Shown here: in pieces, positions 1-37,031 of the stretch
Position numbering within the stretch: position 1 is the stretch's first letter
Layout of the letters: every line of letters starts with the position of its first letter
Assembly: GCA_023380935.1 (NCBI GenBank)
Contig: JAMCST010000013.1
Coordinates: 1 to 37,031, forward strand
Length of the DNA: 37,031 nucleotides
Direction: 5' to 3'
From: Patescibacteria group bacterium
GTDB lineage: Bacteria > Patescibacteriota > Microgenomatia > UBA1406 > GWC2-37-13
Notes under the pieces: generated by a model
The model's database searches: none
The model's input: the letters and a program-made list of their open reading frames with translations, nothing else
Told to the model about the DNA's origin: nothing
Translations under genes and position numbers: made by a program

Positions 1-1
1 A

Positions 2-118
2 ACTGTCAAAAAAGGCCTGGAAAAAGCCCGATTCTTCGATCGGATTAAAATTGCCCAACGAGTGCTGGAAATCTACAAGGAAGTGTATGACGACTATAAA
101 ATCAACTTTCAGCCATGA
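2..118 (+). CDS. C-terminal tail of an upstream protein (probable glycosyltransferase), partial
   Basis: An open frame enters from the left edge and ends at TGA 116-118. The 38 visible residues are charged and helical, ending in KINFQP. The stop overlaps the next gene's start in an ATGA arrangement, so the two are one operon and probably translationally coupled. The assignment as a glycosyltransferase rests only on the two GT4 genes that follow and on the helical, Lys/Arg-rich tail, which is typical of GT-B enzymes. The product cannot be identified from this fragment alone. Confidence 0.6.
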
Positions 119-1269
119 TAAAGATCGGCCAGATTAATACCAATCGCGAACCATATCCGCTGCCGCCGGGCGTTGCCAATGGGGGTTTAACCATTACCGG
201 ACTTTTGTCAGAGTATCTTGATCGACAACAGTTTGAGCCGATTTTTTTCACTGCCGCCGACTCGACCGCCAGATCAACCATGGTGTCTTTCGGGATTGAG
301 TCTTTTTTCAAAACCAGCCAAAAAAAAGTTCTTAATTTAAGTTACGATCGACTCGATCGTCAAATCCTTCTTTTTCGCGAACAATCGCTTTTTATTAAAG
401 CCATGCAATATGCAAAAAACCATCGGTTAGGTTTACTACACGTTCATAATAATATATTTAACGTTTCCCACTTGTTGGAATTTAACCAGGTTCCGATCGT
501 TTTCACTTCACACGACCCGATCACCCCGTACCATAAGGAACTTGTCAATTCTATTCCCCAATTTCATTTTGTGGCTATTTCTGATTACCAAAAAAAATCC
601 GCGATTAAGCTGGGCATCAACGTGGCGGACAGAATCAATAACGGCATCGAAACACATCTGTTTGTCTTTAACGAAAAACCGACCGAGGAACTGTTATTCG
701 TTGGCCGGCTGGTAGAGTATAAAGGCATTGTTGAGGCGATTAAAACCGCCATCGCCCTTAAAAAGACTCTTAAAATCATCGGTCAGTTCAATATCAATAA
801 TTTTGACGACAAATTCAACACTGCCCTCAACCGTTATTTTCAGCAATACCGATCGTTATTGACGCATTACCCTCGTTTTAACAAAAAAGAAATTATTGAC
901 AGTTACCAACGGGCTAAGTTAGTAATATTCCCTTCGATCCACCGGGAAGAACCGTTTGGCTTGGTGCCATTGGAAGCGATGGCCTGCGGCACGCCGGTCG
1001 TGGCCTTTTCCCAGGGTGCACTGCCGGAAATCATGGTCGACGGCGTCACCGGATTTCTTGTCAATCCTGCCCCCGATGTCCAACGCGGCCGATATACCGT
1101 CAAAAAAACCGGTGTGGCTGGATTATGCGAGGCAGTGGAAAAAATCCTGTCCCTTTCTTCCGGTCAATATGCAACCATGCGCCGCGCCTGCCGCCGGCAC
1201 ATTGAAGATAAATTTTCGGTAAAAACCATGGCGCAAAATTATCAAGCGCTGTACCGCCGGTTATTATAA
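115..1269 (+). CDS. Glycosyltransferase family 4 (GT-B fold)
   Basis: A 384-residue protein of normal GT4 length. The N-terminal Rossmann domain begins with [20 protein letters not shown], the glycine-rich acceptor-side loop of GT4 enzymes. The C-terminal domain has [10 protein letters not shown] (about residue 197) and the EX7E donor-binding motif EPFGLVPLE followed by [11 protein letters not shown] (about 278-295). Such enzymes move a sugar from a nucleotide-sugar donor to a lipid or glycan acceptor at the cytoplasmic face of the membrane. The ATG overlaps the preceding stop by 4 bases, and a second GT4 gene follows after 13 bases, which indicates a polysaccharide or glycolipid operon. Donor and acceptor cannot be predicted. 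Confidence 0.9.
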
Positions 1270-1282
1270 ATTCGCTTAATTT

Positions 1283-2425
1283 ATGAAAGTCGCTTTTATT
1301 AACTCCAACGTCGTCAAAATCGGAAAAAACGCCAAAAAGGGTTCGGAAATCTTCGATTACGTTCTTATCAACGGCATGAAAAAAAAGAAACAAACCCTCC
1401 GCGTTACCGCGTTTGCCTCCGGCAATTCGTCTCTACCGGCAAAAATCGAGTCGGTTAACTATTATTCTTCATCCGAAGACAAGTATGTCGGGATGGAACA
1501 TCACAAAATCTTCGAAATCGCTCTCTTGAGCAAGGCAATCTCCATGCAAAAAAACTTCGATCTGCTCCACCTGAGCATCGGTAACGGAGAACTGATTCTT
1601 CCCTTTGTCAAACTACTGCGGCGGCCGGTAGTCGTCACCATGCACGGCTCGCTGCACGAAAAATACGTACAGAAGTATTTTTCCCTGTTTAAAGACTTCA
1701 AAAACCTCTACTTTGTCTCCATTACCAATTCGCAGCGCAAGCCTCTTCCTAACCTTAACTATGTACGTACCATCTATCACGGAGTCGATTCTAAACGAAA
1801 CTTTATCTTCAATCCTACCGGCGGCAACTGTGTAATCTGGACCGGCCGGGCCGTCCCCGAAAAGGGCCTGGATACGGTTTTGACCGTGATTAAACACACC
1901 AAAAAACCGGGACGGATCTTCCCGATCATCAAAGAGGAGTACTTCGAGTGGTTAAAAAACATCATTATCAGAAGAAGGAACCTAATGAACCAGGCGGTAA
2001 AGATATATATTGACTTTGACGTCCACCGGATGGAACTGATCCACCACTACCAGGCGAGTAAACTCTTCCTGTTTCCGCTTGAATGGGAAGAACCGTTTGG
2101 CCTGACCATCGTTGAGGCGATGGCCTGCGGCACGCCGGTAGTTGCCTATGCCCGCGGCTCGATCCCCGAACTGATCAAAGACGGGGAGACCGGACTGATT
2201 GTCAACCCGTCCGATGACGACATCCGCGGCAATTTCATCATCAAGAAAACCGGCATCGAGGGTCTGTGCGAGGCGGTTGAACACATCTATAGCTTGCCTG
2301 AACCCAAATATCAGGCGATGCGGCTGGCCTGCCGTCAACATGTCGAAACCAACTTCACGGTAGAACGGATGGTCGACGAATATGAAAAAGTTTACCAGGA
2401 AGTATTAAAAAAGAGGCCCCGCTGA
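1283..2425 (+). CDS. Glycosyltransferase family 4 (GT-B fold), paralog of the preceding gene
   Basis: A 380-residue GT4 protein. GRAVPEKGLDTVL lies in the inter-domain region, and the donor-site motif EPFGLTIVE with [19 protein letters not shown] is near residues 268-290. C-terminal segments shared with the upstream gene (KKTGIEGLCEAVEHI compared with [15 protein letters not shown]) show that the two are diverged tandem duplicates. The gap to the upstream gene is 13 bases and no separate promoter is evident, so it should be co-transcribed. Substrate unknown. Confidence 0.9.
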   Translation: MKVAFINSNVVKIGKNAKKGSEIFDYVLINGMKKKKQTLRVTAFASGNSSLPAKIESVNYYSSSEDKYVGMEHHKIFEIALLSKAISMQKNFDLLHLSIGNGELILPFVKLLRRPVVVTMHGSLHEKYVQKYFSLFKDFKNLYFVSITNSQRKPLPNLNYVRTIYHGVDSKRNFIFNPTGGNCVIWTGRAVPEKGLDTVLTVIKHTKKPGRIFPIIKEEYFEWLKNIIIRRRNLMNQAVKIYIDFDVHRMELIHHYQASKLFLFPLEWEEPFGLTIVEAMACGTPVVAYARGSIPELIKDGETGLIVNPSDDDIRGNFIIKKTGIEGLCEAVEHIYSLPEPKYQAMRLACRQHVETNFTVERMVDEYEKVYQEVLKKRPR

Positions 2426-2429
2426 TGCC

Positions 2430-2741
2430 ATGGACTCGATCAAGGACATTCTAAAACGCTTCAACCCGCTTGAGGACAAATACGTCTCCAGGGAATTCCA
2501 GGCATTTGGCGTCCATCTTGCCGAAAAGCTGGAAGACACCGGCCGCAAAAGCCTGTACATCAAACTGGCCAAAACCCTGCCGCGCCCGGTACTGGAAGAG
2601 GCGCTGCGCTTTGTCGTCGACTCGCGCGCCCGCAAAAAAGGCGCCCTGTTCATGTGGAAGTTAAAACAACTCGGCATTATCGGGAGACCGCCCGTTCAAC
2701 CGGCTAAAAATACCCCCAAGCCCAGTAGACGAACCGGTTAA
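2430..2741 (+). CDS. Small hypothetical protein, 103 aa
   Basis: The gene starts 4 bases after the glycosyltransferase stop, so it is the last gene of that operon. The protein is mostly helical and basic: acidic and Leu-rich at first (ILKRFNPLEDKYVSREFQAFG), then ending in a Pro/Lys/Arg-rich unstructured tail (about residues 85-103). There is no signal peptide or membrane segment. I do not recognise the family. The body may pack as a small helical bundle, and the basic tail could bind nucleic acid or membrane, but that is speculation. Its last 38 bases overlap the end of the convergent GH18-like gene. Confidence 0.65.
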   Translation: MDSIKDILKRFNPLEDKYVSREFQAFGVHLAEKLEDTGRKSLYIKLAKTLPRPVLEEALRFVVDSRARKKGALFMWKLKQLGIIGRPPVQPAKNTPKPSRRTG

Positions 2742-3846
2742 TCCCCTGCCGCCTCAACCACGAGATTTTGTCTTGAACCGATTGATCGTCATCAAACCAG
2801 ACAATATGGAAGTCCATCAGTCCGTAATCGTCTTTCACCTGGGAATAAACATAATCTACCTCGGTCTCCCGCGCTAGATCGTCACGTCTGACAACACAGT
2901 CCTGCCAGCGACACTGATCGATGAACTGGGTGGTAATTTGTTTCAAGGTTAATGACTCGGCTTCCTTGATCGGCCGCTTTTTTTCATCAACCGTCCAGTC
3001 ATAACCAAACATACCAAAAACTACCGTGATTTTCCCTTGGGGTACCGCGCGCCGGTAGTCGGAGATCATTGTCTGCATATCATAACCGTAGGTCGCCTTG
3101 CCGGCCAACGGAAAGTTAGGACCGGGTTCGCCGCGACTTTTGTGAAAATCATAGGCCATAATCATGATCTCGTCGGTCACCTTGGCAATCCCGGCCAGGT
3201 CATAAGGACGGTGGCGGTAAAAAAGGTCACCGGGAAGGACGACGGCCGCGTGCAAGCCGGCCGATCTGATCTGGCGGGCAAAATCGGAGACAAACCGGTC
3301 GGTTAAAAGAACGGTTTTTTCCCGCGACAGCGTCTGGCTCAACTCCAGATCCAGCACCACCCCCTGAAAACCGTTGTCTTGGGCGACGTTAACTACGTCG
3401 GACCAGATGCGCTGCTGCACCGACTCCGCTTGATCAAGTAACGCTAAGTTCGCTTCGTTATCGGTCATGGTCACGGTCAGATATTTTTCTTGACTGTCAC
3501 TTGCCAAACCGACAAATTGCTTCAAGTGCCGGTAACCGTCGGTCTGCCGTTGCACGCCGTTTTGGTCGATCGCGACGCCAAAGTAGATTAACCGGTCGTA
3601 ATCGAACACTTTCTCATCAAATCCTCCTATTCCCCAATAGGTGATAAATAACGATTTAGTGTCGGGTAACGGCTGGTTAAGGCCTGATGACGTCTTTTTT
3701 GTCTCGACCTTATCTTGAGACAACGTGTCGGTCTTGGTCGTCGTTTGACTCACTAGTGGTGTTTGCACCCGCTGACTTTCCCGCCAGCCCCAGTAGCCTA
3801 CCAATGTCAAAACCATCCCCACGATCAACAAAACGACTTTTTTCAT
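2704..3846 (-). CDS. Membrane-anchored glycoside hydrolase family 18-like protein
   Basis: A 380-residue protein. The N-terminal segment MKKVVLLIVGMVLTLVGYWG is an uncleaved signal anchor, followed by a Ser/Thr/Lys linker and a TIM-barrel domain. GH18 hallmarks are ITYWGIGG on an early strand, GVVLDLELS carrying the distal Asp and acid Glu of the DxxDxDxE motif (the first two Asp are replaced by Gln and Val), and EIMIMAYDFHKS. The C-terminal WAWGYF is also typical. It may cleave or bind an amino-sugar polymer outside the cell, like spore-cortex YaaH-type proteins, but the weakened motif leaves activity open. The start is ATG 3846, not the upstream in-frame TTG at 3852, because TATGAT ends 8 bases before 3846. 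Confidence 0.8.
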   Translation of the reverse strand: MKKVVLLIVGMVLTLVGYWGWRESQRVQTPLVSQTTTKTDTLSQDKVETKKTSSGLNQPLPDTKSLFITYWGIGGFDEKVFDYDRLIYFGVAIDQNGVQRQTDGYRHLKQFVGLASDSQEKYLTVTMTDNEANLALLDQAESVQQRIWSDVVNVAQDNGFQGVVLDLELSQTLSREKTVLLTDRFVSDFARQIRSAGLHAAVVLPGDLFYRHRPYDLAGIAKVTDEIMIMAYDFHKSRGEPGPNFPLAGKATYGYDMQTMISDYRRAVPQGKITVVFGMFGYDWTVDEKKRPIKEAESLTLKQITTQFIDQCRWQDCVVRRDDLARETEVDYVYSQVKDDYGLMDFHIVWFDDDQSVQDKISWLRRQGINRFVYWAWGYF

Positions 3847-3854
3847 TGTCAATC

Positions 3855-3860
3855 ATCATA
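3855..3860 (-). promoter_or_regulatory. -10 box of the GH18-like gene
   Basis: TATGAT on the minus strand ends 8 bases upstream of ATG 3846. It predicts a transcript that starts essentially at the start codon. The -35 region is weak (TGGAAA at 17 bp). Confidence 0.5.
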
Positions 3861-3884
3861 CCGAGCTTTTATCCGTTTTTCCAG

Positions 3885-3913
3885 TTGACAAGTATATTTT
3901 TTTCCTCCATAAT
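3885..3913 (+). promoter_or_regulatory. Sigma-70-like promoter of the glutaredoxin-like gene
   Basis: TTGACA (3885-3890), a 17-bp spacer and CATAAT (3908-3913). The ATG at 3926 begins 12 bases later, giving a leader of only about five bases. It is divergent from the GH18-like gene's promoter. Confidence 0.75.
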
Positions 3914-3925
3914 GAATTTAAGCCT

Positions 3926-4510
3926 ATGAAAATCACGGTATACACGATCAATGACTGCCAATTCTCTAAACAAGAGAAAGACTATCTGAACGCCAATAAG
4001 ATGGCGTTCGAGGAGAAAAACCTGGAAACCAACAAGGAGTTTTTGACCGAAATGCTAACCTTGTCCAATAATTTTGCCGGCACGCCGGTTACCAAGATTG
4101 AAAAGGACGACGGACAGATTGTGGTCTTGAAGGGTTTTACCAAGGACGAGTTTGATACTGCCCTGGGGCTAACGCCGACTGCCCCGACTCAAGTCGCCAC
4201 AGCCGCCGCCACGGTACAACCGCTTACACCACCGGCCAAACCAACCGAGCCAACACCACCCCAACCCACTGCTCCTGAGCCCACTACCCCACCGCCAGTT
4301 GGTCCACCGGTATCCACACCAGAACCGCCAAGGCCAACCATGGCAGCGCCCGAACCAACACCAATATCACCAGCGGTCAATCCAACCAATCCGCTAAATT
4401 CGATTCTTTCCGATCTGGAAACCAAGGCTAACCCTACGCCGACTGAACCGACAACCAATCCACCGGCCGGCGGACTTCCCAACATCCCCGACTTCGGCAA
4501 GACCAACTAG
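3926..4510 (+). CDS. Glutaredoxin-like domain with a Pro/Thr-rich tail
   Basis: 194 residues. Residues 1-80 read as a glutaredoxin fold: ITVYTINDC at the first strand, a CQFS active site (CxxS, monothiol type, lacking the second Cys), GTPVTKI as the cis-Pro strand and LKGFTKDEF as the final strand and helix. About 110 further residues are rich in Pro, Thr and Ala with many TPP/EPT repeats and no predicted fold. There is no signal peptide, so it should be cytosolic. The tail may be a flexible linker to a partner. Monothiol glutaredoxins bind glutathione or Fe-S clusters in other organisms; whether this one does is unknown. Confidence 0.75.
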   Translation: MKITVYTINDCQFSKQEKDYLNANKMAFEEKNLETNKEFLTEMLTLSNNFAGTPVTKIEKDDGQIVVLKGFTKDEFDTALGLTPTAPTQVATAAATVQPLTPPAKPTEPTPPQPTAPEPTTPPPVGPPVSTPEPPRPTMAAPEPTPISPAVNPTNPLNSILSDLETKANPTPTEPTTNPPAGGLPNIPDFGKTN

Positions 4511-4515
4511 CTCCT

Positions 4516-4538
4516 ACCCAATCCACCTCGTAGGTGTA
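4516..4538. repeat. Left REP-like direct repeat
   Basis: Identical over 23 bases to 5275-5297. It contains the hairpin CACCT-CGT-AGGTG and begins 6 bases after the stop of the glutaredoxin-like gene. Confidence 0.75.
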
Positions 4539-4639
4539 TTTCAGGTCATAATAAGGCTTCATTACAGGTTAAATTTGTCATGATGTTGGGTATATTCCGT
4601 TGTTATTTTCCCCAAATGAAGCTAAATTGACGGTAGGAA

Positions 4640-5275
4640 ATGAAACAATACCTACGGGATAACTATTACCACATTTTCAACAAAAGCATTGCTCGTTTTC
4701 AAATTTTTAATACCCACACTACTATTAGATTCATTGAACTACTGGATTATTACAACAACAGTAAACCCAAGTTGAGATATTCCGTTGCTATAAAAAAATG
4801 TCTATACCAATACCAAAATATTCTGTTACCTCGGCCTAATTCACTAATAAAAGTGATCGCCTACTGCATTATGCCTGACCATTATCATCTTCTGGCAAAA
4901 ATCATCCAATCCGATTGTTTGTCCAAATACTTAGGTGATGTTGAAAACGGATTTTCTCGCTATTTTAACCTCACTCATCATCGCCATGGTCCACTATGGC
5001 AATCACGCTTCAAGGCGGTTAGAATAAAGACCAACGAACAATTATTACACGTCAGCCGTTATATCCATCTTAACCCGACCACGGCCCAACTCGTTCTATT
5101 ACCACAAGACTGGGCGGGATCTTCGTATTGTGACTTTATCAACCATCCCCAAGCCTTAAGAAACTGGGTTACCGATATTTCCATCTATCAACCAGCAGAT
5201 TACAAACGATTCGTTGAAGATAATCAATCTCATCAATTGAAGCTAAAATCGATCAAAAATGTACTCTTCGACTGA
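4640..5275 (+). CDS. REP-associated tyrosine transposase (IS200-like Y1 transposase)
   Basis: 211 residues, normal for a RAYT. N-terminal YYHIFNKSI, the metal-binding HUH-type motif MPDHYHLL (HYH, about residues 78-85), a nucleophile candidate Tyr in the helix FSRYFN (about 106-111), GPLWQSRFKAV (about 117-127) and RYIHLNP (about 140-146) are all family signatures. It would nick single-stranded DNA at REP-like hairpins. Unlike most genes here it has a Shine-Dalgarno-like AGGA just before the ATG and no -10 box at leaderless distance, and it is AT-richer than its neighbours. Both points fit acquisition by transfer. Confidence 0.92.
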   Translation: MKQYLRDNYYHIFNKSIARFQIFNTHTTIRFIELLDYYNNSKPKLRYSVAIKKCLYQYQNILLPRPNSLIKVIAYCIMPDHYHLLAKIIQSDCLSKYLGDVENGFSRYFNLTHHRHGPLWQSRFKAVRIKTNEQLLHVSRYIHLNPTTAQLVLLPQDWAGSSYCDFINHPQALRNWVTDISIYQPADYKRFVEDNQSHQLKLKSIKNVLFD

Positions 5276-5297
5276 CCCAATCCACCTCGTAGGTGTA
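5275..5297. repeat. Right REP-like direct repeat
   Basis: Second 23-base copy of 4516-4538. It starts at the last base of the transposase stop codon and lies directly next to the 3' end of the minus-strand tRNA cluster. Confidence 0.75.
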
Positions 5298-5302
5298 ACG
5301 GG

Positions 5303-5481
5303 CAGGGCCAGGAGGAATTGAACCTCCATCAAAGGTTTTGCCTGCCCGCCGTATCGTGCAGGTCCGGAGGGAGTCGAACCCCCACTTGGGGTTTTGGAGA
5401 CCCCAGGTCTACCGTTAACCTACGGACCTTAGAGGCATTGCAGGCGGGGAAACCTCTATTCTACCGTTAAACTATGGCCCT
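5303..5481 (-). tRNA. Split outer tRNA (tRNA-Trp-like) interrupted in the anticodon loop
   Basis: The 5' part (5481-5449) gives acceptor AGGGCCA, a D-arm and the 5' strand of an anticodon stem GAGGT plus TTC. The 3' part (5340-5303) gives CAAA, ACCTT, a T-arm GGAGG-TTCAATT-CCTCC, acceptor strand TGGCCCT and discriminator G. The acceptor strands pair at 7 of 7 positions, and GAGGT pairs with ACCTT with one wobble. About 108 bases, holding a complete tRNA-Trp, separate the parts at positions 34/35. Joining them at C34/C35 gives anticodon CCA; A1-U72 and G73 also fit Trp, and the sequence resembles the inner tRNA. The exact junction is ambiguous (GCA or CCC are possible). It may be a spliced gene, a trans-assembled tRNA or a pseudogene. 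Confidence 0.6.
5359..5429 (-). tRNA. tRNA-Trp (CCA), nested in the outer tRNA
   Basis: A complete cloverleaf: acceptor AGGTCCG/CGGACCT, D-arm, anticodon stem GGGGT/ACCCC with loop CTCCAAA (anticodon CCA), T-loop TTCGACT and discriminator G. CCA is not encoded. It lies inside the anticodon loop of the outer tRNA. Flanking stretches CCCGCC (5448-5443) and GGCGGG (5350-5345) are complementary and would hold the outer halves together. Confidence 0.92.
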
Positions 5482-5488
5482 TGGCGGT

Positions 5489-5563
5489 TGGTGCACCCAC
5501 CCAGAATTGAACTGGGATCAGTGGTTCCGCAAACCACTACTCTATCCGTTAAGCTATGGGTGC
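5489..5563 (-). tRNA. tRNA-Arg (GCG)
   Basis: Acceptor GCACCCA/TGGGTGC, anticodon stem GTGGT/ACCAC with loop TTGCGGA, giving anticodon GCG, and T-loop TTCAATT. The 3' CCA is encoded (5491-5489). It is the first gene of the minus-strand tRNA cluster. Confidence 0.93.
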
Positions 5564-5574
5564 AAGATTAGTTA

Positions 5575-5583
5575 ATTTTATCA
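5575..5583 (-). promoter_or_regulatory. Extended -10 of the tRNA-Arg/Trp cluster
   Basis: TGATAAAAT on the minus strand (extended TGn plus TAAAAT) lies 11 bases upstream of the first tRNA base and would drive the whole tRNA cluster. Confidence 0.55.
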
Positions 5584-5596
5584 TCATGACCATGAT
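5583..5596. repeat. 14-bp dyad between two divergent promoters
   Basis: ATCATG-AC-CATGAT lies between the -10 boxes of the tRNA-Arg cluster (minus) and the L,D-transpeptidase gene (plus). It is a plausible operator for both; no regulator is known. Confidence 0.4.
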
Positions 5597-5598
5597 TT

Positions 5599-5607
5599 TG
5601 CTAGAAT
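5599..5607 (+). promoter_or_regulatory. Extended -10 of the L,D-transpeptidase gene
   Basis: TGCTAGAAT (TGn plus TAGAAT), 7 bases before ATG 5615. No clear -35, as is common for extended -10 promoters. Confidence 0.65.
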
Positions 5608-5614
5608 AGATGTC

Positions 5615-6940
5615 ATGCGCCGTCTATTGCTTCTGGTTGCGATTTTATTTATCCTAGCCTGCTGTGCCACTACCACTATCCTTACGCCCCCGCACCTGTA
5701 CCTGGGAGAAATGGCGATCGGACTGCAAACTCCTGCCCAAATCGAAAAGACGGTCGCCCAAAGCTCCGCCCAGCCGGTCTTTTTGACAATACGCGACCGC
5801 CGTTATCAACTTAAGCCTCAAGACCTGGGTCTATCCGTCAACCGGCCAAAAACCATGGCGACCATCACGGCTTTAGTCCACCAATCATTACCCCGGCGCC
5901 TGATCCGGTTTTTAAAGGCGATCGCCGGGGAAAAAACCCAGTTATTGCCTGTACTGGACTTCTCCGCGTCCTACTACCAGTTTATTGACCAAACCGTTTT
6001 TGATTTCACCCTCCAACCTGACATCTTCGTCGTCGACAACGTCAATAAACAAATCGCCTACCAAACCAATGCACAGCGTTGGAAAATCGACGGCGATGAT
6101 CTAAAAACCCAGTTATTTTTCCGCTTCGGCAGTCAACCGTTAACGATTGAACCCTTGTTAAGAAACGCCGACTCCGGACAAAAACAGCACCAAATCTTCA
6201 GCCAGAACCAGCAACTTAAAGACCTGTTCAGCCAACCGCTGCACCTGGTCATCAACGATAACCAGACTCTCCATAGTTACACGATTACACCCGACCAGCT
6301 GAAAACACTGATCTCTATCGCCTACAACAACCAACAAGAACAGATCAATCTGAGGCTTAACGAACCAGCTTTTCAACGGTCTGTTCTTGCCAACCTGCAA
6401 AGTCGTTTTACCGCCGATCGTCGCCTGGATGTCGCGACACTGCGCGCCGACATCCTTAATGCGGCTAACGGGCGTCTTCAGGCCAGTCCCGATCAGGTGA
6501 TCGTGGCGACCATCGGTAACCAACCCAATACCCAGGGTGAAAAAGCCGACCGCTATATCGAGATCGACCTGTCCCAACAAAACATGTACCTGTTTGAGTT
6601 CGGTCGGGTAAAAGCCAGCTACCGAATCTCTTCCGGTCTATACCGGCCGACACCCACCGGAACGTTTAAGATCATCAATAAGGCTCCCAACGCCTATTCC
6701 GAGTTTTATCATGTTTGGATGCCTTACTGGATGGCATTTTATTACGAAAAAGCCACTGACTCGTATTATGGCATCCACGAACTACCCTACTGGATCACGG
6801 ACAACGGCCAGAAACAGCAACGGCCGCGGGAGTTTATCGGCTCGCCCCATACCGGCGGCTGCGTCTCGCTGGATATCGGAGCCGCACAAACGGTATATCA
6901 GTTCGCCCAAATCGACATGCCGGTCTACATATTTAATTGA
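5615..6940 (+). CDS. L,D-transpeptidase (YkuD domain) with N-terminal peptidoglycan-binding-like region
   Basis: 441 residues. The N-terminal hydrophobic segment LLLLVAILFILACCATTTI is a signal or membrane anchor. Residues of about 40-300 resemble the paired PG_binding_4/VanW-associated regions of Gram-positive L,D-transpeptidases. The C-terminal YkuD domain (about 318-441) has IEIDLSQQNMYLFEFG, PTPTGTFKI, GIHELPYWI and the catalytic SPHTGGCVSL (Cys about 415). The enzyme would make 3-3 crosslinks in peptidoglycan outside the membrane. The usual Arg after GC[VI] is Ser here. Transcribed from its own leaderless promoter. Confidence 0.9.
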   Translation: MRRLLLLVAILFILACCATTTILTPPHLYLGEMAIGLQTPAQIEKTVAQSSAQPVFLTIRDRRYQLKPQDLGLSVNRPKTMATITALVHQSLPRRLIRFLKAIAGEKTQLLPVLDFSASYYQFIDQTVFDFTLQPDIFVVDNVNKQIAYQTNAQRWKIDGDDLKTQLFFRFGSQPLTIEPLLRNADSGQKQHQIFSQNQQLKDLFSQPLHLVINDNQTLHSYTITPDQLKTLISIAYNNQQEQINLRLNEPAFQRSVLANLQSRFTADRRLDVATLRADILNAANGRLQASPDQVIVATIGNQPNTQGEKADRYIEIDLSQQNMYLFEFGRVKASYRISSGLYRPTPTGTFKIINKAPNAYSEFYHVWMPYWMAFYYEKATDSYYGIHELPYWITDNGQKQQRPREFIGSPHTGGCVSLDIGAAQTVYQFAQIDMPVYIFN

Positions 6941-6965
6941 CAATCTGATATAATTTATATATATT
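6937..6965 (+). promoter_or_regulatory. Promoter of the deoxyribosyltransferase-like gene
   Basis: TTGACA (6937-6942), a 17-bp spacer and TATATT (6960-6965), ending 8 bases before ATG 6974. The -35 lies over the stop codon of the preceding gene. A second TATAAT at 6949-6954 is at the wrong spacing for this -35. Confidence 0.75.
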
Positions 6966-6973
6966 CAAGACAT

Positions 6974-7540
6974 ATGAAGGTTTTTTTTACAGCCTCACAA
7001 AAGGGAAAAAATTATTTTGACCAGTATTACAAACGCATCGCCGAAGAAAGCGAAATGAGAGGATATTTGCTTTTGAACGATGGCGTTCTCGCAACCAAAG
7101 AGGAAGAACTCGGCAGCGACGGCAAAGACACTTATGAAAAGCTTTACCATAAAACACTTAAGGCGTTGCAGGAAGCCGACGTTTGCGTATTCGAAACCAC
7201 CGTTTCCAGCTCGTATGTGGGCTATCTAATCTCAAAGGCGTTGGAACTGAATAAACCCACGATCGTTCTTTACTTCAAGGATAACGCCCCAGTCTTTCTT
7301 CTCGGTATCCATGAAGAGAAATTAATCATCCGCAACTACAACGACAACAACCTCACTCAGGTGCTTAGCGCGGCCTATGAATCGGCCGGTAAGCTACGCG
7401 ACAAACGCTTTAATTTCTTTATCTCGCCGGATCTGTTAAACTACCTTGAAACCGCCAGTAAAACCACCAATCAAACCAAGTCGATGTTCATTCGCAAGCT
7501 TATCCTGGAACATCGCAACAAAAATAGCCACAACAAATAA
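6974..7540 (+). CDS. Nucleoside 2-deoxyribosyltransferase-like protein with C-terminal ribbon-helix-helix-like segment
   Basis: 188 residues. The N-terminal domain begins KVFFTASQKG and continues through ADVCVFETTVSSSYVGYLISKALELNKPTI, the Rossmann-like pattern of nucleoside 2-deoxyribosyltransferase and related nucleotide-binding proteins. Residues about 150-183 (FFISPDLLNYLETASKTTNQTKSMFIRKLI, split here as sheet then two helices) read like a ribbon-helix-helix DNA-binding unit. The combination suggests a DNA-binding sensor of a nucleotide-like ligand rather than an enzyme, but this is inference. It sits 25 bases before a TrmB-like regulator that has its own promoter. Confidence 0.6.
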   Translation: MKVFFTASQKGKNYFDQYYKRIAEESEMRGYLLLNDGVLATKEEELGSDGKDTYEKLYHKTLKALQEADVCVFETTVSSSYVGYLISKALELNKPTIVLYFKDNAPVFLLGIHEEKLIIRNYNDNNLTQVLSAAYESAGKLRDKRFNFFISPDLLNYLETASKTTNQTKSMFIRKLILEHRNKNSHNK

Positions 7541-7553
7541 CGAGATAATGCTT

Positions 7554-7559
7554 TATACT
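7554..7559 (+). promoter_or_regulatory. -10 box of the first TrmB-like regulator gene
   Basis: TATACT ends 6 bases before ATG 7566. No convincing -35. Confidence 0.5.
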
Positions 7560-7565
7560 TGATAC

Positions 7566-8330
7566 ATGGCACGGGTCTTGGAATACCTGAAAAAGTTAGG
7601 TTTATCAGAAATCGAGGCTCTCCTGTATCAAGGTCTTCTTGAAAAAAAACAGACTTCAGTTATGCAACTAGCCAATTATGTTGGGGTTAAACGTATCACG
7701 GCCCATTTTAATATCGAAAACCTGATTAAAAAAGGATTGGTCACCCAGACTACCAAGGGATCAAGACGTCAGATTATTGCCGAACCACCGGAAAACCTAA
7801 CTTCCTTAATCGAGGAAAAAAAACAGCGGTTGGCGACCATTGAGGCTGATTTTCCGGCGATTTTAGAAAAATTAAAAACCCATACCGCCAATTATTTCTC
7901 TACCAACAATCCGTTTTTCCGGTATTACGAAGGAGAAACAGGTTTTAAAGAAGTCTGTCAAAGATCGCTTGATTTTGCCGACCACGAAGTTATGTTTCTT
8001 TCTAATCTGGATGAATGGTATAAGGTATACACGGTCGAATATGATAAAAACCACTATATCCCGATCCGCCTAAAAAAGAAGCTGTTGCTAAAACTACTGG
8101 TTTTCAAAAGCCAATTGACAGAGTCAATTAAAAAAGAGGATGGATTATATTTGCGCCACACAAAATTCCTGCCGCCGATGAATAAATTTTATACTACTAC
8201 CATCATCTACGGCAACGAGGTTTCCATCATGATCTCCAGTCGGCCTTATTTTGCCATCACCATCAATAATCGCGAATATAACAATACCTTCAAAAGCCTC
8301 TTTAACGTCCTGTGGTCGAAGGCGGATTAA
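7566..8330 (+). CDS. TrmB-family transcriptional regulator
   Basis: 254 residues. The N-terminal winged helix-turn-helix (YLKKLGLSEIEALLYQGLLEK, then SVMQLANYVGVKRITAHFNI) is the TrmB DNA-binding domain. A coiled-coil segment rich in Glu/Lys follows (about 78-105), then a C-terminal effector-like domain starting FRYYEGETGFKEV, which resembles the phospholipase D-like half of short TrmB proteins. It probably binds an operator near itself; no target is shown. A homologue with the same layout is at 16946-17716. The last 29 bases overlap the convergent gene. Confidence 0.85.
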   Translation: MARVLEYLKKLGLSEIEALLYQGLLEKKQTSVMQLANYVGVKRITAHFNIENLIKKGLVTQTTKGSRRQIIAEPPENLTSLIEEKKQRLATIEADFPAILEKLKTHTANYFSTNNPFFRYYEGETGFKEVCQRSLDFADHEVMFLSNLDEWYKVYTVEYDKNHYIPIRLKKKLLLKLLVFKSQLTESIKKEDGLYLRHTKFLPPMNKFYTTTIIYGNEVSIMISSRPYFAITINNREYNNTFKSLFNVLWSKAD

Positions 8331-8757
8331 TCTGTTTTTGGAAGTGGTTGGTTAGATAAGCAAGAATCGTTTTACTCAAGAATTCATTGTAGAGAAAAAA
8401 TACAATTAAATTACCGTCTTTTTCTTTTTTATTCAGACGTGCGAACATATAACGAGTCTCTTTGGGACTGATTCCATAATTAGGCAACTCATCAGACGTA
8501 AAAAAACCTCCACAGTTAAATACTTGTTTAACTTGGTCGCAAAGTTTTCTCCCGTAAATAAAGGTGGGTTTTTTGTCTTTACGGAACAAGCCCTCCAAAC
8601 CATAAAACATACAAGCATATAGTACATTACCGTTGTTTTTTATCAGGTTTGATTCTGTCTTATCAACGGTAATTTTGGTTAAAGAGCCGGTTTTTAGTAT
8701 CCTGCAACCGTTATTTTGAAGGAAATACTGAGGAAGCTTCGCTTGAGCAACATTCAT
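8302..8757 (-). CDS. Hypothetical protein, 151 aa
   Basis: A convergent open frame that overlaps the TrmB gene's end by 29 bases. It is AT-richer than its surroundings. The protein has mixed helix and strand, several Cys and a segment SPKETRYMFARLNKKEKDGNLIVFFLY that looks like a compact alpha/beta domain. There is no signal peptide or membrane helix. I do not recognise the family. The frame is long and its composition is protein-like, so I think it is real; the AT bias hints at recent acquisition. The AT-rich region upstream lacks a clear leaderless promoter. Confidence 0.6.
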   Translation of the reverse strand: MNVAQAKLPQYFLQNNGCRILKTGSLTKITVDKTESNLIKNNGNVLYACMFYGLEGLFRKDKKPTFIYGRKLCDQVKQVFNCGGFFTSDELPNYGISPKETRYMFARLNKKEKDGNLIVFFLYNEFLSKTILAYLTNHFQKQINPPSTTGR

Positions 8758-8938
8758 AATTACTGAATTTTATATCTACGTATAACTTATATATTTGACA
8801 ATAGATTATATCAGATTTCAACCAAACTATCACATCGCTATAAGCTCTCTGTTATCTAAACAAAACAGTTGTACGTGAACAACAAAATATTATTTATACG
8901 GATTAATTAACCGCCCCCAAACCAAACCGGAACACAAA

Positions 8939-8978
8939 CGTTGTTGTTGTCCAACATGTTGTAATAATATAACAACAA
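8939..8978. repeat. Clustered GTTG/CAAC motifs upstream of a promoter
   Basis: The stretch just before the -35 of the 9017 gene contains repeated GTTG and CAAC words, including a near-palindrome of GTTGTAATA with TATAACAAC. This could be a regulator binding site. The rest of 8758-8938 is AT-rich and I see no gene there. Confidence 0.35.
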
Positions 8979-8982
8979 TCTC

Positions 8983-9010
8983 TTGACATTGACTAAATCT
9001 TCGTTATAAT
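8983..9010 (+). promoter_or_regulatory. Consensus promoter of the 9017 gene
   Basis: TTGACA (8983-8988), a 16-bp spacer and a perfect TATAAT (9005-9010), ending 6 bases before ATG 9017. The strongest promoter match in the window. Confidence 0.85.
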
Positions 9011-9016
9011 TAAGTC

Positions 9017-9436
9017 ATGGCAACTGACTCGGCCATCACCAGGTCACAACTGCTTCCGATTTTCACCCTCTTGGAAAAACGCCAGTTCAAATTAGCCGAG
9101 AAAAACCTGATTAAGATACTGCGCAATTTGATTGAATCAAACCAAGACGCAAAAAAACGCTCCAATTGGCTGGGCTTAACCCAAATTCTCTACTCGGACT
9201 TTAACCGCAGCTACCTAAGCTGGGCAAAAAACCGCGGGAGGAACATCCGCCGGGAAATTAGTACTCTGCATTCGGACTCGCACGACAACTTTCTTTTGGC
9301 TCACTGTACTGACAGCGCCTCGGTCGACGATCTGTTTTACGCAATGATGCAATCCGCATCACAACGCCGCTTGACCCGTCAAAATCGGGAGATTTCCAAA
9401 CAATTGGAGCTTTATTCTCACCTGATTCAAGCCTAA
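9017..9436 (+). CDS. Hypothetical helical protein, 139 aa
   Basis: Strongly helical, basic near the centre (KNRGRNIRREI), without Gly-rich loops, a signal peptide or membrane segments. No motif I recognise. It stands alone between two AT-rich intergenic regions and has a near-perfect consensus promoter, so it is probably strongly expressed. The all-helical fold would suit a small nucleic-acid-binding or scaffold protein, but nothing proves it. The start is fixed by the -10 box 6 bases upstream. Confidence 0.7.
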   Translation: MATDSAITRSQLLPIFTLLEKRQFKLAEKNLIKILRNLIESNQDAKKRSNWLGLTQILYSDFNRSYLSWAKNRGRNIRREISTLHSDSHDNFLLAHCTDSASVDDLFYAMMQSASQRRLTRQNREISKQLELYSHLIQA

Positions 9437-9727
9437 CGTCACAACGTTATCCCCTATTCTCGTGCGTAGATAATTCAGTATATACTTAATATCGATAAAT
9501 ACATATCGATGCCATCTGTTGAAATTGGTTCTTAAAATGATCTAATCAACTGTTCTAATAAAAAATAGATTCCCCCAAACCGACATGACTAATTGATGCC
9601 CTTCAATCTATATTAATATGGTAACTTCTTTATCAAATTAATACATATATCATACCTACTTGACAAAGTACATAAAAACTGAATATACTGAATTTAAAGT
9701 TATAAGTTACGGAAAAAAGCTATCCTT
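9437..9727. other. AT-rich intergenic region
   Basis: About 291 bases without a recognisable gene. It holds TATCGATA/ATATCGATG repeats around 9490-9512 and, at its right end, the promoter and short leader of the TasA-like gene. I see no other structure. Confidence 0.5.
9660..9689 (+). promoter_or_regulatory. Promoter of the TasA/SipW locus
   Basis: TTGACA (9660-9665), an 18-bp spacer and TATACT (9684-9689). The ATG at 9728 lies 38 bases after the -10, so unlike most genes here this mRNA would have a leader of about 30 bases with a purine-rich GGAAAAAAG. Confidence 0.65.
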
Positions 9728-10360
9728 ATGGACAAAAAGAAAAAGAGACTATTACTTAGTCTCTTGATCATCCTAATCGTCGGAGGAGGTGCCATTGCCG
9801 GGACCTTTGCTTTCTTTACCGCCAGACGGACCGTCAGCCAAAGTAAATTTACGGCTGGAACGTTGGATTTGGACGTATCGTCCAACAACGTCGCTCTGGA
9901 ACCGTTCGTCATCGACAATATCGGTGAAAACGGCGACATCAGCGGGGCCAAAACCTGGACGGTAAGAAATACCGGGTCACTCCCTGGTAGACTCTTGGTG
10001 AGGTTGCAAAACGTCACCAACCAGGAAAATGGCTGTAACGATCAGGAAAAGGCGGCTGAGCCGAACTGCGAGGCGGACAACGTGGGAGAGATGGGTAACG
10101 TCGTTACCCTTAATGTCTCGCTAAACGGCGATGACAAGGTTTCCTCAACCTTGGCCACTGACCAGCAGTCCAAGATCGGACTGGACTGGAACGCCTTGAC
10201 CCCGGTAATCATCCAACCGGGCGATAGTGTGACCATCGGTGCCCATTGGGCCACGCCCGAGAGCGCTTATGGCAACGAAATCCAGAGCGACAGCGTCAGC
10301 TTCGACATGGATTTTCGTTTGATCCAGCTTATCAGCGGACCGACTCCGACCAACGAATAA
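9728..10360 (+). CDS. TasA/camelysin-like secreted protein with SipW-type signal peptide
   Basis: 210 residues. MDKKKKRLLLSLLIILIVGG followed by AIAGTFAFFTARRTVSQSKFTAGTL shows the SipW-type signal: a Lys-rich start, a hydrophobic core, then FF-T-F and an AGTLDLD strand. The mature region is beta-rich with a Thr/Asn/Asp bias (KTWTVRNTGSLPGRLLVRL), as in the TasA/CalY family of extracellular fibre proteins. Two Cys (CNDQEKAAEPNC) might pair. The two downstream signal peptidases are its probable processing enzymes. It is likely a surface or matrix protein. Confidence 0.85.
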   Translation: MDKKKKRLLLSLLIILIVGGGAIAGTFAFFTARRTVSQSKFTAGTLDLDVSSNNVALEPFVIDNIGENGDISGAKTWTVRNTGSLPGRLLVRLQNVTNQENGCNDQEKAAEPNCEADNVGEMGNVVTLNVSLNGDDKVSSTLATDQQSKIGLDWNALTPVIIQPGDSVTIGAHWATPESAYGNEIQSDSVSFDMDFRLIQLISGPTPTNE

Positions 10361-10379
10361 GCCGGAAATTTGTTTAATT

Positions 10380-10424
10380 AAGTGGGTGGGCGGAATATCC
10401 ATTATTTCGCCCCCCACTTTAATT
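10380..10424 (+). terminator. Hairpin after the TasA-like gene
   Basis: AAGTGGG...GGGCGGAA and TTCGCCC...CCCACTT form an imperfect stem of about 14 bp, followed by TTAATTT. It may stop or attenuate transcription between the structural gene and the peptidase, a common way to make more fibre protein than processing enzyme. Confidence 0.6.
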
Positions 10425-10440
10425 TAGCGAAGATTAGCCC

Positions 10441-10938
10441 ATGAAAAAGCATCCTCTTAAACTTCTTTTTGAACTGGCCACCTGGATTGTGATTGCCATT
10501 TTCGCCCTTCTGGCCGTCTTTACCATTATGTCCAATACCAGCGCCTTTGCCGGCTATCAGTCTTACCTGGTACAGTCGGGTTCAATGGAACCGGCCATTA
10601 TGACCGGTGATATCATTGTCGTCCACGCCCAACCCGAGTATCATAAAAATGACACGATTACTTTTCGCGGCAGTGACGGCCGGATCGTTACCCACCGCAT
10701 CGCCGCCATCAACGAAAAAGACGGCCGCCGTTACTTTACCACCAAAGGCGATGCCAACCGCTCCGAAGACAACGACAACGTCATTTCCGATCAGGTGATC
10801 GGCACCGTGGCGTTGGTAATTCCCCGCCTCGGCTATCTGGTGGCATTCAGCCGCACCATTCCCGGTTTATTCCTCTTGATTCTTATCCCGACCGTGACCA
10901 TTATTCTTGACGAATTATTGCGTCTGATCAATGGTTAG
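10441..10938 (+). CDS. sipW: Signal peptidase I, SipW (ER/archaeal) type
   Basis: 165 residues. An N-terminal membrane helix (LLFELATWIVIAIFALLAVF) is followed by the catalytic SGSMEPAIMTGDIIVV (Ser in SGSMEP, about residues 45-61), then TITFRGSDGRIVTHRI, where His of THRI replaces the Lys of classical signal peptidases, and TKGDANRSEDN with the third conserved box. A C-terminal hydrophobic segment forms a second membrane helix. The Ser-His pair marks the ER/SipW type that cleaves TasA-like precursors, matching the gene upstream. Downstream of the hairpin, so probably expressed by read-through. The 3' end overlaps the next gene by 8 bases. Confidence 0.9.
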   Translation: MKKHPLKLLFELATWIVIAIFALLAVFTIMSNTSAFAGYQSYLVQSGSMEPAIMTGDIIVVHAQPEYHKNDTITFRGSDGRIVTHRIAAINEKDGRRYFTTKGDANRSEDNDNVISDQVIGTVALVIPRLGYLVAFSRTIPGLFLLILIPTVTIILDELLRLING

Positions 10939-11509
10939 TATCCGGACAAAAACCGCCTTATTTCTTCTTATTATGTTAGCTAACTTTCTCCTCAACACCC
11001 ACTATACCGATGCCGATCTGGTGGCCGAACGCGTGGTGCAGGCCAATCGGCTTTCCGCCACCACCCTGTCTTTTGCCTTGCAGCACTCGGCCAACTTTGG
11101 CCAACTGGGAACGTTGTTCAATACTACCGGCTTTCAACCGGGCGGGTTTGACATCCGAGCGATACGCATCAAAAAGGATGGAAAACTGAACTTTAAATAT
11201 CGTCTCAAAACAGTAAAAAAAGGCGGTGACGACGGTCTATGTGCTGCCCTTAACCTTCAGGTGGTGCAAAACTGGCAGGTTAAATACCAAGGCCGTCTGC
11301 TCGACCTTAATCTGGACACGACCATCCCCACCTCCGGCTTTGATAACTGGATATTCTATCTGAGTATTGATAGCGACCAGGCCTCCCTGAAAAACAAAAC
11401 CTGCGAATTTGACCTTGATTTTAAAACCTGGCGCAACAATCCCGAGGAAAAAACCGGCTTTTGGGCCCAGCGCCTGATCAACAGCAACGTCAGCAGCGGC
11501 AATTGGTGA
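10931..11509 (+). CDS. Second TasA/camelysin-like small secreted protein
   Basis: 192 residues. A short Arg/Lys start and hydrophobic segment (TALFLLIMLANFLLNTHYTDA) is followed by a beta-rich exported domain with two Cys (about residues 97 and 157) and FDLDFKTWRNNPEEK. It overlaps the upstream signal peptidase and is followed by another, so it belongs to the same secretion locus. Its sequence lacks the clear FF-T-F signal of the first protein, so TasA-family assignment is tentative. It might be a minor fibre subunit or anchor, like TapA beside TasA in Bacillus, though no sequence similarity to TapA is visible. Confidence 0.6.
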   Translation: MVSIRTKTALFLLIMLANFLLNTHYTDADLVAERVVQANRLSATTLSFALQHSANFGQLGTLFNTTGFQPGGFDIRAIRIKKDGKLNFKYRLKTVKKGGDDGLCAALNLQVVQNWQVKYQGRLLDLNLDTTIPTSGFDNWIFYLSIDSDQASLKNKTCEFDLDFKTWRNNPEEKTGFWAQRLINSNVSSGNW

Positions 11510-11515
11510 TAAAAT
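11507..11515 (+). promoter_or_regulatory. Extended -10 of the second signal peptidase gene
   Basis: TGATAAAAT, in which the TG is part of the preceding gene's stop codon, ends 6 bases before ATG 11522. The stop codon and promoter element are the same bases. Confidence 0.65.
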
Positions 11516-11521
11516 GAGACT

Positions 11522-12043
11522 ATGCAGACAAGACCGGCGGCGCTCAGACGTTTTGACCGACTAACCCACGCAAGAATTTATTACACCTTGGTCGTGGTTT
11601 ATGTGTTGGCTACGTTAACGATTGGACTATTGTCTTCGGAAAAACTACTCTGGCCTTTCCGTTTTTTCACCATCCGTTCCAACTCGATGAATCCGGTGCT
11701 CAATACCGGCAGTCTGATTATGGTAAAAAATCAGCCGTTCTACCAAGCCAACGACATCATCAGTTATTATGCTAAAGTCAACGGCCGGGAAACTATCATC
11801 ACCCACCGGATCTGGAGAATCGGAGGCAATGTTTACATTACTAAAGGCGACGCCAACCAGGCGATCGATCGGGAAATTGTCGTCCCCCGTTTGGTAATCG
11901 GCAAAGTCATCTTAATTATCCCGATCATCGGCTATCTGGCGGCCTTTATCAAAAGCGCGCCCGGCTCTTTCATCTTCATTACCCTACCTGCCGCAGTTTT
12001 TGTCACCATCGAACTGATTAAAATTGTTTGGCTGTACCGATAA
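11522..12043 (+). CDS. Second SipW-type signal peptidase I
   Basis: 173 residues. A membrane helix (YYTLVVVYVLATLTIGLL), the catalytic motif RSNSMNPVLNTGSLIMV, ETIITHRIWRIG with the catalytic His and TKGDANQAID give the same architecture as the first peptidase. A C-terminal hydrophobic segment is present. Most peptidases read SGSMxP; here it is SNSMNP. It has its own promoter, so it may be used under other conditions or on the second secreted protein. A third gene follows after 4 bases. Confidence 0.88.
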   Translation: MQTRPAALRRFDRLTHARIYYTLVVVYVLATLTIGLLSSEKLLWPFRFFTIRSNSMNPVLNTGSLIMVKNQPFYQANDIISYYAKVNGRETIITHRIWRIGGNVYITKGDANQAIDREIVVPRLVIGKVILIIPIIGYLAAFIKSAPGSFIFITLPAAVFVTIELIKIVWLYR

Positions 12044-12047
12044 AACC

Positions 12048-12419
12048 ATGCATTACGCTCAGGCCCCGGAAATCAAACGCCAGATTGTCACGCTGGTGGA
12101 CAAGCTGGAAATGAACCACATTGACACCAACCGGATTCACTGCATTCGGTCGCTCGACGCCAAAACCCGCGCCTATGCCCGAATCTGGGGCATGGCCCGT
12201 TTATTTAAGGAGGTGGCCGGCATCGAACCGCATTACATTATTGAGGTAATCGCCAAAAGATATGATAAATTGTCCGAACGGGAAAAAATCAAAACCCTGA
12301 TCCATGAGCTTATGCATATTCCTAAAACTTTCTCCGGTGCACTGCTCTCCCACCGGGGACAATACCATCGCATTAACGACCGGACGGTCGAACAGCTACT
12401 GCGCTCAATTGAAAGATAA
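12048..12419 (+). CDS. Putative zinc metallopeptidase, 123 aa
   Basis: The signature is LIHELMHIPKTF (HExxH, about residues 85-96) with further His residues in SHRGQYHRI that could give the third ligand. The small size and layout match the putative phage-type metallopeptidase family (PF18894-like). It starts 4 bases after the signal peptidase stop; an upstream in-frame TTG (12024) is unlikely because it would overlap that gene. It is cytosolic by sequence, with no signal peptide. Substrate unknown. It may be translationally coupled to the peptidase gene. Confidence 0.7.
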   Translation: MHYAQAPEIKRQIVTLVDKLEMNHIDTNRIHCIRSLDAKTRAYARIWGMARLFKEVAGIEPHYIIEVIAKRYDKLSEREKIKTLIHELMHIPKTFSGALLSHRGQYHRINDRTVEQLLRSIER

Positions 12420-12447
12420 GGCGCGCCTTTCAATCACCGGAGCGGAT

Positions 12448-12476
12448 TTGACTAACAAACGATGACCGGTTATGAT
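12448..12476 (+). promoter_or_regulatory. Promoter of the GNAT gene
   Basis: TTGACT (12448-12453), a 17-bp spacer and TATGAT (12471-12476), ending 6 bases before ATG 12483. Confidence 0.75.
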
Positions 12477-12482
12477 TAATGC

Positions 12483-13106
12483 ATGTTTATGTCGACCGAA
12501 CGCCATAATCAGTCCAGCAACGATCACCCACCCGTGCCTAACGACGAAAATCGCACCACGGTGAATCAAATCTTAAAAACAATCTTGCATGGCTGGAATT
12601 TTGATCTGTTCACTGGTATTGATCGACCGGTAACCGGCAGTTTTTACTACAAAGATACAATTTATCCCTGCTCGATCTCCTCGCGCCGGCCCCGATTAAG
12701 AAGGTCCAACAAACACCAATGGGAAATCAGGATTGGTCCGGCCAACTGCATTATGAGCGCCGGTCCGGGAAGCCACCTGATCGACATCCCCGATTTACCA
12801 AAACAATATATTCCCGTTGCCATAGATCATCTGGCCGTAGATCCGGTAAAGCGCGGTCAAGGATTTGGGACTTTAACGGCGCAGACGCTCGAAGTCTTAC
12901 TTACTCAATATGCGCATATTACAAATACTCCTGTCGTAGTTTTTTGTGAAGATGATTCAGATACGGGATGGACGCAAAGAATAGCTCACAGATATAAAGC
13001 CACGTCGTTATCTGCTGATTGGTTGGATACTTCTCCAATCGCAAGATTAGTAAATATTAACCCAGGTTTTTATAAAATATATCAACCGAAAGTGCACAGA
13101 CGTTAG
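12483..13106 (+). CDS. GNAT-family N-acetyltransferase
   Basis: 207 residues. The acetyl-CoA pyrophosphate-binding motif A is seen as HLAVDPVKRGQGFGTLTAQTLEV (the R/QxxGxG core RGQGFG is near residues 126-131), preceded by a variable N-terminal half and followed by strands ending in GFYKIY. Acceptor specificity cannot be predicted. The Arg-rich segment SSRRPRLRRSNKH (about residues 67-79) is notable. The start is fixed by the -10 box 6 bases upstream. It ends 4 bases into the convergent histidine phosphatase. Confidence 0.8.
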   Translation: MFMSTERHNQSSNDHPPVPNDENRTTVNQILKTILHGWNFDLFTGIDRPVTGSFYYKDTIYPCSISSRRPRLRRSNKHQWEIRIGPANCIMSAGPGSHLIDIPDLPKQYIPVAIDHLAVDPVKRGQGFGTLTAQTLEVLLTQYAHITNTPVVVFCEDDSDTGWTQRIAHRYKATSLSADWLDTSPIARLVNINPGFYKIYQPKVHRR

Positions 13107-13735
13107 ATTTTTGCCAGTTCCACTCCGACCGTTCTTTTTATTTCAAACTCAACCCCGTCGCTTTCCAGTTTAACCAAAGCGGTGTTTTTTACCGAACCTG
13201 ACGGCAGGGTTTTGTCATCGCCATACCCAAGGTGGATGAGAAAAACACGCATTACTGCCCCATGCGTCACCACCAACACGTTTTTACCCAAATACGCCAA
13301 GGCGATTTCCCGCAACACCGTAATAAAACGCCCCATCAGTTGCTCATCGCTTTCTCCTTCGCTGTAGAAACGCAGCCGGCGCCGCTCCGGCTCCGGTAAA
13401 CTAGTATAGAGATGATAGAACTGTTCCAGCTCTTTACGCACCTGGCTAACCAGCTTGCCATCGAGTTTCCCGAAACTGCGTTCCCGCAACTCTCGTCTGG
13501 CAATAACGGCCAACCGGCGTTCTTTGGCAATGATCTGGGCGGTGCGATACGCACGCAGCAGATCGGAAGAGAATGCCGCGGCAAAATTAACGGACTTAAG
13601 CCTTAAGCCCATCGCCTCGGCCTGGCTAATGCCAACCGCAGTTAAAGACGAGTCTTTTTGGCCCTGCATCCGCCCTTCGATATTCCACTCGGTCTGCCCA
13701 TGCCTAACTAGATACAGGCGACAACTTTTTTTCAT
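13103..13735 (-). CDS. Histidine phosphatase superfamily (phosphoglycerate mutase-like)
   Basis: 210 residues from ATG 13735. LYLVRHGQTEWN carries the phospho-acceptor His (RHG), the central Glu lies near RELRERSFGKLDG, and VLVVTHGAVMR holds the second catalytic His. These identify the cofactor-independent-mutase-unrelated dPGM/phosphatase branch; most single-domain members of this size act as phosphatases on small phosphorylated molecules. A TTG 12 bases upstream is in frame but less likely. It follows a tiny membrane protein gene by 13 bases and probably shares its transcript. Confidence 0.88.
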   Translation of the reverse strand: MKKSCRLYLVRHGQTEWNIEGRMQGQKDSSLTAVGISQAEAMGLRLKSVNFAAAFSSDLLRAYRTAQIIAKERRLAVIARRELRERSFGKLDGKLVSQVRKELEQFYHLYTSLPEPERRRLRFYSEGESDEQLMGRFITVLREIALAYLGKNVLVVTHGAVMRVFLIHLGYGDDKTLPSGSVKNTALVKLESDGVEFEIKRTVGVELAKI

Positions 13736-13748
13736 TGTTTTTTTCAAA

Positions 13749-13907
13749 CTAAAACGCTAGCGACAGGAATAGCTGCTGAAGAAGAATGAGTCCGCCCAAT
13801 ATTACGGCGGCTACCACCGCCCACCACCATTTTGTCTGGAAGACGATTTTCAGATCATCAAGAAAATCAAACAGGTTACTAATCATCTCTTCGTCAAACA
13901 CCGCCAT
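13749..13907 (-). CDS. Small single-pass membrane protein, 52 aa
   Basis: A 52-codon frame with ATG at 13907. The N-terminal half is acidic and amphipathic (MAVFDEEMISNLFDFLDDLK), then WWW marks the start of a hydrophobic helix (VVAAVILGGLILLQQLFLSL). The layout is that of a tail-anchored or small regulatory membrane protein. TATAAT ends 9 bases upstream of the ATG, and the gene is followed after 13 bases by the phosphatase, so the two form an operon. It might recruit the phosphatase to the membrane; that is inference. Confidence 0.6.
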   Translation of the reverse strand: MAVFDEEMISNLFDFLDDLKIVFQTKWWWAVVAAVILGGLILLQQLFLSLAF

Positions 13908-13916
13908 ATGACTCAC

Positions 13917-13922
13917 ATTATA
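13917..13922 (-). promoter_or_regulatory. -10 box of the small membrane protein/phosphatase operon
   Basis: A perfect TATAAT on the minus strand, 9 bases before ATG 13907. Confidence 0.6.
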
Positions 13923-13964
13923 ACAAAATGAGGAAAAAACTAACTCATCTCCACCCTAACTTTA

Positions 13965-13988
13965 TTTTAGTTAATTAATTAACTAAAA
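13965..13988. repeat. 24-bp perfect palindrome
   Basis: Symmetric around AGTTAATTAATTAACT with TTTT/AAAA arms. It lies between two divergent promoters. The same 16-bp core recurs at 33162-33191. Confidence 0.7.
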
Positions 13989-14001
13989 TGTTTTCGACTG
14001 G

Positions 14002-14030
14002 TTGACAAGTCATTCGTTTTCTCCTATCAT
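14002..14030 (+). promoter_or_regulatory. Promoter of the DUF1599 gene
   Basis: TTGACA (14002-14007), a 17-bp spacer and TATCAT (14025-14030), ending 7 bases before ATG 14038. The in-frame TTG at 14002 that would extend the gene is the -35 element itself. Confidence 0.8.
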
Positions 14031-14037
14031 ATCTCTC

Positions 14038-14331
14038 ATGAAACCGCCCCAATCCCTTGACGAGGCTTTTGTTCAAGTTTGTGAGGAAATGAAACAAATC
14101 TTCATCAAAAAACACCGCGACTACGGCAAAAACAACATCTTGGACACGGGCGAACTGGGGATCGCCTTTCGCGAAAGCGACAAGATCAACCGGTTAAAAC
14201 ATCTGCTTGACGCCGGTAAACCGCCGGAAAACGAAACGGTTGACGAAAACTGGCTTGATGTAGGAGTTTACGCGGTAATTGCCATGCTGCTGCGCCGGGG
14301 CTGGTTTAAAAAACTCAACCTGAAGAAATAG
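14038..14331 (+). CDS. DUF1599-family protein (nucleotide-modification-associated domain)
   Basis: 97 residues, all helical. KKHRDYGKNNILDTGELGIAFRESDKINRL is the family signature, and DENWLDVGVYAVIAMLL closes it. DUF1599 proteins occur in phages and small genomes beside nucleotide-modifying or nucleotide-salvage enzymes, and the paired acidic residues suggest a MazG-like metal-binding helical bundle acting on nucleotides. The exact reaction is not established. The start is set by the promoter. The end is 17 bases from the convergent hexokinase gene. Confidence 0.75.
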   Translation: MKPPQSLDEAFVQVCEEMKQIFIKKHRDYGKNNILDTGELGIAFRESDKINRLKHLLDAGKPPENETVDENWLDVGVYAVIAMLLRRGWFKKLNLKK

Positions 14332-14348
14332 GTTGTGTCTTTATCGAT

Positions 14349-15746
14349 TTAACGATACCAGTAGGCGAGCCCGGCTACTCCACCCCGCTTCAAACTGGCA
14401 AACTCGGCCTTTGATTGACCGGCTTCGCTCATGCCGTCGTTAGCGGCGGCAAAATGGACCGTGCTTATTCCCAACTCCGCCAGATACGCCTCGACCTTAT
14501 CCTTAAACCCGGGCAGTTTCCAAAACATTGAGCCTTCGGCCACTGCCTTAACTCGCAACTGGTCAGTCAGTTCCACTGCCCCGGCCAGGTGGCTGGCAAC
14601 GACTTGGGCCGCCTGATCCCGGATAATCTCGCAGACTTGAATGACCGTCGCCCGATCAGCTTCATCAATTCCCCAGTCAGTGTTCCATTTTCCCTCAAGA
14701 ATCGAACTGACCAACTCGGTTTTCCAACCCGATTCTGCGTCTTGAGGCATGGTACGACTATTGATTAAGCTCGCTTGAGATAGCTGGCTAAGAATCAGCT
14801 GAAGCTGCAGCCCCTTGTACTTGCCCGACACCAGTTTTTCATCCATCTGTTTACCCTTTTCTTCCACCGGCAACAAATTATCCAGTTGAGCGATGATTGA
14901 AGTTGACCGAACATCGCCGTTCAGATATTCGGGATCAAGCAGGCGGGTGGCCAGATCGATCGCGCCGGACTCGACGTTGACCAGCATTGTTTCGCGATCA
15001 TCCCACTCCGGAGCAAAGTCAGGGCCGAGAATCTGGCGTAATTTTCCCACCGGTACGGCCACGGCAAAGTTATAGCCGGTTCCCACCACTAAACCGATGT
15101 TTGCCTCGCCGGAAATGAGAACCGGCGTGTCGTTAAAGACTGTCTGGCGCCTGGGCCGATCAGTAATGCCTTTATCGATTAAATACTGGTTAAACAGCTC
15201 GACGAAGTTGGCGCCGATCATACCGGGGATGACAAATCCCTTGGTTAAACCGGTCACGCGGCAGTCCAGCCGGTCGGGTTGTTCGGTCGGCACACCGGGA
15301 AAAGAGAAAATAATGGATAATGCCGCTTCCGGATCGTCTTTAATTAACTGGGCAAGATTGGGCAAGGCAATAAATAGGTGGTCGAAAAAATCAGTCGGAT
15401 CGGCAAATCGAGTAAGTGGCTGGCCGGATTGGTCGGTTAACCGGCCTTCCAACATCTCGCCGGTTGGCTCGGCCTTCCCCTGATCAACCGTCACGACTCC
15501 GGCACGCATCTTGGTGCCGCCAACCTCAAGGGCAATGGTCTGCTTACCTTCAAATTGGGACAGATCAGCCGGCACCGGCCGCAGAAAGGTAGGAAATGAT
15601 TGGGAATGCTGCAGGCGGTCAATGATTTCCTGACGCACACGGCTAGCCAGCCCAATCATTTCTTCGTGGCTAAACCGGCGCACACCTTGAGACATCAAGG
15701 TTGTTTCCAACGATACCGAAGCTACCCGCTCGTCCCCTCTTGACAT
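14349..15746 (-). CDS. Hexokinase-like sugar kinase (eukaryote-type fold)
   Basis: 465 residues, the length of a single hexokinase unit. TIALEVGGTKMRAGVV is the phosphate-binding first strand of the actin-like ATPase fold, SFPGVPTEQ the substrate loop, NDTPVLISG carries the catalytic Asp, and VGTGYNFAVAV is the phosphate 2 loop; HFAAANDGMSEAG is the adenosine-binding region. The enzyme would phosphorylate a hexose with ATP at the entry to glycolysis. Two-domain hexokinases of this size are unusual for bacteria but are known in CPR genomes. TATAAT lies 6 bases before the ATG. Confidence 0.8.
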   Translation of the reverse strand: MSRGDERVASVSLETTLMSQGVRRFSHEEMIGLASRVRQEIIDRLQHSQSFPTFLRPVPADLSQFEGKQTIALEVGGTKMRAGVVTVDQGKAEPTGEMLEGRLTDQSGQPLTRFADPTDFFDHLFIALPNLAQLIKDDPEAALSIIFSFPGVPTEQPDRLDCRVTGLTKGFVIPGMIGANFVELFNQYLIDKGITDRPRRQTVFNDTPVLISGEANIGLVVGTGYNFAVAVPVGKLRQILGPDFAPEWDDRETMLVNVESGAIDLATRLLDPEYLNGDVRSTSIIAQLDNLLPVEEKGKQMDEKLVSGKYKGLQLQLILSQLSQASLINSRTMPQDAESGWKTELVSSILEGKWNTDWGIDEADRATVIQVCEIIRDQAAQVVASHLAGAVELTDQLRVKAVAEGSMFWKLPGFKDKVEAYLAELGISTVHFAAANDGMSEAGQSKAEFASLKRGGVAGLAYWYR

Positions 15747-15752
15747 GATTTA

Positions 15753-15758
15753 ATTATA
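15753..15758 (-). promoter_or_regulatory. -10 box of the hexokinase gene
   Basis: TATAAT on the minus strand, 6 bases upstream of ATG 15746; no clear -35. Confidence 0.65.
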
Positions 15759-15873
15759 TCAACGGCCGACCGGTTATGCAAATTTGGGCCGTTAAATCAA
15801 TCTATCACTCTGATTACTATCGCAGAAATTCGACTGCGGCAGTCAATCGCCCATCATATCTTTGGATTACGGA

Positions 15874-15882
15874 TGGTATAAT
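15874..15882 (+). promoter_or_regulatory. Extended -10 upstream of the structured RNA and tRNA-Leu
   Basis: TGGTATAAT (TGn plus perfect TATAAT). A start near 15889 would give a transcript that carries the structured RNA and then tRNA-Leu and tRNA-Ser. Confidence 0.65.
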
Positions 15883-15888
15883 TCACCA

Positions 15889-16069
15889 TATAGACGAGCC
15901 GGAGTGGCGGAACCCCGAAGAACGCTTACTGACTCGCGAGGTTTACATCCTCGCCTCGTCAGAGCGCATCTACGGGGTAAATGTTTAACTGACAGTTGGC
16001 GATACGCAGTGAATCTTACTGCCAGTTAGTCCCGAGTTTATCTCGGGAGCAGATGTAAAGATTGTTATT
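15889..16069 (+). ncRNA. Structured RNA or leader preceding tRNA-Leu (candidate)
   Basis: Four nested stems stack in one hairpin: ACCCCG/CGGGGT (15912-15917 with 15973-15978), CGCT/AGCG, CTGAC/GTCAG (15929-15933 with 15958-15962) and GCGAGG/CCTCGC (15936-15941 with 15949-15954). The loop TTTACATC (15942-15949) is exactly complementary to GATGTAAA (16052-16059), a possible pseudoknot. Two more hairpins follow: AACTG.CAGT with ACTG.CAGTT, and CCCGAG/CTCGGG at 16031-16046. Its bases 15898-15912 equal the first 15 of tRNA-Leu. I do not recognise an RNA family. A 70-codon frame (15776-15988) overlaps it but starts 100 bases before the promoter and has no family resemblance. Confidence 0.5.
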
Positions 16070-16152
16070 GCCGGAGTGGCGGAATGGCAGACGCGCACGC
16101 TTCAGGGGCGTGTTCTCGCAAGAGAGTGAAGGTTCAACTCCTTTCTCCGGCA
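16070..16152 (+). tRNA. tRNA-Leu (CAG)
   Basis: Acceptor GCCGGAG/CTCCGGC, anticodon stem CACGC/GCGTG with loop TTCAGGG (anticodon CAG), a long class II variable arm (CTCGCAAGAGAG) and T-loop TTCAACT. CCA is not encoded. Confidence 0.93.
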
Positions 16153-16163
16153 CCGCGCCATCA

Positions 16164-16250
16164 GGAGAGGTGGCTGAGTGGTCCATAGCGAGAGGTTGCT
16201 AACCTCTTGAGCTGATAAAGCTCACGTGGGTTCAAATCCCACCCTCTCCG
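16164..16250 (+). tRNA. tRNA-Ser (GCT)
   Basis: Acceptor GGAGAGG/CCTCTCC, anticodon stem AGAGG/CCTCT with loop TTGCTAA (anticodon GCT), long variable arm GAGCTGATAAAGCTC and T-loop TTCAAAT; discriminator G. It follows tRNA-Leu by 11 bases on the same transcript. Confidence 0.93.
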
Positions 16251-16255
16251 CTTTC

Positions 16256-16339
16256 GCCCGACGAAGTCAAGCTTAGCTTGACGAAGGCGGGCCTCGCTTT
16301 CATAATTCAGCTGGGCTACGGCGGACGCAGTCCGTTTTT
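16256..16339 (+). terminator. Terminator region of the tRNA-Leu/Ser transcript
   Basis: A long inverted repeat (GCCCG...GTCAAGCT-T-AGCTTGAC...CGGGC, 16256-16292) is followed by a compact hairpin CGGAC-GCA-GTCCG and TTTTT (16322-16339). The second is a standard intrinsic terminator. Confidence 0.65.
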
Positions 16340-16342
16340 ATG

Positions 16343-16351
16343 TGATAAAAT
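16343..16351 (+). promoter_or_regulatory. Extended -10 of the HD-domain gene
   Basis: TGATAAAAT, ending 6 bases before ATG 16358 and starting directly after the terminator. Confidence 0.7.
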
Positions 16352-16357
16352 ATCAGG

Positions 16358-16951
16358 ATGACAAACCGCGACAAATACTGCGACGCCGCCAAAGCCCAAC
16401 TTGAACCCAATATTTTCAAACACTCGCTGGCGGTTGAGGCTTGCATGGGAGCGCTTTACGATTATTTCCAGACACAGCATCAGTTGGGCGCAGACGAACC
16501 AAGCCGAGACGACTGGACGCTGGCCGGACTGATTCATGACATCGACTACTCCGGCGAATACAAGGCCGGCCACCCCAAACATACTGCCACCGTTTTAAAA
16601 AAATACGGCCTAGATCTATCAACTACCGTCGACCACATTGTCAAGGCTCACGCGCCCGATCTGACCGGCATGCAACCACAGACCAAAGCCGACTGGTCGA
16701 TTTTTTGCGTCGACAGCCTGACCGGACTGATTGTGGCGGTCGCCCTGATCTACCCCACTAAGAAACTGGCCGACGTTAAACTGTCGTCAGTGCTAAAAAG
16801 ATTTCTCAAGCAGCCGCGCTTTGCCGCCGGTACCCGGCGCGAAGATGTGGCTAAATGTAGCCTACCAAATGGCTTAAATCTCCCCTTGGAGAAATTTGTC
16901 GAGATTAGCCTTAAGGCAATGCAGACGGTTGCCACCCAGATCGGGTTATAA
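16358..16951 (+). CDS. HD-domain metal-dependent phosphohydrolase
   Basis: 197 residues. Metal ligands of the HD fold: H in FKHSLAVE (about 25), HD in LIHDIDYSG (about 62-63), H in GHPKHTATVLKK and the closing D in FCVDSLTG (about 117). Single-domain HD proteins of this type hydrolyse nucleotides or related phosphoesters. Most like the cluster of HDIG-type small hydrolases; no substrate can be named. Own leaderless promoter. Its end overlaps the convergent TrmB gene by 6 bases. Confidence 0.85.
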   Translation: MTNRDKYCDAAKAQLEPNIFKHSLAVEACMGALYDYFQTQHQLGADEPSRDDWTLAGLIHDIDYSGEYKAGHPKHTATVLKKYGLDLSTTVDHIVKAHAPDLTGMQPQTKADWSIFCVDSLTGLIVAVALIYPTKKLADVKLSSVLKRFLKQPRFAAGTRREDVAKCSLPNGLNLPLEKFVEISLKAMQTVATQIGL

Positions 16952-17716
16952 CGAATTGAGGCGCCCCCGGCTGGCGACTTTCCACAGTATCTTAAACCGC
17001 ATCCGCTCAAACCGGGCCAATTCATTATCCTCGATGACGATTCCCACCGGCACCCGGTCACGATAGGTAATAAACGCGACGCAGTTTTTGTAAATCATGT
17101 AGTCGGTGTTAGTGATGAAACGGCTGGGAATACAGACGATTTTGTTCCGAGAAGTTGAATATTCCCGTTGATACTCTTTGTCATCTTTTGAGTCTGAAAC
17201 AATGTCTTTTGTTATGATCATTTTGCGGATAACGCGCACAAAATATTTTTTCAAATAATCACCCATCACCCGCGGACCGTTTTGGGTTAAACAAAAAACA
17301 TCAATCTCTTCCGCACTCAAACTGTCTTCATAGATCGACTTGATGCCTTCGACTCCTTCGTAGTACCGGATTTTCGGCTTTTGGGTTTTGGCCGAACTCA
17401 GTGCCTGAAGCTGCATCCGGCTTTGATTAATGGCGGCGACCGCTTGATTAATGGCGGATTTCTTTAATTCGATGGTTTGCAGCAGTTTTTCCGGCGGTGA
17501 GGCCAACCAACGTTTTTTCTTGCCGGCGGCTGATCGGCTCACCAGCCCTTGGCCAACTAGACGATCAATGATTAAATAGACGGTCGCCCGAGGAATGTTG
17601 GTGACCTTGGCAATTTCCAACACCGCGGACGCGCCGTTTTCCAACAGAAAAAAATATATTTGAATTTCCTTATCGGAAAAACCCAAATTCATCAGCGATC
17701 GTTTGACGGTGTCCAT
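16946..17716 (-). CDS. TrmB-family transcriptional regulator
   Basis: 256 residues. The winged helix (LMNLGFSDKEIQIYFFLLEN, SAVLEIAKVTNIPRATVYLIIDRLVGQGL) is a textbook TrmB DNA-binding domain. A coiled-coil helix (about 75-110) links it to a C-terminal domain starting RYYEGVEGIKSIYEDSL, the same layout as the regulator at 7566-8330. The ligand is unknown; TrmB proteins often respond to sugars in archaea. The gene has a clear promoter, so it may be autoregulated. Confidence 0.88.
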   Translation of the reverse strand: MDTVKRSLMNLGFSDKEIQIYFFLLENGASAVLEIAKVTNIPRATVYLIIDRLVGQGLVSRSAAGKKKRWLASPPEKLLQTIELKKSAINQAVAAINQSRMQLQALSSAKTQKPKIRYYEGVEGIKSIYEDSLSAEEIDVFCLTQNGPRVMGDYLKKYFVRVIRKMIITKDIVSDSKDDKEYQREYSTSRNKIVCIPSRFITNTDYMIYKNCVAFITYRDRVPVGIVIEDNELARFERMRFKILWKVASRGRLNSL

Positions 17717-17722
17717 GCCTTA

Positions 17723-17751
17723 ATGGTATTGAATGTTGCTAAGATTGTCAA
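17723..17751 (-). promoter_or_regulatory. Promoter of the second TrmB-like regulator gene
   Basis: TTGACA (17751-17746), a 17-bp spacer and TACCAT (17728-17723) on the minus strand, ending 6 bases before ATG 17716. Confidence 0.75.
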
Positions 17752-17792
17752 CATTTATGACAAAAATTGGTTAAACCATAATAATTTTGTAC

Positions 17793-17798
17793 TATAGA
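17793..17798 (+). promoter_or_regulatory. -10 box of the 17805 gene
   Basis: TATAGA ends 6 bases before ATG 17805; the overlapping TACTAT (17790-17795) has a TTGGTT -35 at 17 bp. The TTG at 17787 is not a start because it lies next to the -10. Confidence 0.5.
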
Positions 17799-17804
17799 GT
17801 CACT

Positions 17805-18476
17805 ATGAGCGTAGAATCCCCTACTGCAGTAATTGATGCAATGTACACAGAGACACTGAACAACAATTGGTCTCAAGTTGATGTATTAGCCTCAACCTTA
17901 CCGAATCAATCGCCGTTAAAGCGTAGAGAAATGATTGAATATTTACTTAGCATATCGAACATTACAGGCTTAAGACCCTCCTATAACGATGTACTTGCAA
18001 CCTGTCTTGCTTGGTCGATAGATGCGGGTCTTGATAATCCCACTCTATGCAAAAGAATTTTAGACAAATATAGTGTATGTCCTACTGTTTGGGAACGTGA
18101 TTGGGCCACTCCATCGTCAAAACTGTGGTGGGCCGTTTCTACGCAGCAAATAGCAAATCACGCCGGCTTAGAAACAGGAGTAAGAGATCAGGCTGGGACA
18201 TTACGTGACAGATTAATTGACGCCGCAGTTGCGGAAACACTAAACTACTGCCTCCAAGATGATCTGAAAGGCTGGATTAAAACCACCTCCCGCCTCCAAG
18301 AACAATATCCTTATGCGCGTGAACGTTTTAAACTCTGTGCTATTAAAGACAATCTTGTATTTCTGCTCGATGTCACACACGAGCATAATCTAAAAAAACT
18401 CGGCCTTGTAAGAAGAGCCCCATTTTCAACTAATGCTTTAGCCGTAGAAAGATATCGCGCTTCTTTATCCGTGTAA
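17805..18476 (+). CDS. Hypothetical helical protein, 223 aa
   Basis: No motif I recognise. The protein is mostly helical (TAVIDAMYTETLNNNWSQVD, LIDAAVAETLNYCLQDDLKG) with few Gly and no signal or membrane segment. Codon use and base composition are AT-richer than the neighbouring enzyme genes, which would fit a mobile or recently acquired gene. It is divergent from the TrmB gene across 88 bases, so the TrmB-like protein could control it. Its last 12 bases overlap the convergent nucleotidyltransferase gene. Confidence 0.65.
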   Translation: MSVESPTAVIDAMYTETLNNNWSQVDVLASTLPNQSPLKRREMIEYLLSISNITGLRPSYNDVLATCLAWSIDAGLDNPTLCKRILDKYSVCPTVWERDWATPSSKLWWAVSTQQIANHAGLETGVRDQAGTLRDRLIDAAVAETLNYCLQDDLKGWIKTTSRLQEQYPYARERFKLCAIKDNLVFLLDVTHEHNLKKLGLVRRAPFSTNALAVERYRASLSV

Positions 18477-19334
18477 TTTTGTTTTTCGGCTTCGTTCGTG
18501 TAAATCCGTGTATTTTAGTTCAAAATCATCCGGAAAAAACCACAACTGTGTATCGTTGATCATTTCGGTAGTGCGATGACGGTTAATCAAGACAAGCTGA
18601 AGTTTCTTCGCTAACCACTCCATCCAAGAACTCGATGATTCCGGCACCGTATCCGTATTAATCAATCTTTTTTCTGGCCGGGCGTTGGGAAACCACCGGT
18701 ATACCCAGTTGTTAGCCGCCAAAAACCGTTCATATGCTTGGTTTTTGCTGACCAGCGGCCGCATCTGTAAGACTTCGTGGGCCACGTATTCAGTTTGTTT
18801 ATTTTTTGGGATTAATAAACCGCCCGCGTCAAAAAAAAGGTTTAGGCACACCTTGTCTTTAAAATGTGCGGCGGATAACCGATCACGATTAATATGCCGT
18901 GGGCGTTTAATCCCCAAAACCAGCGCCAAAAATGTCGCGATAAACCTACCGGTCCATAACTGGTTTTCTCCGGTGATGATGAAAAGATCAATGTCGTCTT
19001 TTTTTTGGGCATTATTCATCGCCACCGTCCCGGACAAACCGATCAATTCAATCTGGGGAAACCGAGCCAGAAGACTGACGTATTTTTTGATTTTCTCGAT
19101 CTTACGCTCCGAAATTCTCTTTTTTTTTAGCCTCTCTGTCTGAAAATTCTTAGTTCTTAACTCCAAATTCTTTATTTTAATACGGTACTCCCCTAGAGTA
19201 TTTTTTTTGATCTTTTCCGGGAAAAACCGGTGAATTTCGTCAATCGTGGGGACATAGTCAAAATTGGCAAAATACGCCATCACTTGTTTAATTTCTTTTC
19301 CCATGCTTGATTCTCGCTGAGTCGTACTTTTCAT
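18465..19334 (-). CDS. Nucleotidyltransferase-fold protein (Pol beta superfamily)
   Basis: 289 residues. LIGLSGTVAMNNAQKKDDIDLFIIT is the superfamily signature: hG[ST] followed by DxD in DDIDLFII. The N-terminal part (residues 1-60) looks like a winged helix or DNA-binding region (YVPTIDEIHRFFP), and the C-terminal part is helical. Possible roles are nucleotide transfer to RNA, a protein or a small molecule; the substrate cannot be inferred. The promoter shares its -35 with the divergent small gene. Confidence 0.8.
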   Translation of the reverse strand: MKSTTQRESSMGKEIKQVMAYFANFDYVPTIDEIHRFFPEKIKKNTLGEYRIKIKNLELRTKNFQTERLKKKRISERKIEKIKKYVSLLARFPQIELIGLSGTVAMNNAQKKDDIDLFIITGENQLWTGRFIATFLALVLGIKRPRHINRDRLSAAHFKDKVCLNLFFDAGGLLIPKNKQTEYVAHEVLQMRPLVSKNQAYERFLAANNWVYRWFPNARPEKRLINTDTVPESSSSWMEWLAKKLQLVLINRHRTTEMINDTQLWFFPDDFELKYTDLHERSRKTKLHG

Positions 19335-19340
19335 GCCTCC

Positions 19341-19369
19341 ATTGTCTCATCTCCCCGTCAATTTGACAA
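19341..19369 (-). promoter_or_regulatory. Promoter of the nucleotidyltransferase gene
   Basis: TTGTCA (19369-19364), a 17-bp spacer and GACAAT (19346-19341), 6 bases before ATG 19334. The -35 overlaps the plus-strand TTGACA of the next promoter. Confidence 0.6.
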
Positions 19370-19390
19370 TCGTAACCTATAATATATAAT
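19363..19390 (+). promoter_or_regulatory. Promoter of a small ORF, divergent from the nucleotidyltransferase gene
   Basis: TTGACA (19363-19368), a 16-bp spacer and TATAAT (19385-19390). The ATG at 19399 begins 8 bases later. Confidence 0.75.
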
Positions 19391-19398
19391 GCTTATGT

Positions 19399-19593
19399 AT
19401 GGAACGATCACCGAAACCGACAGCAGCGGAAAGACCGGTTTTCAAGTTGATCCATATAATCATAAACCACTTGCTGGGGTTACCTAAAACCAAGGTTGCC
19501 TCTGCACCGACGCGCCCCCAGAACGACACTCTAACCGGCGTTACCTATACTTCATGCGGGGATTTCCCACTTAATTTTCAGCATTTACGATAA
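19399..19593 (+). CDS. Possible small protein, 64 aa
   Basis: A 64-codon frame 8 bases after a consensus -10 box. The protein is basic with a short hydrophobic stretch (FKLIHIIINHLLGLP). A second frame from ATG 19395 encodes about 29 residues (MYGTITETDSSGKTGF...), which has a faint beta-strand look. Only one of the two may be real, or the transcript may be non-coding. No family recognised. The promoter is much better supported than either frame. Confidence 0.35.
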   Translation: MERSPKPTAAERPVFKLIHIIINHLLGLPKTKVASAPTRPQNDTLTGVTYTSCGDFPLNFQHLR

Positions 19594-19601
19594 ACCGGTT
19601 A

Positions 19602-20339
19602 CTAACGTAACTTCTGTCCAACAACCAAAACGCCAAAACTAAGAAGGCGTAGTTGTCTTTTCCAGCGCCACGGCTGGGTTAGTAACCGAAACAGCCATTC
19701 CAGGCCAATCCGGCGAATCCAGACCGGTGCCCGTTTTACCCGGCCGGCATAAACGTCAAAACCCTGACCGACTCCCATGGCCACGCAGTCGCCCAGTCGC
19801 CTGCGGTGTTTTTCCAACCACAGTTCCTGGGCCGGCGATCCAAACGCTACCAGTACCAAACGTGGCTTTATTTCAGTCACTATATCAAAAATCCTTTTTT
19901 CTTCCGACGGCAATATCTGTTTGATATTTTTTATTCCGGTCAGCCCGAAAAATTTAGCCTCGGAATACCGCTGTTGGTAGCAATCGGCAATTGACTCTGC
20001 TAAATTGGCTCTCGCTCCGATAAGCAGCACGGTTAAGCGTCCTTTTCCCGCCTCACTTGTTAACCGTTCCATCAGATCAACGCCGGTTACCCGTTCCTTG
20101 AGGTTGATTTTTAACCATCGGCTTGCCAGAATCACCCCAAAACCGTCGTTAATTCTGATCTGGGCGTCATTAAGGATCTTTTTGTATCGAGAATTACTCT
20201 GGGCCACCACGATGTTTTCGGGATTGAGAGAGACGACATGGCACACTCCCTTGGGTTGACGCCAGAACTTTTTAATATACTCTAGGATTTCACTATTGCT
20301 TAAATTATCTACCTTAATTCCGAGCAGTTTGTTTTCCAT
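19602..20339 (-). CDS. WecG/TagA/CpsF-family glycosyltransferase (GT26)
   Basis: 245 residues, normal for the family. INDGFGVILASRWL, ERVTGVDLMERL, VLLIGAR, VAFGSPAQELWL and the C-terminal RAPVWIRRIGLEWLFRLLTQPWRWKR are family signatures. It transfers N-acetylmannosamine or a related sugar to a lipid-linked sugar at the membrane in teichoic-acid or polysaccharide synthesis. A Shine-Dalgarno-like AGGA precedes the ATG by 3 bases, so unlike most neighbours it seems to have a leader (about 36 bases). Confidence 0.9.
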   Translation of the reverse strand: MENKLLGIKVDNLSNSEILEYIKKFWRQPKGVCHVVSLNPENIVVAQSNSRYKKILNDAQIRINDGFGVILASRWLKINLKERVTGVDLMERLTSEAGKGRLTVLLIGARANLAESIADCYQQRYSEAKFFGLTGIKNIKQILPSEEKRIFDIVTEIKPRLVLVAFGSPAQELWLEKHRRRLGDCVAMGVGQGFDVYAGRVKRAPVWIRRIGLEWLFRLLTQPWRWKRQLRLLSFGVLVVGQKLR

Positions 20340-20361
20340 TTTCCTGTCGTAAATACTATAA

Positions 20362-20390
20362 TGGTATTTTATTACGAATAAATTATACCA
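20362..20390 (-). promoter_or_regulatory. Inverted repeat overlapping the glycosyltransferase promoter
   Basis: An extended -10 TGGTATAAT (20390-20382) lies in one arm of an inverted repeat (TGGTAT...ATACCA with TTTATT/AATAAA inside). It could be an operator, or a hairpin at the 5' end of the mRNA. Confidence 0.5.
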
Positions 20391-20602
20391 AAGACTGTTA
20401 GTTTGTTCTAATTATTTAGACATCAAAAAAGTTGTCTTTACAGACTAAATTAGAAATATTCGCTTTTTTATATAAATAAAAGCGTAAAATACTATATCTA
20501 ATTTTTGACTCTTAACCTTACCTTGGTCAAAGCGACCCGACCTGTGTATTGATTATTTTATAATCTAATATAGGTCTATAATGAGATGTATGATTTAAGC
20601 CG
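20391..20602. other. AT-rich intergenic region between mreB and the glycosyltransferase gene
   Basis: Holds the hairpin CGCTTTT...AAAAGCG (20461-20485) and, read on the minus strand, GTCT-GTAA-AGAC then AACTTTTTT, a possible weak mreB terminator. I see no gene. Confidence 0.4.
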
Positions 20603-21634
20603 TTATCTAATTGCCTCCTTATAGCTGTCGAGATTTTCTACGGCCATACCCACTCCGCGGATGACGCAGAACAGCGGCTCCTCGACCACAAACGCCGCCA
20701 CGCCGGTATAGTAAGTAACAAAACGGTCAATATTCTTCAACAAGGCGGTCCCTCCAGACAAGACGATGCCTTTGTCCACGATGTCCGCCGCCAGTTCCGG
20801 AGGCGTATGAGCCAATACTTCCTTGATACCCTCAAGGATTTGTTTTAACGGCTTTTGCACCGCCTCGTTAATCGACTCTTCGCTGACATCCAGGATTTTG
20901 GGCAGGCCGGACTGAAAATCGCGTCCCTTAACTTCGTAGGTTGTCGACGCAGACTGATTGGTTACGGATCTACCCGCCGTGTCTTCTTTAATAAAGGCGT
21001 TGCCTATCTTCATTTTTACCTCCTCGGCCGTCCGCTCGCCCACAATCAAATTGTGCTTTTTACGCAACTGCTGAATGATCGCTTCGTCCAGTTTGGTCCC
21101 GGCCACCCGCACCGTTTTATTAACCACCAGTTGACCAAGGGAAATCACCGCCACCTCGGTCGTTCCGCCGCCCAGATTGACAATCATGTGGCCCGAAGGT
21201 TGGGAAATTGGCAGTTTAGCGCCGATCGCCGCGGCCAGCGGTTCTTCGATCAGATAAACTTCGAAGGCGCCAGCCTGGCGACAAGCTGCCACTACCGCCC
21301 TCTTTTCTACCTGTGAAGCTCCACCGGGAATGGCGATCATCACCGTCGGCCAGTAGATTTTTCCTTTAAGCGACTTTTTCAAAAAGAAGGTGATCATGGC
21401 GGCTGTGGTGGTGTAGTCGGCAATTACGCCTTCACGCATCGGTCGGGAGGCGATGATCGAGCCGGGCGTCCGTCCCAACATCTCACGCGCATCGTCACCG
21501 ACCGCCAATATCCGTTTATCTTCAAGGGAGTAGGCCACGACGGTCGGTTCGTTCAACACAATCCCTTCGTCGGCGACGTAAACTAGAGTATTGGCTGTGC
21601 CCAAATCAATCCCCACTTTTTTTCGCAAAAACAT
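20603..21634 (-). CDS. mreB: Rod shape-determining protein MreB
   Basis: 343 residues. IDLGTANTLVYV (phosphate 1), MIAIPGGASQVEKRAV, LIEEPLAAAIGAKLPI, NLGGGTTEVAVISLG (phosphate 2) and GIVLSGGTALLKNID (adenosine) are all present and intact. It polymerises under the membrane in an ATP-dependent way to guide wall synthesis, consistent with the L,D-transpeptidase and glycosyltransferases in this window. No mreC/mreD is adjacent. TACAAT on the minus strand lies 6 bases before the ATG. Confidence 0.97.
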   Translation of the reverse strand: MFLRKKVGIDLGTANTLVYVADEGIVLNEPTVVAYSLEDKRILAVGDDAREMLGRTPGSIIASRPMREGVIADYTTTAAMITFFLKKSLKGKIYWPTVMIAIPGGASQVEKRAVVAACRQAGAFEVYLIEEPLAAAIGAKLPISQPSGHMIVNLGGGTTEVAVISLGQLVVNKTVRVAGTKLDEAIIQQLRKKHNLIVGERTAEEVKMKIGNAFIKEDTAGRSVTNQSASTTYEVKGRDFQSGLPKILDVSEESINEAVQKPLKQILEGIKEVLAHTPPELAADIVDKGIVLSGGTALLKNIDRFVTYYTGVAAFVVEEPLFCVIRGVGMAVENLDSYKEAIR

Positions 21635-21640
21635 AAATAT

Positions 21641-21650
21641 ATTGTATAAT
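21641..21650. promoter_or_regulatory. Overlapping divergent -10 boxes of mreB and the PEGA gene
   Basis: On the minus strand TACAAT occupies 21646-21641 (6 bases before mreB ATG). On the plus strand TATAAT occupies 21645-21650 (7 bases before ATG 21658). The two share two bases, so polymerase can hardly occupy both at once. Confidence 0.7.
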
Positions 21651-21657
21651 ATTCCTG

Positions 21658-22848
21658 ATGAAAATACTGTATCGTATTATAGCGTTAACCGTATTTACTA
21701 TAATATTAGTGGCGGTAATCGCTTATGCGCGCGGCTACCGTTTTAATCCGGAGAACAACAAGGTAACGCCTACCGGAATCATGTCGGTAATCTCTTGGCC
21801 TAAGGCCGCTTCAATTTACATCAACGGCGAGTTAAAGGGGGTAACCGACACCAACCTAACATTGCCACCGGGGAAATATACCGTTACCATCAAAAAAGAA
21901 GGCTACACTGCCTGGGAAAAAACTCTGGTACTGAAAGGCGAGTTGGTGGAGTCGGCCGAGGCCGTCCTCTTTCCCATCAATCCTTCCCTATCGCCTCTTA
22001 CCAACATCGGCATCACCAAGGCAATCCCGGTGGAAGACTCGGATCTGGTCCTGCTTTTTTCCCAAAATGACGACCAGGAAAAAGACGGTGTCTATCTATA
22101 CGACGCCAATAACCATCCGATCAACCTCCTACCGCCGTTAAAGCTGTTAATCCTGAAAAGCAAACTGGCGGCCGGCATTGACTTTAGCCAAACCCGGGTA
22201 ACCTTTTCCCCCGACCTGAAACAGGCATTGGTCGACTTTAACCCCACGGCCTATCTGCTTAACCTCAATGAAGATAACACCCAACCGCTTGAAGTCACCA
22301 ACTCCAAAGATACACTGATTCAGGCCTGGGAAGAGGAAAAAAACCAGGAGCTCAACAAAGTAATGGAAACATTTCCCAAGGAAATCAGCCAGATTGCCAG
22401 CGACTCGTTTCAGATCAAGTCGTTTTCTCCGGACAAATTAAGGTTCCTTTACCAGGCCAAAGCCGATCTGACCTTGCCGTCGGCTTTGAAGCGACCGCTG
22501 ATCGGCACAAACCAAACCCCGGAAAACCGTCATTTATTGACCGACCATTGGTATGTTTACGACAAAAAGGAAGACCGCAACTACGAATTACGCGACCTGT
22601 CTACCGACCCGAAACAATCATCCAGTCAACTGGCTTACTGGTTCTACGACTCGCGTCATCTGGTGATCAAGGAAGAAAAACAGATCATTATTGTGGAGTA
22701 TGACGACTCCAACAAAGAAACGGTCTACTCCGGCCCGTTTTCCGGCGATTTTCTTGCCGTTACCAGCGACGGCAAACTGTTGATCCTCGCCGACCTTAAC
22801 CCGAGAAACAACAAACTACCCGATCTATACACGGTCGGCATCAGATAA
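21658..22848 (+). CDS. Membrane-anchored PEGA-domain protein
   Basis: 396 residues. An N-terminal membrane helix (IIALTVFTIILVAVIAYA) is followed by a PEGA domain (about residues 40-105: VISWPKAASIYINGELKGVT, LPPGKYTVTIKKEGYTAW). The remaining 290 residues carry repeated strands with YFDSRHLVIKEEKQIIIVEYDD-like blades (written here as YDSRHLVIK, QIIIVEYDD), suggesting a beta-propeller. It would sit outside the membrane and may bind wall or other proteins. The promoter partly overlaps that of mreB, so the two may be linked in morphogenesis. Confidence 0.75.
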   Translation: MKILYRIIALTVFTIILVAVIAYARGYRFNPENNKVTPTGIMSVISWPKAASIYINGELKGVTDTNLTLPPGKYTVTIKKEGYTAWEKTLVLKGELVESAEAVLFPINPSLSPLTNIGITKAIPVEDSDLVLLFSQNDDQEKDGVYLYDANNHPINLLPPLKLLILKSKLAAGIDFSQTRVTFSPDLKQALVDFNPTAYLLNLNEDNTQPLEVTNSKDTLIQAWEEEKNQELNKVMETFPKEISQIASDSFQIKSFSPDKLRFLYQAKADLTLPSALKRPLIGTNQTPENRHLLTDHWYVYDKKEDRNYELRDLSTDPKQSSSQLAYWFYDSRHLVIKEEKQIIIVEYDDSNKETVYSGPFSGDFLAVTSDGKLLILADLNPRNNKLPDLYTVGIR

Positions 22849-22888
22849 GGATAAACTCTTTCCCCCACCGTGATGGTTGAAAAACGCC

Positions 22889-23608
22889 TCATTCGGTCTT
22901 CCTTACGGCAAACACCAACAGCCGCTTGAGAGTGGTTCCCGGCGGCCAGCAGGTCTGTAAAGTGAGAAACTCGCGGTTGGTCTTGCGGGTAAGATATTCC
23001 ACCTGGGATGGGTCGACAACCGTCTTGTCGATCACCTGATAGACATAGCGCTGGCCGCGGTAGAAAATGTTGATCTCGTCGCCCTTTTCCAGCTTGTAAA
23101 GGAGATAGAAGACGGCGTTGTAATAACTGACGTTCCAGATGTAGTCGGTGGAATGGGCAAACAGAAAAATATGTCCTCCCTCGCCGGGAAAAGCGGTGCC
23201 CAGCGCCTGGGCGACGCCTTGTTTCAGAGCCGCCAGATATGTCTTCTCGTCACCGGCGTCAACATTGGGAATCACCCGGGCATTGGCGCCAATCTTGGGG
23301 ATGACAATGCTGAAGTTGGGGTCGGCCGGCACCAGAGCCTCAATCGGTTTAATATTCAGCAAACGCGCCAGTCCGCCTTTCGGTTGGTTATTGGCCACGC
23401 TAAGCCTAAACTCCCCGGGCTTTTCCACCACGACATATTGTTTATGGAAGTAATGATCGACAAAATAACGGATCTCTTCCTTGGCCGGCTGATAAAACGT
23501 CTTCGCCACCATAAACAGCGACGCCAGGACTAAAAAGTTACCCAGGGTGCGCATGGCTAAAATCCGCCAGTAGTCGGAAGACCGGTGAGTTTTTATTGAG
23601 TGTTTCAT
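22889..23608 (-). CDS. Sortase (class D/E-like)
   Basis: 239 residues from ATG 23608. A membrane helix (TLGNFLVLASLFMVAKTF) is followed by a sortase barrel: IPKIGANARV at the first strand, FLFAHSTDY with the catalytic His, LTLQTCWPPGTTLKRLLVFA with the catalytic Cys (TLxTC) and Arg. It would anchor surface proteins to the wall or link pilin subunits, and fits a monoderm envelope. An in-frame TTG at 23647 would add 13 residues and start 14 bases after the tRNA-Arg 3' end. No sorting signal is seen among the secreted proteins of this window. Confidence 0.88.
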   Translation of the reverse strand: MKHSIKTHRSSDYWRILAMRTLGNFLVLASLFMVAKTFYQPAKEEIRYFVDHYFHKQYVVVEKPGEFRLSVANNQPKGGLARLLNIKPIEALVPADPNFSIVIPKIGANARVIPNVDAGDEKTYLAALKQGVAQALGTAFPGEGGHIFLFAHSTDYIWNVSYYNAVFYLLYKLEKGDEINIFYRGQRYVYQVIDKTVVDPSQVEYLTRKTNREFLTLQTCWPPGTTLKRLLVFAVRKTE

Positions 23609-23660
23609 CGCCTTTATTTGATTGATTCGTTTCGTTGCCCGGAACAACCGATTAATGCTG

Positions 23661-23734
23661 TGCCAAGGGGGAGAGTTGGACTCCCAACCTTTCCCTTAGG
23701 ACGGGACTGCTCTATCCAATTGAGCTACCTCGGC
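23661..23734 (-). tRNA. tRNA-Arg (CCT)
   Basis: Acceptor GCCGAGG/CCTTGGC (one wobble), anticodon loop GTCCTAA (anticodon CCT), T-stem GGGAG/CTCCC. The T-loop is TCCAACT, where T54-C55-C56 replaces the near-universal TTC. Extended -10 TGGTACAAT lies upstream. CCA is not encoded. The sortase gene follows on the same strand. Confidence 0.88.
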
Positions 23735-23776
23735 TCACAATCATGCTACAACGTATCCTATTGTACCAGATTTAAC

Positions 23777-23833
23777 CTCCGACTCGGAGATTTTAGCTTC
23801 CGATTTGGAAGTTTTGGCCTCCGATTCGGAGGC
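23777..23833. repeat. Three tandem hairpins with compensatory base changes
   Basis: Three units about 20 bases apart: CTCCG-ACT-CGGAG (23777-23789), CTTCC-GATTT-GGAAG (23797-23811) and GCCTCCG-ATT-CGGAGGC (23817-23833). Arms differ between units but stay complementary, and each is followed by a short T-run. It lies between tRNA-Arg (minus) and tmk (plus), beside or over their -35 regions. Confidence 0.7.
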
Positions 23834-23841
23834 TTTGAGCT

Positions 23842-23870
23842 TTGACATTTAAATTTCGAGCTTTTATAAT
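23842..23870 (+). promoter_or_regulatory. Promoter of the tmk-ndk operon
   Basis: TTGACA (23842-23847), a 17-bp spacer and TATAAT (23865-23870), 6 bases before ATG 23877: a full consensus leaderless promoter. Confidence 0.9.
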
Positions 23871-23876
23871 GGTTGC

Positions 23877-24500
23877 ATGTTTATTGTTATCGAAGGGATT
23901 GACGGCGCTGGCTGCGAAACCCAGGCTAAAGCCGTTTCCCGCGCCCTTACCGACCGTTCCGGCCAGCCGACCGTCAGCTTGATCAAATACCCCCATTATG
24001 ACGATGCGGTGGGGAAAATGATCCAGCAGTTTCTTTATCAAAATAAGAGCCTGACGGCTAAAGAACAGTTTCTACTCTACTCGCTTCAATTTATCAACGA
24101 CATTCCCAAAATCAACCGCTATACCGCGGCTAACGCACACCCACCGACCAACTCCTATTTGGTGGCCGACCGTTACTTTACCTCAACTATCTGCTATCAG
24201 ACACTGGAAGGGATTCCGGAAGAGATTGCCTTGCGCTTTGCCGACGATTTTGGCATAATTAAACCCGATCTGGTGTTTTACCTCGACGTTGATCCGGACA
24301 CCGCGTTAAGCTGGAAATACGGCGAGGATAAACGCCTGAATTTCCGTGAGACCGATCTGGCGTTCATGAAAAAGACCTATAACCAGTACGATCGCCTGGT
24401 TAAGCGCCAAGTATGGACAAAGTGGGTCAGGATTAACGGAAAACAGACTAAGGAAAACGTCACCAGAGAAATATTAAATAAAATTAACCAGCCCCAATGA
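23877..24500 (+). CDS. tmk: Thymidylate kinase with an altered P-loop
   Basis: 207 residues. FIVIEGIDGAGCETQAK is the P-loop region, ADRYFTSTICYQ the DRY substrate motif (about residues 96-107), PDLVFYLDVDPDTAL the central strand, and KYGEDKRLNF the lid. The enzyme makes dTDP from dTMP. The Walker A lysine is absent: GAGKTTQ of the family reads GAGCETQ here, losing Lys and the first Thr. The rest is well conserved, so it is probably expressed and functional. An altered phosphate-binding mode is possible. It overlaps the downstream NDP kinase gene (ATGA). Confidence 0.88.
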   Translation: MFIVIEGIDGAGCETQAKAVSRALTDRSGQPTVSLIKYPHYDDAVGKMIQQFLYQNKSLTAKEQFLLYSLQFINDIPKINRYTAANAHPPTNSYLVADRYFTSTICYQTLEGIPEEIALRFADDFGIIKPDLVFYLDVDPDTALSWKYGEDKRLNFRETDLAFMKKTYNQYDRLVKRQVWTKWVRINGKQTKENVTREILNKINQPQ

Positions 24501-25093
24501 GCTCTCCAGCCAAACTCGAAAAAACCCTGATTATTATCAAGCCGGACGCGGTGCAGCGCGGCCTGATCGGCACGGTCTTCTCAGCCTTCGAAACCGCCGG
24601 CCTTAAACTGCTGGCGGCCAAGATGCTCCGGCCCGACAAAAAAGTGATCGAGAATCACTATCCCGGCACCCCGGACTGGATTAAGGAAATGGGAGAAAAA
24701 ACCCTGGCCAGTTTTGCCCAGTCCGGCGCCGATCCCAGACAGCGATTCGGCACCGACGACCCACGGCAACTGGGACAGTTTGTTTACCAAAGACTGATTA
24801 AATACTGGCAGGAGGGGCCGATTGTCGTCTCGGCCTGGGCAGGACCCAGCGCTGTGACGGTCGCCCGCAAGCTGCGCGGCCATACCATTCCCGCCCTGGC
24901 TGAACCGGGGACGCTGCACGCCCGGTTTTCCTTTGATAACTCGATTCTGTCTTCGGCGCTAGACCGGGTAGTAAAAACCTTTATCCATGCTTCAGGATCA
25001 ATTGAAGAGGCGGAACGGGAGATTAAATATTGGTTTGGCACAACCGAATTTAAAAGTTATGAGAGAGAAACCGATAAGTTATATCTTATATAA
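24497..25093 (+). CDS. ndk: Nucleoside diphosphate kinase-like, first paralog
   Basis: 198 residues, longer than the usual 130-150. TLIIIKPDAVQRGLIG is the NDK start, the active-site His lies in TFIHASGSIEEAEREIKYWF (about residues 165-185), and GPIVVSAWAGPSAVTVARKLRGHTIP is the central block. A roughly 40-residue insertion separates HYPGTPDWI from the GP(I)V strand. The usual NxxHxSD around the catalytic His reads TFIHASG here, so the Asn and Asp of the active site are changed. The next gene retains them, so this copy may be specialised. Confidence 0.85.
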   Translation: MSSPAKLEKTLIIIKPDAVQRGLIGTVFSAFETAGLKLLAAKMLRPDKKVIENHYPGTPDWIKEMGEKTLASFAQSGADPRQRFGTDDPRQLGQFVYQRLIKYWQEGPIVVSAWAGPSAVTVARKLRGHTIPALAEPGTLHARFSFDNSILSSALDRVVKTFIHASGSIEEAEREIKYWFGTTEFKSYERETDKLYLI

Positions 25094-25156
25094 CAGAGGC
25101 GAAGATATCGGGGTGAGGTGGTCGAAAAAAACGGTATTGAGCCTGTCTATACAATA

Positions 25157-25747
25157 ATGACAAAACAAAAAGCCTTGTTAATCATCAAGCCGGACGCGGT
25201 GCAGCGCGGCCTGATCGGCGTCATTCTCAGCCGTTTCGAACGGGTCGGTCTGACCGTAATCGGCCTGAAATTTACCTGGGCTGCTCCGGAAAAAATCAAA
25301 GCTCACTACCCGGAAACCGAGGCTTGGTTCACAAAAGTCGGCGAGCGCACCTTGACCAATTATGCCAAAAAGGGTCTGGATGCCAAAACCGTTTTCCAGA
25401 CCGACGACCCGGTCGCCATCGGTAAAACCGTCAAACAGTGGCTGATCGACTATCTCCAAGAATCAGCAGTGCTATTAGCGGTTGTAAGCGGCTACGACGT
25501 CATCGAGATTGTTCGTAAACTGTCGGGCAACACCATTCCCCTACTCGCTGCTCCGGGTACGGTACGCGGTGACTTTTCCCACGATACGATTGATCTGGCC
25601 AACGCCCAGAACCGGCCGCTGCGCAACCTGATTCATGCTTCGGACACGGTCGAAGACGGCGAAAAAGAGGTGAAGCTCTGGTTTGCGGACGAGGAGCTGT
25701 TTGACTATCAACGCTGCGACGAGACGATTATGTTCCCCGCCAGATAA
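25157..25747 (+). CDS. ndk: Nucleoside diphosphate kinase, second paralog
   Basis: 196 residues from ATG 25157 (an upstream GTG at 25118 would add 13). LLIIKPDAVQRGLIG and the canonical active-site block RNLIHASDTVEDGEKEVKLWF (His about 173) are intact, and the same 40-residue insertion (AHYPETEAWFTKVGERTL...) is present as in the first copy. It equilibrates NTPs and NDPs and would act after Tmk. The two genes are tandem duplicates with diverged active-site surroundings. The last 40 bases overlap the convergent gene. Confidence 0.92.
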   Translation: MTKQKALLIIKPDAVQRGLIGVILSRFERVGLTVIGLKFTWAAPEKIKAHYPETEAWFTKVGERTLTNYAKKGLDAKTVFQTDDPVAIGKTVKQWLIDYLQESAVLLAVVSGYDVIEIVRKLSGNTIPLLAAPGTVRGDFSHDTIDLANAQNRPLRNLIHASDTVEDGEKEVKLWFADEELFDYQRCDETIMFPAR

Positions 25748-26295
25748 TTAATCTTTTTTCTCAACGCGACCAAACTCCCATTATTGACAATTTGATAATC
25801 GCTCATCTTAAGACACCGCCCCACCTGCTGGCCGTATTTTTTTTGGCCGATGCCTTTATCGCGCCGATCCACCACTAAAAACTCCCGCCAGGTTTTCGGG
25901 TCCCATGGTTTGGCACGCCGCAACAGACGTTTAAACCGTACCGATCTTTTGGCCGTCACCGCAATCAATTTAAAGTTGGGTAACGTCCGTAAATAATTCA
26001 CTTCGGCCGGATTGCGAATGCCCTCAATAACAACCCGTAAGGCGCAACCCGTAACTCGTAACTCTTTAACTGCTCGTTTAGCCAACCCCCCCTCCCCCTC
26101 CTCTTTACGTAAACGGTCACCTAAATCCTGCAGATCGGCCCGGGTAAAATCTTTTATTCCTTTGTCTTTGAGAACTTTATGGAGAATCGAGGAAAGATTA
26201 AAAGCAGCAAAGCCATGCTGTTTTACCAAACATTCAACCAGTTCTCCTTTGCCTGAAGCAATCTGTCCAACCACTCCAAGGTAAATCGACTGCAT
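25708..26295 (-). CDS. UPF0200/AAA_18-like P-loop nucleoside kinase
   Basis: 195 residues. LGVVGQIASGKGELVECL is the Walker A loop (GxxxxGKG), VVIEGIRNPAEVNYLR matches the characteristic EGIR-P-EV motif of UPF0200/dephospho-CoA-kinase-like proteins, and FLVVDRRDKGIGQKKYGQQVG is the lid region. It probably phosphorylates a nucleoside or nucleoside monophosphate; no exact substrate. TAAAAT with a TGn extension lies 6 bases before the ATG. It converges on the second ndk gene, next to the nucleotide-metabolism operon. Confidence 0.8.
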   Translation of the reverse strand: MQSIYLGVVGQIASGKGELVECLVKQHGFAAFNLSSILHKVLKDKGIKDFTRADLQDLGDRLRKEEGEGGLAKRAVKELRVTGCALRVVIEGIRNPAEVNYLRTLPNFKLIAVTAKRSVRFKRLLRRAKPWDPKTWREFLVVDRRDKGIGQKKYGQQVGRCLKMSDYQIVNNGSLVALRKKINYLAGNIIVSSQR

Positions 26296-26301
26296 GGAAG
26301 C

Positions 26302-26310
26302 ATTTTAACA
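26302..26310 (-). promoter_or_regulatory. Extended -10 of the UPF0200-like gene
   Basis: TGTTAAAAT on the minus strand, 6 bases before ATG 26295. Confidence 0.65.
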
Positions 26311-26337
26311 AATATTTCACCCGAGGACAGACAACTG

Positions 26338-26346
26338 TGATATAAT
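26338..26346 (+). promoter_or_regulatory. Extended -10 upstream of the 26355-27020 frame
   Basis: TGATATAAT (TGn plus perfect TATAAT). A start near 26353 would enter the open frame at 26355 without a standard start codon. Confidence 0.6.
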
Positions 26347-26459
26347 TAAGGTGATATAAGTTCTTTACAACCAAAGAACTCCTTCGCACCGTCGCCGCTA
26401 TAATCGCAACCGAGCACTATCTTGGCCAACTGGGTAAACAATATCTGCGCTGGGAATGT

Positions 26460-27020
26460 GTGCGCCTACGCGAACCGTGGCTATTGGGAGGCGCGACCCT
26501 TAAGGGAAAATTAATAAAAACCGGGTTTTTGGGATATTTTTATACTGATGGCCTACTTAGTAAAGACCCAATCGAACACGACCAAATCCGGATCAACACA
26601 ATACAAGACATGGCGAATGCCGGAGCCTCACAGTTAGGACGATGGCAATATTTATTTCAGTTGACCCATCAACCGGAAAGCTGGTGGCAGATCAATCGCT
26701 TTTTTACTGGGCAGATCGCATGGCATGATCTTAATTCGGACTGCAAAAAGCAACTGGACAAGATGTTTGGGGGCTGGCTGGGAAGACTGAGGGCAAGGGC
26801 GCTAACGATAGATAAACTTACTTACGAGCATTTCAGAAACAATACCTGCCGACAGGTCGAGCTAAGCAATCCACTTGCCGGTTTTGATTCTTATAATGGT
26901 CAAACCTACCCGGTGGACGCGCAATTAACCAATGATCAAACCGTCGGGTTAACCATGATGATGAATATTGGCATTGTCGGCCATCCTGACATCCGCAAAA
27001 GGATCGCCGAGCTGTACTAG
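26460..27020 (+). CDS. Hypothetical protein with an uncertain start
   Basis: 186 residues from GTG 26460. The same frame is open back to 26355, and the extra 35 codons read like protein (FFTTKELLRTVAAIIATEHY), with no ATG, GTG or TTG. An extended -10 ends 8 bases before 26355, so the coding region probably starts there with a non-standard codon, or a one-base frameshift has removed the start. The protein has many Trp, Gly and Asn (TGQIAWHDLNSD, GGWLGRLRARAL) and no membrane segment. I do not recognise it. Confidence 0.55.
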   Translation: MRLREPWLLGGATLKGKLIKTGFLGYFYTDGLLSKDPIEHDQIRINTIQDMANAGASQLGRWQYLFQLTHQPESWWQINRFFTGQIAWHDLNSDCKKQLDKMFGGWLGRLRARALTIDKLTYEHFRNNTCRQVELSNPLAGFDSYNGQTYPVDAQLTNDQTVGLTMMMNIGIVGHPDIRKRIAELY

Positions 27021-27034
27021 TAAGGTAAATAATA

Positions 27035-27862
27035 TCAAATCCCGTACCAGGCACGGATTAAGGAAAGCACGTGCTGTCCGGCCCAAAGCATCACCACGGT
27101 TCCCAGTACCAAAAACGGCCCGAACGCCACCCGGCTTTTCATTTTTTTCTTTTTTGCCAAAAACAGCGCTGATGCGTAAACGCCGCCGAGAACAAAAGCG
27201 AAATATAACGCCAACAAACCGCCCTTTACCCCCAATAGCATTCCCATATTAAACGCCAGTTTGACATCGCCGAATCCCATACCCTTTCCCTTAGTAAACA
27301 GATAAACCAAAAGAATGGGCATCGTCACCATTACGCCGGCCATTAGTTGCCAGATCAGGTCGATCAAGGTTAATCGCGCGCCAAGACGGGTTAAAAGATA
27401 AAACAAGGCGGACGTGAAAAAAACAACCTGAATCTGGTCGGGAATGATTTGATACTTTAGATCAGAAACAAATATCACGATTAGTGAGATCATTACGGCC
27501 GACCCGGCAACCATTAACGCCCAACTACCGACAGTTTGACGACTGCTGGCCGATACCTGGCCGAATAGAGGAAACGGAAACCAAAACATCAGCACCATAA
27601 CCAGTCCGGTCAACAGCTCAATCAATGGATATTGCCAGGATAACGGCTTATGACAATAATGGCATCTGCCCCGCAACCAAAAAAAAGATAACACCGGCAC
27701 TAAGTCGCCGGCCGCCAGGGTTTTGTGACAATAATCGCAGTGGGAGCGGCCGTTGATCGACTGATTTTTCGGCCAACGATCAATCAGAACGTTGAGAAAG
27801 GAACCGATTACCGTCCCGGTGACAAAAATGATCAGAGACCAAAGCCCACGTTCGTCAATCAT
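27035..27862 (-). CDS. pilD: Prepilin leader peptidase / N-methyltransferase (A24)
   Basis: 275 residues. The N-terminal domain has the paired CxxC zinc site (CDYCHKTLAAGDLVPV and RCHYCHKPLSWQYPLIE). Catalytic Asp residues are in FVSDLKYQIIPD and GMGFGDVKLAFNMG (GxGD). Seven or so hydrophobic helices place it in the membrane. It cleaves and methylates type IV prepilin signals; no pilin gene is in this window, so targets must be elsewhere. The ATG overlaps the M16 gene's TGA (ATGA). Confidence 0.94.
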   Translation of the reverse strand: MIDERGLWSLIIFVTGTVIGSFLNVLIDRWPKNQSINGRSHCDYCHKTLAAGDLVPVLSFFWLRGRCHYCHKPLSWQYPLIELLTGLVMVLMFWFPFPLFGQVSASSRQTVGSWALMVAGSAVMISLIVIFVSDLKYQIIPDQIQVVFFTSALFYLLTRLGARLTLIDLIWQLMAGVMVTMPILLVYLFTKGKGMGFGDVKLAFNMGMLLGVKGGLLALYFAFVLGGVYASALFLAKKKKMKSRVAFGPFLVLGTVVMLWAGQHVLSLIRAWYGI

Positions 27863-29148
27863 AAATTAAGATGAATGTCGCCTTCTGGGAACGGTCCGAT
27901 AATCGCAAAGTTAAGCTTAGACTTGGTAAATAGTTCCTTAGCCAAAACAACGATTTCGGCTTTGGTCACGGCCTCGATGGCAGCGATGCGCTCCTGGGGT
28001 GATTCAATCTTGTTTTCATGGAGCTGCTTTAACCCATAGAAATGGGCGATATTAAACGAATCTTCCATAGATAATAACAGTCGGCCTTTGAGCATCTCTT
28101 TGGACCGGGCAATGTCTGTTTCCGCCACCTTACCGGCCGCAATCTTCCGGTGTTCCTCCAACACCGCCTCCACCGCATCACGCACCTTAACCGGATCTTT
28201 GGCCACCCCAGCCTGGGTGACAATGCTGCCAATCTCCTGATACTGCTCGACGCCGGTGCCGATGTAGTAACACAGACCGCGTTTTTCCCGTACCTCCTGG
28301 AACAGCCGTGACGAGGCTCCCCCACCCAGGACAGTCGCCAATACTTTCAGCGCCGGCCGGCGCCGGTCATCAACCGCAAAAGTGGGGAATCCTAAACAAA
28401 AATGCGCCTGCTCGGTTTTTTTCTGGTGGACGTGGATGCGCGGCCGGCTAAACGCCTGATCCCAGTGAACAAAACCTGCGGCTTCCCCGGCTTTCCAGTC
28501 TCCCAGTTTTTGTTCAACGATATCGCGATAATTTTCTATTTTCGCCTGAAGGTTCTTCGTCCGATTCAACCCTCCGGCCACGATCAAAACCGCGTTGTTG
28601 GGATAGTATAAGCTACTCATGTAGTCGATAAAGGTTTTGCGGGAAAAACCGGTGACCGTTTCCTTACTCCCGGCGATTTCCATGCCCAACGGATTGCCGT
28701 CATACATCACCCGCTCGAAGATGTCGCCAATCTTGCGCTGGGGCATGTCTTCGTACATATTGATCTCTTCGACAATCACGCCTTTTTCTTTAGCAATCTC
28801 CTCTTCCTGAAAAAGCGAGTTGAGGAGCAGGTCGGACAAAATATCCATCATCTGGGGAAAATGGTCGGTGGCCGCCTTGATGTAGTAACCGGTATAGTCC
28901 TTGGAGGTAAAGGCATTCCACAAACCACCCATTCCCTCGATGGTTTGCGAAATAATCTCCGGGTTGGGATATTTCTTGCTGCCTTTATAGAACATGTGTT
29001 CAAGAAAGTGGGCAATGCCGTTGTTTTCCCGACGTTCGTAACGCGAGCCCGCCCCGACCAACAATAAGGTCGTCAGGGTCGGAAAAGTATTGGTATCGAC
29101 CAAAATAAGGCGCAGGCCGTTTTTAAGCGTAACCATTTGTGGTTTCAT
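27859..29148 (-). CDS. M16-family zinc protease (insulinase-like)
   Basis: 429 residues from ATG 29148. HFLEHMFYKGS is the inverted zinc motif HxxEH, with a further Glu about 75 residues on (EKGVIVEEINMYED). The second half is the inactive paired domain that M16 monomers use to form a chamber (EVREKRGLCYYIGTGVEQYQE). It degrades peptides, possibly released signal peptides given the pilD neighbour; that is inference. An upstream in-frame start at 29247 would run through a promoter and a dyad, so ATG 29148 is preferred. Coupled to pilD by ATGA. Confidence 0.92.
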   Translation of the reverse strand: MKPQMVTLKNGLRLILVDTNTFPTLTTLLLVGAGSRYERRENNGIAHFLEHMFYKGSKKYPNPEIISQTIEGMGGLWNAFTSKDYTGYYIKAATDHFPQMMDILSDLLLNSLFQEEEIAKEKGVIVEEINMYEDMPQRKIGDIFERVMYDGNPLGMEIAGSKETVTGFSRKTFIDYMSSLYYPNNAVLIVAGGLNRTKNLQAKIENYRDIVEQKLGDWKAGEAAGFVHWDQAFSRPRIHVHQKKTEQAHFCLGFPTFAVDDRRRPALKVLATVLGGGASSRLFQEVREKRGLCYYIGTGVEQYQEIGSIVTQAGVAKDPVKVRDAVEAVLEEHRKIAAGKVAETDIARSKEMLKGRLLLSMEDSFNIAHFYGLKQLHENKIESPQERIAAIEAVTKAEIVVLAKELFTKSKLNFAIIGPFPEGDIHLNL

Positions 29149-29149
29149 A

Positions 29150-29166
29150 GTGTTATATTTTAACAC
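29150..29166. repeat. GTGTTA-n5-TAACAC dyad at the M16 protease promoter
   Basis: A perfect 6-bp inverted repeat that covers the TAAAAT -10 (29162-29157, 8 bases before the ATG). It is a likely operator where a repressor would block transcription. Confidence 0.5.
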
Positions 29167-29169
29167 GCG

Positions 29170-29186
29170 CCGGTTTAAAAAACCGG
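29170..29186. repeat. CCGGTTT-AAA-AAACCGG inverted repeat
   Basis: A perfect 7-bp inverted repeat between the divergent promoters of the M16 gene and tRNA-Gln. Possibly a second operator. Confidence 0.45.
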
Positions 29187-29193
29187 TCGGATT

Positions 29194-29202
29194 TGTTAAA
29201 AT
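29194..29202 (+). promoter_or_regulatory. Extended -10 of the tRNA-Gln/SDR transcript
   Basis: TGTTAAAAT upstream of tRNA-Gln, with a leader hairpin CGGTC...GACCG (29224-29239) before the tRNA. Confidence 0.55.
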
Positions 29203-29259
29203 TGATCGATCTGGTCTGTTTGCCGGTCCTGGGCGACCGACAACCATGGTTTAAAGACA

Positions 29260-29333
29260 TCGGAGGTCGTCTAATGGTAGGACGTCAGACTCTGAATCTG
29301 ACTATCTTGGTTCGAATCCAGGCCTCCGAACCA
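29260..29333 (+). tRNA. tRNA-Gln (CTG)
   Basis: Acceptor TCGGAGG/CCTCCGA, anticodon stem TCAGA/TCTGA with loop CTCTGAA (anticodon CTG), T-loop TTCGAAT, discriminator A29330 followed by encoded CCA (29331-29333). The next gene's ATG starts at 29335. Confidence 0.93.
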
Positions 29334-29334
29334 T

Positions 29335-30042
29335 ATGAAACTAAAAGATAAAGTCATCGTACTTACTGGCGCGAGCGACGGCATCGGCAAACAGATCGCT
29401 CTTAAACTGGCGGAAAAGGGGGTAAAACTGGCTTTGATCGCCAGAAACTCTTCCGGCCTCAAAACAACTCAAAAAGCGGCCCTAAACAAGGGCGCCGCCC
29501 AGGTAATATGCTATCCATGCGACCTACGCAAGTTAAACCAGATTAATGTAGTGGTAGAACAAATCCTGACTGACTTTACCCAAGTCGACGTTCTTCTTAA
29601 CGTGGCGGGGATATGGCAAAAAATGATGCCGTTAGAACAAATCGAGGCAACGGTGATTGACGATGTCATACAGACCAACCTAACCGGACTGGTGCACTGT
29701 ACCCGTCTATTACTGCCCTATCTAAAAAAACAGCCGGAGGCAGCCATCGTCAATGTGGTGTCCAAATCGGGCGTGGTCGCTCAAGCCGGCCAGTCGATTT
29801 ATACCGCCAGCAAATACGGAGCTCGTGGATTCACGGACGTACTTAAAGCCTATCTGAAAGGCACTAACGTTAGAGTCGCCGGAGTATACCAAAGCGGCAC
29901 CAATACCGACATGTTTGCTAAGGTAGACGAACACCCGCCAGTGGAGAAATTTACCGATCCGGAAGATTTAGCCGATGTTATTGTGTTTATGCTATCTCGA
30001 CCACCCAAGATCTGGATACACGAACTGCAGGTAGAATACTAA
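29335..30042 (+). CDS. Short-chain dehydrogenase/reductase
   Basis: 235 residues. TGASDGIG is the NAD(P) site, NVAG the structural motif, YTASK the catalytic Tyr and Lys, and S of NVVSKSG the catalytic Ser; all intact. It would reduce or oxidise a small hydroxyl or keto compound; NADP preference is suggested by ARN after the second strand. The ATG begins 4 bases after the tRNA-Gln discriminator (or 1 base after CCA), so the mRNA 5' end is probably made by tRNA 3' processing. No separate promoter is visible. Confidence 0.93.
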   Translation: MKLKDKVIVLTGASDGIGKQIALKLAEKGVKLALIARNSSGLKTTQKAALNKGAAQVICYPCDLRKLNQINVVVEQILTDFTQVDVLLNVAGIWQKMMPLEQIEATVIDDVIQTNLTGLVHCTRLLLPYLKKQPEAAIVNVVSKSGVVAQAGQSIYTASKYGARGFTDVLKAYLKGTNVRVAGVYQSGTNTDMFAKVDEHPPVEKFTDPEDLADVIVFMLSRPPKIWIHELQVEY

Positions 30043-30103
30043 GTATAAGATTAATCACAAGATTCCCAACGACGGTAATCAAACTGAAAAATTAATGTAA
30101 CCA

Positions 30104-30691
30104 ATGACTAACGTAGAACAACTAACTAGGACGCAGCAGTCTTTCATGCTGGAAACTCCCCGTTGGGTTCCTTGTGGCGACAGCGGCCTATTCCGAAAAG
30201 TCGTCAATCACGTAGTAATAAAAGGCAGGGGGCGAGGCGCCAGAAAAACCCGTATCCCGGTTGAGTGGGAGTTTCAACAGGGATTTGACGGCGATCTACC
30301 TTACCGTAAGGTGGCGTTTTTTCCTGACCCAACCAATCCCTTACCGCTTTTTACCTTGCAGACCAAAACCCTAGCAGTTGATATCAAATTAGAGGTCGTG
30401 GTCAAACAAGCGAGCGGTAGCTACCTTGTTACCTATGGAGCAAACGGGGAACTGAAAACGCAAGAAAAATTAGACGATCTCCCGACTGATTATCAAGCTG
30501 TCACGCTCGATGGTCCAATACCAACTTTCATCAAGCCGGCATATATTATTGAATATATCTCGCTTTGGATGCACACGCCTATTCCCCGACCGCCGATCAA
30601 CAAATTGTTACAAGAAACAATGGTACACGAGGCGCCTGAAGGAGAAGGTGCACAGGCTCAACTTAACCGCTGGACATCCAGACTCTATTAG
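30104..30691 (+). CDS. Hypothetical protein, 195 aa
   Basis: A mixed alpha/beta protein with VIKGRGRGARKTRIPVEWEF near residue 39 (a basic loop) and YIIEYISLWMHTPIPRPPIN further on. No signal peptide or membrane helix. I do not recognise a family. The basic Gly/Arg loop may contact nucleic acid. It follows the SDR by 61 bases, with a weak TAATGT at leaderless distance. It lies just before the tRNA-Lys transcript. Confidence 0.6.
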   Translation: MTNVEQLTRTQQSFMLETPRWVPCGDSGLFRKVVNHVVIKGRGRGARKTRIPVEWEFQQGFDGDLPYRKVAFFPDPTNPLPLFTLQTKTLAVDIKLEVVVKQASGSYLVTYGANGELKTQEKLDDLPTDYQAVTLDGPIPTFIKPAYIIEYISLWMHTPIPRPPINKLLQETMVHEAPEGEGAQAQLNRWTSRLY

Positions 30692-30724
30692 TCGTGCGCT
30701 TTAGTTGCGAATTTCTCCCCTCGT

Positions 30725-30733
30725 TGTTAGAAT
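30725..30733 (+). promoter_or_regulatory. Extended -10 of the tRNA-Lys/nucleotidase transcript
   Basis: TGTTAGAAT, about 19 bases before the first base of tRNA-Lys. Confidence 0.6.
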
Positions 30734-30752
30734 ATAAAGCATTCATTTTAAC

Positions 30753-30825
30753 GGGTCCATAGCTCAATTGGTAGAGCAGCAGCCTTTTAAGCTGTTGGTT
30801 CTGGGTTCGAGTCCCAGTGGGCTCA
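30753..30825 (+). tRNA. tRNA-Lys (TTT)
   Basis: Acceptor GGGTCCA/TGGGCTC with wobbles, anticodon loop CTTTTAA (anticodon TTT), T-loop TTCGAGT, discriminator A30825. CCA is not encoded: the next bases are C and then ATG of the nucleotidase. Confidence 0.93.
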
Positions 30826-30826
30826 C

Positions 30827-31405
30827 ATGCACATCGGCGTTGACCTTGATGCGGTTCTGGCTGATCTGATTACTCCGCTTATCCAGTATCATAATCGCGT
30901 TTACCAGACTAACCACCGGTTAAGCGATCACACCGTCTATGACTTGTCGGTATTGTGGGGCTGCTCCGGCCAGGAAACCTTGAAACGGTTGCATGACTTT
31001 TATGTCAGTCCCGATTTTTTAGCCGTCAAACCGTTACCCGGCGCCAAAACCGGCATCGCCTATTTATCAAGCAAACATAAACTTAGCCTCATTACTTCCC
31101 GACCTCACTCAATTTCCGCCCTGACCAACGCCTGGATCAGCCAGCATTTTCCCAACCGCTTCAGCGCCATTCACCATACTAACTGGGTGGCAAAAAATCC
31201 TCGGGAGCCCAGACAGAAAAAATCGGCCGTCGGCCAGGCGCTGGGGATTGACGCAATGATCGAGGACGCCCTTGAGTTTGCCCTTGACCTGTCAACGGCC
31301 AATATCCGGGTGTTTTTGATGGATATGCCGTGGAACCAAACCAACCGCTTGCCAAAAAATATTGTCCGGATACGTCATTGGAAAGAGATTGGTAAATACT
31401 TATAA
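30827..31405 (+). CDS. HAD-family 5' nucleotidase-like protein
   Basis: 192 residues. MHIGVDLDAVLADL carries the DxDxVxxD motif I of the NT5C/deoxyribonucleotidase branch, LSLITSRPH is motif II and MIEDALEFALDLS the acidic last motif; a helical cap lies between. It would dephosphorylate (deoxy)nucleoside monophosphates. The ATG starts 1 base after the tRNA-Lys discriminator, so the message is probably generated by tRNA 3' end cleavage. The end runs to 34 bases before the next leaderless gene. Confidence 0.85.
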   Translation: MHIGVDLDAVLADLITPLIQYHNRVYQTNHRLSDHTVYDLSVLWGCSGQETLKRLHDFYVSPDFLAVKPLPGAKTGIAYLSSKHKLSLITSRPHSISALTNAWISQHFPNRFSAIHHTNWVAKNPREPRQKKSAVGQALGIDAMIEDALEFALDLSTANIRVFLMDMPWNQTNRLPKNIVRIRHWKEIGKYL

Positions 31406-31423
31406 ACGACGTCAAAATGATTT

Positions 31424-31432
31424 TGCTATAAT
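31424..31432 (+). promoter_or_regulatory. Extended -10 of the IMPase-Nudix gene
   Basis: TTGCTATAAT region: TGn plus perfect TATAAT (31427-31432), 7 bases before ATG 31440. It excludes the in-frame upstream start at 31362, which would overlap the nucleotidase. Confidence 0.8.
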
Positions 31433-31439
31433 TGGGCCT

Positions 31440-32672
31440 ATGAAGGCGGACTTTGATCTGGACGAAGTTGAATCCTCTCTGATCCAACTGGTTAAGGAGG
31501 CGGGGATTATATTGCGGCGATACTTTGAGTCGGGAGGTTTTACCCAGAGACAAAAGGCTGGCGTCGACTTTACCACCCAGGCTGACTGCGAAGTGGACCA
31601 GTTCCTCAAGGACAAACTCGCCAAAAAATACCCGAATAGCAATTTCCTTACCGAAGAAAGCGCGCCGGCCGATTACGCGTCATTAGCCGACAAGGGAAAC
31701 CTTTGGGTGATCGATCCGTTAGACGGGACGATTAACTTCTCCAGGAAACACTCCAATTTTGCCATATCGATTGCCTTAATGGACCATGGGCACACAAGAT
31801 TCGGAGTCGTCTATCTTCCGGCCGAAAACAAGCTTTATTTTGCCCGTTCGGACAAGGACGCCGCTTATCTTAACGGAGAGAAGATTAGTTGCTCCTCTAC
31901 TGCAGCATTGCGGGAAACCGTCGTTGCCTGCGACTGGGCCTGGGATTTGGATAAACGTAAAACTCTTGTTGCCTGGCTTGGCCGGCTATCCGGCCATATC
32001 CGCCAGATCAAGTCGATGGGAAGCGCCGCTTCCGACCTGTGCTCGCTTGCGGCTGGAAAAATAGATGTATATATTCATTCGGGTCTCAAACCGTGGGATG
32101 CCGCTGCGGCCGGCCTGATCATAAAAAAAGCCGGCGGGGTGGTGACATTACCCGACGGTTCACCCTGGTCTCCCTTCCAACCAGGCATCTTGGCATCAAA
32201 CAAAAAACTACATCACCGAATTATTAGACTCGTTAGCCCTCAATCAACTGCCACTAAAGTTATGAAGTCGCGAATCGTGGCCAGCGTCATAATTGAGAAG
32301 GACGGTAAAATTCTGCTGGGCCGCAAAAAACCCGGCACTTTCCCCTATCCGAACTGCTGGATCATCATCGGCGGCGGTGTGCGTCTAGAAAAAGAGACGG
32401 TTGAAGAAGGACTAAGGCGCGAGGTGCGCGAAGAGGCGAACATTGAGATCGCCGACCTGAAAAAACTCGAGTTTGCCGAAGACAACGAACCAAACAAACA
32501 CGGAGAAATGACCCATTATCTCTTTTTAACTTACTTAGCCCGATACCAATCCGGCACGCCCACTCCGGGAGATGACGTAAACGAACTGCGTTGGTTTAGC
32601 AAACAAGAGCTAAAAACGATTAAAATTTCCCGTCCGTCAATTATCCGCTTTAAACAGTTAGGATGGCTATGA
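31440..32672 (+). CDS. Inositol monophosphatase-family/Nudix fusion protein
   Basis: 410 residues. Residues of about 1-270 are an IMPase-type phosphatase: FLTEES and WVIDPLDGTINF (metal ligands), GSAASDLC and KPWDAAAAGLI (second metal Asp). Residues of about 275-410 are a Nudix hydrolase, with a complete box from GGGVRLEKETVEEG to LRREVREEANIEI (Gx5Ex7REVREEx). One chain thus joins a phosphomonoesterase and a pyrophosphohydrolase; it could convert a nucleotide-linked compound in two steps. The next Nudix gene is translationally coupled. Confidence 0.9.
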   Translation: MKADFDLDEVESSLIQLVKEAGIILRRYFESGGFTQRQKAGVDFTTQADCEVDQFLKDKLAKKYPNSNFLTEESAPADYASLADKGNLWVIDPLDGTINFSRKHSNFAISIALMDHGHTRFGVVYLPAENKLYFARSDKDAAYLNGEKISCSSTAALRETVVACDWAWDLDKRKTLVAWLGRLSGHIRQIKSMGSAASDLCSLAAGKIDVYIHSGLKPWDAAAAGLIIKKAGGVVTLPDGSPWSPFQPGILASNKKLHHRIIRLVSPQSTATKVMKSRIVASVIIEKDGKILLGRKKPGTFPYPNCWIIIGGGVRLEKETVEEGLRREVREEANIEIADLKKLEFAEDNEPNKHGEMTHYLFLTYLARYQSGTPTPGDDVNELRWFSKQELKTIKISRPSIIRFKQLGWL

Positions 32673-33157
32673 AAAAATCGCGTAATATTGTCGTCACATT
32701 GGAATGTTTTGTAAAAAAAGACGGCAAATATCTGATGTTGCACCGCGCGCCGGAAAAACGCATCATGCCTGATGTCTGGATGGCGCCGGGCGGCCACCGG
32801 GAGTTCAATGAGGGCCTATTCGCCTGCGCCCGACGCGAGGTGATGGAAGAAACCGGACTGCGGATTAAGCATCTGAAGATTAAGGCCACGGGTTGCGCCT
32901 ACTTGCGGGATCTGAACCAGGAATTTTACTTTCATTTCTTGGTCGCCGACTGTGCCGGCGGCCGGCTCAAACCCAAGGCTGATGATGGCGAGTTTGTCTG
33001 GCTGACGCCGCAGCAGATTTTGCGCCAAAAAAACTTGTTGTCGGAGCTGAAAACTATGCTTCCCTACGTTTTTCAAAACAACCAATCGGTCGTTTCCTTC
33101 CGCGCCGTTTACGAAAAAGGCAACCACCTCAAGGAACTGGAGGTCGAAACTCCGTAG
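32669..33157 (+). CDS. Nudix hydrolase
   Basis: 162 residues. APGGHREFNEGLFACARREVMEETGL is the Nudix box (split here as GGHREFNEG and REVMEETGL), close to the MutT/8-oxo branch. It would hydrolyse a nucleoside diphosphate linked to another moiety. ATG 32669 overlaps the preceding TGA (ATGA), so it is preferred over ATG 32663. A palindrome follows the stop and probably ends the transcript. Confidence 0.9.
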   Translation: MKKSRNIVVTLECFVKKDGKYLMLHRAPEKRIMPDVWMAPGGHREFNEGLFACARREVMEETGLRIKHLKIKATGCAYLRDLNQEFYFHFLVADCAGGRLKPKADDGEFVWLTPQQILRQKNLLSELKTMLPYVFQNNQSVVSFRAVYEKGNHLKELEVETP

Positions 33158-33161
33158 GGAT

Positions 33162-33191
33162 TTCTTTCAGTTAATTAATTAACTGAAAGAA
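33162..33191. terminator. 30-bp perfect palindrome between convergent genes
   Basis: A symmetric sequence with core AGTTAATTAATTAACT and TTCTTTC/GAAAGAA arms. It lies between the ends of the Nudix and Dus genes, so it may end both transcripts. The core also occurs at 13965-13988. Confidence 0.55.
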
Positions 33192-33197
33192 TGTTGC

Positions 33198-34313
33198 CTA
33201 TGGCGCGTACTGCAAAATAATGTGTTTGATCGATGCAAGCGAGTCGGCTTTCATTAACTTGTCACGCATCTCGGCGGCGCCGGCGAACCCTTTGCAGTAC
33301 CAGGTCAGGTGCTTACGCATCGGGAAGATTTTGAGATCGGGCCGGTAGGCTAAGAATCGCCGACAATGCTCAACCATCACCTGAAAACGCTCTTGAGTGG
33401 TGGGTGTTTTGCCGGCAAAAACCCAAGGATTGCCCAAGGCCGCCCGGCCGATCAAAACGCCGTCAACCCCATATTGCTTAGCTTTGTCTTTGGCATAGCT
33501 CACTGATTTTATGTCTCCGTTACCGATTAGTAACGTCCGGGTTTTTTTACACAGTTTAGCTGCCAGAGCAATCTCGTTCCAATCTGCACGCCCGTGGTAT
33601 AACTGTTTTAATGTCCGTCCGTGAAGAGTGATTGCTGCCGGTCCAGCTTCTAATAGTTGACCGATCCATTGCTCGGTAATCGGCTTGTCATAACCGATGC
33701 GCGTTTTGACCGAGATTGGAATTATATGACGAACAACAGATTCTGTCAGTCGCTCTCCTTCCCGCCAGTGCTTCTTTGTCCGCGCTGTCGGGAACCCTTC
33801 CGCGACTGCCACCTGTTGTGTATTTACTTTAAATACACGAATGAAATTTAATATACTTTCACTCAACCCAACCCTACTAGCCAACTTCCCCTCTCCCCAG
33901 TCTTTGGCCGCTTGTTTACAGCTTTGAATAATTTGTTTTGCCGGTGCTGGATTGAGAATTAAACCGGCTCCGCCGCCGCGCTTGGTTACGCCCCGATCCG
34001 GACAACCCATATTAATATCGACTCCGTCATAACCCAGTTCCGCCGCCACAAACACTGCCTGATAAAACGCGGCCGGATCAGTACCGAAAAACTGGGCGAC
34101 TCGGGGTGTCTTGGTTTGGTGATGCCTTAGGGAATACAACACTTTAACGATACCCTTTTTTATCGCTGCCACCGGCACAAACTCGGTAAAAATCACGTCC
34201 GGATGGCCATACTTATCGGTAATCTCACGCATTGCTCCATCGGTCACCCCATCCATCGGCGCCAGGCCGATAAGCGGTTTTTTGAGCTTTTCCCAGAAAC
34301 TGTCGGTTGGCAT
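33198..34313 (-). CDS. dus: tRNA-dihydrouridine synthase
   Basis: 371 residues. LIGLAPMDGVTDGAMREI is the FMN-binding start, DINMGCPDRGV has the catalytic Cys, ISVKTRIGY and ITLHGRTLKQLYHGRADW are FMN/tRNA segments, and LIGNGDIKS with GVLIGRAALGNPWVF closes the barrel. It reduces uridines in tRNA D-loops with FMN and NADPH. A segment of about 45 residues (FIRVFKVNTQQ to ESVVRHIIP) is inserted before the RIGYDKP strand and is not in common Dus proteins. The strong barrel motifs make the assignment safe. Confidence 0.93.
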   Translation of the reverse strand: MPTDSFWEKLKKPLIGLAPMDGVTDGAMREITDKYGHPDVIFTEFVPVAAIKKGIVKVLYSLRHHQTKTPRVAQFFGTDPAAFYQAVFVAAELGYDGVDINMGCPDRGVTKRGGGAGLILNPAPAKQIIQSCKQAAKDWGEGKLASRVGLSESILNFIRVFKVNTQQVAVAEGFPTARTKKHWREGERLTESVVRHIIPISVKTRIGYDKPITEQWIGQLLEAGPAAITLHGRTLKQLYHGRADWNEIALAAKLCKKTRTLLIGNGDIKSVSYAKDKAKQYGVDGVLIGRAALGNPWVFAGKTPTTQERFQVMVEHCRRFLAYRPDLKIFPMRKHLTWYCKGFAGAAEMRDKLMKADSLASIKHIILQYAP

Positions 34314-34354
34314 AGTGTTGCAATAATTCTGCGGATTGATTTTTTGTTTGATAG

Positions 34355-34363
34355 TGATATATT
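34355..34363 (+). promoter_or_regulatory. Extended -10 of the 34371 gene
   Basis: TGATATATT (TGn plus TATATT), 7 bases before ATG 34371. It sits between the divergent dus start and this gene. Confidence 0.6.
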
Positions 34364-34370
34364 ACTATAT

Positions 34371-34658
34371 ATGCCGGGAGGAAGAGTAGAAATGGAGCCG
34401 GAAAGCGCCACCGTAACCGTAACGCGGATCAGACACGACGTAACCGGAGACACGATCAGATACGACAATCACGTCGTTGGCGGAGAGATGCCAACTGGCG
34501 TAGTCGGTTGTCAACTTAAATCCGGAAACGAACTGATTTTATGGGATCTAGGAGCGGCGTTGGTATTAATGGCTAGTTCTGTTTGTAATGCCTGCCCGGC
34601 GGCCACTGGTTGTTTTGTCGCTTCCTTTCCAAGCCTGTCCGATCTCAGTACCCGTTAA
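34371..34658 (+). CDS. Small Cys-containing hypothetical protein, 95 aa
   Basis: The start is ATG 34371, given by the -10 box. An in-frame start at 34203 would run inside the dus gene and is rejected. The protein has a strand-rich start (ESATVTVTRIRHDVTGDTIRYD), then a hydrophobic stretch and CNACPAATGC, in which CxxC plus a third Cys could bind zinc or iron. It is not long enough for a known enzyme family and I do not recognise it. It converges on leuS, 29 bases away. Confidence 0.6.
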   Translation: MPGGRVEMEPESATVTVTRIRHDVTGDTIRYDNHVVGGEMPTGVVGCQLKSGNELILWDLGAALVLMASSVCNACPAATGCFVASFPSLSDLSTR

Positions 34659-34687
34659 TTGAAAACCAGCCGACGATCAAGATTGAC

Positions 34688-37031
34688 TTACTGGTTTTCC
34701 ACCACCAGGTTAATAATCTTGTCTTTAACGTAGATAACTTTGTAACGGTGATTGCCGATCGTCTGTTTTATTTTTGTGATACCCAACGCCCGCTTGACTA
34801 CATTTGCTTCACTGGCCTGTGATTTTTTGACCGCCACAGTAGCCCGCAGCTTGCCGTTGATCTGAACCGGAATGACTAGGTCAACGTCACCGATTTTGAT
34901 GGCTGCCGCGGTTGGCCAACGGGAAAGATGAATCGAGTGTTTTTCCCCAAAAATGCTTCTCCAGATTTCCTCGGTAATAAACGGGGCAAACGGTGCCAAA
35001 ACCTGTAAAAATTGTTTGGCGCGGTCGGGCGATAACGCGATTTCTCCCGTTTCCGACTGACCGGTGGTTTCCCACTGGTTCAAAAACTCCATCATTGCCG
35101 CAATTACCGTGTTAAACTTCATCTTTTCCATGCCTTGACTGGCTTTGTCAATGGTCCAGGAAAGTTTATTAATTAATTCAAAATTGGTTGGTAAAGACGA
35201 CCGTGAAGTCTGACGATATGGTTGATAGAGTTGCCAGACGCGCTGCAAAAAACGGTAGACTCCCTGCAGGGCCCGGGTCGACCAGGCAATTTCCAGATTA
35301 AACGGCGCCATAAACATTTCATACAGACGCAAGGCATCGGCGCCGTACTCCTTAACCACGTCATCCGGATTGATAACATTACCCAACGACTTACTCATTT
35401 TCCGGTGATCCTCGGCCAACACCATGCCGACGTTACGCAGTCGGATAAACGGCTCGCCAAAATCCAGCAGGCCCAGCTCCTGGAAAGCCTTGACCCAAAA
35501 ACGGGCGTATAACAAATGTAACACCGCATGCTCAGCTCCGCCGATATACCAGTCAACCGGTAACCAGCAAGAGCCAACACGATCCAACTGCGATCGCCAA
35601 GTTTCCAAAAATGGCAACGAAGACGCTTGTTTTTGAGTCAATCGCTTGGGGCCCCGTTGGGGTGAAGCGGACGAAAAAACCCGGCGTCGAATGTCTTGAT
35701 TTTCTAGGGCAAAGGCCAAAAAATACCAGCAGGAACCGGCCCAGTTGGGCATGGTATCGGTTTCCCGGCTGGCCGGTCCGCCGCAACGGGGACAGGTAGT
35801 GGCAACAAAATCACCGATCTGGACCAGCGGTGACGCGCCGGTGGCCGTCGGCTCGTAGCTTTTGACATAGGGCAACTTCAAGGGTAACTGATCGTCGGGC
35901 AGCGGAAACCAACCGTCAAGACCATCTTTGCTTTTTGACGCGACACCTACCAGACGTTTTTTCGCTTTTTTATCGCTCCAGTAGTTAATCTTTTTATCGG
36001 CACAGGCTTGACAAAAAACCATCGGGATCGGCTCACCCCAGTAGTGTTGTCGGGAAAAGATCCAGTCGTGCAGATGATAGCTGATCACGCGTTTCCCCCA
36101 GCCCTTTTCCTCCAGGTGGTCCATAATCTTGTTGGTGGCCGCATGAATATCCAAACCGTTCAAAAACTCCGAGTTGATCATCGTCCCCTCGTCTTCCTGA
36201 ACCTGGGCGACTTGGGTAATGGCGCCGCGGTCGCCGTCTTTGCCCACCACCACGCGCACCACCGGAATCCCAAAGGTCTGGGCGAACTCAAAGTCGCGCA
36301 GATCATGACCGGGTACGCCTACTACTGCGCCGGTCCCAAATCCCATCAAAACAAAGTCGGAAATCCAAACCGGCAATAACCGGCCGTTGAGGTTGTTTAC
36401 CGCATGAAAGCCGGTAAATACCCCGGTTTTTTTGCGGCCTTCGGCCTCGCGTTCCATTTCGGATTTACGTTTGGCCGCCTCGACATAGTCTTTAATTTCT
36501 TTAAGTTTACCTGCCGGAACGGTCAGTTTTCGGTCAATAATGGCGTTAACGAACCCATGCTCCGGCGCAATCACGATGAAAGTGGCGCCAAAATTGGTGT
36601 CGGGACGGGTGGTAAAACAAGTGATCGTATCAATTACCTGAAACGATGAGGAGACAAAATTTTGAGCGACTTTCTGTTTGACAAGCGATGGCGAGGAGTT
36701 AAGTCGCGATAAAATTTTCGTCGACTCATCGGCAGAAATAACCTGATAGTTAATATCAATCCCCTCTTTTCTGCCAATCCAGTTTTTCTGCATTTCCAGT
36801 ATGCCGGTCGGCCATTTTAACTGTTTTAAATCATGCAGCAGCCGGTCGCCGTAGGCAGTAATGCGGAATAACCATTGCGGCAGTTCGCGTTTCTCCACGA
36901 CGTTTCCACACCGTTCGTGCGTACCGTTGGGTAGCACTTCTTCTTCGGCCAGACCGGTTTTGCATTTCGGACAAAAGTTAATCGGCGCGTTTTTTTTGTA
37001 TAGTAATCCGGCCTTAAACAGCTGGATAAAC
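34688..37031 (-). CDS. leuS: Leucyl-tRNA synthetase, N-terminus cut by the window edge
   Basis: The frame runs from the right edge (first whole codon at 37030) to TAA 34688-34690, about 780 residues. FIQLFKAGLLYKKNAPINFC lies in the Rossmann fold, CPKCKTGLAEEE is the zinc-like knuckle, FTTRPDTNFGATF the editing domain (CP1), CPRCGGPASRETDTM the second zinc site, and DHRKMSKSLGNVINP the KMSKS loop. The missing start would hold the HIGH motif. It charges tRNA-Leu, and tRNA-Leu(CAG) is encoded here at 16070. No sign of a frameshift. Confidence 0.96.
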   Translation of the reverse strand, partial: FIQLFKAGLLYKKNAPINFCPKCKTGLAEEEVLPNGTHERCGNVVEKRELPQWLFRITAYGDRLLHDLKQLKWPTGILEMQKNWIGRKEGIDINYQVISADESTKILSRLNSSPSLVKQKVAQNFVSSSFQVIDTITCFTTRPDTNFGATFIVIAPEHGFVNAIIDRKLTVPAGKLKEIKDYVEAAKRKSEMEREAEGRKKTGVFTGFHAVNNLNGRLLPVWISDFVLMGFGTGAVVGVPGHDLRDFEFAQTFGIPVVRVVVGKDGDRGAITQVAQVQEDEGTMINSEFLNGLDIHAATNKIMDHLEEKGWGKRVISYHLHDWIFSRQHYWGEPIPMVFCQACADKKINYWSDKKAKKRLVGVASKSKDGLDGWFPLPDDQLPLKLPYVKSYEPTATGASPLVQIGDFVATTCPRCGGPASRETDTMPNWAGSCWYFLAFALENQDIRRRVFSSASPQRGPKRLTQKQASSLPFLETWRSQLDRVGSCWLPVDWYIGGAEHAVLHLLYARFWVKAFQELGLLDFGEPFIRLRNVGMVLAEDHRKMSKSLGNVINPDDVVKEYGADALRLYEMFMAPFNLEIAWSTRALQGVYRFLQRVWQLYQPYRQTSRSSLPTNFELINKLSWTIDKASQGMEKMKFNTVIAAMMEFLNQWETTGQSETGEIALSPDRAKQFLQVLAPFAPFITEEIWRSIFGEKHSIHLSRWPTAAAIKIGDVDLVIPVQINGKLRATVAVKKSQASEANVVKRALGITKIKQTIGNHRYKVIYVKDKIINLVVENQ

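Follow-up and report, generated by a model that had tools for sequence, protein, structure and literature searches.

The window is a stretch of 37,031 nucleotides (positions 1 to 37,031 of contig JAMCST010000013.1, assembly GCA_023380935.1) from a Patescibacteria group bacterium, the source assembly being a metagenome bin of 940 kb that is 85% complete. On its minus strand, a tRNA-Arg(GCG) gene (5563-5489) is followed after a 7-nt gap by a tRNA-Trp gene (5481-5303) that is interrupted by a cassette holding a second tRNA-Trp. The features of the locus are:

5489..5563, minus strand: tRNA-Arg(GCG), called by ARAGORN; upstream member of the same predicted transcript and a conserved neighbor of tRNA-Trp in the family
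5449..5481, minus strand: 5' half of the outer (resident) tRNA-Trp, positions 1-34, sequence AGGGCCATAGTTTAACGGTAGAATAGAGGTTTC, from the empty-site reconstruction
5341..5448, minus strand: inserted 108-nt cassette, made up of left end, inner tRNA-Trp and right end; homologous 108-nt cassettes occur in genomes G204 and G242
5430..5448, minus strand: cassette left end, 19 nt, CCCGCCTGCAATGCCTCTA; the CCCGCCTGC.. end is seen on cassettes of many isotypes
5359..5429, minus strand: inner tRNA-Trp(CCA), complete, called by ARAGORN and by Rfam (RF00005, 62.2 bits)
5341..5358, minus strand: cassette right end, 18 nt, CACGATACGGCGGGCAGG, from the end-defined search and homologous cassettes
5303..5340, minus strand: 3' half of the outer (resident) tRNA-Trp, positions 35-73, sequence CAAAACCTTTGATGGAGGTTCAATTCCTCCTGGCCCTG, from the empty-site reconstruction

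The original prediction of a complete tRNA-Trp within the anticodon loop of another tRNA is borne out by ARAGORN, Rfam and the empty-site reconstruction, and the coordinates it gave for the inner gene and both outer halves are exact. The cassette lies precisely between C34 and C35 of the resident gene. When the outer halves are joined, the acceptor stem (7/7), D stem (4/4), anticodon stem (5/5) and T stem (5/5) pair at 21 of 21 positions, in line with the pairing reported earlier for the acceptor and anticodon stems, and the loop reads TTCCAAA (TTTC^CAAAA across the junction) with the anticodon CCA. With the insert in place ARAGORN misses the outer gene; with the 108 nt taken out it calls tRNA-Trp(CCA). 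The outer gene had been described as "probably a tRNA-Trp paralog"; because its anticodon is CCA, its identity as a tRNA-Trp is firmer than that. Shuffled sequences gave an expectation of 0 cases of two D arms as close as those of the nested locus, which sets chance aside as an explanation. The cassette ends are GC-rich and imperfectly palindromic (CCCGCCTGC.. on the left, ..GCGGGCAGG on the right), and the flanks CCCGCC and GGCGGG are complementary, as had been noted. The non-tRNA part of the cassette amounts to 37 nt, too short for a promoter or a protein gene. Rfam detects 28 tRNAs in the genome, and no intact tRNA-Trp other than the inner gene was found there. The same genome contains a second cassette, L211 (G000:C11:202755-202862), in which a tRNA-Pro(GGG) lies within a tRNA-Pro whose 5' half has decayed; this inner tRNA-Pro gene was overlooked by the Rfam-based genome search and picked up by ARAGORN.

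In the family, tRNA-Trp(CCA) is usually uninterrupted and adjoins tRNA-Arg(GCG) at most loci. Most plain tRNA-Trp genes of relatives differ from the outer gene at 8-17 of 71 positions, compared with 15-22 for the inner gene; the corresponding mismatches are 12 and 16 for plain tRNA-Trp of the same genus and 8 and 22 for the gene of G049. G001, a member of the same genus, has the D arm, anticodon stem and variable loop in common with the outer tRNA-Trp. Since the plain genes of relatives are mostly nearer to the outer than to the inner sequence, these comparisons mark the outer tRNA-Trp as the resident orthologue and the inner one as foreign. The acceptor stems of the two genes differ and are nonetheless fully paired, which is expected if both once worked in different lineages. 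An order-level survey found the cassette in 1 of 83 genomes, namely the source genome.

A class-wide search of 374 genomes recovered homologous nested Trp loci in G204 (locus L104, Gottesmanbacteria) and G257, both of family f25, and in G242 of family f9, each with the insert between positions 34 and 35 as in the window. The outer tRNA-Trp of G242 is intact and of quite a different type (TGATGAAACGGTATCATGGCGGT; halves TGATGAAACGGTATCATGGCGGTCTC^CAAAACCGC), sharing 22 of 34 positions with the window in its 5' half. Whole-cassette identity among the window, G204 and G242 is 85-89%, and the right internal flanks of the G204 and G242 cassettes match at 17 of 18 positions. Like cassettes in unlike resident tRNA-Trp genes imply that the unit moved between unrelated residents; as would be expected of a mobile element, the shared cassette occupies unrelated targets and the corresponding sites are uninterrupted in relatives. 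The outer genes of these loci form an erosion series: they are intact in the window and G242, and decayed in G204 (an insertion of 30-odd nt in the T arm, together with an acceptor mismatch) and in G257 (a scrambled 5' half), and only 5' remnants are left in G321 and G268. The inner tRNA-Trp is intact at every locus of the series. Plain inner-type tRNA-Trp genes without outer halves occur in G315, G109 and G299 and may be donors or end-stages, the direction being unproven.

The distribution of the arrangement was surveyed in two ways. In the first, 84,980 species genomes were scanned for pairs of tRNA D arms separated by 25-54 nt, an approach sensitive only to inserts that share the strand of the tRNA and lie in its 5' portion; it returned 103 stretches, largely from Patescibacteria. 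About 40-50 of these are real nests, nearly always with a single isotype and anticodon (Val, Thr, Ile, Met, Phe, Gly or Trp); part of the first broad list was rejected as assembly gaps, partial tandem copies or minisatellites. Because the scan was limited to same-strand nests, a search defined by the ends and blind to content was also performed, using the pattern CCCGCCTGC N72-102 GCGGGCAGG and its reverse complement for the other orientation. This gave 43 matches in 27 of 380 Patescibacteria genomes, and 0 with a reversed-pattern control; dispersed copies thus share palindromic ends in the manner of REP elements. With earlier loci included, 38 non-redundant cassettes, all with these particular ends, were examined. 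A complete tRNA is present in 31 of them (Arg, Gly, Thr, Val, Ile, Trp, Cys, Ala, Pro, Leu), and in 26 of these 31 the flanks, once joined, match the inner tRNA through the junction and on its own strand with a score of at least 15 (the 99% point of shuffles being 10.5 and their maximum 18; antisense maximum, 12). In about 14 of these 31, ARAGORN recognized an outer tRNA of matching type. The junctions map to nt 33-39, in the anticodon loop, or to nt 22-24, in the D stem, and most insertions sit 5' of a pyrimidine. No tRNA-bearing cassette was seen outside tRNA genes in the end-defined search. The remaining 7 of 38 cassettes (L195, L196, L198, L199, L201, L203, L221) have the same ends with AT-rich, tRNA-less contents, and all lie at non-tRNA sites; they are possibly a parent element family or spaced hairpins. 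The same architecture recurs in dozens of genomes, as the check on relatives proposed earlier had asked, and the window locus is one case of a widespread, recurrent tRNA-in-tRNA class that involves many isotypes across Patescibacteria.

Several related arrangements were observed alongside these cassettes. Russian-doll arrays of 2-4 same-type tRNAs occur at L166, L155, L098, L135 and L154, with about four Val layers at L166 and three Thr layers at L155. A second class of Val cassette, with ends TTCACCCCGTTAG.. and ..CTAACGGGGCAAG and with outer positions 36-37 removed, is found at L118, L121, L130, L132, L135, L141, L150, L157 and L166. Same-type nests with other palindromic ends occur beyond Patescibacteria in Omnitrophota (L140) and Margulisiibacteriota (L117). 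Bare GC-rich hairpins with no tRNA cargo were seen in tRNA D, anticodon or T arms (L075, L086, L141, L160, L164), and the genes affected sometimes carry several hairpins. Phage contigs L059, L060, L063, L064 and L065 contain apparent circularly permuted tRNA genes, with a short linker and the 3' half first. For the window locus a permuted tRNA was rejected, as the 5' half comes first, followed by the inner tRNA and then the 3' half.

A gene for a RAYT-type Y1 transposase (4640-5275), lying within a REPtron (4516-5297), adjoins the nested tRNA. The gene is flanked by exact 23-nt direct repeats holding the GTAG palindrome ACCCAATCCACCTCGTAGGTGTA, which has 5 exact copies in the genome. This transposase was considered as the mobilizer of the cassette and rejected: its REP differs from the cassette ends, RAYT relatives lie near few of the loci retrieved, and Y1_Tnp, present in 14 of 20 cassette genomes, is missing from several cassette-rich ones (G756, G658, G642). 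Neither a GTAG nor a CGTC tag is present at the cassette ends, and no transposase or integrase was found tied to the cassette. The ends are not an abundant genomic repeat, CCTGCCCGCC having only 4 copies in the source genome. A phage or plasmid source was likewise rejected, with only ordinary tRNA-Trp similarity detected; no viral contig was found to carry an inner-type tRNA-Trp, and 0 of the 94 end-pattern matches in viral contigs hold a tRNA.

We consider it likely that the insert is a palindrome-ended mobile cassette that brings a replacement for the very gene it breaks and has that replacement expressed from the resident promoter. The cassette, presumably moved by an enzyme acting in trans, would insert cleanly into the anticodon loop of the resident tRNA-Trp, between positions 34 and 35, and break the gene. 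Lying on the same strand behind tRNA-Arg, the inner tRNA-Trp would be transcribed from the resident promoter and could be freed by ordinary RNase P cleavage and 3'-end maturation. The cell would survive because the inner gene is expressed in this way, and as the inner gene would thereafter be the only tRNA-Trp, the cassette could not be lost. The outer halves would become a relic, without function and free to decay over time, with the window insertion probably young enough for its outer tRNA-Trp still to look perfect. This would also account for the shared strand and type, because survival demands both if an essential, single-copy tRNA is broken and the inner one uses the resident promoter. 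Several observations count against the mobile cassette: many outer genes retain every stem pair, more than old insertions predict; no transposase or integrase is tied to the cassette, Y1 transposases being missing from several genomes that bear it; and no free mobile form has been caught, tRNA cassettes having been seen within tRNA genes only. The inner-type genes that lack outer halves also leave the direction of movement unproven. A possible but doubtful extension is a homing system, in which an enzyme actively directs tRNA cassettes to tRNA genes of matching type and inserts them in the anticodon loop. Such an element would kill an essential gene and supply its only replacement, making itself indispensable, and re-insertion into its own tRNA would build the Val and Thr arrays. 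Alternatively, insertion may be undirected and filtered by viability, so that only indispensable insertions persist.

The nested copy might instead have been made in place, with a palindromic hairpin breaking the tRNA and repair or template switching adding a same-type tRNA, either the resident one or one taken up as foreign DNA, so that no mobile cassette would be involved. The near identity of some inner and outer genes (L149, L168), the occurrence of the same ends without a tRNA at non-tRNA sites (7/38) and the absence of tRNA cassettes from intergenic DNA are in keeping with such copying. However, the Trp inner gene and its internal flanks are common to residents of different families and tRNA types, from which it follows that the unit moved whole, and an essential tRNA present in single copy, if broken by an empty hairpin, should cost the cell its life, so that we regard in-place copying as rather improbable. 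As the locus stands on a single contig of a metagenome bin, an assembly chimera also deserves mention. The junctions lie at an exact, isotype-specific site, and the architecture is shared by many independent assemblies from different projects, some of them near-complete with few contigs; misassembly, put forward earlier as a way in which the prediction could fail, is on these grounds refuted for the class and scarcely credible for this locus.

It had further been proposed that RNase P and 3' processing would free the inner tRNA and leave the outer halves held by their GC-rich ends, in the manner of split tRNAs. In a reading built on this, both tRNAs are live, and a ligase joins the outer halves while the CCCGCC/GGCGGG helix holds them together. 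The anticodon loop is the usual position of introns, the 6-bp helix is conserved, and about a dozen outer genes (including L077, L100, L105, L106, L110, L116, L131, L142, L167 and L168) regain 7/7 loop bases and 20-21 of 21 stem pairs after precise removal of the insert. Yet a tRNA splicing endonuclease (EndA; PF01974) was found in 0 of 22 genomes, namely the source and 21 others with nested tRNAs, in a search that detected the enzyme in 4 control archaea. RtcB (PF01139) was not found in the 85% complete source assembly and is present in only 7 of the 21 others. Homologous outer genes are often eroded, and those of L156 and L109 are eroded too. Some outer genes are without positions 36-37 (the Val class) or without the whole anticodon arm (L117, L163), and excision could therefore not restore decoding; the acceptor and T stems of L117 and L163 are nonetheless still paired, which means that pairing by itself, however good, is no proof of decoding. 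The anticodon is nearly always shared between inner and outer genes, which a live outer tRNA would not need. Split-tRNA maturation of the outer gene is thus unlikely, and we judge the reading with two live tRNAs to be very improbable. Within the window, intron families did not reach the gathering score in the Rfam search, so that no group I or group II intron core was found, and the earlier remark that the locus is not a strict bulge-helix-bulge intron agrees with the poor fit seen here. The suggestion of a decayed duplicate was half right: the outer gene is an interrupted resident, but the insert is better explained as a mobile cassette bringing a replacement than as a duplicate.

Integrative elements with attachment sites in tRNA genes rebuild the interrupted gene by means of a partial copy at the junction. 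They resemble the cassette in targeting tRNA genes and in preserving tRNA function, but in the nested locus the interrupted gene is left unrepaired, with a complete replacement inside it. We know of no element that carries a whole replacement for the gene that it interrupts. REP and TIR elements are palindromic miniature elements mobilized by RAYT/TIRYT tyrosine transposases (PMC3733652). Like the cassette, they are bounded by short GC-rich palindromes, carry no gene themselves, insert cleanly and have a mobility that is known by inference; unlike them, the cassette carries a complete tRNA of its target's type, has no tied transposase and no GTAG tag at its ends, and in its tRNA-bearing form is confined to tRNA genes. 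The split tRNAs of Nanoarchaeum and Crenarchaeota (PMC4033280) are also broken at the anticodon loop into halves with complementary ends. In the nested locus, by contrast, both halves would belong to the same transcript with a complete tRNA between them, the outer gene is often decayed, and the hosts are bacteria in which no splicing endonuclease was found. Group I introns in the anticodon loops of bacterial tRNAs (PMC4033280) share insertion at or near the anticodon, an isotype-specific site and a patchy distribution, whereas the cassette is 108 nt long, has no ribozyme core (no Rfam intron match) and has a tRNA as its cargo. A 2014 review described bacterial tRNA genes as "surprisingly uniform", with the insertion of group I or II introns as the only significant exception (PMC4033280). 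In the original prediction, no described tRNA gene was known that holds another in its anticodon loop, and our literature searches on nested or interrupted tRNA genes, which most of the subscription literature lay outside, agree: they yielded no comparable arrangement, the only case found being a tRNA-Sec inside selB.

The mobile cassette proposed here would constitute a single-step route for swapping an essential single-copy gene for a foreign one, and would show how a tiny element can become essential. In genome annotation, outer halves are overlooked or taken for introns. Isotype-specific tRNA replacement would be directly traceable through genome comparison.
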